DNA of 64,000 bases from Sinomonas sp. P10A9. Lineage in GTDB: Bacteria; Actinomycetota; Actinomycetes; Actinomycetales; Micrococcaceae. The notes beneath the pieces are model-generated. The model saw only the letters and a program-made list of their open reading frames with translations. It was not told where the DNA came from and made no database searches. A program made the position numbers and the translations under genes. This document shows positions 1 to 64,000 of the stretch, piece after piece (the first letter of the stretch is position 1; every line of letters starts with the position of its first letter). The stretch lies in the NCBI RefSeq assembly GCF_041022165.1, contig NZ_CP163302.1, positions 248,001 to 312,000 on the forward strand, in the 5' to 3' direction.

Positions 1-897
1 CGCTACGCGATGACGACGGCGTCGCTCGCCGTGGGCGGGAACGCGCCGATTCTGTGCCGCGAGACGGCGCTGATGGCCTGGGGTCTCGAGCTTCCGACCG
101 TACCCGGCAGCGTCCGCTATCGAACCGACCGGCCGTCCGCGGTGGGGGCAGTTCCCGCGCGCAGACTCTATGGAGATCCGGACGACGCGCGGCGCCGGTG
201 GGGGGAACGCCCGGGTGGGCGGCCAGGCCAGATCCCCCAGGGCTTCCCGGACGTCAAGCACCTCGGGATCACTTCGGGTGTGGAACCGCTGTTCCTTCCC
301 CACCTGAATCTGACACTGCCGCTTGAGCCCTTCGACGCTGCCTTCGTCGACACGGTGCCTCGACTGAGCTTCGCCGAGGGGGTGGTCCTCGCGGATGCCG
401 TGCTCGCCCGTCGCCCCGATCTGAAGGTCAGCAGGACGCTCGATGACCTCCGGAGGCTGTGCACAGGCATGCTTAACCGCAGCGCACAGACGCGCATGAC
501 GCACGTTCTGGATTGTGCCTCAGGGGCCTCCGAATCTGTGGGGGAATCGCTGGGTCGCGCGCTCATGTGGGAGCTCGGCTTCGAGATTCCGCAGCTGCAG
601 TACTGGGTGACGCGTGACGGGCGACGCATCGCGAGAGTCGACTACTTCTGGCCCGGGATCAGGCTGGCCGGCGAGTTCGATGGGCTCCAGAAGTACCTGC
701 GGTCGCAGGAGCTCAGTGGGAAGACTGCGGCGCAGGTTGTGGTCGACGAGAAGCGTCGCGAGGACGAGATCCGCGCGACTGGGGTGCGGATGGTCCGGTG
801 GGTGTGGGCGGACATCCTCGAGCCAGCACGGTTGGCAACGATCCTTCACCGGGCCGGGGTTCCTCGCCGTTCGGCCGGTCGGGCCCCGGTGGCGTGA
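1..897 (+). CDS. AbiEi/DUF559-like protein, 5' end outside window
   Basis: The frame is open from base 1. The first in-frame ATG (base 10) falls inside what looks like a conserved core (RYA...A-WGL), so the true start probably lies upstream. The C-terminal half has a pattern of the very-short-patch-repair/PD-(D/E)XK-like fold: an ESLGR glutamate, then VDYFWP, then GEFDG followed by a lysine. Actinobacterial proteins of this type are usually annotated as AbiEi-family antitoxin-like or DUF559 proteins. No toxin partner is visible on the right; the left side is not in view. The function is unknown and nuclease activity is only suggested by the motif pattern. Confidence 0.6.
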   Translation, partial: RYAMTTASLAVGGNAPILCRETALMAWGLELPTVPGSVRYRTDRPSAVGAVPARRLYGDPDDARRRWGERPGGRPGQIPQGFPDVKHLGITSGVEPLFLPHLNLTLPLEPFDAAFVDTVPRLSFAEGVVLADAVLARRPDLKVSRTLDDLRRLCTGMLNRSAQTRMTHVLDCASGASESVGESLGRALMWELGFEIPQLQYWVTRDGRRIARVDYFWPGIRLAGEFDGLQKYLRSQELSGKTAAQVVVDEKRREDEIRATGVRMVRWVWADILEPARLATILHRAGVPRRSAGRAPVA

Positions 898-1029
898 CGG
901 AATGGGCTCCAGATTGTGCCCTGCGTTTCGGTCATTACCCCGGTCTCTTTCCGGGGGCATCGACCAAAACGGAGGGTACTTCGCCGCCGACCGCGGGAGT
1001 CCGGCAAAGACGCCGCGCCGCACCCAAAG

Positions 1030-1088
1030 GTGAACATTCACACTGTGGGGAAGGCTGTGAGTATTTACCTGGGCCTGTGAGTATTCAC
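1030..1088. promoter_or_regulatory. Three spaced GTGA-N4-TCAC-like sites upstream of the HAD gene
   Basis: Three similar 12-base inverted repeats lie at 1030-1041 (GTGAACATTCAC), 1057-1068 (GTGAGTATTTAC) and 1077-1088 (GTGAGTATTCAC), with a further GTGTTCACC at 1092-1100. They occupy the 259-base gap before the HAD gene. Repeated half-sites of this form suggest a dimeric repressor or activator operator. No cognate regulator is visible here. Confidence 0.45.
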
Positions 1089-1156
1089 TGCGTGTTCACC
1101 CGCTGTGTTGCGGCGGCCCTTCGGCGCACCCGGTCGGGGATGCTTCACTAGTAGAC

Positions 1157-1993
1157 ATGACTACTACGCTCAACGCTGGCATCGATGACCAGCTCAAGAC
1201 CCTGAACCGCAAGCTCGTCTGCCTCGATGTGGACGGCACTCTCGTGGATCACTACGGCCACATGTCCCCCGTCATTCGGGAGGCCGCCGCGGCGGCAGTG
1301 CAGGCCGGACACGAGCTGGTCGTGGCCACCGGCCGCTCCCTCGGTGCAACGCTTCCGATCGTGGAGCTCCTCGGCATCGACCGCGGGTATGCCGTGTGCA
1401 GCAACGGCGGCGTGACCGTCCAGATCCACGCCGGCTCGAACGGCGGCTACACGGTGATCGACCGCCGTTCCTTCGATCCCGCCCCCGCGCTCAGGGCGCT
1501 GCGCGAGCGCCTCCCGAACGCGAAGTACGCCCTCGAGGACATCGAAGGGAACTTCCTCTCCACCGAGCGCTTCCAGGACGCGAGCTTCGGCGTCGAGGCC
1601 GTGGGTGTCTCCTTCGGCGAGCTCCTCGAGGCCGAGGCCGTCCGTCTGGTCGTCTTCTCGACCGACGCGACTGCCGAGGAGTTCGGCGAGGCCGTCGAGT
1701 CGATCGGCCTGCACGGCGTGACCTACTCCGTCGGCTGGACCGCGTGGCTCGACATCGCCGCCCATGGCGTGACCAAGGCCAGCGGCCTCGAGAACATCCG
1801 CGAGATCGTAGGCATCAGCCAGCGGGACTCGGTGGCGATCGGCGACGGCCGCAACGACATCGAGATGCTCCAGTGGGCCGGCCGCGGCGTCGCAATGGGC
1901 CAGGCGCCCGACGAGGTCAAGGCCGCGGCCGATGAGGTCACCGCGACCGTCGAGGAGGACGGCGCCGCCGCGGTCCTCCGCTCGCTGGTCTAG
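1157..1993 (+). CDS. HAD-superfamily Cof-type sugar-phosphate phosphatase
   Basis: This 278-residue protein has the HAD catalytic signature LDVDGTL with nucleophile Asp24 and acid Asp26, an ATGR motif in the second block, and the C-terminal GDGRND Mg2+-binding motif with Asp230 and Asp234. The long central region between motifs is a type-II cap, as in Cof/YidA phosphatases that dephosphorylate sugar phosphates or nucleotide cofactors. The substrate cannot be told from sequence. It is a single-gene unit. There is no clear Shine-Dalgarno before the ATG, so a leaderless or weakly initiated message is possible; the triple inverted-repeat cluster upstream may control it. Confidence 0.88.
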   Translation: MTTTLNAGIDDQLKTLNRKLVCLDVDGTLVDHYGHMSPVIREAAAAAVQAGHELVVATGRSLGATLPIVELLGIDRGYAVCSNGGVTVQIHAGSNGGYTVIDRRSFDPAPALRALRERLPNAKYALEDIEGNFLSTERFQDASFGVEAVGVSFGELLEAEAVRLVVFSTDATAEEFGEAVESIGLHGVTYSVGWTAWLDIAAHGVTKASGLENIREIVGISQRDSVAIGDGRNDIEMLQWAGRGVAMGQAPDEVKAAADEVTATVEEDGAAAVLRSLV

Positions 1994-2030
1994 GAACCGG
2001 GGATCGGTCTGGCCCTGTTGCCGGCCGTGC

Positions 2031-2075
2031 CGCGCACGACGGCGCCGCGCACGACGGCGCCGCGCAAGACGGCGC
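2031..2075. repeat. 15-bp tandem repeat x3 of a dispersed extragenic motif
   Basis: The unit CGCGCACGACGGCGC occurs three times head to tail (2031-2045, 2046-2060, 2061-2075; one base differs in the last). It sits just after the HAD gene and before the convergent satD end. The core GCACGACGGCG recurs in several other intergenic gaps of the window. Confidence 0.75.
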
Positions 2076-2096
2076 GTGGTCGCCGGAGCGGTCCAC

Positions 2097-2708
2097 CTAG
2101 CCTGTCGCGTCGAGCAGCCCGAGGAGCCGGACGGCTGCGGGGCGTGCCGCCCATTCCTCGGTCCAGTGCGCTCTGGCAATCGCCTTGGAGACGGCCTGGG
2201 TTGTGATGCCGAGCGCGTCCGCCACGGCCTTCTGCTGCCCGCGGACGCCCGGGGTCAGGAGGTCCAGAACCCGCCATTCCGCGGCGGTGCGCTTAACGAT
2301 CGCGAGCCCGAGCAGGCGAAGCACGCCCTCGGCGTCGTGCGCGAGCGACGCGTCAGGACCGTCGACGGCGATCGCTGGCCCCTCGCCCGTGGCCTGCGCG
2401 CGTTCGACGGCGCGCCGCGAGTGCGCCAGGGCTGGCCCGCGGGCTTCGGCGACCCCGAGCGGCAGCGGCTCATCGAGCCGGCCGACGCCGATCCCTACGT
2501 TCCAGCGGACCCCGCCGCACGCGTCGGGACGCAGGGCTGTGAGGGCGGCGTCGAGCGCGGCGACGGGGTCGGTGAACACGGCCTGGGCCTCGTCGCCGAC
2601 CGTCCGATCAAAGGGCACGTCTGGCCGCAGGCGTGCGAGCGCCCTCAGGAGCTCCGGCACGCGGTCCCCGGCGCCGCGGTCGCGCTGGTTGATCGTGACC
2701 GTGTACAT
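2097..2708 (-). CDS. SatD-family protein with C-terminal helix-turn-helix
   Basis: The start at ATG 2708 is set by a TAGGCT box (bases 2716-2721, minus strand) ending 7 bases before it, so the message is probably leaderless. The resulting 203-residue protein begins MYTVTINQRDRG. The first two thirds resemble the SatD family (FDRTVGDEAQAV, the VGIGVGRLDEPLP block and an ARGPALAHSRRAVE helix). The last ~60 residues hold a winged-helix-like segment (QQKAVADALGITTQAVSKAI) that suggests DNA binding. The family's function is poorly known. No membrane partner of the kind sometimes found next to satD is present. Confidence 0.72.
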   Translation of the reverse strand: MYTVTINQRDRGAGDRVPELLRALARLRPDVPFDRTVGDEAQAVFTDPVAALDAALTALRPDACGGVRWNVGIGVGRLDEPLPLGVAEARGPALAHSRRAVERAQATGEGPAIAVDGPDASLAHDAEGVLRLLGLAIVKRTAAEWRVLDLLTPGVRGQQKAVADALGITTQAVSKAIARAHWTEEWAARPAAVRLLGLLDATG

Positions 2709-2756
2709 GGCGGTCAGCCTAGCCGCGCACCTGTCCGAGGGCGCGGAGGCGCGGGA

Positions 2757-2814
2757 ATGACCCCGCAACGCCCGGCGGCGGATGCGGGGTCATGTACCTG
2801 CTGGTGTGAGGTAC
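2757..2814 (-). terminator. Two stacked inverted repeats after ppa
   Basis: An 11-base perfect inverted repeat (ATGACCCCGCA, 2757-2767, with its complement at 2783-2793) is followed by GTACCT/AGGTAC (2794-2799 and 2809-2814), which touches the ppa stop codon. The pair lies between ppa and satD and probably ends the ppa transcript, although no T-tract follows. Confidence 0.5.
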
Positions 2815-3299
2815 TACTCGCCCTCGGTGTAGCGCTTGATCGATGCCTCGAGCTCGGCCTCGGCGGCGGCGCGGTCGGCCCACCCGGCGGGCTTGACCCA
2901 CTTGCCGGGCTCGAGGTCCTTGTAGGTCGTGAAGAAGTGCTCGATCTCCTTGATGAGCCACTCGTCCAGGTCCGAGGCCTCCTGGATGTGGTCGAAGCGC
3001 TTGTCGGCCGGCACGCACACGAGCTTGGCATCGCCGCCGGACTCGTCCTCCATGTTGAAGATTGCGATCGGGCGCGCCTCGAGCACGATCCCCGGGAACA
3101 GGTCGACATCGGGGTACCAGACGAGCGCGTCGAGCGGATCGCCGTCCTCGCCGAGGGTGTGGTCGAAGAACCCGTAGTGGGTCGGGTACTGCATCGAGGT
3201 GAACAGGACGCGGTCGAGGCGGACGCGGCCGGTCTCGTGGTCCACCTCGTACTTGACGCGCGAACCGCGCGGGATCTCGATGGTCACATCGTGCTTCAT
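2814..3299 (-). CDS. ppa: Inorganic pyrophosphatase (family I)
   Basis: This soluble cytoplasmic enzyme hydrolyses pyrophosphate to two phosphates and so pulls biosynthetic reactions forward. The 161-residue length fits bacterial family I enzymes. The metal-binding signature [10 protein letters not shown] is present (Asp52, Asp54, Asp57), with substrate-site residues in the KYE block near residue 16 and in the PTHYGF block. The start was chosen at ATG 3299 because an AGGAG lies a proper distance upstream; a frame opening 15 bases earlier adds no conserved residues. The gene is monocistronic and diverges from dacB. Confidence 0.96.
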
Positions 3300-3465
3300 G
3301 GGTGCTCCTTGCATGGCCGCTGGGGGCCGGATGGCATCGGTTCTGCGGCCGCCTCGACCCGGCGCGCCGGGGCGCGGCCGCGGTGGCGACTACCATGAGG
3401 ATATCTGGCCGGGGGCCCGCGTTCCCCGTCGCGAGGCCACATCGCACCTGAGGACGGAACCCACC

Positions 3466-4935
3466 ATGACAGCCGACCCCGGCCGCCGCATGCCCTTCAG
3501 CGGGCTGTGGGCACTCATCGCTTCCGCCGTCGCGCTGGCAGTGCTCGTCGCTGTGGCGATGGTCTCTACGGGCGCGGCGACCGCAGCCCGCTCCGAGCTC
3601 TTCCCCAGCCCCACGCCCACGGCGACGGTCCCCGCGTGGCTCGTGGCGCCGTCGTCCGCACCGACGCTCGCGGGTGCGACGCCGCTCTCCGCCTCCGCGC
3701 CGACCCCGGACCCCGCGTCACTCGCCAAGACGCTCGACGACCGGCTCAAGCCGGGCACGGGCAGCATCTCCGCCGCCGTGCTCGACGGTGCAACGGGGCG
3801 AACGCTCTACTCCAGGCAGGGCGGCGAACCGCGCGTGCCGGCGTCGAACCTCAAGCTCCTCACCGCAGCGGCCGCGCTCACGACCCTCGGCCCGGACGCG
3901 ACGCTGCGCACGAGCGCGGTCCGCGGCTCAGACCCGGGGACCGTGGTGCTCGTGGGCGGCGGCGACGTCATGCTCGGGGCGGCCGAGTCGCAGCCGGACG
4001 CCGTCATGGGCCGCGCGGGGATGGCGACACTCGCGGCCCAGACGGCAGCGGCGCTCACGCGAGCGCACGACGGCGCTGCCCCGCCTGCAGCGGTAACCGT
4101 CCGCCTCGATGACACCCTCTTCACGGGACCATCGATCAACCCCGGATGGGCCAAGGAGGACGTCGACGCAGGCGAGATCGCACCGCTGTACTCCCTCGCC
4201 CTCAACGCGGGCCGCTCCGCCCCCGGCGGGGCGGGACCTCGCCCCCAGGACTCCGCGATGGACGCCGCCAACGCGTTCCGGGCGGCGCTCGCGAAGGCGC
4301 TCGCGGCGTCCGGCGTGAAGGTCGCTGACGGCGTCGAGCGGGCCGCGGCGCCCCGTGGCGGGGCCGAGCTCGCGTCCGTTGAGAGTGCCACGGTCGCGGA
4401 GCAGGCGGGCTACGCCCTGCGCGAGTCGGACAACTACGCGGCCGAGACCCTCGGCCGCCTCGCCTCGCACGCCGCCGGCGGACCCGCGAGCAACGACGGC
4501 GCCGTCGCGGCACTCAAGGCGGCCGCGGCGCGCATCCTCGGCAGCGCCGACGGCTTCCAGCTTTCCGACGCGTGCGGCCTCGCGATCGCAGACCGGGCGG
4601 CGCCCCTCGCGCTCGCGGGCCTCGTGCGCGCCATGGCCTCCGGGGCGGACCTGCGCCTGCGGGCCGCTCTCGACGGACTCCCAGTGGCGGCCCTCGACGG
4701 GACGCTCGCCGGGCGGTTCGGGGGCACGACGGCGGGCGGGGCCGGCGTCGTGCGCGCCAAGACCGGGACACTCAACACGGTGACGGCGCTGAGCGGATAT
4801 CTGGTCGACACGGACGGGCGGCTGCTCGTGTTCTCCTTCGTGGCCAACGATCTGGATCCGGGAGCCCGCGCGCAGGCCGTGTCTGCGGTCGACGCTGGGG
4901 CCGCCGCCCTGGCCGGCTGCGGCTGCCGGGGCTGA
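3466..4935 (+). CDS. dacB: D-alanyl-D-alanine carboxypeptidase/endopeptidase (PBP4, S13)
   Basis: This 489-residue peptidoglycan hydrolase of the S13 family trims or cuts peptide cross-links outside the membrane. All three penicillin-binding motifs are present: SNLK (nucleophile Ser127, Lys130), SDN beginning at residue 321 and KTG at 432-434. The N-terminus has a hydrophobic segment (about residues 15-38) acting as signal peptide or anchor, followed by a Pro/Thr/Ala-rich linker. The frame is open well upstream; ATG 3466 was chosen because it gives the signal sequence and has a purine-rich GAGGACGG before it. The next gene is a metalloprotease in the same direction. Confidence 0.92.
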   Translation: MTADPGRRMPFSGLWALIASAVALAVLVAVAMVSTGAATAARSELFPSPTPTATVPAWLVAPSSAPTLAGATPLSASAPTPDPASLAKTLDDRLKPGTGSISAAVLDGATGRTLYSRQGGEPRVPASNLKLLTAAAALTTLGPDATLRTSAVRGSDPGTVVLVGGGDVMLGAAESQPDAVMGRAGMATLAAQTAAALTRAHDGAAPPAAVTVRLDDTLFTGPSINPGWAKEDVDAGEIAPLYSLALNAGRSAPGGAGPRPQDSAMDAANAFRAALAKALAASGVKVADGVERAAAPRGGAELASVESATVAEQAGYALRESDNYAAETLGRLASHAAGGPASNDGAVAALKAAAARILGSADGFQLSDACGLAIADRAAPLALAGLVRAMASGADLRLRAALDGLPVAALDGTLAGRFGGTTAGGAGVVRAKTGTLNTVTALSGYLVDTDGRLLVFSFVANDLDPGARAQAVSAVDAGAAALAGCGCRG

Positions 4936-4993
4936 TCGCCCGGCGCGAACGCCGCGGTTCAGGCGTGCCCCGACGGGGTGGAATGTCAGGGGG

Positions 4994-6118
4994 ATGTGGT
5001 CGAATGGTGGCATGGATGCCCCGCAGATGGCCGGCCAACTGATCAACTGGGACCTCGCGGCCTCGACCGCGGCGCGCCTGACGCCCCCGGGGCCTGCACT
5101 GAGCCCCGCCGAGGCGAAGGACGTCGTGGACAGCCTGCGCCGCCTTGCTGATGCCTCGGTTCAGCACGTCCACCGCATTACGGGGCTCGCAGTCGCCGAG
5201 GATCTGCGGGACTCGCAACTGCTCATCGTGGACCGCGCCTCGTGGGCCAAGGCGAATTCGCAGGGCTTCGAGGTCATGATGGGCCCGGTCCTCACGAGCC
5301 TCGTAGAGAAGAAGGCGAGCGAGCTGACCCCGACCGCGGCCCGCGTGGGCGGAGCGATCACGGGCGCTCAGCTGGGCCTGATCCTCGCGTACCTCGCGAG
5401 CCGGGTCCTGGGCCAGTACGAGCCGTTCGCGGCCCTGGCCCCGGGATCGACGCTCCCCCCGGCCGGTCGGCTGCTGCTGGTCGCGCCCAATATCGTGCAG
5501 ATCGAGCGGGAGCTCCGCGTGGACCCCGAGGACTTCCGCATGTGGGTGTGCCTCCACGAGCAGACCCACCGCGTCCAGTTCGCCGCCGCTCCCTGGCTGC
5601 GCGGGCACATGATCGAGCAGATCGGCAAGCTCAGCGAGAGCCTCGTGGGAAACGTGGACAGCCTCATGGAACGGGCGACGGCGGTCGCCAAGTCCCTGCG
5701 TGACCGCACTGACAGCCCGGCGAGCCTGCCCAGCAAGGGCGCCATCCTCGACCTCCTGCAGGATCCCGAGGAACGCGCCGCGATCTCGCACCTGACCGCC
5801 GTCATGAGCCTCCTCGAGGGCCACGCGAACGTGGTCATGGACGCCGTCGACGCGTCCGTCGTACCGAGCGTCAAGACCATCCGGCAGCGCTTCCAGTCCC
5901 GCAGTGAGAACCGCGGCCCGATCGAGACGTTCGTCCGCCGGCTCCTCGGCATCGAGGCGAAGATGCGCCAGTACACGGACGGGCAGGCGTTCGTTCGCCA
6001 TGTCGTCGACGCCGTGGGGATGGCCGGCTTCAACCGCGTGTGGGAGTCCGCGGAGAACCTGCCCACGGAGGAGGAGATCCACGACCCGGGGGCATGGACC
6101 GCCCGGATGGGGCTGTGA
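4994..6118 (+). CDS. Zinc-dependent metalloprotease, DUF2342 / F420-associated family
   Basis: The protein belongs to the actinobacterial family annotated as zinc-dependent metalloprotease or coenzyme F420 biosynthesis-associated protein (DUF2342). It carries HEQTHRVQF, an HExxH site, and a downstream EGHANVVMDAV helix that plausibly supplies a third ligand. The substrate is unknown. Two starts are possible, ATG 4994 and ATG 5012; neither has an ideally spaced Shine-Dalgarno (a G-run abuts the first), so the N-terminal six residues are uncertain. It lies immediately upstream of tilS and overlaps it by four bases, which indicates co-translation. This gene pair is common in actinobacteria. Confidence 0.85.
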   Translation: MWSNGGMDAPQMAGQLINWDLAASTAARLTPPGPALSPAEAKDVVDSLRRLADASVQHVHRITGLAVAEDLRDSQLLIVDRASWAKANSQGFEVMMGPVLTSLVEKKASELTPTAARVGGAITGAQLGLILAYLASRVLGQYEPFAALAPGSTLPPAGRLLLVAPNIVQIERELRVDPEDFRMWVCLHEQTHRVQFAAAPWLRGHMIEQIGKLSESLVGNVDSLMERATAVAKSLRDRTDSPASLPSKGAILDLLQDPEERAAISHLTAVMSLLEGHANVVMDAVDASVVPSVKTIRQRFQSRSENRGPIETFVRRLLGIEAKMRQYTDGQAFVRHVVDAVGMAGFNRVWESAENLPTEEEIHDPGAWTARMGL

Positions 6119-7239
6119 ACGCGAGCCCGGACAGGGACTCCGCATCGCCGGGCAGGCGCCGGCTCCACCCCGCCGTCGGAAGCGCGCGCAACGCCGTGCG
6201 GTCCGCGCTCGAAGAGGCCGGCTGGCCGTCGAGAGTGCTCGTCGGATGCTCGGGAGGGCCCGACTCGCTCGCGCTCGCCGCGGCCGCCGCGCACTTCTCG
6301 CGCCGTGGCGAGATCCCCGGCGTCGGCGGTGGGAGGCACGCGCTCGAGGCGGGCGCCGTCGTCGTCGACCATCAACTGCAGGAGGGCTCCGGCGAGGTCG
6401 CACGCACGACGGCGCGTGTGCTGGGCGAGCTCGGACTCTCGCCGGTGCGCGTGGTGGCCGTCGACGTCCAGCTGACGGGGGAGGGGCCCGAGGCCGCAGC
6501 CCGGACGGCGCGGCACGCGGCGCTCACCGCGGAGGCGGTGTCGTGGGGAGCGCAGGCTGTGCTCTTGGGCCATACCCTGGACGACCAGGCCGAGCAGGTG
6601 CTCCTTGGCCTTGCCCGAGGCTCCGGACCGCGCGCTCTGGGGGCCATGCGGCGGGTGCGCGGGCTGTTCGTTCGGCCGTTCCTCGGCCTCCGTCGCGCTG
6701 ACACGCTCGACGTCTGCGCGGCCGAGGGGCTCGAACCGTGGTTCGACCCGACGAACGAGGACCCGCGGTTCATGAGGTCGAGGGTACGGAGCACGATCAT
6801 GCCGTTCCTCGAGGCGGAGCTCGGGCCGGGCGTGGCGCACGGCCTTGCCCGCACCGCAGCGCTCCTCGGCGCCGACGCCGACTACCTCGACGACGAGGCG
6901 CTCCGCATCTACAGGACCCTCGCCGAGGTTGGGCCGGACGCCAGGGAGGTGACCCCGCCTCCTCGGGAGGTGACCCCGCGTCGCATTGTCCTTCCGATTG
7001 GCCCGCTCCTGGACCTCCCTCCCGCGCTGCGCGGACGCGTCCTCTCCCACGCGGTGACCGAGCTGGGAGGCCAGCCGACCTTCGAGCGGCTCGGCGCCGT
7101 CGAACGACTGCTCGACAGGCGGGGTTCGGCTGGCCCGATCGAGGTGCCGGGGCACGTGAGCGCCTGCCGGGAGCCGCGGCGGAAGGGCACCCCGCCGCCG
7201 GAGCGCGCGGGGAGGCTAGTCTTGGTATCGCACCGCTGA
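6115..7239 (+). CDS. tilS: tRNA(Ile)-lysidine synthase
   Basis: TilS attaches lysine to C34 of tRNA-Ile(CAU), converting its decoding from AUG to AUA. The PP-loop SGGPDS is at residues 46-51, followed by the HTLDDQAEQVLL and RSRVRSTIMPFL blocks of the family. The start is GTG 6115, which overlaps the previous stop as GTGA; the frame is open further upstream but this fits translational coupling. The 374-residue length matches the short actinobacterial form. A 15-base direct repeat (6944-6958 and 6965-6979) adds a Pro/Arg-rich insertion (two REVTP units) between the catalytic and C-terminal parts. Confidence 0.93.
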   Translation: MNASPDRDSASPGRRRLHPAVGSARNAVRSALEEAGWPSRVLVGCSGGPDSLALAAAAAHFSRRGEIPGVGGGRHALEAGAVVVDHQLQEGSGEVARTTARVLGELGLSPVRVVAVDVQLTGEGPEAAARTARHAALTAEAVSWGAQAVLLGHTLDDQAEQVLLGLARGSGPRALGAMRRVRGLFVRPFLGLRRADTLDVCAAEGLEPWFDPTNEDPRFMRSRVRSTIMPFLEAELGPGVAHGLARTAALLGADADYLDDEALRIYRTLAEVGPDAREVTPPPREVTPRRIVLPIGPLLDLPPALRGRVLSHAVTELGGQPTFERLGAVERLLDRRGSAGPIEVPGHVSACREPRRKGTPPPERAGRLVLVSHR

Positions 7240-7255
7240 CCCACAGGAGCCGCAC

Positions 7256-7807
7256 GTGGAATCGACAGACGTCCAGTCAGACCTCAAGCATGTCCTCAAG
7301 TCCAAAGAGGAGATCCAGAACCGCATCGCGGAACTCGCCGCCGAGATCGACCGCGACTACGAGGGCCGCGACCTGCTGATCGTGGGCGTCCTCAAGGGCG
7401 CTGTCATGGTCATGGCCGATCTGGCCCGTGCCCTGCACTCTCACGTGACGATGGACTGGATGGCTGTGTCCTCGTACGGCTCGGGCACGCAGTCCTCGGG
7501 CGTCGTGCGGATCCTCAAGGATCTCGACACGGACCTCATGGGCAAGGATGTCCTGATTGTCGAGGACATCATCGACTCGGGCCTGACGCTCTCGTGGCTC
7601 AAGACCAACCTCGAGTCCCGCGGCACCGCGTCGGTCGAGATCTGCACGGCGTTCCGCAAGCCTGCCGCGGCGAAGGTCAAGATCCCCGTCAAGTACGTGG
7701 GCTTCGATATCCCCAACGAGTTCGTCGTGGGCTATGGACTCGACTACGCCGAGAAGTACCGCAACCTGGACTTCGTCGGCACGCTGGCGCCGCACGTCTA
7801 CGAGTAA
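7256..7807 (+). CDS. hpt: Hypoxanthine phosphoribosyltransferase
   Basis: This purine-salvage enzyme makes IMP (and often GMP) from hypoxanthine (guanine) and PRPP. The PRPP-binding signature VEDIIDSGLT starts at residue 102 with the two acidic residues Glu103 and Asp104. The WMAVSSYGSGT block and the C-terminal YVGFDIPNEFVVGYGLDY segment are typical of the family, as is the 183-residue length. GTG 7256 has CAGGAGC before it. The tilS-hpt-ftsH order is conserved in actinobacteria and in Bacillus. Confidence 0.95.
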   Translation: MESTDVQSDLKHVLKSKEEIQNRIAELAAEIDRDYEGRDLLIVGVLKGAVMVMADLARALHSHVTMDWMAVSSYGSGTQSSGVVRILKDLDTDLMGKDVLIVEDIIDSGLTLSWLKTNLESRGTASVEICTAFRKPAAAKVKIPVKYVGFDIPNEFVVGYGLDYAEKYRNLDFVGTLAPHVYE

Positions 7808-7824
7808 TTTCGCCCTCAGCGCAC

Positions 7825-7844
7825 CGGGGCGCGATGTTGCCCCG
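7825..7844 (+). terminator. Weak hairpin after hpt
   Basis: CGGGGC (7825-7830) and GCCCCG (7839-7844) can pair around an 8-base loop, with a TTTT run about ten bases later. It may be a partial terminator between hpt and ftsH. Confidence 0.35.
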
Positions 7845-7874
7845 CCCGGGGAACTTTTGCGTCGGGCCATGCGT

Positions 7875-7969
7875 GAACGGTTCCGAACGGTGTCATGCTG
7901 TGGGCACAGTCTGGTGCGCCGCAGTACTGGTGTGCATGAGGAGAAGGGACGGGGCACTGCCCCGAGTTC
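7875..7969 (+). promoter_or_regulatory. ftsH 5' region: direct repeat and SD-bridging hairpin
   Basis: A GAACGGT direct repeat (7875-7881 and 7885-7891, ten-base period) precedes a possible -10. The only good Shine-Dalgarno (GAGGAGAAGGG, 7938-7948) is more than 20 bases from the ATG. Between them CGGGG (7950-7954) and CCCCG (7960-7964) form a hairpin that would bring the effective spacing to about 5-6 bases. Confidence 0.4.
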
Positions 7970-10009
7970 ATGAAAGTCAAGAGCTTCGTCAAGGGTCCGG
8001 GCGTCTGGATCATCGTCGTGATCGTCCTGCTGCTACTCGCCTTCGGGACGCTCGCGCCGGGCGGAAGCACCCGCGTGGACACCTCGGTGGGGCTGCAGCT
8101 CCTCAAGGACGGCAAGGTCGGTCAGGCCAAGATCTACAACGGTGACGAGCGCGTCGACCTGGTCCTCAAGGACAACTACGTCGTGGACGGCCAGGACAAG
8201 GGCAAGAACGTCCAGTTCTACTTCATCACGCAGCGTGGCAATGACGTCATCACCGCGGTGAACAACGCCAATCTCCCGCAGGGCTTCTCCGACCAGCCGG
8301 TGGAGAACAACTGGTTCAGCTCGATGCTGTCCCTCCTCATCCCCGTGGTACTGCTGGGGGCGCTGTTCTGGTTCCTCCTCTCGCGCATGCAGGGCGGCGG
8401 CAGCCAGGTCATGAAGTTCGGGAAGTCCCGGGCGAAGATGATCACCAAGGACATGCCTCAGGTGACGTTCGCGGACGTTGCAGGCGCCGACGAGGCGGTC
8501 GAGGAGCTCCACGAGATCAAGGAGTTCCTGCAGGAGCCAGCCAAGTTCCAGGCGGTCGGCGCCAAGATCCCCAAGGGTGTGCTGCTCTACGGCCCTCCGG
8601 GAACCGGCAAGACGCTCCTCGCACGCGCCGTCGCCGGCGAGGCCGGCGTGCCCTTCTTCTCGATCTCCGGTTCCGATTTCGTTGAGATGTTCGTCGGCGT
8701 CGGCGCTTCCCGCGTCCGTGACCTCTTCGAACAGGCAAAGGCCAACGCCCCGGCGATCATCTTCGTCGATGAGATCGACGCCGTCGGCCGGCACCGCGGC
8801 GCCGGAATCGGCGGTGGCAACGACGAGCGCGAACAGACCCTGAACCAGCTCCTCGTCGAGATGGACGGCTTCGACCCCAAGGCCAACGTCATCCTCATCG
8901 CCGCGACGAACCGTCCCGACGTCCTCGACCCTGCGCTTCTGCGTCCCGGCCGGTTCGACCGTCAGGTCCCTGTCGAGGCCCCGGACCTGCAGGGCCGCGA
9001 GCAGATCCTCACGGTTCACGCCAAGGGCAAGCCCATGGCGGGCGACGTTGATCTCCGGGGCGTTGCGAAGAAGACTCCGGGCTACACGGGCGCCGACCTC
9101 GCGAACGTGCTCAACGAGGCCGCGCTCCTCACCGCCCGCTCGAACGCGCAGCTCATCGACGACCGCGCCCTCGACGAGGCGATTGACCGCGTCATGGCCG
9201 GCCCGCAGAAGCGCTCCCGCGTCATGAAGGACCTCGAGCGCAAGATCACGGCGTACCACGAGGGCGGCCACGCGCTCGTCGCCGCGGCCCTGCGCAACTC
9301 GGCCCCGGTCACGAAGATCACGATCCTCCCGCGCGGCCGGGCCCTCGGCTACACGATGGTGGTCCCGGAGGAGGACAAGTACTCCGTGACCCGCAACGAG
9401 CTCCTGGACCAGCTGGCGTATGCGATGGGCGGCCGTGTCGCGGAGGAGATCGTGTTCCACGATCCCTCGACGGGCGCCTCGAATGACATCGAGAAGGCCA
9501 CGAGCACGGCACGCAAGATGGTCACGCAGTACGGCATGAGCGAGCGGGTGGGCGCCGTCAAGCTCGGCCAGGGCGGCGGCGAGCCGTTCCTCGGACGCGA
9601 CGCCGCGCATGAGCGCAACTACTCGGACCAGGTCGCGTACGTCGTGGACGAAGAAGTACGCCGGCTCATGGACCAGGCCCACGACGAGGCCTACGACATC
9701 CTCACCGACAACCGTGACGTCCTCGACCGCCTTGCCTCGGCCCTCCTGGACCGCGAGACGCTCAACCAGAGGGAGATCGCGGAGATCTTCACGGATGTGC
9801 GCAAGCGGGACTTCCGCGAGGTGTGGCTCTCCAAAGAGTCCCGACCGGTGCAGAACATCCCGCCGGTCGAGACCGAGGCCGAGCGCAAGGAGCGCGAGAA
9901 CCAGGAGGAGGCTGCGGCCGCCAGGCGCGAGGAGCCGCTCGACGTCGGCATGGCGCACCACCCGCACGGAGAGCAGGAGTACGTGAAGGGCGATCGCGAC
10001 GGAGAGTGA
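7970..10009 (+). CDS. ftsH: ATP-dependent zinc metalloprotease FtsH
   Basis: FtsH is a membrane-anchored AAA+ protease that removes damaged or unassembled membrane proteins and regulators. Two membrane segments (about residues 10-28 and 115-134) flank an extracytoplasmic domain. The Walker A box GPPGTGKT is at 208-215, followed by the Walker B and SRH blocks ([26 protein letters not shown]). The protease site is HEGGH with His430, Glu431 and His434, and a downstream aspartate in the ASNDIEKAT block. The acidic, His-containing tail is poorly conserved. At 679 residues the protein is full length. Translation may depend on the hairpin upstream. Confidence 0.97.
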
Positions 10010-10043
10010 CGGGCCTCAGGCCGACCTTCGAGCCGCGCACCGT

Positions 10044-10049
10044 TAGGAT
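10044..10049 (+). promoter_or_regulatory. TAGGAT -10 box of leaderless folE
   Basis: TAGGAT ends 6 bases before the GTG start of folE and there is no Shine-Dalgarno, so transcription probably begins at the start codon. Confidence 0.65.
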
Positions 10050-10055
10050 CTTGAC

Positions 10056-10667
10056 GTGAATGACTTCGACGACGATGCCGTGTCCGAGCAGCCTCTGGGT
10101 GAGGGTATGGACCTCCCCCGCATCGAGGCGGCAGTCCGGGAGATCCTGATTGCTGTCGGCGAGGACCCGGACCGCAGCGGGCTCAAGGACACGCCGAAGC
10201 GGGTTGCCAAGGCCTACGCGGAGACGTTCGCCGGGCTCCGTCAGAGCCCGGACGACCTCCTCGCAGTCACATTCGACATGGATCATGAGGAGCTCGTGCT
10301 CGTCAAGGACATTCCGTTCTACTCGACGTGCGAGCACCATCTGGTACCGTTCCACGGGGTAGCCCACGTGGGCTACATTCCTTCGCATGACGGCCGGGTG
10401 ACCGGGCTGAGCAAGCTGGCCCGCCTCGTGGACATCTACGCGCGCCGCCCTCAGGTCCAGGAGCGCCTTACCAGTCAGGTGGCGGATGCGATCGTGCACC
10501 ACCTCCGGCCGCGCGGCGTGATCGTCGTCGTGAACTGCGAGCACATGTGCATGTCGATGCGCGGTGTCCGCAAGCCCGGCGCGCACACGGTCACGAGCGC
10601 CGTCCGGGGCCAACTGCATGACCCTGCAACCCGCGCCGAAGCCATGAGCCTCATTCTCGGAAGGTGA
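10056..10667 (+). CDS. folE: GTP cyclohydrolase I
   Basis: This is the first enzyme of tetrahydrofolate synthesis, converting GTP to 7,8-dihydroneopterin triphosphate. The zinc-binding and catalytic motif [13 protein letters not shown] is intact, as is the later [12 protein letters not shown] block, giving the expected cysteine and histidine ligands. Length is 203 residues. The start at GTG 10056 is supported by a TAGGAT box 6 bases upstream. The gene heads folE-folP-folB-folK-DUF3180-DUF2520-panC, in which nearly all junctions overlap by a few bases, so the run is probably one operon. Confidence 0.96.
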
Positions 10668-11581
10668 GTACGACGATGGACTCTCTCGCAGCAGCGCCCG
10701 GAACCGGGCCCAATACATCCCCGCTCCCGATCCTCCGCAAGCCGCGCGCCCGTGCGACCTTCGATGGCCTGCCGCGCGACCGCGCCGTGGTCATGGGGAT
10801 CCTCAACGTCACGCCGGACTCGTTCAGCGACGGCGGCGAGTACGCGACCGCCGATTCAGCGATCGCCGCTGGCCTGCGCATGTTCTATGCCGGCGCCGAC
10901 ATCATCGACGTGGGCGGCGAGTCTACGCGGCCCGGCGCCGAGGAGGTGCCCGAGGACCTCGAGCAGGTGCGCGTGCTGCCGGTGGTCGAGGCGCTCGTCA
11001 AGGCCGGTGCGCTCGTCTCCGTGGACACCCGCCGGGCGAGCACGGCCCTCAAGGCCCTCGATGCCGGCGCGACCATCATCAACAACGTCTCCGGCCTCGC
11101 CGTGACGGACGAGATGATCCGCCTCGTCGCGGAGCGCAACGCCTACTACGTCCTCATGCACAACCGCGGCGACTCGAAGCACATGGACGGCCTGGCCTCC
11201 TACGGCGACGTGGTCGAGGACGTCATTGCCGAGACGCTGCAGATCCGCGACCGCCTCCGCGCCGGCGGCGTGAGCGACTCCCGGATCATCCTCGACCCGG
11301 GTCTCGGCTTCGCCAAGAACGGGCAGCAGAACTGGGAGCTCGTCAAGCACGTCTCGCGGTTCACCGCTCTGGGCCATCCCGTGCTCGTCGCGGCCTCCCG
11401 CAAGCGCTTCATCGGCGAGCTCCTCACGAGCGCCGGCAAGGCAGCCCCACCCCTGGCCCGCGACGCGGCGACCGCCGCGATTACCGCCCTCGCGGCGGCG
11501 GCGGGCGCGTGGGGCGTGCGCGTGCACGACGTCGCGGCGAACCTCGACGCCGTCAAGGTCGCCGCCCGGGCAAAGGTCTAG
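10664..11581 (+). CDS. folP: Dihydropteroate synthase
   Basis: FolP condenses 6-hydroxymethyl-dihydropterin pyrophosphate with p-aminobenzoate; it is the sulfonamide target. The loop-1 signature [14 protein letters not shown], the [11 protein letters not shown] block, the [11 protein letters not shown] block and the C-terminal RVHDV segment are all present in a 305-residue TIM-barrel protein. The start is GTG 10664, overlapping the folE stop as GTGA. The first ~35 residues before the barrel are variable. Confidence 0.95.
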
Positions 11582-11587
11582 GGCGAA

Positions 11588-11977
11588 GTGGGCATCCGGC
11601 CCGACCTCATCACCCTGACCGGGGTCTCGGCCGTCGGGCACCACGGTGTGTTCGACTTCGAGCGGCGCGATGGGCAGCCCTTTGTGGTCGACGCCGTGAT
11701 GCACACAGACTTCGGCGCCGCGGCGTCGTCGGACGACCTCGCCCGGACGGCGAGCTACGGCGATGTCGCCGAGAGGATCGTCGCGATCATCGAGGGCGAG
11801 CCTGTGGACCTCATCGAGACGCTCGCCGTGCGACTGGCCGACGCGATCCTGGCCGAGTTCGGTCCGCTCGGCATCACCGCCGTCGAGCTCACCGTCCACA
11901 AGCCCAAGGCACCGATCGCGGTGCCGTTCACCGATGTCTCCGTGACCGTCTTCCGGGAGGGCCGCGATGCTGTCTGA
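11588..11977 (+). CDS. folB: Dihydroneopterin aldolase
   Basis: This 129-residue protein carries the FolB pattern: GVSAVGHHGVFDFERRDGQPFVVD near the start, a SYGDVAERI block and an ETLAVRLADAIL helix. It converts dihydroneopterin to 6-hydroxymethyl-dihydropterin and glycolaldehyde and works as an oligomer. It starts at GTG 11588, seven bases past folP, and its end overlaps folK by 11 bases. Confidence 0.94.
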   Translation: MGIRPDLITLTGVSAVGHHGVFDFERRDGQPFVVDAVMHTDFGAAASSDDLARTASYGDVAERIVAIIEGEPVDLIETLAVRLADAILAEFGPLGITAVELTVHKPKAPIAVPFTDVSVTVFREGRDAV

Positions 11978-12527
11978 GTCCAATCAAGGGACCGGACCGG
12001 TCTGGACCCGGTCGGTCCTGGCGCTCGGCAGCAATCTCGGCGCGCGTGCAGAGACCCTCGCGGAGGCGGTCGCTGACCTCGTCGACCGGCCCGAGGTGCG
12101 CCTCGTCGACGTCTCACCCGTGGTGCACACCAAACCGGTGGGCGGACCCGACGGCCAGCCGGACTTCCTCAACATGGTCATGATCATCGAGACGACCCTC
12201 GGCCCCTACGAGCTCCTCGAGCACTGCCACGAGGTCGAGGCCAAGCACCACCGCACACGGGAGGTCCGATGGGGTCCCCGGACCCTCGACATCGACATCA
12301 TCACGTACGGCAACCTCCGCCTCGATGACCCGGACCTCACTATCCCCCACCCTCGCGCGGCCGAGCGGGCGTTCGTGCTGTTCCCCTGGGTCGTCATCGA
12401 GCCCCTCGCCGTGCTTGAGGGCCATCCGGTCGTAGAACTCCTCGAGGACTGCGCGGACGCCGAGGGAATCGAAGGGTATGACCTGCTGATGGACTCAGAG
12501 GCGCCGACCGCGGGGGGAAACCAGTGA
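11967..12527 (+). CDS. folK: 6-hydroxymethyl-dihydropterin pyrophosphokinase (HPPK)
   Basis: FolK transfers pyrophosphate from ATP to 6-hydroxymethyl-dihydropterin, making the FolP substrate. The family signatures are visible: ALGSNLGARAETL at the N-terminus, then VEAKHHRTREVRWGPRTLDIDII, which holds the catalytic Asp pair, then IPHPRAAERAFVL. Length is 186 residues. The ATG lies within the folB coding end, consistent with coupled translation. Confidence 0.95.
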   Translation: MLSESNQGTGPVWTRSVLALGSNLGARAETLAEAVADLVDRPEVRLVDVSPVVHTKPVGGPDGQPDFLNMVMIIETTLGPYELLEHCHEVEAKHHRTREVRWGPRTLDIDIITYGNLRLDDPDLTIPHPRAAERAFVLFPWVVIEPLAVLEGHPVVELLEDCADAEGIEGYDLLMDSEAPTAGGNQ

Positions 12528-13030
12528 AGCCGCTCAAGCCGTGGGTGCTCGTGATGGTGGCCGTCGTGATCGGCCTGGTGGGCGTTGCTGCCAACTCCTT
12601 CGCGGGGCGGAGCTCCGCCCCCACACCGGTCCTGCCCATCAGCGCCCTCGGGTCGATGGCCGTGATTGCTGTCGTGACCCTCGTGCTCGGCATTCGGGTG
12701 CTCCGTTGGCGCACGGGCCACCGAACCCGCATGCTCGATCCCATCTTCGCGGCCAGGACCCTCGTGCTCGCGCACGCGTGCGCCTACGCGGGCGCGGTGC
12801 TCCTCGGGTGGCACGGCGGGGTGATCGCGGACCAGATACCCCTGCTGGCCACCCGCATCACCGCACCCGTCGTGGAGGCAGCGCTGTTCATGATCGCCGG
12901 CGGGGTCGTCATGGTCGCGATCGGCTTCATCGTCGAGCGGTTCTGCCGCATCCCCCCTGAGGACATGGGCGACGACGAGGGGCTCTCCGAGGGCGGCCGG
13001 GCGCCAGACACCGAGGGCGGCCTTGCCTAG
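12524..13030 (+). CDS. DUF3180 membrane protein
   Basis: This 168-residue hydrophobic protein has about four predicted membrane helices (near residues 5-25, 35-57, 77-100 and 112-135) and an acidic, glycine-rich cytosolic tail. It matches the actinobacterial DUF3180 family, which is regularly found after folK. The function is not known. The start GTG 12524 overlaps the folK stop as GTGA, and the end overlaps the next gene by eight bases. Confidence 0.82.
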   Translation: MKPLKPWVLVMVAVVIGLVGVAANSFAGRSSAPTPVLPISALGSMAVIAVVTLVLGIRVLRWRTGHRTRMLDPIFAARTLVLAHACAYAGAVLLGWHGGVIADQIPLLATRITAPVVEAALFMIAGGVVMVAIGFIVERFCRIPPEDMGDDEGLSEGGRAPDTEGGLA

Positions 13031-13967
13031 TCTGCAGCGCCCCGGACGCCTCGGCATCGGGATTATCGGTGCCGGAAAGGTTGGCGCGGTCCTCGGCGCG
13101 GCACTGCGCGCGGCCCAGCACGCCGTCGTCGGCGTCTCGGCGGTGTCCGAGGCGAGCCGCGAGCGCGCTGAGCTGCTCCTGCCCGGCGTGCCGATCCTCG
13201 AGATCCAGGACATCGTGGAGCGTGCCGAGCTCGTGCTGCTCGCCGTGCCCGATGATGCGCTGGGGCCGCTCGTGGTCGGCCTCGCGAAGCTGGGGGCCTG
13301 GCAGCCGGGCCAGCTCGTAGCGCACACCTCCGGGCGGCACGGCGTGGGGATCCTCGCGCCCGTGCGGGCGGCTGGCGCGATACCGCTTGCGATCCACCCC
13401 GCGATGACGTTCACGGGGATGTCGTTGGACCTCGCGCGCCTCACCGACTGCTGCTTCGGCGTCACGGCGGATCCGGCGATGCTGCCGATCGCCCAGGCGC
13501 TCGTCGTCGAGATGGGCGGCGAGCCCGTGGTCATCGCGGAGGGCGACCGTGCCGCGTACCACGCGGCCCTCGCCCATGGGTCGAACCACCTCGTCACGAT
13601 CACCTCGCAGGCCGCGGAGATCCTTGGGCGCATCGGCGTTGCGGACCCCGCAGCAGTGCTCGGACCCCTCCTGCGCGCCTCGCTCGACAATGCCCTCGCA
13701 GCCGGCGAGACCGCGCTCACGGGGCCGGTGGCGCGTGGCGACGCGGGCACGGTGGCCGCGCACGTCAGTGCGCTTGCGGAGTTCGCGGACGACGGCGCCG
13801 ATATCCTTGACGCGTACCGGGCCATGGCCCACGCCACGGCCGTCCGCGCCGAGCGGCGGGGCCGGCTCAGCGCGAAGGCCCGCGCGGAGATCGAGAGGGC
13901 GCTCGAGGGCGCGAGAGAGTCCGATGAGGACAGGACGTCCGATAAGGACACGGAAGAGGACGAGTAA
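13023..13967 (+). CDS. Rossmann-fold DUF2520 oxidoreductase, possible ketopantoate reductase
   Basis: An N-terminal dinucleotide-binding motif ([13 protein letters not shown]) is followed by a [13 protein letters not shown] block, a TSGRHGV segment and an IHPAMTFTG segment, then a helical C-terminal domain. This is the Rossmann-like plus DUF2520 architecture. Its place directly before panC, overlapping it by one base, suggests it may reduce ketopantoate to pantoate for PanC; this is inference from context and from the fold. The Asp/Glu-rich last 20 residues are probably disordered. The start is TTG 13023, inside the preceding gene's end. Confidence 0.8.
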
Positions 13968-14884
13968 TGCCCATCGAGATCGTGCACACACGAGCCGAGC
14001 TCCAGTCCGCGATCTCCCGGCACCTCGCGGGCAAAGACCGGCGCGGAGCCGAGGGAACTCCCTCGCTCGGACTCGTGCCCACGATGGGAGCGCTCCATGA
14101 CGGGCACCGCAGGCTGGCCGAGGCCGCGGTGGAGGGGAACGACGTCGTCGTCGCGTCGATCTTCGTCAACCCGCTCCAGTTCGGCGACCCGGTCGACCTC
14201 GAGCGCTACCCGCGCACTCTCCAGGCGGATGCGGCGCTCCTGGAGAAAGCTGGCGTCGATGTAGTGTTCGCGCCCGACCTCGAGGAGATGTACCCCGGCG
14301 GGGATCCCCTCGTGCGGGTGACTGCGGGGCCGCTCGCGTCCGCGTGGGAGGGAGCGTCGCGCCCTGGGCACTTCGACGGCGTGTGCACGGTCGTCGCAAA
14401 GCTCCTCCACCTCGCGCTGCCCGGCTCGGCAGCGGGGGCGCCGACCGCATTCCGCGCGTACTTCGGGCAGAAGGACGCACAGCAGGTCGCGATCGTGCGG
14501 CGCATGGTCAAGGACCTCAACTTCCCCGTCGAGATCGTCTCAGTCCCGATCGTGCGGGCAGAGGACGGGCTGGCCCTCTCGAGCCGCAACCAGTTCCTCT
14601 CGGCGGCCGACCGCGAGGCCGCCCTTGTGCTGTCCAGAGCACTCAGGCTCGTCGAGGAGCGCGCTGCCGCGCACGAGCCGCTCATGCCGGATGACGCCGT
14701 TGCCCTCATCGAGTCGCAGCCCGGCGTCCAGCTGGACTACTTCGACGTCGTGGACACCGACACCCTTGAGCCGCTCGCCTTCAACTGCAGGGAGACCCCG
14801 TTCACGGGCGAGGCGCTGGCGATCGTCGCGGCCAAGGTCGGGCCGGTGCGGCTCATCGACAACATGCCGTTGCGAGCCCGCTGA
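13967..14884 (+). CDS. panC: Pantothenate synthetase (pantoate--beta-alanine ligase)
   Basis: PanC joins pantoate and beta-alanine using ATP via pantoyl-adenylate. Diagnostic motifs are [12 protein letters not shown] (ATP-binding HIGH-like), [30 protein letters not shown], and the KMSKS-like ALSSRN. The 305-residue length is normal. ATG 13967 overlaps the previous stop as TAATG. An insertion of about five residues occurs in the loop before FRAYFGQKD. No panB or panD is present in the window. Confidence 0.95.
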
Positions 14885-14894
14885 CCCAGCGCGG

Positions 14895-15743
14895 TCAGCT
14901 CGAGAAGAACTCCGCGAGCCGGTCCACGAGCGGCTTGGCCGGCCGCGTCGGGGCGTCATGGGCGAGCTTGGGCAGGACGTCGATGTCGGAGGCGGGCAGA
15001 ATGCCGTCGAGCCTCCGGGCCGCTTCTCCGAAGTACTCGGGGCTCGCGCCGCCCACGAGGAACAGCGTCTCGAGGGGCAACTCGTCGAACCCCTTGGCCT
15101 CGGCGTCGGCGGCGATCACTGCGCGGATCTCGGCCGGGCCGGTCGGAAGGAGCTTGGACAGCTCCTTGCCGAGCGGCGTGCGGCTGCCGATCCGGTTCAG
15201 CACCGTGAGGATCGGCAGCGGAAGCTTGGCGATGGGGCCGGCGGTCTGGAGCCCGCGCAGCAGGACGGCGAGAGCCTTCTCCTCGTCCTTGGCCGCGAGG
15301 GCCGCCTCGAACTCCGGAATCCACTCGGCCTTGATACTGCCCTCGAACGAGATGATCGGGTCGTACACCGCGATCTGGCCGATCTTGAGCTCGCGCCCGG
15401 CATGCAGGACGATGCATCCGCCGTAGTTGTGGCCGAACACCGCGTCGCTCCCGGTGTGCTCGAGCACGGCGCCGAGGTCCGAGATCTCCGTGGCGAGCGA
15501 GTAGTCCGCCGGCTGTGGCGACGACGCGCCGCGGCCCCGGCGGTTGTACAGGTGCACGGGCGCCTGGAGCGCCTCGGCGAGCCGGAGCGCGAGTTCCTTG
15601 TACAGTTCCGCGGTCACCATCGATCCGTGCACGACGACGACGCCCCCTCGCGTCGTCATCCCGCCGTCTGGCGCGGTGAAGAGCTCGAGGGACGCCCCGT
15701 CGGGGGCGGTCACGGTGGACGAGGTCAGCTGGAGCGTGGCCAT
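14895..15743 (-). CDS. Alpha/beta hydrolase-fold protein with Asn in place of nucleophile Ser
   Basis: The 282-residue protein has the alpha/beta-hydrolase layout: VVVVHGSM (oxyanion region), YNRRGRGAS, a nucleophile elbow, and a late PKLAHDAP that would hold the catalytic His. The elbow reads GHNYGG (residues 104-109), so the serine expected at position 106 is asparagine. The protein may be catalytically inactive or use other chemistry. The start ATG 15743 is preceded by a TAGGCT box 6 bases away (minus strand 15750-15755), so it is probably leaderless. It is convergent with panC and divergent from lysS. Confidence 0.82.
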   Translation of the reverse strand: MATLQLTSSTVTAPDGASLELFTAPDGGMTTRGGVVVVHGSMVTAELYKELALRLAEALQAPVHLYNRRGRGASSPQPADYSLATEISDLGAVLEHTGSDAVFGHNYGGCIVLHAGRELKIGQIAVYDPIISFEGSIKAEWIPEFEAALAAKDEEKALAVLLRGLQTAGPIAKLPLPILTVLNRIGSRTPLGKELSKLLPTGPAEIRAVIAADAEAKGFDELPLETLFLVGGASPEYFGEAARRLDGILPASDIDVLPKLAHDAPTRPAKPLVDRLAEFFSS

Positions 15744-15825
15744 GCACCGAGCCTAGCGGCAATCGCTGGCTTACCCCATCCAGAGGCGCAGGGCCGAGAA
15801 GTGACAACCGTTAGAATTGAAGATT
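15744..15825. promoter_or_regulatory. Divergent leaderless promoters, hydrolase and lysS
   Basis: The 82-base gap holds a minus-strand TAGGCT at 15750-15755 and a plus-strand TAGAAT at 15812-15817, each 6-8 bases from a start codon. No Shine-Dalgarno is evident on either side. Confidence 0.6.
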
Positions 15826-17364
15826 GTGACCGCAGAGAACGCCCCCACTGAGAACAGGCCAAGCGCTGAGAACAGGCCTGGCTCGGAGCCCGCCGACGCC
15901 AGCGAGCAGATGCACATCCGCCGCGACAAGCGTGAGAAGCTCCTGGCGAACGGCGAGGCGCCCTACCCGGTCACGCTTCCGCGCACGCATTCGCTCGCCG
16001 AGGTCCGCGCGAAGTACCCCGAGCTCGAGCCGGACGCGGCCACGGGGGACAAGGTCGGCGTCGTCGGCCGCGTGGTGTTCATCCGGAACACCGGCAAGCT
16101 CTGCTTCGCCACCCTCCAAGAGGGCGACGGCACGCGTCTGCAGGCCATGCTGAGCCTCGCGAACGTCGGCGAGCAGCGGCTCGCGGACTGGAAGGCCCTC
16201 GTGGACCTCGGCGACCACGTGTTCGTCTCGGGCGAGGTCATCTCATCCCGGCGCGGCGAGCTCTCGGTCATGGTCGACGCATGGCAGATGGCCTCGAAGG
16301 CCCTGCGCCCCATGCCGACCCTCCACGCCGACCTCAACGAGGAGACGCGCGTCCGCCAGCGGTACGCAGACCTCATGGTTCGCGAAGAGGCGCGCCAGAT
16401 GGTCCACACGCGTGCCAAGATCACCAAGACCGTCCGCGAGACCCTCGAGTCCCGCGGCTATGTCGAGGTCGAGACCCCGATGCTCAACCTGATCCACGGC
16501 GGCGCGACGGCGCGCCCGTTCGAGACGCACCTCAATGCGTTCGACCAGCACATGACCCTGCGCATCGCCACCGAGCTGTACCTCAAGCGCGCCGTGGTCG
16601 GGGGCATCGAGCGGGTCTACGAGATCGGGCGGGTGTTCCGGAACGAGGGCGTCGACTCCACCCACAGCCCCGAGTTCACGACACTCGAGTGCTACGAGGC
16701 GTATGCGGACCAGTTCGTCATGGCCGACCGCATGAAGGAGATCATCCTCAATGTCGCCGACGTGGTGGGCACGCGGCAGATCGAGACCTCCGAGGGAACG
16801 ATCGACCTCGACGGCGAGTGGAGGTGGCTCGGCGTGTACCCGGGCCTGTCCGAGGCGGTAGGGGAAGAGGTCACGCCCGATACCCCGCTTGAGCGGCTCC
16901 TCGAGATCGGCGACGCGCACGGAGTCAAGACCGACGCCCTGTGGACACAGGAGAAGGCCGTCATCGAGCTGTTCGGCGAGATCGTCGAGCCCACGCTCCT
17001 CAACCCGACGTTCGTGTACGACTACCCGCCCTCGGCCCAGCCGCTCGCGCGTCCGCACCGCGAGGATCCCCGGCTCATCGAGGCTTGGGACCTCATCATC
17101 GGCGGTATGGAGCGCGGCACCGCGTTCTCCGAGCTCATCGACCCCGTGATCCAGCGTGAACGGCTCACCGAGCAGTCGCGGCTCGCTGCGGAGGGCGATG
17201 ACGAGGCCATGGCCCTCGACGAGGACTTCCTCCGTGCGCTCGAATACGGGGCACCGCCCATGGGCGGCATCGGTCTCGGCATCGACCGGCTGGTCATGCT
17301 CTTCACCCAGACCGGCATCCGCGAGACCATTCTCTTTCCCCTTCTCAAGCCGGAGGCCAACTGA
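15826..17364 (+). CDS. lysS: Lysine--tRNA ligase, class II
   Basis: LysS charges tRNA-Lys. It has an N-terminal OB-fold anticodon-binding domain (about residues 60-180) and the class II catalytic core: motif 1 near VETPMLNLIHGGATARPF, motif 2 in VYEIGRVFRNEGVDSTHSPEFT, motif 3 in GIGLGIDRLVML. GTG 15826 is chosen as start because TAGAAT (15812-15817) lies eight bases before it; a TTG nine bases upstream is in frame but falls on the -10 box. The first ~25 residues (repeated NRP) are variable. Its cognate tRNA-Lys is elsewhere in the window. Confidence 0.94.
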   Translation: MTAENAPTENRPSAENRPGSEPADASEQMHIRRDKREKLLANGEAPYPVTLPRTHSLAEVRAKYPELEPDAATGDKVGVVGRVVFIRNTGKLCFATLQEGDGTRLQAMLSLANVGEQRLADWKALVDLGDHVFVSGEVISSRRGELSVMVDAWQMASKALRPMPTLHADLNEETRVRQRYADLMVREEARQMVHTRAKITKTVRETLESRGYVEVETPMLNLIHGGATARPFETHLNAFDQHMTLRIATELYLKRAVVGGIERVYEIGRVFRNEGVDSTHSPEFTTLECYEAYADQFVMADRMKEIILNVADVVGTRQIETSEGTIDLDGEWRWLGVYPGLSEAVGEEVTPDTPLERLLEIGDAHGVKTDALWTQEKAVIELFGEIVEPTLLNPTFVYDYPPSAQPLARPHREDPRLIEAWDLIIGGMERGTAFSELIDPVIQRERLTEQSRLAAEGDDEAMALDEDFLRALEYGAPPMGGIGLGIDRLVMLFTQTGIRETILFPLLKPEAN

Positions 17365-17510
17365 TGGATTACGTGCTCGTCCTTCTTCCCCCGCTCCTGG
17401 TCGGCGGAATATTCTGGTTCGCGATGCGCGCCATCTTCAATGCGGACAAGTCCGAGCGCGAGGCTCTTGCGAAGGCCGAGCGGGAGTACGGCGAGACCGG
17501 CAGCAATTGA
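17364..17510 (+). CDS. Small single-pass membrane protein after lysS
   Basis: A 48-residue frame starts at ATG 17364, overlapping the lysS stop by one base (TGATG). It reads as a hydrophobic N-terminal helix (about residues 3-25: VLVLLPPLLVGGIFWFAM) followed by a charged, Lys/Glu-rich amphipathic tail. The overlap with lysS, the normal codon use and the clean transmembrane profile support a real gene. The function is unknown. Similar small proteins after lysS occur in related actinobacteria as far as I recall, but this was not checked. Confidence 0.7.
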   Translation: MDYVLVLLPPLLVGGIFWFAMRAIFNADKSEREALAKAEREYGETGSN

Positions 17511-17557
17511 TCTCCTGATCTTCTGAGCTTCCATTAGTACCTTGTCTGCGTGTTTCT

Positions 17558-17587
17558 TTGACGCGTGGGCATTGTTGGCGGCATACT
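17558..17587 (+). promoter_or_regulatory. lsr2 promoter
   Basis: TTGACG (17558-17563) and CATACT (17582-17587) are separated by 18 bases in an A/T-rich gap upstream of lsr2. A purine-rich GGAAGAGAG precedes the ATG. The predicted leader is about 60 bases. Confidence 0.55.
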
Positions 17588-17654
17588 GTGTTTGTTTCCA
17601 CCGGATGGCAATTCGTTATGGCCCACCCAGCGATGACACGGAAGAGAGCCTTAT

Positions 17655-17996
17655 ATGGCACAGAAGGTCCAGATCATTCTCGAGGACGACATCGACGGCG
17701 GCAAGGCCGACGAGACCGTCCGCTTCAGTCTCGACGGGTCCAGCTACGAGATCGATCTCTCGACGGCGAATGCCGAGAAGCTCCGCGGCGCACTTGCCGA
17801 GTTCATTTCCGCAGGCCGCAAGGCAACGGCGTCCCGCCCGAGTGCGGTTCAGCGTGCCCGCGCTGCATCATCTGGTGCGCGCAATTCAGATTCGGCGAAG
17901 ATCCGCCAGTGGGCCCGCGACAATGGCTACAACGTGAATGCCCGCGGACGCATCCAGCAAGAGGTTCAGGAGGCCTATCACCGCGCCAACGGCTGA
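17655..17996 (+). CDS. lsr2: Lsr2 nucleoid-associated protein
   Basis: Lsr2 is the actinobacterial H-NS analogue that binds A/T-rich DNA in the minor groove and silences foreign genes. The 113-residue protein has the N-terminal dimerisation domain (MAQKVQIILEDDIDGGKADET, then FSLDGSSYEIDLS) and a C-terminal DNA-binding helix pair with the AT-hook-like NARGRI motif. In this family the R-G-R triplet inserts into the groove. The gene has its own promoter and a very strong terminator. The A/T-rich gap near 58.9 kb is a plausible target. Confidence 0.96.
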   Translation: MAQKVQIILEDDIDGGKADETVRFSLDGSSYEIDLSTANAEKLRGALAEFISAGRKATASRPSAVQRARAASSGARNSDSAKIRQWARDNGYNVNARGRIQQEVQEAYHRANG

Positions 17997-18035
17997 TTTC
18001 GGTGTGAATTTGAGTATGGCCGCGGTTCGGCTGCG

Positions 18036-18069
18036 AGGAAATCCCGGTGCTGCAGCACCGGGATTTCCT
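18036..18069 (+). terminator. 34-base perfect palindrome after lsr2
   Basis: Bases 18036-18069 are a perfect 34-base palindrome (AGGAAATCCCGG... centred on CTGCAG). The hairpin, with a small loop, would be very stable. No T-tract follows. It lies 40 bases after the lsr2 stop. Confidence 0.8.
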
Positions 18070-18108
18070 GCTTCCCGGCCATCGGTGCCGCAAATATTCT
18101 CACGTGAG

Positions 18109-18163
18109 GCGCACGACGGCGCCCCGCACCGGCGCGCGCGAGGCGAGCGGGCGGCGTCGTGCG
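18109..18163. repeat. Inverted pair of the GCGCACGACG element
   Basis: GCGCACGACG (18110-18119) reappears in inverted orientation as CGTCGTGCGC (18154-18163). It is the same core as the triple repeat near 2.0 kb. The pair lies upstream of the ClgR-like site. Confidence 0.6.
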
Positions 18164-18174
18164 CGCGGTCTGCT

Positions 18175-18225
18175 GTTCACCCTGTGGCGAACACCCCTTT
18201 CGCGCGGCCCCCCGGCACGTAGCAT
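18175..18225 (+). promoter_or_regulatory. clpC promoter with ClgR-like operator
   Basis: GTTCACC-CTGT-GGCGAAC (18175-18192) is an inverted repeat with one arm mismatch and fits the ClgR consensus reported for corynebacteria with two differences. TAGCAT (18220-18225) is a likely -10, with no good -35 at the right distance. That suits activation by ClgR bound just upstream. CGTAGC/GCTACG (18218-18235) also forms an inverted repeat over the -10. Confidence 0.5.
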
Positions 18226-18269
18226 CGAAGCTACGCAGTGCACCCAAGCTAAACCGGGGAGTTCGAGCA

Positions 18270-20792
18270 ATGTTCGAGAGATTCACAGACCGCGCCCGTC
18301 GCGTGGTGGTGCTGGCCCAAGAAGAGGCCCGCATGCTTAACCACAACTACATCGGCACCGAGCACATCCTCCTGGGATTGATCCACGAGGGTGAAGGAGT
18401 CGCGGCCAAGGCTCTCGAGTCCCTGAGCATCTCCCTCGATGGGGTCCGCGAGCAGGTGCAGGAGATCATCGGCCAGGGCCAGCAGGCCCCGTCCGGCCAC
18501 ATCCCCTTCACTCCGCGTGCCAAGAAGGTGCTTGAGCTCTCGCTCCGCGAGGCGCTCCAGCTCGGCCACAACTACATCGGCACTGAGCACATCCTGCTCG
18601 GCCTCATCCGTGAGGGCGAGGGCGTGGCAGCCCAAGTGCTGGTCAAGCTCGGCGCGGACCTCAACCGCGTGCGCCAGCAGGTCATCCAGCTCCTGTCCGG
18701 ATACCAGGGCAAGGAATCGGCCTCGACCGGCGCCGGCCCGGGCCAGCCCGAGGGCACGCCCGCGGGTTCGGTGGTGCTGGACCAGTTCGGCCGCAACCTC
18801 ACCCAGGCCGCGCGGGAGAACAAGCTCGACCCGGTGATCGGGCGCGAGCACGAGATGGAACGCGTCATGCAGGTCCTCTCGCGCCGCACCAAGAACAACC
18901 CGGTCCTCATCGGCGAGCCCGGCGTCGGCAAGACCGCCGTCGTGGAGGGCCTCGCGCAGGCTATTGTGCGCGGTGACGTCCCGGAGACCATCAAGGACAA
19001 GCAGCTGTACACGCTTGACCTCGGTTCGCTCGTGGCAGGCTCGCGCTACCGCGGTGACTTCGAGGAGCGCCTGAAGAAGGTGCTCAAGGAGATCCGCACG
19101 CGCGGCGACATCATCCTGTTCATCGACGAGATCCACACCCTCGTCGGTGCGGGTGCGGCCGAGGGCGCGATCGATGCAGCGAGCATCCTCAAGCCGATGT
19201 TGGCCCGCGGGGAGCTCCAGACCATCGGCGCGACCACGCTGGACGAGTACCGCAAGCACATCGAGAAGGACGCCGCGCTCGAGCGCCGGTTCCAGCCGAT
19301 CCAGGTGTCGGAGCCGAACGTTGCCCTCGCGATCGAGATCCTCAAGGGCCTCCGCGACCGCTACGAGGCGCACCACCGCGTGACCATCACGGACGGGGCC
19401 CTGGCCGCAGCCGCCAACCTTTCCGAGCGGTACATTTCGGACCGGTTCCTGCCGGACAAGGCGATCGACCTCATCGATGAGGCGGGCGCGCGCCTGCGCA
19501 TCCGCCGCATGACGGCGCCGCCGGAGCTCAAGGCCCTCGACGAGCGCATCGCGGGGCTCAAGCTCGAGAAGGAGTCCGCGATCGACGCGCAGGACTTCGA
19601 GGGTGCCGCCTCGCTGCGCGACAAGGAGCAGAAGCTCATCACCGAGCGCGCCGAGCGTGAGCGCGCCTGGAAGTCGGGCGACATGGACGGCGTGGCCGAG
19701 GTGGACGAGGACCTGATCGCCGAGGTGCTCGCGAACTCGACCGGCATCCCGGTGTTCAAGCTCACCGAGGAGGAGTCGAGCCGCCTGCTCCACATGGAGG
19801 ACGAGCTGCACAAGCGCGTTGTCGGGCAGGACGATGCCATCAAGGCCCTGTCCCGCTCGATCCGCCGTACGCGTGCGGGCCTCAAGGATCCGAAGCGCCC
19901 GGGCGGGTCGTTCATCTTCGCTGGCCCGACCGGCGTCGGCAAGACCGAGCTCGCCAAGGCACTCGCCGAGTTCCTGTTCGGCGAAGAGGACGCGCTCATC
20001 ACGCTGGACATGTCCGAGTTCTCCGAGAAGCACACGGTCTCGCGGCTCTTCGGTGCCCCTCCGGGATACGTCGGATATGAGGAGGGCGGCCAGCTCACTG
20101 AGAAGGTCCGCCGCCGCCCGTTCTCGGTGGTGCTGTTCGACGAGGTGGAGAAGGCCCACGCGGACCTGTTCAACTCGCTCCTGCAGATCCTCGAAGACGG
20201 CCGTCTGACCGATTCGCAGGGCCGTGTCGTGGACTTCAAGAACACCGTGATCATCATGACCACGAACCTCGGCACCCGGGACATCTCCAAGGGCGTCATG
20301 ACGGGCTTCCAGTCCGGCACCGACACCAAGACCGGCTACGAGCGCATCAAGGCGCGCGTGACGGAAGAGCTCAAGCAGCACTTCCGCCCCGAGTTCCTGA
20401 ACCGTGTCGATGACATCGTCGTGTTCCCGCAGCTGACGCAGGAGGAGATCATCGAGATCGTCGATCTCATGATTGCCCGCCTCGAGCAGCGGCTCAAGGA
20501 CAAGGACATGGGCATCGAGCTCACGCAGAAGGCCAAGGTCCTGCTCGCCACGCGAGGCTACGACCCGGCCATGGGCGCCCGCCCGCTGCGCCGCACGATC
20601 CAGTCCGAGATCGAGGACCAGCTGTCGGAGAAGATCCTCTTCGGCGACCTCTCTGCCGGCGACATCGTTGTGGTGGATGTCGAGGGCGACGGCGACGACG
20701 CGAAGTTCACGTTTGCTGGAACTCCGCGCCCTGAGGTCCCTGAGGTCGTGTCCCTGGCCAAGGGCCCGGGCGGCAAGGAGATCGGCGCGTAG
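18270..20792 (+). CDS. clpC: ClpC AAA+ unfoldase
   Basis: ClpC is the Hsp100 unfoldase that feeds substrates to ClpP. It has a double N-terminal Clp repeat (two [27 protein letters not shown] units), AAA domain 1 with Walker A GEPGVGKT at residues 215-222, a UVR-like middle segment ([15 protein letters not shown]), and AAA domain 2 with Walker A GPTGVGKT at 552-559. Length is 840 residues. ATG 18270 was chosen at the family's [11 protein letters not shown] start with GGGGA upstream; the frame is open further 5' without homology. Its own promoter, ClgR-like operator and strong terminator make it monocistronic. Confidence 0.97.
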
Positions 20793-20823
20793 CGCTCCTC
20801 GGGGGCTTCGAGCACGCACGACG

Positions 20824-20856
20824 ACGGCCCCCCGCCTCTTGGAGGCGGGGGGCCGT
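20824..20856 (+). terminator. clpC terminator
   Basis: A perfect 15-base-pair GC-rich stem (20824-20838 with 20842-20856) with a 3-base loop lies 32 bases after the clpC stop. The copy of CACGCACGACGACGG before it matches the dispersed extragenic motif. Confidence 0.85.
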
Positions 20857-20907
20857 TGGCGTCCGATGAGTTGCCCAGGACGGGGCTCCGTCGTGCGATT
20901 CGGGTCG

Positions 20908-21858
20908 CTACGCTGGCCCCATTGTCCCTGCGATCTCGTGGAGGGCTCCGGAGGGCCGCCTTGGGGCGACGCTGTTGACCACTCGGTAGGTGAGGATCTC
21001 GGTCCCAGCCACCTCGTCTCCGTCGTCTGGGGCGACGTGCAGGAGCGGGGTGCCGTCCGAATCGCGGGTCAGGACGAACGGGTTCCGCAGGACGCTGTGC
21101 CCCGCGGCGCTGAACACGGGGACAGGGACCTCGGCCTCGATCCTGCGCGCGGAGAAGTCCAGGACGGTTAGCCCTCCCAACTCGTACTTCGCCCCCTCCG
21201 CGTCGGGAAGCTCGGCGATGCCCCCACAGATGAGCCGCGACCCTCCGTCGTACTGGGCTTCCTGGAAGTCGACGTGCCAGCTCGGGTTGTCCCAGACCTC
21301 AGACTCGCGGACCGCTGCTCCGGCGTCGAGGTTCCAGCGGTAGAGGCGGCGCGAGCCCCAACTGGCCCCGTAGAGCGTGCCTGATTCCGGGGCGGGCGCG
21401 AGCCATGTGATGTGGTCGTCGACCTCGAAACGCTCGGTCAGCTCGAGGCTGTGCGGATCGAGCGTATAGACGACGCTCCGGCTGTCGGCGCGGTATTCGC
21501 CGACGGGCACCCAGAGGAGCGATCCCGCATGGTCGATCCCGCTCGGGTGGTACGCGTCACCGTCGCCCACGATGAGGTCCGCGGCGAGGGTCCCATCCGG
21601 TTCGATGACGAGCACATGCCCCCGGCCTCGTCCCGGCGTTCGGCGAGCCGGGTCACCGTCGGCATCGGGGAGGGGGCGGGGCGGATCGAGCACTTCAACC
21701 GTGGTGAGGAAGATGCGACCGGCCGCGAACGCCATGCCCTGAGGGTGGTTGGTGGCGAAGCGCAGAGGCAGGCGATGGACGAGTTCGAACCGGGTGCGCC
21801 GGGTCCATGTCGCGACCTCCGCAGAGAGGCTGCCATCACGTACTGGTTCAGACCACAT
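20908..21858 (-). CDS. DUF6454-like predicted beta-propeller protein
   Basis: The 316-residue protein has repeated beta-strand blocks such as HPQGMAFAAGRIFLTTV, HPSGIDHAGSLLWVPVGEYR, YTLDPHSLE and DDHITWLAPAPESGTLYGASWG, typical of a six-bladed propeller. It resembles what is annotated as DUF6454; that assignment is from memory. No signal peptide is seen, so it is probably cytosolic. It is the last gene of the ABC importer/GDPD operon, overlapping the preceding gene by 11 bases, with a strong GGGAGGTG before the ATG. A role in the same catabolic route, perhaps a lactonase-like or esterase-like step, is possible but unsupported. Confidence 0.65.
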   Translation of the reverse strand: MWSEPVRDGSLSAEVATWTRRTRFELVHRLPLRFATNHPQGMAFAAGRIFLTTVEVLDPPRPLPDADGDPARRTPGRGRGHVLVIEPDGTLAADLIVGDGDAYHPSGIDHAGSLLWVPVGEYRADSRSVVYTLDPHSLELTERFEVDDHITWLAPAPESGTLYGASWGSRRLYRWNLDAGAAVRESEVWDNPSWHVDFQEAQYDGGSRLICGGIAELPDAEGAKYELGGLTVLDFSARRIEAEVPVPVFSAAGHSVLRNPFVLTRDSDGTPLLHVAPDDGDEVAGTEILTYRVVNSVAPRRPSGALHEIAGTMGPA

Positions 21859-23452
21859 GGCTCACCTCCCTGGCAGCCCGTCGTGCAGAGGACCAGACCG
21901 CGTAGAGCTCGGCCGCATAGTCCGGATGCGCGGCGAGGAACGCGCGCTCCGGCCAGGCCGTCTCCTGGCCGGCGTCATCGAGGATGACCCCGCCAGCTTC
22001 GCGGATGATCAGGGTGGACGCAAGGTGATCGACCGGGCTGAAGCGCTCAATCGCCGTTCCCACGCCCCGCCCGGCGGCAGGACCGGCAACGGCAAGTGCC
22101 CCGGATCCCATGAGGCGCGCGGTGCAGAAGCGTTCGCGGAGCCCAGTGAAGAAGGCGTCCATGCCGGGCCACGAAGCGTGGCCCTCAAGCTCGGTGCAGA
22201 CGATCTTCCCGCTGAGGTCGGAGCGTGTGCCGGTGGTACGGATGTCGAGGCGGACGCCGTCGGCTTCGGCGCCGTAGCCGGCGACGGCTGCGAACACGTT
22301 CCCGCGCCATACGTCGGCTACTACGGCGACGAGGGGCTCGTGGTCGATGGCGAGGGCGAGTGAGAAGGCGGTCCATGGCATGCCGTTGGCGAGGTTCGCG
22401 GTCCCGTCGACTGGGTCGACGTACCAGCACGGGACACCCGGCGCCGGGGTGCCGCCGAGTTCTTCGCCGACCACGAGGTGGCCGGGGAGACGGGCGGCGA
22501 TGACCTGGCGGACGTGCTGCTCGACGGCGAGGTCCACTTCGGTGACGTGGTCGGCGGGGTTGGCCTTGGTCGAGATGACCCCGAGGTTGGCTTGGCGGGT
22601 GTAGTCGATGGCCCAGAGGGCCAGCTCGTGGGCCACGGCGGCTGCCGCCGCGAGCTCATCGCCCGGGAGGTGCCTCGGGTGCGGTGCCGAGGCCCACGCG
22701 GCCGGGCCTTCGGCGATGACGGTCCGGAGGACGGAGAGGCGGTTGGTGGTGACGGCGTCGGCGCCGAGGGCTAGTGCCCAGCGCATGCCGTCCTCGGAGT
22801 CCACCGTCCAGCACGCCACGAGGACGCCGGCGGTGTGGGCGGCGTCGACGAGCGCCTGGCTGAGGACGGCGTAGTCGGAGTTGACGGCGTGCGGGCGCAG
22901 CCGTGCAAGGAGCTCGGCCGGCGGCAGGTCGCGGCGGTTCCAGGGGAGCCACACGCTCGCGTCCGCGTCGAGGCCACGCACGATCGTCATCGCCTCGAGG
23001 TTCCCGCACCAGGCGACGCGGGCCGGTTCGGTGCCCGCTGCGCGCGCGTCCTGGGCATGACTGCGGACGACGGCGACGCTCGCCTGGGCGGGGCCGGGCT
23101 CGTCCATGTCGATGAGCAGCACCGAGCCGGTGCCCGCGACCGCGTCCAGGGCGTCTGCCAGCAGCGGGATGCGGTGGTCCTTGCCTTCGCCCCGGCCGAG
23201 GGCCGCGACGTCCGCCCAGTCCACGTCCCCGACATCCCGCGGGTCCTCCCACATCCGCTCGAGGGTGGGGTCGTGGAGGAGCACCGCGTACCCGTCGCGG
23301 GTGAGCCGGACGTCGACCTCGACGAAGTCCGCGCCGGCCTCGACGGCCGCCCGGACGGCGGCGAGGGTGTTCTCGCGGTGCTGCTCCACGTCTCCGCGGT
23401 GCGCGGTCACCAGCGGCGCGGCGGCCGTCGTGGGCGACGTTGCGTCGTTCAC
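21848..23452 (-). CDS. Fused glycerophosphodiester phosphodiesterase / inositol monophosphatase
   Basis: This 534-residue protein joins two enzymes. The N-terminal ~250 residues form a GDPD barrel: AHRG with His18/Arg19, the ENTLAAVRAAVEAGADFVEVDV block and LLHDPTLER. The C-terminal ~270 residues are an inositol monophosphatase: GEELGG (329-334) and DPVDGTAN (Asp346, Asp349) for Mg2+ binding. The fusion could split a glycerophosphodiester and then dephosphorylate the product, for example glycerophosphoinositol to inositol phosphate to inositol. GTG 23452 overlaps the ATPase stop as GTGA. No signal peptide is present, so the substrate must be imported. Confidence 0.88.
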   Translation of the reverse strand: MNDATSPTTAAAPLVTAHRGDVEQHRENTLAAVRAAVEAGADFVEVDVRLTRDGYAVLLHDPTLERMWEDPRDVGDVDWADVAALGRGEGKDHRIPLLADALDAVAGTGSVLLIDMDEPGPAQASVAVVRSHAQDARAAGTEPARVAWCGNLEAMTIVRGLDADASVWLPWNRRDLPPAELLARLRPHAVNSDYAVLSQALVDAAHTAGVLVACWTVDSEDGMRWALALGADAVTTNRLSVLRTVIAEGPAAWASAPHPRHLPGDELAAAAAVAHELALWAIDYTRQANLGVISTKANPADHVTEVDLAVEQHVRQVIAARLPGHLVVGEELGGTPAPGVPCWYVDPVDGTANLANGMPWTAFSLALAIDHEPLVAVVADVWRGNVFAAVAGYGAEADGVRLDIRTTGTRSDLSGKIVCTELEGHASWPGMDAFFTGLRERFCTARLMGSGALAVAGPAAGRGVGTAIERFSPVDHLASTLIIREAGGVILDDAGQETAWPERAFLAAHPDYAAELYAVWSSARRAAREVSHVV

Positions 23453-24606
23453 GCGCCGTCCCCCGTGGTGGCCAGCTTGCCGTCTTCGAAGGTGAGCCAT
23501 TTGGTGATCCGGGCGTGGCCCTGTGTCCCGACTGGGGGCGGGTTGCCTGTGACGTAGCTGCGCAGGCTCGCGTCGTCGCGGGTGAGGTGGACCTCGGCGA
23601 AGTGCCCGCGGGGGACGACGCGGTGGACTGTGGCGGGGATCCCCTCGCCGCCGGTGCTGTGCTTGGCGGCGTCGGGGCCGTCGGGGGTGAAGAGGACGTC
23701 TTCGGGGCGGATGCCGACCACGCCGGTGCCGGGGACGATGCGGCCGTCCTGGAGGCGGCCCTGGAGGCGGTTGAGGCTGCCGATGAAGGTCGCGACGAAC
23801 TCGGTGGCGGGGGTGCTGTAGAGCTGGGCGGGGGTGCTGAACTGCTCGATCCGGCCGGCGTTCATGACCGCGATCCGGTCCGACATCGACATGGCCTCCT
23901 CCTGGTCGTGGGTGACGATCAGGGTCGTGATGCCCAGGCGCTGCTGGATCTCGCGGATGTCCTCGCGGACCTTCACGCGCAGCTTCGCGTCCAGGTTGGA
24001 CAACGGCTCGTCCAGCAGGAGGAGCTCGGGCTCCTGGACGAGCGCGCGGGCCAGGGCGGTGCGCTGCTGCTCCCCGCCGGAGATCCGCGCGGGCCGGGAG
24101 TCCCGGTGGTGCAGCAGGTTCACCAGGGCCAGGGCCGCGTCGACGCGCTCGGCGATCTCTGCTCTGGGCCGCTTGCGGAGCCTGAGCGGGAAGGCGACGT
24201 TCTTCGCGACGGTCATGTGGGGCCAGAGGGCGTAGTTCTGGAAGACCATGGCGCTGGGGCGCTGCTCGGGGCCGAGGTGGACGACCTCGCGGCCGCCGAC
24301 CTTGATGGATCCCGAGTCGGGGGCCAGGAAGCCCGCGATCATGCGCAGGGTGGTGGTCTTGCCGCAGCCGGAGGGTCCGAGCAGGGAGACGAGCTCCCCC
24401 GGCTGGACGCTCATGTCAAGGCTGTCGATGATGGTCCGCCCGCCCAGGGCCTTGTGCAGGCCGGTGATGTCGAGTCCGCCCCGGCGGGGCCCGGGCGCTG
24501 CGCCGGGGCCGGCTGTGCTGGGCGTCCCCGACTCGGCTGTGCTGGGCGTGTCGGGGTCGGCTGTGCTGGGTGTGGCGGGGGCGGTCGGGGTCGTGTTGGT
24601 GGTCAT
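23449..24606 (-). CDS. ABC importer ATP-binding protein
   Basis: This 385-residue ATPase of the PotA/UgpC class has Walker A GPSGCGKTTT, a Q-loop (MVFQNYALWPHM), the signature segment ISGGEQQRTALARAL and Walker B LLLLDEPLSNLD. The C-terminal ~100 residues form a TOBE-type regulatory domain (TGVVGIRPEDVLF). The first ~45 residues are a low-complexity linker of repeated TPST/DPDT/AESG units, unusual for this family. ATG 24606 follows the permease by eight bases; the frame is open far upstream without homology. It energises import by the two permeases next to it. Confidence 0.92.
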   Translation of the reverse strand: MTTNTTPTAPATPSTADPDTPSTAESGTPSTAGPGAAPGPRRGGLDITGLHKALGGRTIIDSLDMSVQPGELVSLLGPSGCGKTTTLRMIAGFLAPDSGSIKVGGREVVHLGPEQRPSAMVFQNYALWPHMTVAKNVAFPLRLRKRPRAEIAERVDAALALVNLLHHRDSRPARISGGEQQRTALARALVQEPELLLLDEPLSNLDAKLRVKVREDIREIQQRLGITTLIVTHDQEEAMSMSDRIAVMNAGRIEQFSTPAQLYSTPATEFVATFIGSLNRLQGRLQDGRIVPGTGVVGIRPEDVLFTPDGPDAAKHSTGGEGIPATVHRVVPRGHFAEVHLTRDDASLRSYVTGNPPPVGTQGHARITKWLTFEDGKLATTGDGA

Positions 24607-24614
24607 GGGTGCCT

Positions 24615-25439
24615 CTACTTGATCTGGAAGCCCTCGGCGAGCTGGCCGCCGACGATGTGCTTGTGCGCGGCCAGGAGCAGCGCGACGGAGGGGATGGCGA
24701 GCAGGATCGAGAAGACCGCCGCGACCTGGGTGGGGTAGTTGAGCACGAGGGTGTACATCTGGGTCGGCATGGTGAAGTAGTCCGGGGCGCCGACCAGGTA
24801 CGTGCCCTGGGCTTCGTCGAACGAGGCCAGGAAGCTCATGATCGCCGCGACGAGGATGCCCGGGAGCGCCATGGGAAGGGTGACGCTGGAGAACACCCGC
24901 AGCTTCGACGCGCCGGCGTCCCGCGCGGCCTCCTCCAGGCTCCTCGGGACTGCCGCGAACGCCGCCGAGGGGATCCACGTCATGAACACCACGGTGCCCA
25001 GCAGGTGCACGATCAGGATGCCCAGGATCGAGTTCATCAGGTTGAGCGTGTAGAACAGCGCGGCGAGGGAGACGAACAGGCCCATCTTGGGGAACGCGTT
25101 GGCCGCGAAGAGCCCGATGAGGAAGAACCGCCGCCCGGGGAACTCGAAGCGCGCGAACGCGTATGCGGCCGGGAGGCAGATGAGCGCTGAGGCCAGGACG
25201 GTGACCGGGGCGAAGAAGAGGGAGTTCTGCACCGCGACCCCGAGGGCGTTGTCGCTGAAGACGAGTTCCCACCACTTGAACGTCCACCCGTCCGGGGCCA
25301 GGTTGGGGTATGTCCAGTTCGTGGCGAAGGCCCGCACGGCCAGCCACAGGAGCGGGCCGATGATGAACACGGCCATGGCAACGGCGAACAGGACGGCAAG
25401 GGTGCGGGTGATCGCCCGGCGTGCTGACTGGTTCTGCAT
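24615..25439 (-). CDS. ABC importer permease 2
   Basis: This 274-residue membrane protein has six predicted helices and the EAA loop EEAARDAGASKLRVFSSVTLPMALPGI that contacts the ATPase. It belongs to the MalG/PotC-like binding-protein-dependent permeases. ATG 25439 overlaps the stop of the first permease as ATGA. Confidence 0.92.
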   Translation of the reverse strand: MQNQSARRAITRTLAVLFAVAMAVFIIGPLLWLAVRAFATNWTYPNLAPDGWTFKWWELVFSDNALGVAVQNSLFFAPVTVLASALICLPAAYAFARFEFPGRRFFLIGLFAANAFPKMGLFVSLAALFYTLNLMNSILGILIVHLLGTVVFMTWIPSAAFAAVPRSLEEAARDAGASKLRVFSSVTLPMALPGILVAAIMSFLASFDEAQGTYLVGAPDYFTMPTQMYTLVLNYPTQVAAVFSILLAIPSVALLLAAHKHIVGGQLAEGFQIK

Positions 25440-26428
25440 CACACGGCCCCGCTTTCCCTGGCCGAGCGGAAGTTCGCCCACACATAGACTGCGGCGATGC
25501 CCGAGGCGATCGCGAACACGACGAACGCCATGACGACGGCCTGCTGTGGCTGGTTGAAGGCCGAGAAGTAGTTGGACATGTCCACCCCGAGCATGTTCGG
25601 CGAGTTCGGGCCCGTGAAGTACGGGACGGTGAACGAGCCCAGGATCCCGATGGCCGTGAACGTGGTGGCGATGATGATCGGCACCCCGGCCATCGGCACC
25701 ACAACGCTGATGACCACGCGCCAGAAGGAGGCGCCGGCGTCGCGAGCTGAGTCGATCATGGCCTGCGGGACCGCCTGGAGCCCGGACGTGATGAGGAGGG
25801 TCGCGAAGGGAAGCGACGTCCACACCGAGCCGATGACCACCGTCACCATCGTGAAGGACCAGACGGGGAAGTCCACGCCGAGCTGCGCGGCGACGCTGCG
25901 CAGGAACCCGTCCGCCGAGTAGAACCCGAGGATGGCCCAGGACGCGATGACCACGGGGATGAACAGGGGGATGACCGCCAGGGCCGAGAGGACCTTCCCG
26001 ATGACCCCGCCCACGAACTTGAGGTACAGGCCGATCCCGGCAGCCAGGAGGATCACGACGGCGGTGCTCACCACGGTGACGATGACCGTGACCGCGAGGT
26101 CCCCGAGGAACCTGGGATTGGTGAACATGTCCGCGTAGGCGCCGAACGTGGGGCCGCCCTGGGCTTCGTGGACATTCTGGCCGATGAGCGCGATCGTCCG
26201 GTTCAGTCCGCCCGTGAAGCCGAGGCTGAAGGCGAACGCCAGGACGATCGGGAACCCGATGAACAGGGCGATGAGGAGGATCGGCGGCAGCGCCATGGCG
26301 AAGCCGGCGGCCCGGCCCGCCCCGGCCCGCTGCCGGAGCGAACCGGCAGGACGGGCGGGGCGGGTACCGCCGGGGCGGACGTCGAGGTCCCCGCGGTCCG
26401 TGGGGACCGCTGTGGACTGAGAGGTCAC
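25439..26428 (-). CDS. ABC importer permease 1
   Basis: This 329-residue MalF/PotB-like permease has a variable ~40-residue cytosolic N-terminus, six or seven hydrophobic helices and an EAA-like loop (MIDSARDAGASFWRVVISVVVPMAGVPI). GTG 26428 overlaps the substrate-binding protein's stop as GTGA. With the second permease it forms the heterodimeric channel. Confidence 0.92.
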   Translation of the reverse strand: MTSQSTAVPTDRGDLDVRPGGTRPARPAGSLRQRAGAGRAAGFAMALPPILLIALFIGFPIVLAFAFSLGFTGGLNRTIALIGQNVHEAQGGPTFGAYADMFTNPRFLGDLAVTVIVTVVSTAVVILLAAGIGLYLKFVGGVIGKVLSALAVIPLFIPVVIASWAILGFYSADGFLRSVAAQLGVDFPVWSFTMVTVVIGSVWTSLPFATLLITSGLQAVPQAMIDSARDAGASFWRVVISVVVPMAGVPIIIATTFTAIGILGSFTVPYFTGPNSPNMLGVDMSNYFSAFNQPQQAVVMAFVVFAIASGIAAVYVWANFRSARESGAV

Positions 26429-27582
26429 TGGCCGGGGACCTTCTGGTCCCAGAGGTTGTTCATGTCCTTGGACATCTGGTCGAAGTACCCCTTGCGGAGG
26501 TTGTTCGTGTCCGCGTTGGCGAACCTGTCCTTGACCTCGGAGGGGAGCTTGCCCAAGGCGATGGCCGGGTAGCCGGAGATCTCCTTCACGATCTCCGCCT
26601 GCTGCTCGGGGGCGAGGACGAAGTTGGCCAGCTTGAGCGCGGCCTCCTTGTTCGGGCTGTTCACGGGGACGCCGAGGTAGGCGGCGCCTCCGGTGAACGA
26701 CGGGTCCGAGATCTGCGCGGCCTTCACGCTCGCCGGGATCGTGCCGTTGGCCGAGCCCGTGATGAACTGGTCGGACCAGACCGGGGCCATCGAGATCTGG
26801 CCGCTGGCCAGCAGCTCGAGGGTCTGCTTGTTGCCATTCGGGTACACGCCCTTCTGGTACACGTACGGGTTCAGGCCCCGGAGCGTCTCGAAGCCCTGAT
26901 CCCACGTGGACTCAAGGTCCTTCTCGTAGCCCACGGTCATCTTCTGTCGCGCATCCGCCGGGACGTACCTGTCCAGCACGGTCGCGGCGAACGCCGCACC
27001 CGACCCGCCCGACTTCGGCGAGTTGTAGGTGAACTTGCCCGGGTTCGCCTTGATCCATTCGAGGAGCTCGTCCAGGGTCTTCGGCGGGGTTGCCACCGTC
27101 TTCGTGTCATACGCGAGCAGGACCGAGGACCCGCGGTACGGGATACCGCCGGTGCCGCCGGCCTTGACCACGTCCGCCGGGACATCGGCCAGGGCCCCGA
27201 CCTTGCCCGCGTCCACCGGCTCGAGGAGGTTCGCGCCCGAAGCCTTGGAGACGAACCCGCCGTCCACCAGGTCGAAGTCGGCGTCCTTCTTCTGCTCGAC
27301 CGAGCTCGTGAGCTTGGCGAGCGTCTGCGCATCGTGCTCGCCGTGCAGGTCGATCTGCACCTGGACCCTGTACCCCGGGTTCGCCTTCTCGAAGGCAGGA
27401 CCGAGGTCCTTCTCCCACAGGCTCTGGATATTCGTGTCACCGCTGATGAAGACCTTGACGGTCTTGATGCCGGCATCGCCGGCGTTCGTCTTGGCAGCCG
27501 TACTGCTCTGGGCACAACCTGACAGGGCGAGCCCCAGCGCGGCCACGGCCACGCCGGACCGCAGTGCGGATGTGAACTTCAT
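26425..27582 (-). CDS. ABC importer substrate-binding lipoprotein
   Basis: This 385-residue class-I-type binding protein has a lipoprotein signal sequence with lipobox LSGC (Cys23). The mature part has the two-lobe pattern of family 1/6 solute-binding proteins. LDELLEWIKANPGKFTYNSP resembles the YnjB-like group. The ligand is unknown; the fused GDPD-IMPase at the end of the operon points to a glycerophosphodiester or related phosphorylated polyol. A good AGGAG precedes the ATG. It heads the leftward operon and probably has the strongest translation. Confidence 0.9.
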   Translation of the reverse strand: MKFTSALRSGVAVAALGLALSGCAQSSTAAKTNAGDAGIKTVKVFISGDTNIQSLWEKDLGPAFEKANPGYRVQVQIDLHGEHDAQTLAKLTSSVEQKKDADFDLVDGGFVSKASGANLLEPVDAGKVGALADVPADVVKAGGTGGIPYRGSSVLLAYDTKTVATPPKTLDELLEWIKANPGKFTYNSPKSGGSGAAFAATVLDRYVPADARQKMTVGYEKDLESTWDQGFETLRGLNPYVYQKGVYPNGNKQTLELLASGQISMAPVWSDQFITGSANGTIPASVKAAQISDPSFTGGAAYLGVPVNSPNKEAALKLANFVLAPEQQAEIVKEISGYPAIALGKLPSEVKDRFANADTNNLRKGYFDQMSKDMNNLWDQKVPGQ

Positions 27583-27833
27583 GTGTGTCTCCTATGTGAG
27601 CTTGGCGGAAGGCTCAAGCGGGGGATGGGATGGAGTTTCTTCAGGGGGGCACTCAGCAGGGGCGAAGACAATCTTGAATTGCCGACATTGCTAGGGTCAA
27701 GAAATTTTTCAACCGATGGCCGACGCTGGGGTTACATTCTCATTAACATTCGCTCGACTTCGGCGCGAAGACTTTTTGGGCATGTCAATAGTGCATGTGT
27801 CGAATAACCGTGAGAATGAGAGCAGAACTCGCG
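27583..27833 (-). promoter_or_regulatory. A/T-rich promoter region of the ABC importer operon
   Basis: This 251-base gap between the importer operon and the upstream ROK gene is much richer in A/T than its surroundings. On the minus strand TTGACC (27695-27700) and CAAGAT (27671-27676) are spaced by 18 bases. CTTGA/TCAAG (27673-27677 and 27697-27701) flanks that spacer as an inverted repeat and could be a repressor site. TTGAAA and a GAAATTTTTC inverted repeat lie just upstream. Confidence 0.45.
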
Positions 27834-29024
27834 CTAGGCCGTTTGCCCAGTGGCTTGCAGAGAATTCGATATCGAGTCGTCGACCGTCTGTGCAGCGAAC
27901 ACCTTGCGCATGACCAAGGTTGCGAGCCCTCTTACGGCGCTCCTGTCATCAGGAGCCCCCGCATCGACTGCGAGCCCGTCCGATATTCTCTCGACAACGT
28001 CGGTGAGCACTCTTTCACGGACGCCGTCAATGAAGACCGGCAGAGAACCTATTCGTCCTCCTAGGACGAGGCGGTGTGGATTGATCGTGGTGATGGTGGC
28101 GCTGAGGGCGCTTCCGAGAATGTCCGCGGCAGAACGCAGGATTTGATTAACCTCCTCGTCTCCCTGTTCTGCGGCCACGCGGATTTCATCTAGGCCGAGG
28201 TGGCGATTGCTGGAGAAATTATGTGAAATTGCGAGTCCCGAGCTGAAGGCCGCGAGGCAGCCGTGGCGCCCGCATCGGCAGATGGGCCCCTCACGGGCCA
28301 TCCGGATGTGGCCAATGCTGCCAGCGGCACCGCGCGCGCCTCGCAGAATTGATCCGTCGATCACGATTCCGCACCCGATTCCGGTGCCCACCTTGACGTA
28401 GACGAGGGTCTCGTCGTCGCCGGACCGTTCACCGAGCGCGGCGGCCATGGCGTCGTTCTCCACTACGAGGGGGACGTCCCAGGTTCCGCCGAGTAGGGTG
28501 ACGGCCGCGTCCGCACGCCATGTCGGGACGGTCGTCGCATGCACGAGGCGACCGGTCCCGGCCTCGATCGGCGCCGGGAAGCCAACTCCGACTCCGATGA
28601 GACTCTCGCTTGCTTCCCCGCTAGCCAGGAGTGAGTGTCCGGCCTCGACGAGCGGCGCGAGCACGTCTTCGGCGGGATCCGCGATGTCGTGATCAAGGGT
28701 CACTGATCGGAGGACGGAGCCGTCGGTGTCGGCGACGCTGGCGGTGGCCCGCGTCTGGCCAAGGGCGAGTGCGAGGATGACGCGCCCGCGATCGTCGAAG
28801 CGGATGTTCCGGGAGCGGCGGCCGCCCGTTGCTGCCAGTGCTTCCGCCTCGTAGACGTAGCCCGCCCGACCGAGTGCGTCGAGGCGCTCGTAGAGCGTTG
28901 CCCGAGACATTCCGGTTGCGGAGAGCAGTTGCTGGCGGGAGAGGCCTCCTGCCGTGCGGATCAGTTCGAGGATGCGCCCGTGGGACGCTGCGCCCTGGGC
29001 AACGCCGAACTGTCGATCTGACAC
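27834..29024 (-). CDS. ROK-family transcriptional regulator
   Basis: The 396-residue protein has an N-terminal winged helix (HTH near residues 28-52: [25 protein letters not shown]) and a ROK sugar-kinase-like domain with [15 protein letters not shown] and the [10 protein letters not shown] zinc motif. Members usually repress sugar or polyol uptake genes and release DNA on ligand binding. GTG 29024 is chosen because GGAGGAGG stands eight bases before it; the open frame extends 75 bases further. It lies directly upstream of, and in the same direction as, the ABC importer operon, so it is its most likely regulator. Confidence 0.9.
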
Positions 29025-29047
29025 AGTAGCCTCCTCCAACTTCCGTT

Positions 29048-29078
29048 CAAGCATCAGACAAAAGCTTGCGGGTGTCAA
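29048..29078 (-). promoter_or_regulatory. ROK gene promoter with overlapping inverted repeat
   Basis: On the minus strand TTGACA (29073-29078) and GATGCT (29050-29055) are spaced by 17 bases. An inverted repeat CAAGC-N11-GCTTG (29048-29068) covers the spacer and the -10. This layout suggests autorepression. Confidence 0.5.
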
Positions 29079-29249
29079 GGCGTCCTCCCGGGCGACCACA
29101 GCGCATGGCGCCCCATCCCATCAGGGTGCAGGGCGCCATCGTGCGTGCGCTGGCCAAACCCAGTTGGCCTGTCCTTGTGCCGCGCCGCCGGGGTACGCTC
29201 CAAGAACACCCGTGCAGACCGTCCGAGAGAGACGTGTGAAGGAGCGGAT

Positions 29250-30251
29250 ATGAAGAAGCTCATCAACGATCCCCAGAAGGTGGTGGACGAGTCGGTCGAG
29301 GGTTTCGGCCTCGCCCACTCGGACCTCGTGACCGTTCACACCGACCCGATCTTCATCGGCCGCGTGGGCGGGGCAGTGCCGGGCAAGGTGGGCCTTGTCT
29401 CGGGCGGAGGCAGCGGCCACGAGCCCCTCCACGGAGGCTACGTGGGCAAGGGGATGCTCGACGCCGCAGTCCCCGGCCCGGTCTTCACCTCACCCACCCC
29501 CGACCAGATCGTTCCGGCGACCCAGGCCGCGGACGGAGGCGCCGGCGTCGTGCATATCGTGAAGAACTACACGGGCGACGTCCTCAACTTCGAGACGGCC
29601 GGCGAACTGTGCGCAGCCGAAGGCATCGAGGTGCGGACGGTGCTCGTCAATGACGACGTCGCGGTCGAGGACTCGCTCTACACTGCCGGACGGCGGGGCG
29701 TGGCCGGCACGGTGCTCGTGGAGAAGATCGCCGGTGCCGCGGCGGAGCGGGGCGACACGCTCGATGCGGTCGAGGCCGTGGGCCACAAGGTCGTGGCGAA
29801 CGTCCGCTCGATGGGCCTTGCGCTCACGCCGTGCACCGTCCCGCACGCGGGCAAGCCGAGCTTCGATCTGGCCGAGGACGAGATCGAGATTGGCATCGGC
29901 ATCCATGGCGAGCCCGGCCGCCACCGTGTGGGCCTCGAGCCCGCCGACGCCCTCACCGAGCACCTCCTGACCCCAGTGGTCGAGGACCTCGGGATCGGCT
30001 CGGGCGAAAAGGCCCTGCTGTTCGTCAACGGGATGGGCGGAACCCCGCTGTCCGAGCTGTACATCGTGTACCGCAAGGCGGCCCAGCTGCTCGCGGACCG
30101 GGGAGTTGCCGTGGAGAGGAGCTTGGTGGGCAACTACATCACGTCACTTGAGATGCAGGGCTGCTCCGTGACCGTGCTGCGGCTTGATGACGAGCTCACC
30201 GAGCTGTGGGACGCCCCCGTGCACACTCCGGCTCTGCGGTGGGGCGCCTGA
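29250..30251 (+). CDS. dhaK: PTS-dependent dihydroxyacetone kinase, DhaK subunit
   Basis: DhaK binds dihydroxyacetone covalently through a histidine; here it is most likely His219 in GIGIHGEPG. The substrate pocket segment [18 protein letters not shown] is intact. Length is 333 residues, as in other DhaK proteins. ATG 29250 has GAAGGAG upstream. DhaK, DhaL and DhaM overlap by 1-4 bases and form one operon for phosphorylation of dihydroxyacetone to DHAP. The operon starts 225 bases from the ROK gene and is divergent from it. Confidence 0.95.
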
Positions 30252-30925
30252 TGGCGGGGCCTGACGGGCGGCTTGACGGGGCTTGGGCCGAGCGTTGGCT
30301 GCGCGAGAGCGCACGGGTCATCGCCGAGCACCGCGAAGAGCTCATCGACCTTGACCGCGCGATCGGCGACGGCGACCACGGCGAGAACATGGACCGGGGC
30401 TTCAAGGCGATCGTCGCGAAGCTCGACGACGAGTCTCCCGACTCGGTCGCGGCCGCGCTCAAGATGGCGGCCATGATGCTCATGAGCAAGGTCGGAGGGG
30501 CGGCCGGGCCGCTCTACGGGACGGCCTACCTGCGCGCCTCGACGGCGGTTGCCGACAGCGATGCGCTGGACGGGCAAGCCGTGGCCGCGATGCTCGCAGC
30601 GGGCCGGGACGGCATCGTGGCGCGCGGCAAGGCCCAATCCGGGGACAAGACGATGGTAGACGCGTGGACACCAGCCGCCGAGGCCGCGGTCACTGCGGAC
30701 CCGGCGGACGGGGTCGCCGCGCTGGTCGCCGCGGCCGACGCCGCCGAGACCGGTGCCGAGGCGACCAAGCCGCTCGTCGCCCGCAAGGGCCGAGCGAGCT
30801 ATCTGGGCGAACGCAGCGCGGGGCACCTCGACCCGGGCGCGGTGTCGTCTGCGCTCATCCTGCGCGCGGCGGTGACGGCTGCGGAGAGCGGAAGCGGTGC
30901 GGGTGGACCAGGGGCTGGGGCGTGA
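30251..30925 (+). CDS. dhaL: Dihydroxyacetone kinase, DhaL (ADP-binding) subunit
   Basis: DhaL holds a tightly bound ADP that shuttles phosphate from DhaM to DhaK-bound dihydroxyacetone. The Mg2+-binding motif LDRAIGDGDHGENMDRG is present near residues 34-50, and the KVGGAAGPLYGTAYL and QSGDKTMVDAWTPA blocks are conserved. Length is 224 residues. ATG 30251 overlaps the dhaK stop by one base (TGATG). Confidence 0.95.
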   Translation: MAGPDGRLDGAWAERWLRESARVIAEHREELIDLDRAIGDGDHGENMDRGFKAIVAKLDDESPDSVAAALKMAAMMLMSKVGGAAGPLYGTAYLRASTAVADSDALDGQAVAAMLAAGRDGIVARGKAQSGDKTMVDAWTPAAEAAVTADPADGVAALVAAADAAETGAEATKPLVARKGRASYLGERSAGHLDPGAVSSALILRAAVTAAESGSGAGGPGAGA

Positions 30926-31596
30926 CGCCGGTCGGGCTGCTCATCGTCTCCCACAGCGCGCGCCTCGCAGAGGGCGTCGTCGAGGTCGCGGCACAGATGG
31001 GCGAGGGTGTCCCGCTCGTGGCTGCGGGCGGGACGGATGACGGCGGCGTGGGAACCTCTTTCGAGAAGGTCATGGACGGCATTGTGGCTGCAGACACGGG
31101 GGAGGGCGTCGTAGTCCTGACAGATCTCGGATCCGCCGTCATGACCGCCGAGTCGGTGCTCGAGTTCCTTGACGACGAGCAGCGTGCGCGCGTCCGCATC
31201 GCCGACGCGGCGCTCGTCGAGGGGTCCGTCGCGGCCGCTGTTGCATCGAGGGCCGGAGCGGGGCTCGACGGGGTCGTGCGCGCGGCCGAGGAGGCCGTGC
31301 GAGGGGCGGAGGCGGAGGAGCCGCCGGAGATAAGCGAGCCCAGCGAGTCGGCGGTCCTGACACTCAAGAATCCTCTGGGTCTGCACGCGCGCCCCTCCGC
31401 GGTCCTCGCGGGGCGGCTCTCCGCTTACGACGTCCAGGTGACGGTCAACGGCGTCGACGGCCAGTCCGTCATGGCGCTCATGGCGCTCGGCGCCGGCCAA
31501 GGGCAGCAGCTCGTGGTCGAGGCCGCGGGGCCGGACGCCGCCAAGGCTGTCCGTTTTGTCACGGCGCAGGTAGAGGCGGGCTTCGGCGAGCTCTGA
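30922..31596 (+). CDS. dhaM: DhaM phosphotransfer protein, EIIA-HPr fusion
   Basis: The N-terminal ~130 residues are an EIIA-mannose-like DhaM domain with probable active-site His11 (LLIVSHSARLAEG). A short acidic linker leads to an HPr domain with LHARPSA and active-site His155. This EIIA-HPr arrangement is a known DhaM form; the E. coli protein also adds an EI-like domain, absent here. Phosphate must therefore come from a general EI encoded elsewhere. GTG 30922 overlaps the dhaL stop as GTGA. Confidence 0.92.
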   Translation: MTPVGLLIVSHSARLAEGVVEVAAQMGEGVPLVAAGGTDDGGVGTSFEKVMDGIVAADTGEGVVVLTDLGSAVMTAESVLEFLDDEQRARVRIADAALVEGSVAAAVASRAGAGLDGVVRAAEEAVRGAEAEEPPEISEPSESAVLTLKNPLGLHARPSAVLAGRLSAYDVQVTVNGVDGQSVMALMALGAGQGQQLVVEAAGPDAAKAVRFVTAQVEAGFGEL

Positions 31597-31605
31597 AAGA
31601 ACTGT

Positions 31606-31620
31606 TTCACCAATAGTGAA
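31606..31620. promoter_or_regulatory. Inverted repeat TTCAC-N5-GTGAA before the S9 peptidase
   Basis: TTCAC (31606-31610) and GTGAA (31616-31620) form a symmetric site just after dhaM and 42 bases before the peptidase start. TTGAAT (31650-31655) lies 6 bases before that ATG and may act as its -10. Confidence 0.35.
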
Positions 31621-31661
31621 CGGATCTGTGCTTTGCCTCACATTGTGGGTTGAATCGGGGC

Positions 31662-33779
31662 ATGACTGCCGAGAGCGCCGCCGAGCCTGCACCCGAGACC
31701 GCCGCCGAGCCTGCACCCGAGACCCCATTCCACGATCTCGACCACTACGTCGCGATCCCGCGGATCTCCGGGCTCGCGATGAGCCCGGACGGCGCGCGAC
31801 TCGTCACCACTGTGGCGACGCTCAACAGCAAGAGCACTGAGTACCGCACCGCACTGTGGGAGGTCGATTCCACGGGCGCGGTCCCGGCGCGCCGCATCAC
31901 GCGCAGCGCCAAGGGGGAGGCTGGCGCCGCCTTCGCTGCGAACGGCGACCTCTTCTTCACCTCGGCCCGGCCCGACCCCGAGAAGCCGGACGAGGACCCG
32001 GTCAACGCACTGTGGCTTCTGCCGGCCGCGGGCGGAGAGGCGAGGGTCGTGCTCAGCCGGGCGGGCGGCGTCGAACGCGTCATCACCGCCCTGAGTGCGG
32101 ACGCGGCGTTCGTCCAGGCCTCCACGCTGGCCGGAAGCACGGATGAGGCCGACGACGAGGCGCGCCGCAAGGCCCGCAAGGACGGCAAGGTCGCGGCGAT
32201 CCTGCATTCCTCCTATCCGGTGCGGTACTGGGACTCCGATCTGGGGCCGGGGGAGCCCCGCCTGTTCGCAGTCGAGAAATCGCAGGGCGAGCCGGAGCCC
32301 GGCAAGCCGAGCACCGTGGACGAGGGGCCGTCACTCGAGCTGCGGAACCTCACCCCGGACATCGGCGCGGGCCTGCGCTTCGGCGAGGCGCACGCGAGCC
32401 CGGACGGCCGGACGCTGTACACGTCCGTTGCGACGGCCCTCGCGAAAGGCGACCTGCGCAGCGAGCTCGCTGCGGTCGACGTCGCCTCCGGCACCGTTCG
32501 CATACTCCTCTCCGAGGACCGCATGGACTATCTGGCCGGACCGGTCAGCCCGGACGGGCGTACTGTCGCCGTCGTGGTCGAGCCGCACACGACTCCGACC
32601 AGCGCCTACCGGTCGGAGCTGCACCTGCTCGATGTCTCGACGGGGCAGCTGCGCCGCCTGGCCCCGGAGTGGGACCGCGTGGCGCATCCCGCGGCGTGGC
32701 TGCCGGACGGCTCGGCGCTGATCGTCACTGCTGACGACGCCGGCCGCTCGCCTGTGTTCCGCATCGACGTCGCCACGGGGGTCGTGGCACAGACGACGCA
32801 CGACGACGCCGCGTACACCGACGTCGTCGTCTCGCCTGATGGGTCGAGCGCCTACGCGCTCAGGAGCTCGTACCTGTTCCCGCCCGAGGTGATACGGATC
32901 GACCTCGGCACGGGCGAGGTCACCCGCCTGCAGAACCCGGCCGCGCGGCCCGAGATCCCGGGCCGACTCGAGGAGGTCACGACGACTGCGTCGGACGGCA
33001 CCCCGCTGCGTGCGTGGCTCGCGCTGCCCGCCGAGCATGGAACCCATGAGGCCCCTCACCCCCTGCTCCTCTGGATTCATGGCGGTCCGATCGGCTCGTG
33101 GAATGCCTGGACGTGGCGCTGGAACCCGTGGCTGCTCGCCGCCCAGGGCTATGCGGTCCTGCTCCCGGACCCAGCGCTGTCGACGGGCTATGGGCAGCGG
33201 TTCATCGACAGAGGCTGGGGTCGGTGGGGCGCTGAACCCTTCACGGACCTGATGGCCATCACCGACGCGGCCCTGCAGCGCGACGACCTTGACGCCGGGC
33301 GGACGGCCGCCATGGGCGGATCATTCGGCGGGTACATGGCGAATTGGGTGGCGGGCCACACCAACCGCTTCCGGGCCATCGTGACGCACGCGAGCCTGTG
33401 GGCGCTCGATTCGTTCGGACCGACGACCGACATGGCGCTGTACTGGGCCAAGGAAATGGACGAGGCCATGATACAGGCCAACTCCCCGCACCATTCGGTC
33501 GGCGAGATCCGCACGCCCATGCTGGTGATCCATGGCGACAAGGACTACCGCGTGCCGATCGGCGAGGGCCTGCGGCTCTGGTGGGAGCTCCTCTCGGCCT
33601 CACAGCTCGCCGCGGACGACGACGGGAAGACCCCGCATCGGTTCCTCTATTTCCCGGACGAGAACCACTGGATCCTCAAGCCGCAGCATACGAAAGTCTG
33701 GTACGGCGTCGTAGGAGCCTTCCTCGCCGAGCATGTGCTGGGGGAGGCCCGGGAACTGCCGAAGGAGCTCGGGCTATAA
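31662..33779 (+). CDS. S9 family peptidase (prolyl oligopeptidase / acylaminoacyl type)
   Basis: This 705-residue protein has an N-terminal beta-propeller with TolB/WD40-like blocks (ISGLAMSPDGARL, EAHASPDGRTLY, LAGPVSPDGRTVAVVV) and a C-terminal alpha/beta hydrolase domain. The triad is complete: GGSFGGY with Ser554, DKD with Asp628 and NHW with His669. Such enzymes cleave short peptides in the cytosol. No signal peptide is visible. The N-terminus carries a duplicated EPAPETAA segment that comes from an 18-24 base direct repeat. ATG 31662 is likely leaderless. Confidence 0.92.
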   Translation: MTAESAAEPAPETAAEPAPETPFHDLDHYVAIPRISGLAMSPDGARLVTTVATLNSKSTEYRTALWEVDSTGAVPARRITRSAKGEAGAAFAANGDLFFTSARPDPEKPDEDPVNALWLLPAAGGEARVVLSRAGGVERVITALSADAAFVQASTLAGSTDEADDEARRKARKDGKVAAILHSSYPVRYWDSDLGPGEPRLFAVEKSQGEPEPGKPSTVDEGPSLELRNLTPDIGAGLRFGEAHASPDGRTLYTSVATALAKGDLRSELAAVDVASGTVRILLSEDRMDYLAGPVSPDGRTVAVVVEPHTTPTSAYRSELHLLDVSTGQLRRLAPEWDRVAHPAAWLPDGSALIVTADDAGRSPVFRIDVATGVVAQTTHDDAAYTDVVVSPDGSSAYALRSSYLFPPEVIRIDLGTGEVTRLQNPAARPEIPGRLEEVTTTASDGTPLRAWLALPAEHGTHEAPHPLLLWIHGGPIGSWNAWTWRWNPWLLAAQGYAVLLPDPALSTGYGQRFIDRGWGRWGAEPFTDLMAITDAALQRDDLDAGRTAAMGGSFGGYMANWVAGHTNRFRAIVTHASLWALDSFGPTTDMALYWAKEMDEAMIQANSPHHSVGEIRTPMLVIHGDKDYRVPIGEGLRLWWELLSASQLAADDDGKTPHRFLYFPDENHWILKPQHTKVWYGVVGAFLAEHVLGEARELPKELGL

Positions 33780-33810
33780 GCGCTTGGCAGAGTGCGCCGT
33801 TGCCTAGACC

Positions 33811-35538
33811 TTAGAACGGCGGGGGCAGCACCGGAGGCAGCACTGGGGGCGGCAAGGGCTCGGGTAGGTCCTCGTCTGGAGTCAGGGCTGCCTCCGGGGG
33901 CGTGATCGCCGGGGTCGCTCCCGCTCTGGCCGAAGCGACTGAGGACTTCGCTTCGGTGGTCCGAGACGCCTCCGGCAGGGAAGAGGACTCCGGCAGGGAA
34001 GACGCCTCCGGCGGGGAAGGAAGCTCAACGGTGCGTGGGCTCAGGATGTGGTCTCGTTCTAGGGGACCTGCCGCGTGCTCGAATCCGAGGAGCGTCTTCC
34101 ACACGAGTTCGCCGCTCATCGGCGCCGCGCTATTCGCCTGATCAGTCCTGCGGCTATTCGCCTGATCGGCCGTGCGGCGGAGGGTGAACAGCGCGAGCGA
34201 CTTGAGGGCATGGTGCTTGGGGCACAGCAGCGCAAGGTTATCGGCGTCGGAAGTCCCGCCGTCCTGCCATTCGATGGTGTGGTCGATCTCAGTGCGCCTG
34301 GCCGCGCAGGTGCATCCCGGGACGACGCATACACCGTCCCTGTACCGGACGAACCGTCTGAGCCCTTCTGGGGGCCGATAGGCCGTTCGGCCCAGGCGCA
34401 CCGGCACGTCGTCCTCGTCCGTCAAGAGACGCTGCCATGTGGGAGCAGCCGCAGCGAGTTCGCGGGCAGTCTGGGCGTCGATGACGCCGAATCCTTCGAG
34501 CTCGGCAACATCGTCCGACGCTCCGAGCAGTGTGGCAACAGGGATATGGACGACAATTTCAGCCTTCACGAGGTCGTCCAGGCCCTCCGGGATGCGCACA
34601 GGGGCAGGACACCCGCCCCCTTCGCGCAGGCCCCCTTCGCTCCCGCCACTGACTGCCTCGGCAGTCGTGGGGTCAGCGGCGGGGTTCGAGGCGGTCTGGC
34701 GGTTCGACGCGGTCTCGATGCGAGCCTGCGTCTCGAGGAGCGCCTGTGCCAAGGCGTCGGCGCGCAGCTGTGGCTTGGTCCGGTATTCGCCCTCTGCGCC
34801 GTGGGCAGCTTGGGCGATCGCGTCCAGGCGCTTGTAGGCGGCGAATCCAACCTCAGACGGGAGCAGGGCGGTCAGGGTGCACATGCCGTCCTCCTCGGGC
34901 TGGAACCAGACTCGGCGATCCGCCTGGGCGCGGACGCGACGCTTCGCTATGGACTCGGGGTGGAGCCGCTCCCGGAGTGCTCGAATGACTCCTCGAAGTT
35001 CGCCGGGCGTGCGCCGGTGCCCCTTCCTCGTATGGAGACGCGACAGCGCCTCTACACCGAATGCCTCGGCGGCCTCGTCAGGCAGCGTCGCCGCCTGTTC
35101 GACGATGATCTTCGCGTGCGATTCGGTGATGTCGCCGGCAAAAAGCGCCTCGTGCACTGCCGGATGGGTGTCGACGAGCCGGTCTGAGAAGTTGACGTTT
35201 CGGGCGGCCACCGCCTCGGACGTGTTCTGCAGCAGGGCCACCTCGGACACCGTGGCCGCGTGCGCGAGCTCGCCGCCCAGCCGTGTGGGCTGACCTCCGC
35301 GGCCTTCGAGGGGCTCCTCCGCGATCTGCTGGCCGATAAGGTTCACGAGCAGAGCCTTCATGGCCGCGCTATAGGCATCGAAGTCCGCGAGGGCCTTGAG
35401 CGCCCGGGCGGTGCCCTCGGGCGTGCCCAGAGTGCTCGGATCAATCCAGAGTGCGCCGTGCACCGAGTCGCGGTCACGCGAAACAAACGAGAAGGGCTCG
35501 GCTGGGCTCCGCTCGAGCGTGCTTGCCGGCGCTGTCAT
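33811..35538 (-). CDS. DUF222 / HNH endonuclease-domain protein (13E12-like)
   Basis: The 575-residue protein has an N-terminal DUF222 region and an HNH nuclease core, with VVPGCTCAARRTEIDHTIEWQDGG followed by NLALLCPKHHALK, which holds paired cysteine/histidine zinc ligands. The tail is a low-complexity Pro/Glu/Ser/Leu segment ending in repeated PPVLPP. DUF222-HNH genes are multicopy in actinobacteria and correspond to the mycobacterial 13E12 repeat family. An SOS-like palindrome lies 28 bases before the start. It is convergent with the S9 peptidase gene. Nuclease activity is predicted by motif only. Confidence 0.85.
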   Translation of the reverse strand: MTAPASTLERSPAEPFSFVSRDRDSVHGALWIDPSTLGTPEGTARALKALADFDAYSAAMKALLVNLIGQQIAEEPLEGRGGQPTRLGGELAHAATVSEVALLQNTSEAVAARNVNFSDRLVDTHPAVHEALFAGDITESHAKIIVEQAATLPDEAAEAFGVEALSRLHTRKGHRRTPGELRGVIRALRERLHPESIAKRRVRAQADRRVWFQPEEDGMCTLTALLPSEVGFAAYKRLDAIAQAAHGAEGEYRTKPQLRADALAQALLETQARIETASNRQTASNPAADPTTAEAVSGGSEGGLREGGGCPAPVRIPEGLDDLVKAEIVVHIPVATLLGASDDVAELEGFGVIDAQTARELAAAAPTWQRLLTDEDDVPVRLGRTAYRPPEGLRRFVRYRDGVCVVPGCTCAARRTEIDHTIEWQDGGTSDADNLALLCPKHHALKSLALFTLRRTADQANSRRTDQANSAAPMSGELVWKTLLGFEHAAGPLERDHILSPRTVELPSPPEASSLPESSSLPEASRTTEAKSSVASARAGATPAITPPEAALTPDEDLPEPLPPPVLPPVLPPPF

Positions 35539-35565
35539 CCCGCCCCCTTCGGTTCACGTGGTTTT

Positions 35566-35581
35566 TCGAATCTGTATTCGA
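35566..35581 (-). promoter_or_regulatory. LexA (SOS) box-like palindrome upstream of the DUF222-HNH gene
   Basis: TCGAATCTGTATTCGA is a perfect 16-base inverted repeat of the form TCGAAY-N4-RTTCGA. The mycobacterial/actinobacterial SOS consensus is TCGAAC-N4-GTTCGA. A TAGTAT-like -10 overlaps or adjoins it on the minus strand. Confidence 0.65.
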
Positions 35582-35754
35582 TACTATCGCACATGATGCG
35601 AACAGACTAGAAGACGCTGATGGGGTATGTGCCGAGCTGAAGTTGCTCCCGATTGCTCCGCAGGACACGCCATAGACGGTCGGCGCAGGCTGTCCGCCCT
35701 GGGGCAGCCACGACCCAAGCGGAAGGCGAGCCGCGGCGCCGTCGTGCGCAGAAC

Positions 35755-35760
35755 TAGGAT
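35755..35760 (+). promoter_or_regulatory. TAGGAT -10 box of the argA-like gene
   Basis: TAGGAT ends seven bases before ATG 35768, with no Shine-Dalgarno between; probable leaderless transcript. An inverted copy of the extragenic motif (GGCGCCGTCGTGCGC) lies at 35735-35749. Confidence 0.6.
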
Positions 35761-35767
35761 TGAGCGC

Positions 35768-36319
35768 ATGACTCACGCCCCGACCGAGACCGCTGCCCCG
35801 CCGTTCACTCTGCGGCGCGCGCGAACCGGCGACGTCGCGGCGATCCGGCAGCTCGTCGCGCCGCTTGCCGAACGCCGGATCCTCATCTCGAAGGAGTCGG
35901 TGGCGTACTACGAAGCGATCCAGGAGTTCGTCGTCGCGCAGGTTCCGGACGGCGAGATCATCGGGTGCGGCGCGTTGCACGTCATGTGGGAGGACCTCGC
36001 GGAGATCCGAACCCTCGCTGCCGCGGACGCATGGCGGGGCCGCGGCGTCGGGCACGCGCTCGTGGAGCGGCTGCTCGCTGATGCGCACGACGTCGGCGTG
36101 CAGCGGGTCTTCTGCCTCACCTTCGAGGTGCGCTTCTTCGAGCGGCACGGATTCGAGGTGATGGCCGACCAGTCCGGCGTGGATCCCGAGGTGTACTCGG
36201 AGCTGCTGCGCTCGCAGGACGAAGGTGTGGCGGAGTTCCTCGACCTCGCGAGGGTCAAGCCGAACACCCTCGGCAACACGCGCATGATCAAGTGGCTGCC
36301 GGGCCGCGCCCGCGAGTAG
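35768..36319 (+). CDS. argA: Short-form amino-acid N-acetyltransferase (ArgA-like GNAT)
   Basis: This 183-residue GNAT protein has the acetyl-CoA-binding motif AWRGRGVGHALVERLL after IRTLAAAD, and a C-terminal FEVRFFERHGFEV. The N-terminal TLRRARTGDVAAIRQLVAPLAERRIL and the SKESVAYYEAIQEFVVA segment fit the short ArgA proteins (N-acetylglutamate synthases) of actinobacteria that lack the kinase-like domain. It would make N-acetylglutamate, the first step of arginine synthesis. No other arg genes are near. It could alternatively be another GNAT. Confidence 0.8.
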   Translation: MTHAPTETAAPPFTLRRARTGDVAAIRQLVAPLAERRILISKESVAYYEAIQEFVVAQVPDGEIIGCGALHVMWEDLAEIRTLAAADAWRGRGVGHALVERLLADAHDVGVQRVFCLTFEVRFFERHGFEVMADQSGVDPEVYSELLRSQDEGVAEFLDLARVKPNTLGNTRMIKWLPGRARE

Positions 36320-36434
36320 TCACCCTGCCCGGAGGCCGAGTGGCTCGAAGGTTGCTGACGCCGTGGTGGTCTTCGTGTCGAGGGACGCAGACCGGTAGGA
36401 GCCGCGTCTGGGCAGAGCTCCAGACCCAGGGCCA

Positions 36435-36920
36435 TTACGGCCCCGACCGGCGGAGTCCAGTGGTGTCCCACGTGGCGTCTGCGGTGACGACGCGCGGACA
36501 TCCGTAGCCCCACGGGTAGGAAATGTTCGGCGCGAATTGGAGGCGGTGGGGGCCGATGCCAGTGCCGAGGAGGTCGTGGCCGGCGACGGTGAGGTCGATG
36601 GGCGTCTCGGTGAGGAGCCCCATGTTGATCCGCCCGACCTTGCCCGTCAATGGACTCGCTGCCGCCGCACTCTGGGCCCCGGGACTGGCGGGCTGCTCCT
36701 CGGTCAGGGCGAGCGGGCCGTCATGGCACCCGTTGTCCTGGCATGCGGTGGCAGTGACCGACAGGGGGTTCAGCCTCGCCGCGAGGTTCTCGGTGATGTG
36801 GATTGTGAGGAAGGGGGCCGCCGCGATCGCCGGGCACGCCACGGGTCCCTGGCAGGCCACTAGAGGGGTTGCCGTCAGGATGCCCACCGAAACGGCAACG
36901 AGGAGCGTCCTCCCATGCAT
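36435..36920 (-). CDS. Small predicted lipoprotein, unknown function
   Basis: The 161-residue protein begins with a signal sequence whose lipobox reads LVAC (Cys23), followed by a beta-rich domain. Pairs of cysteines (ACQDNGC) and a late GYGCP suggest disulphides outside the cell. No family was recognised. The start is leaderless by pattern: TAGGCT (36927-36932, minus strand) ends six bases before ATG 36920. It lies downstream of mutY on the same strand and convergent with argA. Confidence 0.62.
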   Translation of the reverse strand: MHGRTLLVAVSVGILTATPLVACQGPVACPAIAAAPFLTIHITENLAARLNPLSVTATACQDNGCHDGPLALTEEQPASPGAQSAAAASPLTGKVGRINMGLLTETPIDLTVAGHDLLGTGIGPHRLQFAPNISYPWGYGCPRVVTADATWDTTGLRRSGP

Positions 36921-37062
36921 GCGAGGAGCCTAGGTCTCGGCGGACTCTCCCTCAACACAGCTGAGGTCTCGATGTGGCCGCGAATCGGTTGCGACCGCGG
37001 AGATCCGGTGCTCGCCGAGATCCGGTACTTGTGCGTAGGACATTGCCAGAGCGCTTGGCGCC

Positions 37063-38307
37063 TCACGGAAGCCGCAGGGACCCCTCGACCTCAACCGCGA
37101 GGCCGTCCGCGAGAAGGCCCGCGAGGGCCCGTTCGAGCTGCTCGGGCCCGGTACGCAGCGCGTGGAGGCGAGCCAAGGCGTCACCGACGGGTCCCGTACC
37201 CCCCGCGGAATATTGAGTTGGGCAGGGTGCCGAGCGCGTAGACCCTGGAGAGCCCGGCATTGCAGGGGCACCGTCCTTGGGTCCACGCGGTTCGAGCAGA
37301 TCGCGCTGCAACGGGTGCTGGGCCGCGCGCAGCACCGCCATGATGGCCCCTCTCACCTGCCGGTCGGTCCCGTGCCATGCCTGGCCCCGTGGGGTGTAGG
37401 TGGGCGGGGGTTCGCCGGCGGCGAGCCAGGCGCACGCATCCGACACTGGGCACTCCACGCACCGCGGCGATCGGGCCGTGCACACGATGGCACCGAGCTC
37501 CATCGTCGCGGCATTCCACGCGACGGACTGCTCTCGGTTGGCAGGCAGCAGCACCGTGGCGCGGCGCTGCTCGGCTGCGGTCAGCGTCGGGGCCGGAAGG
37601 GCTTCGCCGCCGACGAGCCGCGCGTGGACGCGCCGGATGTTCGTGTCCACCACCGTGGCCCGGCGTCCGAAGGCGAACGACGCGACCGCCGCGGCCGTGT
37701 ACGAGCCGACGCCGGGCAACGCAAGGAGTCCTTCCTCGGTGTCCGGCAGTTCGCCGCCATGCTCGGACGTGATGACTGTCGCGGCGGCGTGCAGCCGGAG
37801 CGCCCGGCGCGGATAGCCGAGCCGGCCCCACGCGCGCACGGCCTCCCCAGCCGGTTCGGCGGCCAGATCCGCGGGATGCGGCCACCGCTCCATCCATTCC
37901 CGCCAGACGGGCAGCACGCGCGCCACGGGCGTCTGCTGGAGCATGACCTCACTCACGAGCACGCCCCACGGCGTCCGGCCAGCAGCCCGCCACGGCAGGT
38001 CCCGCGCCTCGCGTGCGAACCAGTCGACGAGCGTCGCGTGCAGCCTGCCGAGCATCTCGGGGTCCGGGAGCGCTGCCGCCGCGGGCGCTGCCGCCGCGGG
38101 CGCTGCCGCCGCGGGCGCTGCCGCCGCGGGCGCTGCCGTCGCGGGCGCTGCTGTCGCGGGCGCGGCCGCCGCGGGCGTTGCTGTAGTGGGCGCGGCCGCC
38201 GCGGGCGTTGCTGTAGTGGGCGCGGCCGCCGTGGGCGCTGCTGCTCGCTGCGCCGCACGACGGCGGGGCGCGGCTGTGGCGGTCACGGGAGCCTTTCTGG
38301 GGGTCAC
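37063..38307 (-). CDS. mutY: A/G-specific adenine DNA glycosylase
   Basis: MutY removes adenine mispaired with 8-oxoguanine. The catalytic core is intact: SEVMLQQT with Glu120, the helix-hairpin-helix LPGVGSYTAAAV, VVDTNIRR with Asp221, and four cysteines spaced C-x6-C-x2-C-x5-C for the iron-sulphur cluster. The usual MutT-like 8-oxoG recognition domain is missing; the C-terminus is only about 90 residues and includes a Pro/Ser/Gly-rich stretch. The N-terminal ~80 residues are Ala/Pro/Thr repeats encoded by an 11-copy minisatellite. The start is uncertain: GTG 38307 or GTG 38286 (AAAGG upstream). Confidence 0.9.
   Translation of the reverse strand: MTPRKAPVTATAAPRRRAAQRAAAPTAAAPTTATPAAAAPTTATPAAAAPATAAPATAAPAAAAPAAAAPAAAAPAAAALPDPEMLGRLHATLVDWFAREARDLPWRAAGRTPWGVLVSEVMLQQTPVARVLPVWREWMERWPHPADLAAEPAGEAVRAWGRLGYPRRALRLHAAATVITSEHGGELPDTEEGLLALPGVGSYTAAAVASFAFGRRATVVDTNIRRVHARLVGGEALPAPTLTAAEQRRATVLLPANREQSVAWNAATMELGAIVCTARSPRCVECPVSDACAWLAAGEPPPTYTPRGQAWHGTDRQVRGAIMAVLRAAQHPLQRDLLEPRGPKDGAPAMPGSPGSTRSAPCPTQYSAGGTGPVGDALARLHALRTGPEQLERALAGLLADGLAVEVEGSLRLP
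38071..38235. repeat. 15-bp minisatellite in the mutY N-terminus (11 units)
   Basis: Eleven contiguous 15-base units begin at 38071. The first four are identical (CGCTGCCGCCGCGGG) and the later ones alternate between two variants (CGCGGCCGCCGCGGG and CGTTGCTGTAGTGGG). Each unit encodes five residues, so copy-number change keeps the reading frame. Confidence 0.9.
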
Positions 38308-38372
38308 GTTCTGGATGTCAGGTTCTGAGGGTCACCATCTGGAGGTTACGATCTGGAGGTCACCTGGTGGGT
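38303..38372. repeat. 14-bp tandem repeat x5 at the mutY start
   Basis: Five 14-base units related to GTCACSATCTGGAG run from 38303 to 38372 without gaps. The possible GTG start (38305-38307) lies in the first unit. Copy-number changes would alter the mutY leader or promoter spacing. Confidence 0.8.
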
Positions 38373-38493
38373 CTGCACCACTGTAGCGGCACCGTCTCGG
38401 TGACGATCACGAGCCCGGTCACGGAGCAGCGGCTCAGCGATTCGACCACGCCCCTAGCGGCGCGGCGGCGGGGTTCAGTGGGCTGTGGATCCG

Positions 38494-38499
38494 TAGCCT
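38494..38499 (+). promoter_or_regulatory. TAGCCT -10 box
   Basis: TAGCCT ends six bases before ATG 38506, matching the leaderless pattern seen at other genes in the window. Confidence 0.55.
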
Positions 38500-38505
38500 A
38501 GAGGC

Positions 38506-39255
38506 ATGGCAGGGCAGGACAAGGGTGGAACGGGAACACGGACTTCGACGGGAGGCCGCGCTCCGGGCACTCGGTCGCAGGGTACGCGCCGCGTCAGTCC
38601 GGCGGTGTACCGGAGGCGCCGCCTCGCTGTTCTCGTCCTCATGGTCCTCATCCTTGGTGTGCTCGGGGTGGGCATTTGGACCGCCGTCGTGGCGGTGGGC
38701 TCGGTAGCCCAGAGCCCGGCGTCCCTGTCCACGGCTGCTTCAGGCTCCGGTTCCGACCCGAGCTCCAAGCCGACGTCGACGGCGGGCGCCGACCCGTCGG
38801 CGTCGTCCGCGGCCAGCGCTGCCGGAGCGAGCGCCGACCCCACAGCGACGCCAACCGCCACCCCGACGCCGGCATGCGACCAGCACCTCATCACCGTCTC
38901 GGCGTCCACCGACAAGCCGAGCTACGCCCCCACGGAGAAGCCCGTCTTCACGCTCAAGGTGACCAACGGGAATCCGATGCCGTGCGAGGTCAATGTGGGG
39001 ACCACGCAGATGGAGTTCCTCGTGGTGAGCGGCACCGACCGCGTCTTCTCGTCGAAGGACTGCCAGGCGAGCGCCCAGGACCTCCCCAAGACCATTGCCG
39101 CGGGCGCCTCGGAAACCGCGAACTTCCCGTGGGACCGCGTCCGCAGCACCGAGGGATGCAAGGCGGTCACCACGCAGCCCAAGCCGGGCATCTACGTCAT
39201 GACTGCGTCGCTCGGACCGGTGACGAGCTCGAAGGCGGTCTTCGAGCTCAAGTAG
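38506..39255 (+). CDS. Membrane-anchored extracytoplasmic protein, conserved in actinobacteria
   Basis: The 249-residue protein has a basic cytosolic N-terminus (about 38 residues), one membrane helix (about 39-68), a Ser/Ala/Thr/Pro-rich spacer and a globular C-terminal beta domain (about 125-249) with three cysteines. The domain looks like an immunoglobulin-like or BsuPI-like fold (FTLKVTNGNPMPCEVNVGT). Orthologues are placed next to disA or mutY in relatives as far as I recall. No function is known. It is convergent with disA, nine bases apart. Confidence 0.65.
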   Translation: MAGQDKGGTGTRTSTGGRAPGTRSQGTRRVSPAVYRRRRLAVLVLMVLILGVLGVGIWTAVVAVGSVAQSPASLSTAASGSGSDPSSKPTSTAGADPSASSAASAAGASADPTATPTATPTPACDQHLITVSASTDKPSYAPTEKPVFTLKVTNGNPMPCEVNVGTTQMEFLVVSGTDRVFSSKDCQASAQDLPKTIAAGASETANFPWDRVRSTEGCKAVTTQPKPGIYVMTASLGPVTSSKAVFELK

Positions 39256-39264
39256 GAAGCCCGC

Positions 39265-40341
39265 CTAGAGGAAGCGGTCCAGAAGGCTCGTCTCCGCCAT
39301 CCGGGAGAGCCCTTCGCGCACGGTCCTGGCACGCTGTTCGCCGATGCCGTCCACGGTCATGAGGTCGTCGATGGTGGCGGCCATCAGGTTCTGGAGCCCG
39401 TTGAAGTGGTCTACGAGCCGGTCCGCAACGGCACGCGGCACGGGCTTGAGGCCGGAGATGAGGCGGTACCCGCGGGGGTGCACGACGGCGTCGAGCGTCT
39501 CGATCCCGCCCGCGTAGCCGAGGATCGCGGCGATGCGGTTGAGATCCAGGAGGTCCACGCTCGTGAGCTCCATGAGCCCCTCGACGGCGGCATCGATGGT
39601 CTCGTTGGAGACGTCGGCGCCCGCGTAGTCGCGGATGACGACGTCCGAGCCCGGCCCCAGGCCGGTGATCAGCTCCTCGAGCTGGAGGGCGAGGAGGCGG
39701 CCGTCGTCGCCGAGCTCGAGCACGTAGTGGGCGATTTCCTCGGAGATGCGGCGCACCATTTCCTGCCGCTGGAGCGTCTGCGCGACGTCTCGGACCGTGA
39801 CCATGGCCTCGATCTCGAGGGCGGACAGCGAATGGGTGACCTGGTCGAGTCTGGCGCGGTAGCGTTCGAGTGTCGCGAGGGCCTGGTTGGCGCGCGCGAG
39901 CACCCGCTCGGAGCCCTCGATGACGTGTCGGATGCCCTGCACGTAGAGCGCGATGATCTGCATGGACTGGCTCACCGAGACGACCGGGAGGCCGGTCTGC
40001 TTCGCGACCCGCTCCGCGGTGCGGTGACGCGTCCCGGACTCGAACGTCTCGATCGACGAGTCAGGGACGAGGTGCACGGCGGCCTTGACGATCGTGCGGG
40101 CGTCCCTGTCGCATACGATGGCGCCATCCATCTTCGCGAGCTCGCGAAGGCGGGTGGGGGAGAACTCGATCCCGATCTCGAAGCCGCCCGAGCAGATCGA
40201 CTCAACGGTCGGGTTGTAGCCCAGGACGATGAGGGCACCGGTGCGGCCGCGCAGGATGCGTTCGAGGCCGTCGCGAAGCGCGGTTCCGGGTGCGACCCGA
40301 GCCAAGGTGGCATTGAGCGCTTCCTCGGGGGTCGGAACCAT
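39265..40341 (-). CDS. disA: DNA-integrity scanning diadenylate cyclase
   Basis: DisA makes c-di-AMP from two ATP and senses branched DNA. The DAC domain motifs DGA (residues 72-74) and RHR (105-107) are intact; a long helical spine and a C-terminal helix-hairpin-helix DNA-binding domain (LMTVDGIGEQRARTVREGL) follow. Length is 358 residues. The start is at ATG 40341 (MVPTPEEAL), with an AAAGGGA upstream. Its neighbour radA encodes a protein that controls DisA activity in Bacillus; the same may hold here. Confidence 0.96.
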   Translation of the reverse strand: MVPTPEEALNATLARVAPGTALRDGLERILRGRTGALIVLGYNPTVESICSGGFEIGIEFSPTRLRELAKMDGAIVCDRDARTIVKAAVHLVPDSSIETFESGTRHRTAERVAKQTGLPVVSVSQSMQIIALYVQGIRHVIEGSERVLARANQALATLERYRARLDQVTHSLSALEIEAMVTVRDVAQTLQRQEMVRRISEEIAHYVLELGDDGRLLALQLEELITGLGPGSDVVIRDYAGADVSNETIDAAVEGLMELTSVDLLDLNRIAAILGYAGGIETLDAVVHPRGYRLISGLKPVPRAVADRLVDHFNGLQNLMAATIDDLMTVDGIGEQRARTVREGLSRMAETSLLDRFL

Positions 40342-40380
40342 GAGAGTTTCCCTTTCCTGGGCCTCGCGTGGCGCGACACC

Positions 40381-40396
40381 GGATCCCATGGTATCC
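40381..40396. promoter_or_regulatory. 16-base near-palindrome upstream of disA
   Basis: GGATCCCATGGTATCC is symmetric except for one base pair. It lies 40 bases before the disA start and overlaps a possible -10 (minus strand GGATAC). A repressor site is possible. Confidence 0.3.
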
Positions 40397-40502
40397 GCGC
40401 GACGCGCGAGGCGACGCGGTCCTAGGCCCTAACTTGGCAACGATTCGGGCACATCCGCCGCCGTCGGGACCGACAGAGACGGGCGTGGAGCCGGGCCCCG
40501 CG

Positions 40503-41918
40503 CTACTCGGCGGCTGGGATCAGGAGTTCAAGGGCCTCGGCGACGTGGGCCACCTCTCTCACCCGGAACCCTGGGGGCACCTCGCCTGGGCCGTTGGGGC
40601 TCGCAGGCACGACGGCGTGGGTGAACCCCAGGCGGTGGGCCTCCTGGATGCGTCTGCTGATGCCGGGCACCGGCCGTACCTCGCCTGCGAGGCCCACCTC
40701 GCCGAACGCGATGAGCCGCTGGGGGAGCGCCGTGCGCGTCTTGGCGGAGGCCACCGCGAGGGCGACGGCGAGATCGGTGGCCGGCTCACTGAGCCTCACG
40801 CCGCCCACAGTGGCGATGTAGGCGTCGTCCTTGTGCAGGAGGCATCCGGCGCGCTGCTGCAGGACCGCCAGGAGCATCGAGACGCGCGACGAGTCGAGCC
40901 CGCTCGTGGCCCGGCGCGGCTGCGCTGCCGTGGTCTCCGCGAGGAGCGACTGGACTTCCGCGAGGAGCGGCCGGCGCCCCTCGAGGGTCACCGTGATGCA
41001 GGTGCCGGAGACGGGCTCCTTGGTGCGGGACACGAACAGTCCCGAGGGATCCGTGACGCTCTCGATCCCGGTCTCCGTCAGATCGAAGCAGCCCACCTCG
41101 TCGGTGGGTCCGTAGCGGTTCTTGACGGCACGCAGGAGCCGCAGCCGCGAATGGCGCTCGCCCTCGAACTGGCAGACGACGTCCACGAGGTGCTCGAGCA
41201 GCCGCGGTCCCGCGATCGAGCCGTCCTTGGTCACGTGGCCGACGAGCAGCGTGGTCATGTTCCGCCGCTTCGCCGCCGCGATGATCGACGCCGCGACCTC
41301 GCGCACCTGCGACACCCCGCCCGCGCTGCCGTCCACCTCGGGGCTCGAGAGCGTCTGGACGGAGTCCACGATGAGCAGCTGCGGCGCGATCTTCTCGACG
41401 TTGCCGAGGGCCTGGGAGAGGTCCGTCTCCGCGGCGAGGAACAGGCGTGGCGCGACGGCGTTGATCCTCTCCGCGCGCAGCTTGACCTGCGCCGCAGATT
41501 CCTCGCCCGTCACGTACAGGACGTCCCGCGCCGTTGAGCTCGCCCCCTGCCCGCCACCGACCTTCGCGGCGACGTCGAGCAGCAGTGTTGACTTGCCCAC
41601 GCCTGGCTCGCCCGCGAGGAGGATCACGGCCCCAGGAACGAGCCCACCGCCCAGCACCCGATCGAGCTCACCGACTCCGGTAGGCAGGAACGCGGCGTCC
41701 GTGGCGTCGACGTCCGCGATGAGGCGGGCCGGCTCGAGAACGGAAGTGGCCGCTGTCGTGCGCGCGACGACGGCGCCGACCTCCTCGACCGTTCCCCATT
41801 CCTGACACTCGCCGCACCGGCCCACCCACTTTGCCGTGGTCCAGCCGCACTCGGCGCACCGGTACCCGGGGGCTTTGCCGGAGCGGGCGGTGCTGCGCGT
41901 GCTGGTCTTGGTTGCCAT
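40503..41918 (-). CDS. radA: DNA repair protein RadA (Sms)
   Basis: RadA is a RecA-like helicase that drives branch migration in recombination. The order is a zinc finger with Cys21, Cys24, Cys35 and Cys38, Walker A GEPGVGKST (residues 103-111), the RadA-specific KNRYG motif (RAVKNRYGPTDEVG), and a C-terminal Lon-like domain. Length is 471 residues. ATG 41918 is chosen because TAGCCT (41926-41931, minus strand) lies seven bases upstream. It is followed on the same strand by disA. Confidence 0.96.
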   Translation of the reverse strand: MATKTSTRSTARSGKAPGYRCAECGWTTAKWVGRCGECQEWGTVEEVGAVVARTTAATSVLEPARLIADVDATDAAFLPTGVGELDRVLGGGLVPGAVILLAGEPGVGKSTLLLDVAAKVGGGQGASSTARDVLYVTGEESAAQVKLRAERINAVAPRLFLAAETDLSQALGNVEKIAPQLLIVDSVQTLSSPEVDGSAGGVSQVREVAASIIAAAKRRNMTTLLVGHVTKDGSIAGPRLLEHLVDVVCQFEGERHSRLRLLRAVKNRYGPTDEVGCFDLTETGIESVTDPSGLFVSRTKEPVSGTCITVTLEGRRPLLAEVQSLLAETTAAQPRRATSGLDSSRVSMLLAVLQQRAGCLLHKDDAYIATVGGVRLSEPATDLAVALAVASAKTRTALPQRLIAFGEVGLAGEVRPVPGISRRIQEAHRLGFTHAVVPASPNGPGEVPPGFRVREVAHVAEALELLIPAAE

Positions 41919-41973
41919 GCGCTCAAGGCTAGGGCAGGGTGCCGACACTTCTCGGCACGGACGCCACGGCCCG

Positions 41974-43092
41974 TCAGATCCTGGGCAGCGCGGCGACCGC
42001 TTCCTCGTGGTCGTCACCGGTGGCCTCGAGGAGGTCCACGAGCATGGGCCGCAGCAGGACCACGAGAGCTTCTCCCTCGAGCCGCTCCACGTGCAGGATC
42101 TTGGGGTGCGCCCGTGCCGCAATGTCTGCGAGGGCGCGATGCGCCGAACGCATCTGGGCCGCGCGTTCCTCGCGGCGTTCGGCGATGAGCCCGTCGGCGA
42201 CGCTGTCGAGGGCGTCCGCCGTATCGTTGAGCAGCTCGGCGATGCTCTCGGCGGCGGCTTGCGTCAGGGCGGCGTTGTTGATCACCGACGCCAGCCGGCG
42301 CGCGACGACGCGCCCGTTGCGCATCGCCAGATCGAGGAACCCGACCGCCTTGCTGAGCTCCTCGATCTCGCCCCGGTGGCGTCGGTAGGCGGGCGCGATG
42401 CGGGCCACTTCGGAGGAGGACTTGAGGCTCGCCCTGATCGCATCGAGCGTTGACTGCGAATTCCGGCCGCGGACCAGTGCATGCCATGCGCGGGTCGAAT
42501 CGGCGTCCGCGAGGGCCTCGGCGCATTCGCGCAGCATCGTGCCGAACATTTCGAGCAGGCCCTTGAGGTCACGACGCGGCTCAACGCGTGGGTCGCGGGG
42601 AAGCACCGCGGTGAGGGTGAGGGCCAGGAGACCGCCGACGACGGCGTCGAGGCTCCGCGAGAACGGTCCGCCCGTCGTCGCGGGCAGCAGCACGACGAAG
42701 AGGGACTGGAGCCCGAGCTGCGTTGCGAAGATCACCCCGCGGTCGAGGAACCGGGCGACCATGATCGAGAGGAAGAGGATGACGGCGGCCTGCCAGAGCC
42801 CGTCGCCCAGAACGTGCATGAGGAGGTCCCCGACGGCGATCCCGAGCGTGCATCCCACGGCCACCTCGAGCACCTTGCGGACCGTGAGATCGCGCCCGAA
42901 GCCCAGTGAGATGAGGGCCGACGTTGCGGCGAAGATCGGCATGGTGTGTCCGAGGACGGTCTCGGCGATGAAGTAGGCGAGCACTGCACCCACGGTCATG
43001 CTCACGGCCGGCCTGAGCGAATGGCGGACGCGGACGACGCCCGCGGATCTCAGGTCATTGACGTAGTCGCGCGCGACCGCCCACATAGCCAT
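41974..43092 (-). CDS. FUSC-family membrane transporter
   Basis: The 372-residue protein has an N-terminal half with about six membrane helices (residues 28-160), including the TSALISLGFGRDLTVRKVLEVAVGCTLGIAVG segment seen in FUSC/aromatic acid exporter-like proteins. The C-terminal half is a cytosolic helical domain of Arg/Glu-rich heptads. Family members export aromatic acids or related compounds; the substrate is unknown here. ATG 43092 (or ATG 43086) is leaderless by pattern, with TAGACT (minus strand 43099-43104) six bases before it. Confidence 0.8.
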   Translation of the reverse strand: MAMWAVARDYVNDLRSAGVVRVRHSLRPAVSMTVGAVLAYFIAETVLGHTMPIFAATSALISLGFGRDLTVRKVLEVAVGCTLGIAVGDLLMHVLGDGLWQAAVILFLSIMVARFLDRGVIFATQLGLQSLFVVLLPATTGGPFSRSLDAVVGGLLALTLTAVLPRDPRVEPRRDLKGLLEMFGTMLRECAEALADADSTRAWHALVRGRNSQSTLDAIRASLKSSSEVARIAPAYRRHRGEIEELSKAVGFLDLAMRNGRVVARRLASVINNAALTQAAAESIAELLNDTADALDSVADGLIAERREERAAQMRSAHRALADIAARAHPKILHVERLEGEALVVLLRPMLVDLLEATGDDHEEAVAALPRI

Positions 43093-43220
43093 GGGTGCAG
43101 TCTAGGGAGCCTGTCTGAGTTCACCTCCCTGTTGTCTCCCGCTCGCGTGATGTTCCATTAGTGCGGTGTGACGGAGAAGGCAAGGCCATAGGGCCTATCG
43201 TCACGCCGAATCGGTGTGTC

Positions 43221-43275
43221 GTTCATTTTCCGTTAACCATCGGCGAGCAGAGTCTTCACCTGTCGGCTCTAGCTT
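43221..43275 (+). promoter_or_regulatory. PHO box and promoter of pstS
   Basis: Two 11-base direct repeats, GTTCATTTTCC (43221-43231) and GTTAACCATCG (43232-43242), match the actinobacterial PhoP box layout. TAGCTT (43270-43275) is a likely -10, and the repeats lie over and above the missing -35. This implies induction by phosphate starvation. Confidence 0.75.
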
Positions 43276-43326
43276 CGACTTCAGTACGGCTCGTACGCAC
43301 TCAACCACCCTGGAAGGGGCACCTTC

Positions 43327-44445
43327 GTGAAGGCTCTCCGTATCGGCCGCCTCTCGGCCGTCGCTGTCGTCGCAGCTGGCGCGCTCGCGCTGTCCGCCTG
43401 CGGTTCAGATAACACCGCTGGCACCACCAACACCGGCTCGGCATCGTCCGGCCCCAAGGTCACGGGCACCCTCACCGGCACCGGTTCGAGCGCCCAGTCC
43501 TCGGCCATCGATGCGTGGAAGCAGGGCTTCACGCAGGCCAACCCGGGCGTCACCGTCCAGTACTCCCCGGACGGCTCGGGCGCCGGCCGCAAGACCTTCA
43601 TCTCCGGCGCGAGCCAGTTCGCCGGCACCGACGCCGCCATGAAGACGGACGAGCTCGAGTCCGCCAAGGCTGTCTGCGGCCCCGACGGCGCGCTCGACAT
43701 CCCGGTCTACATCTCCCCGATCGCCGTGACCTTCAACGTCTCGGGCGTGACGGACCTCAACCTCACCGCCGACACGATCGCCAAGATCTTCCGTGGCACG
43801 ATCACCAACTGGAACGACCCGGCTATCGCCGCGGACAACTCCGGCGCCAAGCTGCCTGACCTGAAGATCACGCCGGTGCACCGCTCCGACGACTCGGGCA
43901 CGACCCAGAACTTCACGGAGTACCTCGCCGCGGCCGCCCCGTCGGTGTGGACCGACAAGGGCGCCCAGACGTGGCCGGCCTCGCTCCCGGGCGAGAACGC
44001 CAAGGGCACTTCCGGTGTTGTCAAGACCGTCACCGACACCCCCGGTGCCTTCGCCTACGCCGATGACTCCGCCGTGACCGGCAGCCTCGGCAAGGCCAAG
44101 GTCAAGGTCGGCGACAAGTTCGTGGCCCTCTCCGCTGATGGCGCCGCGAAGGCCGTGGCCCTCTCGAAGCCGGTCGACGGCCGCGCGGCGAACGACCTTG
44201 CCATCAATCTGGACCGCAAGACGACCGACTCCTCGGCGTACCCGATCGTCCTCGTCTCGTACCACGTGGTCTGCACGACCTACAAGGACCAGGCCACCGT
44301 GGACCTCGTGAAGGCGTGGGAGACCTACGTCGTCTCTGCTGACGGCCAGAAGAACGCTGCCGCTGCCGCGAAGAGCGCCCCGCTCTCCTCGGACCTCGCC
44401 GCGAAGGCGAAGACCGCGATCGACTCGATCAAGGTCAAGTCCTAA
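43327..44445 (+). CDS. pstS: Phosphate-binding lipoprotein PstS
   Basis: PstS captures phosphate for the Pst importer. It has a lipoprotein signal (lipobox LSAC, Cys25) and the family segments TGTGSSAQSSAIDAW, SPDGSGAGRKTF, FAGTDAAM and HRSDDSGTT, which form the phosphate pocket. Length is 372 residues. GTG 43327 follows GGAAGGGG closely. It heads pstS-pstC-pstA-pstB, and a hairpin after pstS may give it excess expression. Confidence 0.95.
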   Translation: MKALRIGRLSAVAVVAAGALALSACGSDNTAGTTNTGSASSGPKVTGTLTGTGSSAQSSAIDAWKQGFTQANPGVTVQYSPDGSGAGRKTFISGASQFAGTDAAMKTDELESAKAVCGPDGALDIPVYISPIAVTFNVSGVTDLNLTADTIAKIFRGTITNWNDPAIAADNSGAKLPDLKITPVHRSDDSGTTQNFTEYLAAAAPSVWTDKGAQTWPASLPGENAKGTSGVVKTVTDTPGAFAYADDSAVTGSLGKAKVKVGDKFVALSADGAAKAVALSKPVDGRAANDLAINLDRKTTDSSAYPIVLVSYHVVCTTYKDQATVDLVKAWETYVVSADGQKNAAAAAKSAPLSSDLAAKAKTAIDSIKVKS

Positions 44446-44474
44446 CAATTCACCACAGCATCAGCACGGCGCAG

Positions 44475-44508
44475 GCCCGTCTCGTCCGAGGAATCGGACG
44501 GGGCGGGC
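44475..44508 (+). terminator. Intercistronic hairpin pstS-pstC
   Basis: A 15-base-pair stem with two G-U pairs (44475-44489 with 44494-44508) closes a GGAA loop in the gap after pstS. It is probably a processing or attenuating element that lowers downstream expression. Confidence 0.65.
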
Positions 44509-44589
44509 ATTGCGCTGAGTACCAGAGGGCGTGACACGATGACACGAACAGACGGCGGGCACCGGCCAGCCGCACTCAAGGGGTTGGAT

Positions 44590-45549
44590 GTGACCACAAC
44601 TCAAACCACCAAGGGCGCCGAGAGATCCCGCGGCGGCTTCGGCTCGAGCAAGGGCGGGACTGGGGACAAGGTCTTCTCGGGCGCCGCTGTCACGGCTGGC
44701 ATCGTCATCCTTGTCGTGCTCTTCGCCGTCGCGGCCTTCCTGATCGGGCAGGCGGTCCCGGCCCTCGTTGCCCCCCAGAGCGAGATCGCAGGTGGAAAGG
44801 GCTTCTGGGCCTACATCGGTCCGCTCGTGGTCGGCACGGTGATCGCCGCGGCCATCGCGCTCATCATCGCTACGCCCATCTCGATCGGCGTTGCGCTGTT
44901 CATCTCGCACTACGCCCCGCGCGCGCTGGCCCAGATCCTCGGATACGTTATCGACCTGCTCGCAGCCATTCCGTCGGTAGTCTTCGGCGCGTGGGGCATC
45001 TCGTTCCTCGCTCCGGCCGTCGTTCCGGGCTACACGTGGCTCGCCTCGACGCTCGGCTGGATCCCGATCTTCGCTGGGCCCGCCTCGGCGACGGGCAAGA
45101 CGATCTTCACCGCCTCGATCGTGCTCGCGGTCATGGTGATCCCGATCATCACTTCGATCACTCGCGAGATCTTCCTGCAGACGCCCACGCTGCACGAGGA
45201 GGCCGCTCTGGCGCTCGGCGCCACGCGCTGGGAGATGGTCCGCATGACTGTGTTCCCCTTCGCGCGCCCCGGCGTCATCAGTGCGATCATGCTCGGCCTC
45301 GGGCGTGCGCTCGGCGAGACAATGGCCGTGGCCCTCGTCCTCTCATCCGGACCGCTCATCGCGAGCCTCATCAGGTCCGGGAACCAGACCATCGCCGCGG
45401 AGATCGCGCTGAACTTCCCGGAGGCTACGGGCCTGAGCCTGAGCCAGCTCATCGCGGCCGGCCTCGTGCTGTTCGTGATTACCCTCGCAGTCAACGTCGT
45501 CGCGCGCTGGGTCATCAGCCGCCACAAGGAATTCTCGGGAGCGAACTGA
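44590..45549 (+). CDS. pstC: Phosphate ABC permease PstC
   Basis: This 319-residue permease has six membrane helices and the EAA loop HEEAALALGATRWEMVRMTVFPFARPGV. GTG 44590 is preferred over ATG 44539 because AAGGGG is correctly spaced and the protein then begins at the usual TTTQT-like start; both have some Shine-Dalgarno. It is partnered with PstA. Confidence 0.92.
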   Translation: MTTTQTTKGAERSRGGFGSSKGGTGDKVFSGAAVTAGIVILVVLFAVAAFLIGQAVPALVAPQSEIAGGKGFWAYIGPLVVGTVIAAAIALIIATPISIGVALFISHYAPRALAQILGYVIDLLAAIPSVVFGAWGISFLAPAVVPGYTWLASTLGWIPIFAGPASATGKTIFTASIVLAVMVIPIITSITREIFLQTPTLHEEAALALGATRWEMVRMTVFPFARPGVISAIMLGLGRALGETMAVALVLSSGPLIASLIRSGNQTIAAEIALNFPEATGLSLSQLIAAGLVLFVITLAVNVVARWVISRHKEFSGAN

Positions 45550-45550
45550 C

Positions 45551-46657
45551 ATGGCCATCACCGCTCCCCAGCGCCGCAGCTCAGCGCTGACCCGCAATCG
45601 TCTCCCGTCGTTCGCGCCCTGGGTGGCTCTCGTCGTCGCGCTGATCGTGGGGGCCGCGATCTCGTCCCTGATCGGCTTCAACCCGTTCGGGTGGGGCATC
45701 TTCGCCGCGATCACGTTCACGATCGTGTTCGTCGCCTGGAGCGCTGCCGTCGAGGGCCCGCGCAAGGCCAAGGACAAGCTAGCGACCTGCCTCGTGGCCG
45801 CCGCGTTCCTCATCGCGCTCCTTCCCCTGATCTCGGTCATCTGGACTGTCCTCGTCGAGGGCCTCAAAGGCCTGCTCACGCCCGGCTTCCTCGGCACGTC
45901 GATGAACGGCGTGAGCGGCATCCAGGACAACCAGTCGGTCAACGAGGGCACCAAGGTCCTCGGGGGCATCTACCACTCGCTCATGGGCACGCTGCTCATC
46001 ACGCTCTGGGCCACGATCATCTCCGTTCCCATCGGCCTCCTGACGTCGATCTACCTCGTCGAGTACGGCAACGACGGACGCCTGTCGCGTGCGATCACGT
46101 TCTTCGTGGACGTCATGACCGGCATCCCGTCCATCGTGGCCGGCCTCTTCGCGGCGGCGTTCTTCGCCACGATCCTGGGCCCAGGCACGAAGACCGGGTT
46201 CGTCGCCGCCGTCGCGCTCTCGGTGCTCATGATTCCCGTGGTAGTGCGCTCGAGCGAGGAGATGCTGCGCATCGTCCCGAATGAGTTGCGCGAGGCTTCC
46301 TACGCCCTCGGCGTGCGGAAGTGGCGCACGATCCTCATGATCGTGATCCCGACGGCGATTTCCGGCATCGCGTCCGGCGTGACCCTCGCGATCGCGCGCG
46401 TCATCGGCGAGACGGCCCCGATCCTCGTCACGGCGGGCTTCGCGACGAAGATCAACCTCAATGTGTTCGCGGACTGGATGTCCTCGCTCCCGACGTTCAT
46501 CTACACGCAGATCCTGAACCCGACCTCGCCGTCGAACCCGGATCCGAGCACCCAGCGGGCGTGGGGTGCGGCCCTGGTGCTCATCATCCTCGTGATGCTC
46601 CTGAACCTCGCGGCCCGCCTGATCGCCCGGGTGTTCGCCCCCAAGACCGGCCGCTGA
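45551..46657 (+). CDS. pstA: Phosphate ABC permease PstA
   Basis: This 368-residue permease has about eight hydrophobic segments, two of them in an N-terminal extension typical of actinobacterial PstA. The EAA loop NELREASYALGVRKWRTILMIVIPTAISGI is clear. ATG 45551 follows the pstC stop by one base. Confidence 0.94.
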   Translation: MAITAPQRRSSALTRNRLPSFAPWVALVVALIVGAAISSLIGFNPFGWGIFAAITFTIVFVAWSAAVEGPRKAKDKLATCLVAAAFLIALLPLISVIWTVLVEGLKGLLTPGFLGTSMNGVSGIQDNQSVNEGTKVLGGIYHSLMGTLLITLWATIISVPIGLLTSIYLVEYGNDGRLSRAITFFVDVMTGIPSIVAGLFAAAFFATILGPGTKTGFVAAVALSVLMIPVVVRSSEEMLRIVPNELREASYALGVRKWRTILMIVIPTAISGIASGVTLAIARVIGETAPILVTAGFATKINLNVFADWMSSLPTFIYTQILNPTSPSNPDPSTQRAWGAALVLIILVMLLNLAARLIARVFAPKTGR

Positions 46658-46690
46658 CCAGACTTCACCTCAGAATCCAGAAGGAACAGC

Positions 46691-47470
46691 ATGTCCAAGC
46701 GCATCGACGTCCATGATCTGAACATCTACTACGGTGACTTCCTCGCCGTCGAGGGCGTCAACATCAACATCGAGCCCAAGTCAGTCACAGCGTTCATCGG
46801 TCCGTCGGGCTGCGGCAAGTCCACCTTCCTCCGCACGCTCAACCGCATGCACGAGGTCATCCCGCGCGCGTACGTCAAGGGCCAGGTGATGCTGGACGGC
46901 GATGACCTCTACGGGCCAGGGGTCGATCCGGTGGCCGTGCGCTCGCACGTGGGGATGGTCTTCCAGCGGCCCAATCCGTTCCCGACGATGTCGATCAAGG
47001 ACAACGTCCTGGCCGGCGTCAAGCTCAACGGCCGCAAGATCTCCAAGTCGGACGCCGACGCCCTCGCCGAGCAGTCGCTGCGTGGCGCCAACCTCTGGAA
47101 CGAGGTCAAGGACCGCCTCAACAAGCCGGGTTCGGGCCTGTCCGGCGGTCAGCAGCAGCGCCTGTGCATCGCCCGCGCCATTGCCGTGAAGCCGGATGTG
47201 CTCCTCATGGACGAGCCCTGCTCGGCCCTCGACCCGATCTCGACCCTCGCGATCGAGGACCTCATCGAGGAACTCAAGGAGAACTACACAGTCGTCATCG
47301 TCACGCACAACATGCAGCAGGCCGCACGCGTGTCGGACAAGACGGCGTTCTTCAACATCGCCGGTACCGGCAAGCCCGGCCACCTCATCGAGTACGACGA
47401 CACCACAACGATCTTCAACAACCCGAAGGACAAGCAGACGGAGGACTACGTTTCCGGCCGTTTCGGGTGA
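46691..47470 (+). CDS. pstB: Phosphate ABC ATPase PstB
   Basis: This 259-residue ATPase has Walker [10 protein letters not shown], the Q-loop ([15 protein letters not shown]), the signature [14 protein letters not shown] and Walker [16 protein letters not shown]. The [16 protein letters not shown] segment is diagnostic for PstB. It ends the pst operon; no phoU follows, but a PhoU-like gene occurs with the convergent pit pair. Confidence 0.96.
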
Positions 47471-47503
47471 GCTGCATCGGCTAGGACGCATAACACGCAC
47501 GAC

Positions 47504-47537
47504 GGCGGGCTGCCGCGCCTCAGGCGTGGCGCCCGCC
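47504..47537. terminator. Hairpin between pstB and pit (convergent)
   Basis: GGCGGGC (47504-47510) pairs with GCCCGCC (47531-47537), with partial inner pairing. The extragenic motif CACGCACGACGGCG overlaps its left edge (47494-47507). Confidence 0.55.
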
Positions 47538-47594
47538 GCTCTTGTCGGGGTGCTCCCACTCGGTGAATGCGGGTGTGGCTAGCCCGTTAGTCCG

Positions 47595-48611
47595 TTAGCC
47601 GATGTCCCCGAGGGGCTCGAAGGCGAGCCCGAGGACGAAGCCGAGCACCGCCGTCGTGAGCGGGGTGAGCAGCCAGAACCGGATGAGGCGCACCACGAGC
47701 GGCACGTTGACCGAGCCGACATCCTGATTCGCGCCCGCACCGAGCACGGATGCGACGACGGTATGCGTGGTCGAGAGCGGCCAGTGGAGGCCGAGGGAGC
47801 CGAAGACGAGCATGGCGCTCGTGACGAACTGCGACACGAACGCACGCAGCGGGTCCATGCGAACGAGCCGATGGCTGAGCGTATAGGTGATCCGCCAGCC
47901 TCCAGCCAGCGTTCCGCCACCCAGCGCGATCGCGGCCGCGACCATCGCCCACATCGGCACCTCGTCGAATCCCGCGCCCGAGCCGAGAGCGGCGACGATG
48001 AAGAGGGCAACGATCCGCTGGCCGTCCTGGAGCCCATGGCCGAACGCCACGATCGACGCGCCGACGGACTGGGCGGCCCGTAGCCCCGCATGCGCCTGAC
48101 TCGGCTGGCTGTAGCGGAGGATCCACGTGACGAGCGGGGTGAGGAAGAACGCGGCGCCGAACGCGAGCAGTGGGGACACGATCAGGGGGAGCCCAACGGA
48201 GAGCCAGAACACCTGGTCGAGGCCCGAGGGTGCCCGGTCTCCTATGAGCGTGAGGCCCAGGCTGGCACCGATGAGGCCGCCCACCAAGGCATGCGTCGAC
48301 GAGGCCGGGTAGCCCCGCCACCACCCGTAGACGCCCCACAGGATGGCCGCGATGAGCGTCGCCCCGAGCAGGACAAGGCCATCGTTCCCGCTGGGGACTG
48401 CCACGAACACCATCCCGATGTTCTTCAGCAGCCACGCACTCGTGAGCGTTCCGAGCACGTTGAACCCCGCCGTCAGCACGACGGCGATGCTCGGCGTCAG
48501 CGCGCGGGTCCGCACGGTGAGCGCGACCGCCGCGGAAGCATCGCGGAAGCCGTTGAGGAAGCCGAACACGCAGACGAGCAAGATGACCGCGCCCGTGAGC
48601 GCTGCTGTCAC
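47595..48611 (-). CDS. pit: Inorganic phosphate transporter, Pit family
   Basis: This 338-residue membrane protein has ten or so helices and the repeated Pit signatures FGFLNGFRDASAA near the start and SIVAFGHGLQDGQRIV in the second half. It is a low-affinity metal-phosphate/proton symporter. The GTG at 48611 is separated by one base from the DUF47 stop, so it is coupled to that gene; its initiation signal is weak, and the first ten residues are uncertain. It is convergent with pstSCAB. Confidence 0.9.
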   Translation of the reverse strand: MTAALTGAVILLVCVFGFLNGFRDASAAVALTVRTRALTPSIAVVLTAGFNVLGTLTSAWLLKNIGMVFVAVPSGNDGLVLLGATLIAAILWGVYGWWRGYPASSTHALVGGLIGASLGLTLIGDRAPSGLDQVFWLSVGLPLIVSPLLAFGAAFFLTPLVTWILRYSQPSQAHAGLRAAQSVGASIVAFGHGLQDGQRIVALFIVAALGSGAGFDEVPMWAMVAAAIALGGGTLAGGWRITYTLSHRLVRMDPLRAFVSQFVTSAMLVFGSLGLHWPLSTTHTVVASVLGAGANQDVGSVNVPLVVRLIRFWLLTPLTTAVLGFVLGLAFEPLGDIG

Positions 48612-48612
48612 C

Positions 48613-49230
48613 TCAGGACTCCCTGACGATGATCCGGCCGACGTAGGTCGCGACCGCCTGGAGCGAGTGCACCGCCGCGACAAGGGCACGCGCCACCTCG
48701 ACGGTGCGGGCGAACTGGCCGATGGAGAGCTCCCGCAGCGCGGACGCGCTCCACACCCGGTAGGTCTGCTCGGCACGCTTGGCGAGCCGGATCATGTCCG
48801 TCCAGTAGTCCTCGAGCTCTTCGAGGCGGGACAGGGAGCGCATGGCCGCGACGGTCAGTTCCGCCTGCCGGTTGACGATGTCCAGCATGTCCGAGGCCTC
48901 GGCGGGCAGCCTGTCGATCGCATGGAGCTGGATGAGTTCGCCGACGGCCACGAGATGGTCCACGGTCGCGGCGAGGGATTCGGAGAGCTGGAGGAGGTCC
49001 TCGCGGGGGAGCGGGTTGACGAAGCTCGTGCGCAGCTGGGTGAGGAGCGTGCGGGAGAGTTCAGTGGTGCGAGCGTCGTTCGCCATGAGAATGTCCACGA
49101 GCTGCTCGTAGTCCGAGCGGCGTGCTCCGAACATTTCCGAGAGCGTCTGTACTCCCAGCACTGACTGCTGGGCCATGGACGCGAGCAGTTCGAGGCCCGC
49201 GGTCTCCTGGGGGAACAGCCTGAACTTCAT
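48613..49230 (-). CDS. DUF47 family (PhoU-like) protein
   Basis: This 205-residue all-helical protein begins with MKFRLFPQE and carries the DUF47 pattern (RRSDYEQLVDIL...DARTTELSRTLLTQLRTSFVNPLPREDLLQLSE). DUF47 proteins pair with Pit transporters and are thought to regulate them. The start is ATG 49230 with GGAG upstream. A TAAGAT box on the minus strand (49316-49321) is a plausible promoter. Confidence 0.9.
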   Translation of the reverse strand: MKFRLFPQETAGLELLASMAQQSVLGVQTLSEMFGARRSDYEQLVDILMANDARTTELSRTLLTQLRTSFVNPLPREDLLQLSESLAATVDHLVAVGELIQLHAIDRLPAEASDMLDIVNRQAELTVAAMRSLSRLEELEDYWTDMIRLAKRAEQTYRVWSASALRELSIGQFARTVEVARALVAAVHSLQAVATYVGRIIVRES

Positions 49231-49504
49231 GGATCTCCGGCGCGGGAAGTACTGAGTCTGGCCGCAGCGGTCGGGGTTCCGCTCGCCATCCTGCCAGCGG
49301 ATGCCAGCCCTTCGCATCTTACGGGACAGCGGTGAACGGGAAAGCTAAGGCGCCGAACCGGGACCGCCTCTCGGCGGAAGGCCGCTCAAAGCGGCTCAAA
49401 GTTGGAGCCCGGGGGTTCACCGGTCCGACGCCACCTACAGTGTTCTACGCTCCCGGCGCCCGAGTCAATCTTGACAGATCGGCGGCAGTGCGCTCCCGAG
49501 AGAC
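49231..49504. other. Gap between DUF47 and the next minus-strand gene
   Basis: The 274 bases contain a minus-strand TAAGAT (49316-49321) that may serve DUF47-pit, a GTTCACC half-site (minus strand, 49331-49337) and a GCGGCTCAAAGCGGCTCAAAG direct repeat near 49390. A 104-codon plus-strand frame starts here but has no homology and runs antisense into the next gene, so it was not called. Confidence 0.4.
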
Positions 49505-50161
49505 TCAGTCCAGCTGCCCTCGGCGCCAGGCCTTGGCGCTCGCCTCGAGGTCCTCGGCCGTCTTCACGAGCTGGTTGGCGCTCTTCGTGAGCTTGGTCGC
49601 GTGCTGCGAATTGGACCATTCGGCGCTGTCCGCCACCGTGGCTTGACCGAGCGCGACGACGCGGCAGAACGCCGCCGAGCGTTCGAGCGCGACGTCGAAC
49701 TCGCCGTCGAACGCACCGGAGAGGATCGCGTCCGCCATCGCGGCGAGCTCATCGGCTCCGGGCGGCTCCGCGACGCCCGCGACCACGTGCGAGACCTGTG
49801 CAGTGTCCTTGCCGGCCTTGAAGTAGACGGAGATGCGCTCGGGGTCCTGCTTCGTGGCGGCGCGGAGGGCGTAGAGGCGCCACAGCGCACCTGGCAGGGA
49901 GCGGGCGGGGCTTTCGGCCCACATCTCGGCGATAGCCTCGAGCCCCTGCTCGTCGGCGAGTCGGACGAGCCGCTGAGTCACTTCTGGGTCGTCGCTCTCC
50001 CGCCCCCGGCGCACGAGCGCCTGGGCCGCGAGGTGGGCCGCCTCGGAGACCCGGGCGGGGTCGGTGCCGCCCGCAAAGGGCTCGAAGTCGATGGGCGCGA
50101 AAGGCTTCGGCTTGTGGGGCCTGATCGGGCCCGAACCGCTGGATGCTGGGTTCTCGCTCAT
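49505..50161 (-). CDS. Conserved actinobacterial protein of unknown function
   Basis: The 218-residue, mostly helical, acidic protein has no signal peptide or membrane segment. It starts with a disordered Ser/Pro/Lys-rich stretch and continues with helices such as SEAAHLAAQALVRRG and PGALWRLYALRAATKQDPERIS. I do not recognise its family. ATG 50161 has GAGG upstream; the frame is open 150 bases further 5'. It is convergent or unrelated to neighbours on both sides. Confidence 0.7.
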   Translation of the reverse strand: MSENPASSGSGPIRPHKPKPFAPIDFEPFAGGTDPARVSEAAHLAAQALVRRGRESDDPEVTQRLVRLADEQGLEAIAEMWAESPARSLPGALWRLYALRAATKQDPERISVYFKAGKDTAQVSHVVAGVAEPPGADELAAMADAILSGAFDGEFDVALERSAAFCRVVALGQATVADSAEWSNSQHATKLTKSANQLVKTAEDLEASAKAWRRGQLD

Positions 50162-50252
50162 GCGACTGCCTCGTTCATGCCCAGTACGGTACTCCTCTTC
50201 GCGCGGGGCCGCCGCTGGCGGTGGGCTTGTGTTGTACCCGCGGGATTCCGCG

Positions 50253-50264
50253 CACGACGTCGTG
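50253..50264. repeat. 12-base palindrome CACGACGTCGTG
   Basis: The sequence is a perfect inverted repeat in the gap between the unknown protein and tRNA-Lys, and its left half matches the extragenic GCGCACGACG motif. Confidence 0.4.
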
Positions 50265-50312
50265 TGGGCACCCTGCGCTAGAGTGGTTCCGTCCCGGCGG
50301 CGCCGGGGCACC

Positions 50313-50388
50313 GGGCCTCTAGCTCAGTTGGTAGAGCAGCGGACTTTTAATCCGCGGGTCGTGGGTTCGAAACCCACGGGGCCCACCA
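50313..50388 (+). tRNA. tRNA-Lys (anticodon TTT)
   Basis: The 76 bases fold into a standard cloverleaf: acceptor GGGCCTC pairs with GGGGCCC (one G-U), the anticodon stem GCGGA/TCCGC encloses loop CTTTTAA with anticodon TTT (50346-50348), and the T-arm is GTGGG-TTCGAAA-CCCAC. CCA is encoded. A strong terminator follows. Confidence 0.97.
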
Positions 50389-50404
50389 CATGTCACTCGG
50401 GCCG

Positions 50405-50445
50405 AAGACGCCCGGGCCCCATCGGGGATACGGCCCGGGCGTCTT
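50405..50445 (+). terminator. tRNA-Lys terminator
   Basis: A perfect 14-base stem (50405-50418 with 50432-50445) with a 13-base loop starts 16 bases after the tRNA. Confidence 0.85.
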
Positions 50446-50583
50446 GGCGCGACAACGACTTCCGCACCACTCCCCAGCAGTGGCGGCATGCCGCGTCCCG
50501 CTGACGCTACCAGCACGTAAGGGCTCCAGTGAAGTGCGGGATAAGCGGGCAGTGTGACGCTCACAGAAACTTCCTAGCAATAC

Positions 50584-50624
50584 AAGTGTTATCGTCTCAC
50601 TTATTTGACAGGATGATACAACTT
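50584..50624 (+). promoter_or_regulatory. A/T-rich inverted repeat and promoter-like region
   Basis: AAGTGTTATC (50584-50593) and GATACAACTT (50615-50624) form an inverted repeat (8 of 10 positions) around a TTGACA (50606-50611). ACTTAAGT, an 8-base palindrome, follows at 50621. The region is far more A/T-rich than its surroundings and precedes the next gene by 60 bases. Confidence 0.4.
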
Positions 50625-50683
50625 AAGTCACGTTGGTTCAGGATGTTCAGTCCGAAGACATTTCAGCCAACGAGAGGGGGCCG

Positions 50684-51322
50684 ATGACGGTGACAACTCA
50701 GGCACGTCCCGGCCAGCGCTCGGTGGGCACGTCCATCGCAGAGGCCCGGGGGATTGACCCTCACGCCTTGGCCGTCCTGGATCTTTCGGCGCGTGCTCCG
50801 GGCGGGCCCCGGCGGGGCAAGGCTGTGCTTGCCCTTCGCGAAGAGTACGGACCGGCAATGCGTGAGGCGAGGATCGCCGTCCTGCACTCAATTGGCCGAG
50901 CATCGGACCTCGGCCGCACCAGATCGGACCAGGCCCCGGCGCGCAGCTTCGTCCTGCTCGCGTCGGCGGCACTCGGGGCGGCTCCGCTCCTGATCGCGCT
51001 CGCCATGTGGGGGTCGGGTGTGCCGTTGTCCGCAGTGCTCGCGCTCGGGGCGGTGCTCTGGATCGGACTCCGGCCGGTGCTGCGGCGACTCGAGCGCGGT
51101 CCGCTGTACGCGCAGGGCGCACCTCGGGTCAGGCGCGCGGCCGCGAAGTACCTTCTGGGCGACCTCATTGATGCGCACGCCTCCGAACTCCTCGAACAGG
51201 CCGGGGCTCCTGCGGCCGACGTGGCCTTGCTGCGCGCCCGCTGGGCCGCGGGGATGGCGGCTGTGCTCGCCTGGCGCTGCGCCCTCGTGACGCACGACGC
51301 CGCGGAGCCGTCCGAGCGGTAG
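50684..51322 (+). CDS. Two-helix membrane protein of unknown function
   Basis: The 212-residue protein has a central pair of hydrophobic helices (about residues 88-108 and 112-130), an N-terminal basic cytosolic part and a C-terminal helical part rich in Ala/Leu/Arg. I do not recognise a family. ATG 50684 is chosen because GAGAGGGGG precedes it at good spacing; 17 extra codons upstream are open but unsupported. Confidence 0.65.
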   Translation: MTVTTQARPGQRSVGTSIAEARGIDPHALAVLDLSARAPGGPRRGKAVLALREEYGPAMREARIAVLHSIGRASDLGRTRSDQAPARSFVLLASAALGAAPLLIALAMWGSGVPLSAVLALGAVLWIGLRPVLRRLERGPLYAQGAPRVRRAAAKYLLGDLIDAHASELLEQAGAPAADVALLRARWAAGMAAVLAWRCALVTHDAAEPSER

Positions 51323-51464
51323 GCAGGCCTCGCGCTGTGATCCGGGACACGGGCTCTCGGTGCGCTCCACCTATACTGGGCGGGATCACACGTAGTCCAC
51401 GGGGCCGCCCCGCGGGGGAGACGCGTGCTGAATCGCGGATGCCACCTGTGCTGGGAGGAGAGCC

Positions 51465-53126
51465 ATGGCAGGACGCAGGGTTGCGAGCCGGGCCGAATCG
51501 AAGAGCAGCTGGCGCGCGCGTCGCCGGCGGAGCCGATTCGCCATCGTCGTGTCTATCGCGGTGGGCGTGCTCGTCCTTATTGGCCTCGCGGCGTGGGCGC
51601 TGGTTCCGAGGATCGTGACGGCCGCCGCGCCGTCGTGCGCGTCAACCGAGACGTACAGCGTGCTCGCCGACTCGACCACGCTCCCGGCAGTGAACGCCGC
51701 TGCGGCGCGTGTGGACCCCGCCGCGTGCGTGACGCTCAAGATCGATGTCGCGGAGCAGACCGACATCGCCGCCAAGGTTGCGGCCGGCAAGGCTGCGCCG
51801 GACCTCTGGCTGGCCGATTCGAGCGCACGGGTGAGCGCTGTCAACTCCACCCCGAAGCCAGAGATCGCGGTGCCCTCGGTGGCGGCCTCGCCGGCGGTTG
51901 TCGTCGCGGCGAAGGGCACTGCTGCACCGTCCGGGTGGGGCGCCGCGTTCGGCACCGCCAGCATCCAGTTCGGCGATCCGCTCACGAGCGCGAGTGCCTC
52001 GGCCGCGCTCGCCGGCGCCGTTGCCGAGGGCGAGTCCGGTGGCTCGAACCCTGCCGCGCTTGCGGCGTCGCTCGGCAAGCTCGCCCAAGGCTCGGCCCAG
52101 AAATCCCATGCAACCCAGAGCGACTCTGCGCTCCTCGATACGGCCGAGCGCTCGTCGGATTCGGTCATCGTCGCGGAGAGCTCGTGGCTCGCGTACGCCT
52201 CCTCCCACCAGAACACCAAGCTCGCGGCGACCGTCCCCGGCGGCAAGGCTGCCGTCGTCGACTATCCGATCGCCGTCACGAGCACCGATTCCGCGCGTCG
52301 CCCGGGTGCGGCGAAGGCAGCCAAGGCGCTCGCTGCAGCCCTCGGCGACGATCAGGGCCGCCGTGCGCTCGCCGACGCCGGCCTGCGCGCTCCGGGCGCG
52401 GGCCAGACCGACGGCGCGGCCGCCCAGCTTTCCGTGGGAGCCGTGACCGTGCTTGCCCCCTCCGCGGACGGGATCAGCCGCGCGCTCAAGACCTGGGCGC
52501 TGCAGGTCGTCCCGTTCCGCTCGCTCGTCGTCATGGACGTCTCCGGGTCCATGAACCTCGACGCGGGCGGCAAGACCCGCATGCAGCTCACCCAGCAGGC
52601 TGCTGCGACGGGCGCGGGCATGTTCCCGGACACGGCCCAGCTGGGCATGTGGGCGTTCTCGATCAACCTGGGCGGCCAAGGCCAGGACTACAAGGAGCTC
52701 GACCCGATCCGGCGCATGGACGCCATCACGGACGGCAAGTCGCAGCGCCAGCGTCTCGGGGCCGACATCCAGTCGCTCGGGAGCCTCGTGGGCGGGGGAA
52801 CGGGTCTCTACGACACCGCGCTGGCAGCCTTCCGCACCGTCAAAGCGGGCTACGACCCGCGGGCCGTGAACTCGGTCATCCTGTTCACGGACGGCGCGAA
52901 CGAGAAGCCCAACTCGATCTCGCTCGATGAGCTCCTCGCGACGCTCAACCGGGAGAAGGACCCGGCCAAGCCCGTCATCTTCGTGACGATTGGCATCACG
53001 GCCGACGCAGACGCGGCCGTGCTCCAGCAGATCGCTGCCGCGACCGGAGGCTCAAGCTACGTGGCGAAGGACCCGGCGGACATCCCGAAGGTGTTCACCG
53101 AGGCCCTCGTCGCCAGGACTCAATAG
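51465..53126 (+). CDS. Membrane-anchored substrate-binding/VWA hybrid protein
   Basis: The 553-residue protein has a basic N-terminus and one membrane helix (about 27-50). A domain like a periplasmic solute-binding protein (about 65-320) follows, and then a von Willebrand A domain (about 350-545). The MIDAS motif is DVSGS (358-362), with later TDG. Such proteins are commonly annotated as VWA or substrate-binding domain proteins and sit on the outer face of the membrane. The combination hints at metal-dependent adhesion or sensing. GGGAGGAGAG precedes the ATG. It is convergent with dodecin. Confidence 0.8.
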   Translation: MAGRRVASRAESKSSWRARRRRSRFAIVVSIAVGVLVLIGLAAWALVPRIVTAAAPSCASTETYSVLADSTTLPAVNAAAARVDPAACVTLKIDVAEQTDIAAKVAAGKAAPDLWLADSSARVSAVNSTPKPEIAVPSVAASPAVVVAAKGTAAPSGWGAAFGTASIQFGDPLTSASASAALAGAVAEGESGGSNPAALAASLGKLAQGSAQKSHATQSDSALLDTAERSSDSVIVAESSWLAYASSHQNTKLAATVPGGKAAVVDYPIAVTSTDSARRPGAAKAAKALAAALGDDQGRRALADAGLRAPGAGQTDGAAAQLSVGAVTVLAPSADGISRALKTWALQVVPFRSLVVMDVSGSMNLDAGGKTRMQLTQQAAATGAGMFPDTAQLGMWAFSINLGGQGQDYKELDPIRRMDAITDGKSQRQRLGADIQSLGSLVGGGTGLYDTALAAFRTVKAGYDPRAVNSVILFTDGANEKPNSISLDELLATLNREKDPAKPVIFVTIGITADADAAVLQQIAAATGGSSYVAKDPADIPKVFTEALVARTQ

Positions 53127-53150
53127 CGGCGAACCCGGCCGGGCGCGCCG

Positions 53151-53360
53151 TCAGCGCTCGAGACGGAACCCGATCTTGAGGGTGACCTGCCAGTCCTTGA
53201 CGTCGCCGCCCTCGAGGTGGCCGCGCACCGACTGGACCTCGAACCAGTCGAGGTTCCGCAGGGTCTGCGACGCGGCGGCGACGCCGTTCTTGATGGCTGC
53301 GTCGATGCTGTCGGGGCTCGTGCCGACGATCTCGGAGATGCTGTACGTGTTGCTCGCCAT
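53151..53360 (-). CDS. Dodecin family flavin/CoA-binding protein
   Basis: The 69-residue protein matches dodecin: TYSISEIVGTSPDSIDAAIKNGVAAASQTLRNLDWFEV followed by RGHLEGGDVKDWQVTLKIGFRLE. Dodecins form hollow dodecamers that store flavin (and CoA in actinobacteria). The tryptophan at residue 39 that stacks on the flavin is present. The ATG has GAGGAACC upstream. Confidence 0.93.
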   Translation of the reverse strand: MASNTYSISEIVGTSPDSIDAAIKNGVAAASQTLRNLDWFEVQSVRGHLEGGDVKDWQVTLKIGFRLER

Positions 53361-53437
53361 GGTTCCTCCTCGGTCCAGGGGCCCTTGCTTGCCTCATTGG
53401 GTGCCGGTGACCCCTCAGGTGCTGGCAGACTATCGCC

Positions 53438-54316
53438 GTGACCAGTGCATGGCCAGAGCCCGCTGAACCACTCCTTGCGGGGATAGCAGCGCGGCTGCGG
53501 GCGGCGGGCTGCGTGTTCGCCGAGGAGGAGGCCGCCCTCCTGGTCGAAGCCGTGTCGGGCCGCACCGCTGCGGGCGGTGCCGCGGCCGACGCTGCCGAAC
53601 TTGAGCGGCTCGTGGCCCTCAGGGTCGCGGGTGAGCCGCTCGAGCACCTGCTCGGGTGGGCCGAGTTCGCGGGCCTGCGGATCGCCGTCGGCCCCGGAGT
53701 GTTTGTGCCCCGACGCAGGTCTGAGCTGCTCGTGCGCCTGGCCGTCGAGCACCTCGCTGGCCTCGCGCACGACGCCGGCGGGGCGCCCGCCGTGGTCGTC
53801 GACCTGTGCTGCGGGTCGGGCGCACTCGGGGCGGGCATCGCCTCGGCGCTCGAGGCGCGCGGCTGGGGTGCCGACGAGTTCGAGGTCCACGCAGCAGACT
53901 TCGCCGACGCCGCGACGGCCTGTGCGAGGCGGAATCTTGCCGCATGGGGAGGACGCGTCCGTACCGGAGACCTCTACTCGGCCTTACCGGAGGGACTGCG
54001 CGGACGGGTGAACGTGCTCGTGGCCAACGCTCCGTACGTTCCCACCGGTGCGCTGCCGCTCATGCCGCCCGAAGCCCGCGAGCACGAGCCCGCCCTCGCC
54101 CTCGACGGAGGCGCCGACGGCCTCGACGTGCACCGCCGCATCGCCGCCGGTGCGCACGAATGGCTCGCGCCCGGCGGCGCCCTCCTCATCGAGTTGGGCG
54201 AGCGCCAGGTGACCGACGCACTCGCGCTCCTGACCGGCGTCGGCCTTCACCCTCGCGCTGAGGAGGACGACGAGCTCGGCGCCCTCGCGATCGTGGCGAC
54301 GGCACCGCGGGAGTGA
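53438..54316 (+). CDS. PrmC-related putative N5-glutamine methyltransferase
   Basis: This 292-residue protein is a SAM-dependent methyltransferase: VVVDLCCGSGALG is the SAM-binding motif I. The NPPY motif of PrmC/HemK reads NAPYVPT, which defines the PrmC-related actinobacterial group. The N-terminal helical domain (about 1-90) corresponds to the substrate-recognition domain. Methylation of release factors is not assured with this variant. GTG 53438 lacks a Shine-Dalgarno and is probably leaderless (CAGACT six bases before). It is divergent from dodecin. Confidence 0.85.
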   Translation: MTSAWPEPAEPLLAGIAARLRAAGCVFAEEEAALLVEAVSGRTAAGGAAADAAELERLVALRVAGEPLEHLLGWAEFAGLRIAVGPGVFVPRRRSELLVRLAVEHLAGLAHDAGGAPAVVVDLCCGSGALGAGIASALEARGWGADEFEVHAADFADAATACARRNLAAWGGRVRTGDLYSALPEGLRGRVNVLVANAPYVPTGALPLMPPEAREHEPALALDGGADGLDVHRRIAAGAHEWLAPGGALLIELGERQVTDALALLTGVGLHPRAEEDDELGALAIVATAPRE

Positions 54317-54366
54317 CAGGTCCGAGCGCGCGCGGGGGTGCCGGGGCAGGTGACCTCCGGCTTCGG

Positions 54367-54372
54367 TAGGCT
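54367..54372 (+). promoter_or_regulatory. TAGGCT -10 box of the SDR gene
   Basis: TAGGCT ends seven bases before ATG 54380, with no Shine-Dalgarno: leaderless pattern. Confidence 0.6.
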
Positions 54373-54379
54373 GAGGCGC

Positions 54380-55138
54380 ATGACGACGGCGCTCATCACC
54401 GGTGCGAGCAGCGGACTCGGCGCGGAGTTCGCACGGCAGCTCGCGGCCGAGGGCCACGACCTCGTGATCGTGGCCCGGCACAAGGACAGGCTCGACGCAA
54501 TGGCACGGGAGCTGACGTACCGGCACGGCGTGGATGTCGAGGTGCTCGCCGCCGATCTCACAGACGCGCTCGGGCTCGGAACGGCCGTCACGCGTGCGAA
54601 GGACCCGAGCCGGCCGGTCGGCATCCTTGTCAACAACGCCGGGCACGGCCTCCTGCACGACTTCCACAACACCCCGCTCCCCGACGAGGTGAGCCACCTG
54701 CGGCTTCATGTCGAGGCCGCGTTGAGCCTGTGCCATGCCGTGCTGCCGGGCATGCTCGCCCGGGGCGAGGGCCGCATCATCAACGTCGCCTCCGTGGCCG
54801 CCTTCCTCCCACGGGGCACTTACTCGGCTGCAAAGGCCTGGCTCGTGTCGTTCAGCCGCTGGGCCAACGTGCACTACCGGCGCTCGGGCGTGAAGGTCAC
54901 CGCCCTCTGCCCCGGATTCACCCGCACCGAGTTCCACGAGCGCATGGGCATGGAGACTCGCCGATACCCCGGATGGACGTGGCTCGCGGCCGATCGCGTG
55001 GTGCGGGACGGGCTGCGGGAGAACCTCGCCGGGCGGTCCGTCTCGGTCCCATCTGCGGTCTACAAGGCCGTGGTGCTTGCCTCCAAGGTGCTCCCGGACC
55101 GGTTTCTGGGCGGCCCCGCGCGGCGGCCGAGGCGCTGA
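54380..55138 (+). CDS. Short-chain dehydrogenase/reductase
   Basis: This 252-residue classical SDR has TGASSGLG for cofactor binding near the start, NNAGHG, a catalytic serine block (IINVASVAAF) and YSAAK with the catalytic Tyr and Lys. The substrate is unknown. ATG 54380 is set by the TAGGCT box; a longer frame of 14 extra codons is unlikely. It is the last gene before the M-box region. Confidence 0.88.
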   Translation: MTTALITGASSGLGAEFARQLAAEGHDLVIVARHKDRLDAMARELTYRHGVDVEVLAADLTDALGLGTAVTRAKDPSRPVGILVNNAGHGLLHDFHNTPLPDEVSHLRLHVEAALSLCHAVLPGMLARGEGRIINVASVAAFLPRGTYSAAKAWLVSFSRWANVHYRRSGVKVTALCPGFTRTEFHERMGMETRRYPGWTWLAADRVVRDGLRENLAGRSVSVPSAVYKAVVLASKVLPDRFLGGPARRPRR

Positions 55139-55204
55139 CGGGTCTGCCTGATGAGTCTGCCCTGACCGTTTCCTGAATGGACGACCCAGACGGGGATGCT
55201 ACTC

Positions 55205-55388
55205 TGTCCCCTGCAAGGTGCCGTTCGTTAGCTGAGGCTCCTTCGCGGACACAAGCCAGCGACCCCCAACGTCGAGAGACGCCACGGGTCAGGACAGGTC
55301 GCCCCGGATTAAGGGGCCTCCCCGATTGGCTCCCGGACCAAGAGTCCAGGGTGACGCCGCGAAGTGCCAAAGGTCTTACGAGGAGGGG
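55205..55388 (+). promoter_or_regulatory. M-box (ykoK leader) Mg2+ riboswitch
   Basis: The conserved landmarks of the M-box are found in order: CGTTAGCTGAGGCTCCT (55225-55241), GACACAAGCC, then CGTCGAGAGACGCC with GGGTCA, and at the 3' end GAAGTGCCAAAGGTC leading to TACGAGGAGG. A CCCCT/AGGGG pair (55208-55212 with 55384-55388) can close the P1 helix. M-boxes bind Mg2+ and lower expression of Mg2+ transport genes when Mg2+ is plentiful. This one lies ahead of an 11-codon ORF and a two-gene ABC transporter. A covariance-model search would settle the boundaries. Confidence 0.85.
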
Positions 55389-55406
55389 CGTCAGGTCGCT
55401 TGGCGG

Positions 55407-55440
55407 CCTCCCGAGGCATGCAGCCATCAAACCGGGGAGG
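55407..55440 (+). promoter_or_regulatory. Putative anti-Shine-Dalgarno switch downstream of the M-box
   Basis: CCTCCC (55407-55412) is complementary to GGGAGG (55435-55440), the Shine-Dalgarno of the 11-codon ORF, and also to GGAGG at the 3' end of the M-box (55382-55386). Mutually exclusive pairings of this kind are the usual translational expression platform of riboswitches. Confidence 0.45.
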
Positions 55441-55449
55441 TGTTCCGTC

Positions 55450-55485
55450 ATGAGCGACGGTCATAGTCCCGCCGGTTCCTTCTGA
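55450..55485 (+). CDS. 11-codon upstream ORF in the M-box leader
   Basis: ATG 55450 begins an 11-residue frame (MSDGHSPAGSF) ending at TGA 55483-55485, with GGGGAGG ten bases upstream, the best Shine-Dalgarno in the region. A small hairpin CCGTC/GACGG (55445-55460) has the ATG in its loop, and GCCGGT/ACCGGC (55471-55476 with 55485-55490) spans the stop codon. Its position between riboswitch and permease suggests a leader peptide. The sequence is too short to know whether the peptide itself matters. Confidence 0.5.
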   Translation: MSDGHSPAGSF

Positions 55486-55490
55486 CCGGC

Positions 55491-55646
55491 ACGAGCCCGC
55501 CCTCTTCTAGAGCCCGCCCGCCCGCCCTTTTCCGCAGCCCCGCCACACCAGCGTGACTCGCCGCGCCGCGCCCGCAACCACGCGGCGTCGGACGCCGAGC
55601 CCCGCTCCTCTGTAGTGCGGTTGCGCCCGCCCTGACGGGAGCCACC
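55491..55646 (+). other. Leader segment between the upstream ORF and the permease
   Basis: The 156-base, C-rich spacer contains a GGCGTC-GGA-CGCC hairpin near 55585 and no further gene. GGGAG 8 bases before ATG 55647 is the permease's Shine-Dalgarno. Confidence 0.4.
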
Positions 55647-57383
55647 ATGACCCTCCTCCGCCTGCTGCCCGGCGCCGGCACGCTCCAGCGTGCCCGGTTC
55701 CGCTGGGCCGACCTCCTTGTGGCGGCGACCATCGCCGTCGTCTTCTATCTCGTGATCCGCGTCTCACTCGGGGCGACGGCCCCGCTCGACCTGGGCAATG
55801 CGCCGTCCTCCGTCTCGACCGAACCCTCCAACCTTCCCTACTACGCGCTGCGCTCGCTGGCCCGCATGTTCGCGGCGCTCCTCGCATCCGTCGTGTTCAC
55901 CTTCGTGGTCGCGACGGCGGCCGCGCGCCTCCCGCGGGCCGAGAAGATCATCCTGCCCGCCCTCGATATCCTCCAGTCAGTGCCGATCCTCGGCTTCCTG
56001 TCCGTGACGGTCACTGGATTCTTATCCCTCTTCCCGGGCTCCCAGCTTGGGCTCGAGGCCGCGAGCGTCTTCGCGATCTTTACGTCCCAGGCCTGGAACA
56101 TGGCCTTCGCCTTCCATGCGTCCCTCGTGAGCCAGCCCAAGGAACTCGACGAGGCCGCGCGCCTCATGCGCCTCACCAAGTGGCAGCGCTTCTGGCGGCT
56201 CGACGTGCCCTCCGGCATGATCCCGCTCGTCTGGAACGGGATGATGAGCTTTGGAGGCGGCTGGTTCTTCCTCGCCGCGTCCGAGGCGATCTCGGTCAAC
56301 GGATCCTCCTACGCCCTCCCCGGGGTGGGCGCCTACGTGGCCGCGGCGGTCGAGGAGGGAGAGCTCGCGAACGTGGGCTGGGCCATCCTCACGATGGCCG
56401 TCATGGTGCTCGGCGTGAACTTCCTCTTCTGGCGCCCGCTCGTGGCATGGGCGGAGAAGTTCCGCCAGGAGGACACGGCCGCCGCGGAGCGTCCGCGCAG
56501 CCTCGTCCTCTCGGTGCTCGCGCACTCGTCGATCCCGCGGGGACTGGGCCGGGCGCTCGCGCCCATCGGCAGGACGCTCGACTCCGCGATGCGGCCGTTC
56601 GGCGTAGCCGACTACCCGCTCGTGGTGCCCGCCGCGCGGCGTCGTGCGGGAGACGTCGCGGTCACGGTCCTCGTCGCGGCAGCGATGGCGTATGGCGCCT
56701 ACTGGGCCTACGACTTCATCGCCTCGACAGTGGGCTTCGGCGAGTTCGGACAGGCGTTCGGGCTCGGGCTCATCACCCTCCTGCGGGTGCTCGCGATCAT
56801 CGTCCTCGGGACGATCGTGTGGGTTCCTGTGGGCGTGTGGATCGGTATGAACCCCAGAATCAGCCGGCTCGCGCAACCCGTGGTCCAGATGCTCGCGAGC
56901 TTCCCGGCGAACTTCCTGTTCCCGTTCGCGATCGCATTCTTCGTGGCCGCGGACATCCCGCTCGATATCGGTGGGATCGCGCTCATGGCCCTCGGCTCGC
57001 AGTGGTACATCCTGTTCAACGTCATCGCGGGAGCGAGCGCGATCCCTACGGATCTTCGGCAAGCGATGGACAGCTTCGGTGTCACACACGTCCAGCGCTG
57101 GCGCCGACTCATCCTCCCCGCGATCTTCCCCGCCTTCGTCACGGGTGGCGTCACCGCGGCCGGCGGTGCGTGGAACGCCTCGATCGTCTCCGAGGTCGTC
57201 TCCTACAACCATGACACCCTCACGGCCACCGGGCTCGGTGCCTACATCGCCCAGGCGACCTCGTCGGGCGACATGGCCCGCGTGCTCATCGGCGTGATCG
57301 TGATGTCCGCCTTCGTGGTGGGCATCAATCGACTGTTCTGGCGACGCCTGTACGCACTTGCCGAGTCCCGCTTCTCGCTCTGA
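55647..57383 (+). CDS. ABC transporter double permease (NitT/TauT-like fusion)
   Basis: The 578-residue protein has two binding-protein-dependent permease domains in one chain. The first (about residues 20-270) has an EAA-type loop in KELDEAARLMRLTKWQRFWRLDVPSGMIPL; the second (about 335-575) in TDLRQAMDSFGVTHVQRWRRLILPAIFPAF. Twelve or so helices are predicted. There is no attached or neighbouring substrate-binding protein. It belongs to the nitrate/sulfonate/bicarbonate superfamily by similarity, but the M-box upstream suggests a role linked to Mg2+. ATG 55647 has GGGAG upstream and the ATPase follows after 37 bases. Confidence 0.88.
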   Translation: MTLLRLLPGAGTLQRARFRWADLLVAATIAVVFYLVIRVSLGATAPLDLGNAPSSVSTEPSNLPYYALRSLARMFAALLASVVFTFVVATAAARLPRAEKIILPALDILQSVPILGFLSVTVTGFLSLFPGSQLGLEAASVFAIFTSQAWNMAFAFHASLVSQPKELDEAARLMRLTKWQRFWRLDVPSGMIPLVWNGMMSFGGGWFFLAASEAISVNGSSYALPGVGAYVAAAVEEGELANVGWAILTMAVMVLGVNFLFWRPLVAWAEKFRQEDTAAAERPRSLVLSVLAHSSIPRGLGRALAPIGRTLDSAMRPFGVADYPLVVPAARRRAGDVAVTVLVAAAMAYGAYWAYDFIASTVGFGEFGQAFGLGLITLLRVLAIIVLGTIVWVPVGVWIGMNPRISRLAQPVVQMLASFPANFLFPFAIAFFVAADIPLDIGGIALMALGSQWYILFNVIAGASAIPTDLRQAMDSFGVTHVQRWRRLILPAIFPAFVTGGVTAAGGAWNASIVSEVVSYNHDTLTATGLGAYIAQATSSGDMARVLIGVIVMSAFVVGINRLFWRRLYALAESRFSL

Positions 57384-57420
57384 TTACTGACTTCTTCTTT
57401 CCCCTCGAGGAGGCACCACC

Positions 57421-58860
57421 ATGAACCTCTCAGCCAACAGCACCACCGCCGCCGGCACGACCAACAGCACCACGGACCTCATCTCGGTCTCCGACGTGAG
57501 CAAGCACTTTGCGACCGACGGCGGGGAGAAGACCGTCCTCTCAGGCGTCACCCTGACGCTGCGCGAGGGCGAGATCGTCGCGCTCCTGGGCCGCTCGGGC
57601 TCGGGCAAGAGCACACTGCTGCGGTGCATCGCCGGTCTCATCGCGCCGTCATCCGGAACCGTCTCGTACCGGGGCGAGCGCGTCAACGGCGCGAATCCCG
57701 GCACCGCCCTCGTGTTCGAGTCCTTCGCGCTCCTGCCCTGGCTCACCGTCCTCGAGAACGTTGAGCTCGGGCTCGAGGCGAAGGGCGTCAGGCCTGCCCA
57801 GCGCCGCGAGCGGGCCCTCGCCGCGATCGACGCGATCGGGCTCGACGGCTTCGAGACCGCCTATCCGAAGGAACTCTCGGGAGGAATGCGACAGCGCGTC
57901 GGGTTCGCGCGGGCGCTGGTCGTGGAACCCGACGTCCTGCTCATGGACGAGCCGTTCTCCGCCCTTGACGTGCTCACGAGCGAGAATCTCCGCTCCGAGC
58001 TCGTGCGGATGTGGAGCGACGGGACAATGCCCACGCGCACCGCGCTCATCGTCACCCATAATATCGAGGAAGCCATCCAGCTCGCGGACCGTGTGCTGGT
58101 GCTCGATTCCAACCCCGGCCGCATCAAGGCCGAGCTCGCGGTGGACCTTCCCCAGCCGCGCGACCGCCGCAGCCCCGAGTTCGAGGCACTCGTCGATGAG
58201 GTCTACGGGATTCTCACCGGCCAGAAGGCGGAGCCACGGCGCGGGCTGGCAGTCGCTTCGGGTGCCCAGGAGGTGAGTGCGCACGACGGCGGCGGCGAGC
58301 CGACGGCGGCGACTGTTCCGGGCGGCGTCATGCGCGGTGAGGCGGCCGACACCGGAAGTGGCAACCTCGAGATACCGCTTCCGGCGGCGAGCACGGGCGA
58401 GCTGCGCGGCCTCATCGAGCTTCTCGCCCACCGCGGCGGGGTCGAGGGTCTCGCGGAGATCGCTGACGAACTGCGCTACGAGATTGACGACCTGCTGCCG
58501 ATTGTCGACGCCTCCAACCTGCTCAAGCTTGCGCGGCCGCAGGGCGCCGAGCTCCGGATCACCGAACAGGGCCGGCGGTACGCCGCGGCCGATCTCCTCC
58601 GGGCCAAGGAGCAGTTCGCGACGCTCGCGGTTGAGACTGCGCCGCTTGTCCGGCGGATCGTCCGGGAGCTGCGGCACAGCGACTCCGGTGCCCTGCGCGC
58701 CGATGACATGCTCGCCGAGCTCAAGGCACTTTACGGCGACGATGAGGCCGAGGCGCAGCTCGATACCGCGATCGACTGGGGGCGGTACGGAGAGCTCTTC
58801 GAGTTCGACGCGGACTCCGACCGCCTCCTCCTGCCGACCCATCCCGACGCCACAGCGTGA
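57421..58860 (+). CDS. ABC transporter ATPase with C-terminal AAA-associated domain
   Basis: This 479-residue protein has an N-terminal NitT/TauT-like ATPase: Walker A GRSGSGKST (57-65), signature LSGGM (152-156) and Walker B MDE with Asp176/Glu177. The Q-loop glutamine is Glu100 (VFES instead of VFQS). After an Ala/Gly-rich linker (about 275-320) comes a ~150-residue C-terminal domain (about 325-475) of the AAA-associated type (IDDLLPIVDASNLLKLARPQGAELRITEQGRRYAAAD), thought to be regulatory. It pairs with the double permease. No substrate-binding protein is nearby. Confidence 0.88.
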   Translation: MNLSANSTTAAGTTNSTTDLISVSDVSKHFATDGGEKTVLSGVTLTLREGEIVALLGRSGSGKSTLLRCIAGLIAPSSGTVSYRGERVNGANPGTALVFESFALLPWLTVLENVELGLEAKGVRPAQRRERALAAIDAIGLDGFETAYPKELSGGMRQRVGFARALVVEPDVLLMDEPFSALDVLTSENLRSELVRMWSDGTMPTRTALIVTHNIEEAIQLADRVLVLDSNPGRIKAELAVDLPQPRDRRSPEFEALVDEVYGILTGQKAEPRRGLAVASGAQEVSAHDGGGEPTAATVPGGVMRGEAADTGSGNLEIPLPAASTGELRGLIELLAHRGGVEGLAEIADELRYEIDDLLPIVDASNLLKLARPQGAELRITEQGRRYAAADLLRAKEQFATLAVETAPLVRRIVRELRHSDSGALRADDMLAELKALYGDDEAEAQLDTAIDWGRYGELFEFDADSDRLLLPTHPDATA

Positions 58861-59321
58861 GCGCATCGCCTTTGTGGATGCAATCCGTTCTCGGTTCAAG
58901 ATAGTCGCTAAGGTGCATATATGGCCATTTTTGCCTGTAACGGCGGGGATATGTATATTCAGTTCTGGGAATATATGAGCCCAGGTTGGGCATCTTTCGA
59001 TAGGGACTTTCGGATTCTGGGTCGAAGAAAACGAGAATCCGAAAGATTCGCTGGGGGGTTGACGTCGCGTAGAAGACCGATCTAACTTCAACCCGGAAGT
59101 TCAGAAATGAACCTCCACCGCCGGCAGGGGGCGCACTTTCACGGGGCGCAAGAAGGCGGAGATCTCCGCGGACCGCGGGTTGACTACGTCAGCTGCGGTC
59201 GTCGTCGAAGTGCCAGTGGACGTCTCACCACTGGTCGCCGACACACGTACACCACCTTCATGTGTTCTGTGTTCTGTGTCTGACGATGCCTGAGCATCGT
59301 CCCGGCGATCGGTGACGTCTG
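58861..59321 (+). promoter_or_regulatory. A/T-rich gap with hairpins, promoter and long leader of the giant gene
   Basis: The first 190 bases are near 50% GC, unlike the rest of the window. A 12-base perfect inverted repeat (59007-59018 with 59034-59045) may end the ATPase transcript. TTGACG (59059-59064) and TAACTT (59083-59088), 18 bases apart, form the clearest sigma-70-type promoter of the window. The ~225-base leader holds AACTTC/GAAGTT (59084-59101), CCAGTGG/CCACTGG (59213-59234) and ACGATGC/GCATCGT (59283-59300), the last just before the start codon. Confidence 0.6.
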
Positions 59322-62300
59322 ATGAGATGGTCCGTGCTGTGGAAGGGGCTGAAGCGGCTCACTGCCGCGCTGGCCGCTTTTGCCATGGCACTCGCCGTCG
59401 CGACACCCGCCGGCGCATCGACCCTCGCAAGTCCGCAGGGTGGCCCCTGGGCCGTGAGCCCAGCGCAGGTGGCAAACCATCAAGACGCGGCGTCGCTGCC
59501 CGCAGCTCCCGTCACGACAGCTATCACGCTCGCGGACATCCAGGCCGTCTACGGCGCTGCCGCGGGCCTGTGGCCCGGGCACGACGTGAGCGCCGCGACC
59601 TTCGCGGTCGCCCCGCTCGGCGGGACGGCCCTCGCCGTCACGAACGGAACCGCCATCACGGTGAGCCCGACGGCGGCCGGCTGGGGCTGGAGCGTCGGAA
59701 CGGTCGCCACGAACCGGATGGACCTCCAGACGGTGATCGCCCACGAGCTCGGCCACGTGCTCGGCCTGGTCGACCTCGAGGGCGGTTCGGATCTCATGAG
59801 CCGGGTGCTCAACCCCGGAGAGCGGCGGACGGTGACGACCGAGGCCTTCCCGGCTCCGGCGGCTGCGCCGGCGCCCGCTCCGGCTACGACGACGACCTCG
59901 ACGCCGTCGACCACGACGACCGCTACGGCACCGGCATCGACCGCGACGACGTCCACGGCTCCAGCCGCGGCGGCGGCCGCTCCGGCTGCGACGACCTCGA
60001 CGCCGTTGACCACGACGACCGACCCGACCGCCACGGCTCCGGCCGCGACGACTGATCCGACGGCGACCACCGCGGCACCGACGACTACGGCGGCGCCGTC
60101 GACTGCGACGACGGCCCCGGCCGCGACGACGACCACGGCTCCGGCCGCGACCACGGCACCGACGGGCCCGTCGTCGACCTCGTCCACGACGTCGACCCCC
60201 ACCTCGGCCACCGCGGCGGCGACGACCACTTCGGTCTCGCCGGTATCGCCGTCCCCGTGGGCGCTGCAGATGACCTCGACGTCGTCGACGCTTGCGTTCC
60301 ACGCGGATGGAACGGTCACGTTCGAGGGCCAGGCCCGGCAGCTGTCGACGATCTCGGGCATCTCGGTCATGGGCACCGCCGGGAACGACACGCTCCTGGT
60401 GGACCGCGGCACCGTCAACCCGCACATCACGGTCAGCTTCGACGGCGGTCCGGGCTTCGACACCCTGGCCACGGCGGGCACGGTGACGAGCTCGCGCTCG
60501 GTGGCCGTGAACTCCTCGACCGGAACGCTCTACCTTGATGCGACGACGATCAACTACACGGACATCGAGCCGATCATCGCCGGCGGGACAGCGGCGGACG
60601 TGGTCTTCACCCTCAGCGGCGGCGACGACCAGGCCACCTTGACCCAGGCCGGATCGACCCTGACGCTCGCGAGCACCAACAGCACATTCGAGCTCACGAC
60701 GTTCACGGCGCCGACCGGGTCGCTGACCATCGACGGCGGGGCGGGCTGGGACTCGATCGTCCTGAGCGGCCCGATTTCGCTCGGCACGACGGCCCTGACG
60801 ATCCACGCCGAGAAAATCACGCTCGCCTCTGGGACCGTCCTGACCGCCGGAACCGTCCTCCTCGACGCGGCCGACACCATCACGGGCGGCCCGCACAACC
60901 CGCTGAGCGATCCGCGCAGCTGCGCGACCCTCGCGACGCACTGCGGAGACGTCGAGGTCACCCTCCAGGACAGCCAGGTCACCTCCGGCGGGTTCACCGC
61001 CCAGGCGGCCGCCAGCGTCAGCCCCGACGCCACCAGCGCTACTGCCTACGCGGTCAACGTCTCCTCGAAGGCCCTCGTCTCGCTCCTCGGCACGACCCAG
61101 ATCGCCGCGACAGGTGACGTGGTCCTCTCGGCGGCCTCGACCGTCGGCCCCGTGACCCTGGTCAAGAACTACGGCGACGCGGCCATCGTCTCCTCGGACG
61201 CCGAGGTCACGATCGGCGGCTCGGCCGTGGTCAAGACGAGCGGCAAGACCACGGTGGGCTCGACGTCGAAGGTCGACGTCGCCGCTACGCCGGGCTCCGC
61301 TGGGAAGAGCGAGGGCTCGGCCGACTCGAGCGGCGCCGCGGCCAAGGACGCCGCAGTCGCAATCATCACGGTGAGCACGACGGCGGTCAGCAAGGTCACG
61401 AACACAGCGCACCTCGAGGTCACCGGCGACCTCTCCCTCACAGCAACGAACCACGCGGGCCTGACCGGCACCGGCGACGCGAGCGCTGCGACGTCGGGCG
61501 CCGGCATCGCGGTCGTGAACCTCAACCAGACGACGCAGGCGATCATCGACTCGACGAGCACGGCGCCTACCAAGGCCGCGAACATCACCCTCACCTCGAA
61601 CGCGGACGGTGCCAACGCGGCGTCGGCCAAGGCGAGCCCCGGCGGCTCGACCGCGAACGACAAGCCCGTCAACGACTCCTCCAGGGCGAACGGCCAGGCC
61701 AACACCGCCGACGGCTCCATCGGCCTCGCGGGAGCTCTCGCCGTGAGCGTGTTCACGGCTCTCACGCAGGCGGTCGTCCAGGCGGCCCAGGTCGTGACCG
61801 GGGCACTCAAGCTCTTCACCACCTCGCAGGCCACCTCGAGCGCCACGGGCGATGGGAGCACGACGGCGAGCGGCGCGCTCGGCGTGGGTGTCGGCGTCGG
61901 CGTTGACGTCGCGAATGTGACGACAGAGGCATACATATCGGGCGCGACGATCCAGGCGACGTCCGTGACGATCGAGTCGGACGAGACCCGCACGGGCGGC
62001 TCGGGGTTCACCTCTAGCGCGACCTCGGGTGCCACGAACAACTCGGGCGGCGTCGGAGCGGCCGGCTCGTTCGCCCTCACGCTCGTCAATGGCAAGACGC
62101 TCGCCGAGATCCGCGGCACCGGCAACGCGCTCACCGGCACTCCGGCCGTGGCCCTCAAGGCCACAGGGAAGCACGTCAACTCTGCGACGGCCCAAGCGGC
62201 ACAGAACGGCGGCGCCACCGGCATCGGAGCCTCGATCGCCCTCGGCATCATCGACTCGATCGTCGCGGCGCGGCTGGTCAAGGATGCCGTGCTCAGCGGA

Positions 62301-64000
62301 GCCGGTGCCCTCAACCTCACAGCGACCGGAAGCGACGCGACCACTACAGGCGCGACAGGCGGCGCGGCGGGCGGATCGAACGCCTCGCTCATGGGCGTCG
62401 TGGCCATCACGATCTCCAACATCCAGACGATCGCCTCGCTCCTGACAGGCCCCGCGATCACCCTCGCCGGCGCGCTGACCGGGTCGGCGACCCAGGCGGC
62501 GTCGGCCATCACGACTGCGACCGGCAGCACGACCGCGGGTGCGGGCGCGACTCTGGCCGCAGGCATCAGCTTCGCGCTCACCGCGGCACAGCACAGTGTG
62601 GACTCCTCGATCGGCCGGGCCACGACCGCTGGCGGGGACGTCGCGATGAGCGCCGACGGCACCTCGGCGACGTCCACGACGTCGACGGCCTCCGCGGCCG
62701 GCGCTCAGGGCGGCACAACGAGCAGCCCGACGAGCACCGACTCCTCCGGAAAGAGCGCGAACCAGAAGGCCGACTCGCAGCTCGCGTTCGCCGGCGGCAA
62801 GTCTGCCGGCGGCACCTCCTCCTCGACGACTCCCGCGGCAACCGACTCGAGCGGCAACAGCATCACCGTCGCCGCGGCGATCGCCTTCAACCTCGTGACC
62901 TCCTCCTCGACCTCCGAGCTCGCCCCGGCCACGACCCTCTCGACCCCCGGCAAGGTGAGCTTCGCGTCCGCCAACACCACGACCGCCCAGGCCACGGCCG
63001 ACGGCTCGGCCTCCGGCGGCACAGGGCCGACGATCGGCGCGGCGATCGCGATCAACAAGGCCACGATCGTCAATGAGGCATCCACGGGCGCCGGCGCATC
63101 CGTCACGGCCACCGGCCTCACCCTCACTGCTGTGAACCATGCCGATGCCTCGGCGCCGAGCACGCCGCTCGCCCACAGCACGGGCGCCACGGCGAAGTCA
63201 GGCGCGAGCGGAGCGGGAAGCAACGTGGGCGTCGCGGGCTCGTTCGCCCTGAACATCGCCAACCTGTCCACCACCGCCGCCATACACGCGGCGACTGCGA
63301 CGCCGACCGATCCCCTCGGCGGAATCAGCCTCGGAGGTGCGGGCAACGCGGCGGCGACCGCCGGCTCCTCGTCCGCGAACGGCGCGTCTGCGACGGCCTC
63401 CCAGTCCACGGGCGGCAGCGGCGGAACCTTCGGCATGGGCGCATCCATCGGCCTGAACCTCGTTACGGACCAGGTTTTCGCGGGCGTCGACCGGCTCTCG
63501 CTCGGCACCCGCGGACCCCCACTGGCCGGAGTCAAGGACTTCACCATCCAGGCGACCAACAGCGATACGCTGACGACTGCGATCGAAGGTGGAGCAGGAG
63601 GAGCGAACATCTCGCTCGCCCCCGCCATAGCGATCTCACTCGCGAACGTATCGACCACCGCCGGAATCGGCGGAGCGGACCCCAGCCTCGGCACGACTGC
63701 CCTCGCCGGCACCGTCTCTGCCACCGCCGACCAGACCACCACGGTCACCACCACCGCCAAGGGCGCCGCGACCGCCGCGTCAGGCGGGACCCTCGCGCTG
63801 GGCATCGCGCTCGCCCTCGCCGTCGTCGATTCCTCGTCCTCGGCCCCGCTCGACCGCACGCTCTCCGCAGCGTCCGCGGCGTTCACGGCCCACCACACGG
63901 AGGCGACCACCACGACCGGCACGGCAAGCGCGGCCGGCGCCCAGGGCGAGAGCTCCGACACGTCGGGCAAGGACGTCAACGGCAAGGCGGACGCGGCCCT
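59322..64000 (+). CDS. Giant secreted protein: metzincin-like domain plus beta-strand repeats, 3' end outside window
   Basis: An unbroken frame runs from ATG 59322 to the last base (1,559 codons, no stop). A Sec signal peptide ends near residue 32 (hydrophobic LTAALAAFAMALAVATP, then AGA). HELGHVLGLVD gives an HExxHxxGxxD zinc site (His141, Glu142, His145, Asp151) with a Met-turn candidate at Met159 in DLMSRVL. A Thr/Pro/Ala-rich linker (about 180-305) leads to beta-helix-like repeats, with Gly/Ala/Thr/Ser-rich units such as GAGIAVVNLNQTT, GVGVGVDVANVTT and GAAIAINKATI. It resembles large adhesins or S-layer-associated proteins. The reverse strand has a 1,330-codon shadow frame. Confidence 0.82.
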   Translation, partial: MRWSVLWKGLKRLTAALAAFAMALAVATPAGASTLASPQGGPWAVSPAQVANHQDAASLPAAPVTTAITLADIQAVYGAAAGLWPGHDVSAATFAVAPLGGTALAVTNGTAITVSPTAAGWGWSVGTVATNRMDLQTVIAHELGHVLGLVDLEGGSDLMSRVLNPGERRTVTTEAFPAPAAAPAPAPATTTTSTPSTTTTATAPASTATTSTAPAAAAAAPAATTSTPLTTTTDPTATAPAATTDPTATTAAPTTTAAPSTATTAPAATTTTAPAATTAPTGPSSTSSTTSTPTSATAAATTTSVSPVSPSPWALQMTSTSSTLAFHADGTVTFEGQARQLSTISGISVMGTAGNDTLLVDRGTVNPHITVSFDGGPGFDTLATAGTVTSSRSVAVNSSTGTLYLDATTINYTDIEPIIAGGTAADVVFTLSGGDDQATLTQAGSTLTLASTNSTFELTTFTAPTGSLTIDGGAGWDSIVLSGPISLGTTALTIHAEKITLASGTVLTAGTVLLDAADTITGGPHNPLSDPRSCATLATHCGDVEVTLQDSQVTSGGFTAQAAASVSPDATSATAYAVNVSSKALVSLLGTTQIAATGDVVLSAASTVGPVTLVKNYGDAAIVSSDAEVTIGGSAVVKTSGKTTVGSTSKVDVAATPGSAGKSEGSADSSGAAAKDAAVAIITVSTTAVSKVTNTAHLEVTGDLSLTATNHAGLTGTGDASAATSGAGIAVVNLNQTTQAIIDSTSTAPTKAANITLTSNADGANAASAKASPGGSTANDKPVNDSSRANGQANTADGSIGLAGALAVSVFTALTQAVVQAAQVVTGALKLFTTSQATSSATGDGSTTASGALGVGVGVGVDVANVTTEAYISGATIQATSVTIESDETRTGGSGFTSSATSGATNNSGGVGAAGSFALTLVNGKTLAEIRGTGNALTGTPAVALKATGKHVNSATAQAAQNGGATGIGASIALGIIDSIVAARLVKDAVLSGAGALNLTATGSDATTTGATGGAAGGSNASLMGVVAITISNIQTIASLLTGPAITLAGALTGSATQAASAITTATGSTTAGAGATLAAGISFALTAAQHSVDSSIGRATTAGGDVAMSADGTSATSTTSTASAAGAQGGTTSSPTSTDSSGKSANQKADSQLAFAGGKSAGGTSSSTTPAATDSSGNSITVAAAIAFNLVTSSSTSELAPATTLSTPGKVSFASANTTTAQATADGSASGGTGPTIGAAIAINKATIVNEASTGAGASVTATGLTLTAVNHADASAPSTPLAHSTGATAKSGASGAGSNVGVAGSFALNIANLSTTAAIHAATATPTDPLGGISLGGAGNAAATAGSSSANGASATASQSTGGSGGTFGMGASIGLNLVTDQVFAGVDRLSLGTRGPPLAGVKDFTIQATNSDTLTTAIEGGAGGANISLAPAIAISLANVSTTAGIGGADPSLGTTALAGTVSATADQTTTVTTTAKGAATAASGGTLALGIALALAVVDSSSSAPLDRTLSAASAAFTAHHTEATTTTGTASAAGAQGESSDTSGKDVNGKADAA

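Follow-up and report, generated by a model that had tools for sequence, protein, structure and literature searches.

An operon of Sinomonas sp. P10A9, located in the 64,000 nt stretch of DNA that was analyzed (the window), carries an M-box Mg2+ riboswitch in front of a fused double permease and an ABC ATPase. Regulation of this pair by Mg2+ is well supported, and it is probable that the operon is repressed by Mg2+ and that the pair imports Mg2+ without a binding protein. We infer the substrate from the regulation and from the linkage to other genes. The combination with an M-box recurs in two phyla, often beside genes for Mg2+ uptake, which makes the ABC family of the pair a strong candidate for a novel route of Mg2+ import. 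A sequence-only reading of the window had proposed a Mg2+-responsive, possibly Mg2+-transporting ABC system, and the conservation of the M-box and the neighboring mgtC, mgtA, and nrmT-like genes lend support to this proposal. The operon would contain, in this order, the M-box aptamer, a short leader ORF, the double permease, and the ATPase with its PF09821 domain. The features are:

55217..55392, + strand: M-box (ykoK) Mg2+ riboswitch aptamer, full length (RF00380)
55379..55388, + strand: 3′ strand of aptamer helix P1, CGAGGAGGGG (RF00380 alignment; alternative folds predicted)
55407..55412, + strand: CCTCCC, candidate anti-Shine-Dalgarno (SD) segment of the leader ORF (folding prediction, enrichment)
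55434..55442, + strand: strong ribosome-binding site of the leader ORF, GGGGAGGTG (sequence)
55450..55485, + strand: short leader ORF, MSDGHSPAGSF (sequence and comparison of M-box leaders)
55487..55646, + strand: C-rich stretch from the leader ORF to the permease, possible Rho entry region (composition only)
55647..57383, + strand: fused double permease, 578 aa, with two BPD_transp_1 stretches (domain search)
57421..58860, + strand: ABC ATPase, 479 aa, with ABC_tran and a C-terminal PF09821 domain (domain search)

Comparison of the entire window with all Rfam families yielded a strongly significant match to RF00380 (116.4 bits, E 2.5e-25). The match spans model positions 1-169, i.e., the full model, and its score is above the curated gathering score of 44 bits. 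The M-box had been recognized from a series of landmarks, for which a search with the covariance model was recommended, and all of these landmarks are inside the match. The M-box is situated in the 5′ leader, 254 nt upstream of the permease gene and on the same strand, and between the two, comparison supports only the leader ORF of 11 codons. The M-box family is described as an established Mg2+ sensor in passages of PMC4072509. The genome contains a second M-box, which precedes an Nramp relative.

The description of the two proteins in the sequence-only reading was confirmed by the domain searches. The permease contains PF00528 and the ATPase PF00005, followed by the AAA-associated domain PF09821 (AAA_assoc_C, 112.8 bits), and, with matches to CmpB and NrtB, both proteins are of the NitT/TauT type. 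Among solved structures, the pair is closest in sequence to the ABC importers NrtBCD (nitrate) and CmpBCD (bicarbonate), so the assignment to a nitrate/taurine-like class was correct. The second half of the predicted permease model (mean pLDDT 80.9) has a fold like CmpB, NrtB, OpuA, and MetI. The absence of a binding protein was also borne out: a domain scan of the neighbors revealed no such gene adjoining the permease and ATPase genes, and no cognate NitT/TauT binding protein is encoded in the operon of the window. The single SBP-like domain among the scanned neighbors is an SBP_bac_11 domain in a VWA-domain protein (51465-53126), which is separated from the M-box by two other genes. Among the recurrent neighbor clusters in 85 loci, the larger ones, which were annotated, are not binding proteins. 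A binding protein might conceivably be encoded at a distance from the pair.

The predicted order of helices and strands in the PF09821 domain of the ATPase is compatible with two winged helices. Together with the prediction of a winged helix for PF09821 in passages of PMC3688454, this is compatible with a tandem winged helix. No match to the domain was present among the 50 Foldseek matches listed, which by length and description concern the ATPase domain. In the permease, D107, E137, E169, E213, and E516 are invariant across 64 sequences, and E137 is only nearly invariant in a set of 97 rows (the relative L087, whose frame contains two stops, was left out of the permease alignments). These acidic residues were set aside as Mg2+ ligands, and no claim on the substrate is derived from them, because the Asp and Gln of the D107 motif also occur in OpuA and E169 is located in what we take to be the EAA loop.

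The M-box in front of the pair is conserved across two phyla. As the sequence-only reading had suggested, orthologous pairs were surveyed, starting with 80 relatives that were fetched by protein sequence alone. In 14 of them an M-box is present on the same strand upstream of the permease or of an mgtC-permease operon; these include Nocardia, Tsukamurella, Bifidobacterium, and Gardnerella as well as Pelosinus and Lucifera from the Bacillota. None was found before the pair in the relatives from Proteobacteria, Acidobacteria, and Eremiobacterota among the 80. In the class of Lucifera, 14 of 19 permease-bearing genomes have the M-box (200-genome sample; two shared with the 80), and in 8 of the 14 it is the sole M-box found. 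Five of the 19 pairs lack it; four of these genomes have no M-box anywhere, and in the fifth (G300) the only M-box lies elsewhere. In the class of the window, an M-box precedes 3 of 11 other permeases found in 394 genomes. G038, a relative of the same order with a 54% identical permease, has an M-box upstream on the same strand. No M-box was detected within 1.5 kb upstream of two other same-genus orthologs and of G041 from the same order, and no Mg marker was seen around the pair in the same-genus ortholog G001.

The pair is often accompanied by genes with a role in Mg2+ homeostasis. The mgtC gene adjoins 19 of 80 permease loci, and in 13 of these it is directly upstream in the same orientation. 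An nrmT-like gene is found beside 7 of 80, and an MgtA-type P-ATPase is encoded at 7 of 85 loci. Of these seven P-ATPases, six were scanned, and every one of them scored above the TIGR01524 equivalog cut-off. In the 28 genomes G058-G085, mgtC is near the pair 14 times, compared with 0.06 expected from the density of mgtC. MgtC is tied to Mg2+ starvation, but where it has been studied best, the protein does not transport anything itself. At least one of M-box, mgtC, mgtA, and nrmT is present at 51 of the 97 permeases in a tree, which includes mgtC in 2 of 9 proteobacterial rows. Of the 80 named relatives, 14 are not in the tree; most of these are Proteobacteria, and L087 is one of them. L148 and L152, which come from the genomes of L096 and L099, were likewise left out, as were L158 (near L157) and L177 (cut). 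An ArsR/SmtB regulator is found instead in 15 of the 97 loci, never together with an M-box, and could point to another metal. The M-box targets that were identified include nrmT-like and mgtE genes, with part of the targets classified.

The presence of other Mg2+ importers was analyzed as well. Of 24 genomes that carry the pair, 21 encode CorA (missing in G001, G007, and G133), and therefore, the ABC system is rarely the sole candidate importer, and a general replacement of CorA by the pair was rejected. MgtE did not exceed the cut-off in any of the 24 genomes (three weak sub-threshold matches). This is uninformative because the search likewise gave no MgtE in 38 of 40 genomes from Lucifera's class that lack the pair, and thus a complementary distribution of MgtE and the pair was rejected as well.

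The leader between the aptamer and the permease has features of its own. By sequence comparison, most M-box leaders examined contain a short ORF that follows a strong ribosome-binding site and is constrained at its N-terminus. A strong SD motif with a start codon was found in 62 of 71 distinct M-box leaders and in 4 of 72 and 3 of 72 controls. Across 15 leaders from the genus, the ORF shows 196 synonymous versus 172 nonsynonymous differences in codons 2-9, and 31 versus 324 in codons 10-13. Asp, Gly, Ser, Pro, and Asn make up 341 of 488 residues at positions 2-9. Of 45 high-GC leaders, 20 have CCTCC between the aptamer and the leader SD, versus 5.9 expected; seven leaders without a short ORF had been removed by hand beforehand. 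According to folding predictions, the P1 3′ strand can pair either with the 5′ strand of P1 or with the downstream CCTCCC. When the aptamer pairs were enforced, the GGAGG of the leader SD was at most 12% unpaired; when the 5′ strand was blocked, the 3′ strand paired with the CCTCCC segment. The predicted release of the SD is partial, as it still pairs with other leader segments when P1 is blocked. The stretch downstream of the leader ORF contains 78 C and 45 G in 160 nt. To the eye, leaders of Negativicutes M-boxes appear to contain terminator-like hairpins.

Folding prediction and motif enrichment suggest the following switch, for which we infer the direction, repression by Mg2+, from other M-boxes. 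At high cellular Mg2+ the aptamer would be closed and P1 formed, so that CCTCCC could mask the leader ORF's ribosome-binding site. At low Mg2+, P1 would be open, its 3′ strand would take CCTCCC, and the leader ORF would be translated. Its translation would let transcription continue as far as the permease gene, possibly by keeping Rho off the C-rich stretch downstream.

That the M-box before the pair reflects chance or a recent local event without any role is very improbable. Its absence from two other same-genus orthologs would fit such an event, but the arrangement also occurs in distant genera and in another phylum, and the leader of the window retains the leader ORF and the anti-SD segment. 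It is also rather improbable that the pair handles a different divalent metal, with the M-box or the ArsR regulator sensing that metal or a general divalent stress. The loci with ArsR/SmtB would be in line with this, but the M-box family senses Mg2+, the six scanned P-ATPases beside the pair score above a Mg2+ equivalog cut-off, and mgtC has its link to Mg2+ starvation.

A more serious alternative, which we nevertheless regard as unlikely, is that the pair is regulated by Mg2+ and imports another compound needed when Mg2+ is scarce, e.g., a Mg2+-binding organic anion, a phosphate-sparing compound, or a compatible solute. The nearest solved relatives carry nitrate and bicarbonate, the fold also matches the glycine-betaine transporter OpuA, and the commonest neighbor, MgtC, has no transport function of its own in the cases mentioned. 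However, nrmT-like and mgtE genes are among the identified M-box targets, some of the pairs have mgtA and nrmT as neighbors, and the Arg of the LRTVP motif of CmpB and NrtB, which has a putative role, is not conserved in the second half of the permease family (profile alignment). Most likely, permease and ATPase form an ABC transporter that imports Mg2+, either as the free ion or as a small complex.

An ABC importer for Mg2+ would, if true, mean that Mg2+ import has an energy source and a protein family not seen for it before, and a widespread ABC family would gain a substrate. The conserved leader ORF would alter the understanding of M-box control in high-GC bacteria. The bacterial Mg2+ importers named in passages of PMC4072509 are CorA, MgtE, MgtA/B, and NrmT, with no ABC transporter among them. 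We tentatively propose, as a possibility somewhat short of probable, that the ABC family is a fifth class, ATP-driven and independent of a binding protein, which in Actinomycetota and Negativicutes acts with or instead of mgtA, mgtC, or nrmT, and that the M-box acts on a conserved leader peptide, maybe a second Mg2+ sensor. The operon would then sense Mg2+ at two levels, through the folding of its RNA and through translation.

In the literature searched, no substrate is assigned to this widespread ABC family. The combination of M-box or magnesium riboswitch with ABC transporter retrieved only the review PMC9111926, with the term in a reference title alone, and no ABC system is among the M-box targets mentioned in passages of PMC3766115 and PMC4109619. 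A similar system is the "possible novel ABC system" of Candidatus Liberibacter asiaticus, which resembles Nrt/Ssu/Tau transporters and, according to passages of PMC3688454, also has one membrane protein with two permease domains, a PF09821 ATPase, and no binding protein. These passages assign no specific substrate and mention neither M-box nor Mg2+. For the second permease half and the ATPase domain, the cyanobacterial CmpBCD (bicarbonate) and NrtBCD (nitrate) rank among the best matches by sequence and by fold, but they have separate single permeases and other C-terminal parts. Both depend on binding proteins, and we know of no M-box in front of them. In the mgtL/mgtA leader of enteric bacteria, a short translated ORF precedes a Mg2+ transport gene, and mgtL has Pro and acidic residues near its start, as does the leader ORF of the window. 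M-box leaders appear to share with mgtL a short ORF with constrained early codons, but the peptide and the codon pattern of the window leader differ from mgtL as we know it, and the enteric leader has, to our knowledge, no M-box. A precedent is NrmT of Clostridium acetobutylicum: passages of PMC4072509 report that an M-box before an Nramp relative led to this M-box-controlled Mg2+ importer, which proved its function by rescuing a strain deficient in Mg2+. NrmT belongs to an unrelated family and is a single carrier, whereas the pair of the window is an ATP-driven ABC system; in both cases, an M-box precedes a transporter whose family had no known link to Mg2+, and the riboswitch provides the clue to the substrate.

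The sequence-only reading had placed an M-box, the Mg2+ riboswitch RF00380, in front of ABC transporter genes without a binding protein, and both parts were borne out. The covariance match was far above the gathering score, and no binding-protein gene adjoins the permease/ATPase pair in the window.

Features of the window locus
55217-55392 (+): M-box, full length; RF00380 116.4 bits, gathering score 44, E 2.5e-25
55450-55485: leader ORF, MSDGHSPAGSF
55647-57383: permease, 578 aa, two BPD_transp_1 stretches; start 254 nt after the M-box
57421-58860: ABC ATPase, 479 aa, C-terminal PF09821 domain; 37 nt after the permease

The genome contains one further M-box, upstream of an Nramp relative, and the ORF after it has tblastn similarity to part of MgtE. 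Outside the ABC operon, a protein combining SBP_bac_11 and VWA domains is encoded at 51465-53126 (+). A very long protein rich in Ala and Thr, whose start is hydrophobic and which contains an HELGHVLGL motif (59322-64000 (+), running past the window end), matched Matrixin PF00413 with 22.7 bits, slightly below the cut-off of 24.

The frequency of the arrangement was quantified with 80 permease relatives collected using protein sequence alone. For 49 of the first 50 loci, from 48 genomes, the whole genome was searched with RF00380 under stricter filters; the remaining 30 loci, L049 and five re-checks were scanned with cmscan at the locus level. A same-strand M-box preceded the permease, or an mgtC leading into it, in 14 of the 80 cases (five Nocardia, three Tsukamurella, two Bifidobacterium, two Gardnerella, and the Negativicutes Lucifera and Pelosinus), with short upstream sequence for some loci, e.g. 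L046. The cmscan re-check was negative for four more loci, two of Gardnerella and two of Bifidobacterium (L077, L078, L065, L082), and cmscan found no M-box at Bifidobacterium bombi L085. Among 200 genomes of Lucifera's class, 19 have the permease, and in 14 of them an M-box lies 141-204 nt before it, the Lucifera and Pelosinus loci being counted in both sets. These 19 genomes contain 24 M-boxes in total, and 8 of the genomes carry no M-box other than that preceding the pair. Where the pair lacks an M-box (five genomes), four genomes have none at all and G300 has one elsewhere. In the window's class, the permease occurs in 12 of 394 genomes, and 3 of the 11 others have the M-box (window excluded; upstream sequence is nearly absent at L171). 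The samples are partly redundant, L060 and L175 being one and the same permease. The expectation of an M-box before orthologous pairs held for part of each sample. It also held for G038, from another family of the same order (permease 54% identical to the window's), but not for the G041 permease (64% identical). Within the window's own genus, the permease occurs in 3 of 14 genomes, and an M-box lies directly upstream only in the window's.

Several loci showed peculiarities. The permease stretch of Streptacidiphilus sp. 4-A2 (L087:5001-6710) reads with two stops in frame, either a sequencing error or a decayed gene. Same-strand M-box pairs about 130 nt apart occur in Lucifera's class (genome:contig, G156:C3:515610-516089, G168:C1:4541392-4541872, G182:C23:1515-1993), divergently oriented M-boxes with roughly 200 nt between them at G058:C15:21906-22468, and clusters of several M-boxes in Streptomyces orinoci (G061, C9:35439-35612 and 39376-39549; C2:259936-277003).

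Recurrent neighbours were identified by tblastn and by all-against-all ORF comparison across 85 loci. In all five Nocardia and three Tsukamurella M-box loci, mgtC lies between M-box and permease, and in those read it ends at or overlaps the permease start; the domain scan shown, for L042, revealed PF02308 and PF21770. By tblastn, 19 of 80 loci had mgtC in the available flanks (13 of them directly upstream on the same strand) and 7 had an nrmT-like gene (L106 a partial match at the locus edge); Pfam Nramp was confirmed for L038 and for loci from the window's genus. Of 28 genomes (G058-G085), 14 have mgtC within 5 kb of the pair versus 0.06 genomes expected from mgtC density. A P-type ATPase was found at 7 of 85 loci, and all six scanned exceeded the TIGR01524 Mg2+ equivalog cut-off; an ArsR/SmtB metalloregulator was found at 13 of 85 (family confirmed for three). 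Downstream of the pair in G007, whose ortholog is the nearest at 82%, come an Nramp gene, a LytR-type gene and then an M-box with nrmT; around the G001 pair (81%), no mgtC, nrmT-like, ArsR/SmtB or P-type ATPase gene was seen.

On a tree of 97 permeases, the M-box state requires at least 10 changes, four short loci left uncounted. M-box, mgtC, mgtA, nrmT and arsR mark 30, 22, 7, 8 and 15 rows, respectively, and at least one of the first four marks 51 of 97 (36 of 63 in Actinomycetota); the flanks spanned 5 kb at named loci but mostly 1.5 kb elsewhere, which makes marker absences soft. The nine proteobacterial rows have no M-box and mgtC in two; four acidobacterial, two Eremiobacterota and one cyanobacterial rows have no marker. 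M-box and ArsR never share a row (0/97), an exclusion that tracks lineages. ArsR/SmtB genes adjoin the permease, e.g., at L033:7927-8352, L036:4437-4826 and L039:1048-1398. As we know of no Mg2+-sensing ArsR protein, this neighbour may serve as an alternative regulator for Mg2+ or point to another metal.

In most leaders, the aptamer and the first gene are separated by a stretch containing a short ORF whose ribosome-binding site is near perfect; this ORF occurs upstream of nrmT, mgtE, mgtC and the ABC pair alike. The 74 leaders (71 distinct) comprise M-box loci from the surveys and three taken by position, and omit 14 of the 44 M-boxes from the whole-genome search of the 48 genomes. With starts picked by Shine-Dalgarno (SD) quality and spacing alone, a strong SD and start 25-185 nt past the aptamer were present in 62 of 71 distinct leaders versus 4/72 on the reverse strand, 3/72 in the downstream region and 0.5/74 in mononucleotide shuffles. 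D, G, S, P or N account for 341 of 488 residues at positions 2-9, where AGT is the Ser codon in 82 of 144 cases versus 22 of 103 later in the ORF. For 15 leaders from the window's genus, chosen by eye by a next ORF starting like nrmT, pairwise differences (pairs not independent) were 196 synonymous versus 172 nonsynonymous in codons 2-9 and 31 versus 324 in codons 10-13; therefore, the first few residues appear to be under constraint as protein, the remainder free. Enteric bacteria are known to have Mg2+-sensing leader peptides with Pro and acidic residues. In our reading, seven leaders lack the ORF (L005, L009, L022, L123, L137, L144, L155); L137 and L155 belong to ABC pairs. In L005, L009 and L022, from the window's genus, the M-box precedes a weaker SD and a hydrophobic, long ORF beginning MLF, with no DGS-type ORF, perhaps a different target class.

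In silico folding suggested how the aptamer might act on this ORF. With the aptamer pairs enforced, CCTCCC (55407-55412) is predicted to cover the leader SD, GGAGG being at most 12% unpaired. With the 5′ strand of the aptamer helix P1 blocked, the P1 3′ strand would pair with CCTCCC instead, and the SD would become accessible only in part (2-48% unpaired). In the segment from aptamer to leader SD, CCTCC occurs in 20 of 45 high-GC leaders versus 5.9 expected from dinucleotide shuffles, and CTCC in 33 versus 15.2, with starts in this count chosen by a score favouring D, G, S, N and P. C exceeds G after the leader stop in 41 of 51 high-GC leaders, compared to 8 of 51 between aptamer and leader start, which would fit a Rho entry region. 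For the window, Mg2+ might thus act via P1 on leader ORF translation and, through it, on Rho. Inspection by eye of the leaders from Negativicutes showed a hairpin with T residues after it, located between aptamer and leader ORF, which makes a terminator the probable means of control there.

Taken together, conservation makes Mg2+ control of the pair appear well supported. Of 24 genomes with the pair, 21 encode CorA; MgtE exceeded the cut-off in none of the 24, but likewise in only 2 of 40 genomes from Lucifera's class that lack the pair. The ArsR neighbours leave room for another metal. Mg2+ import would be the simplest reading of regulation and neighbouring genes, and NrmT, an M-box-controlled Nramp-related Mg2+ importer, offers a precedent for it (PMC4072509).
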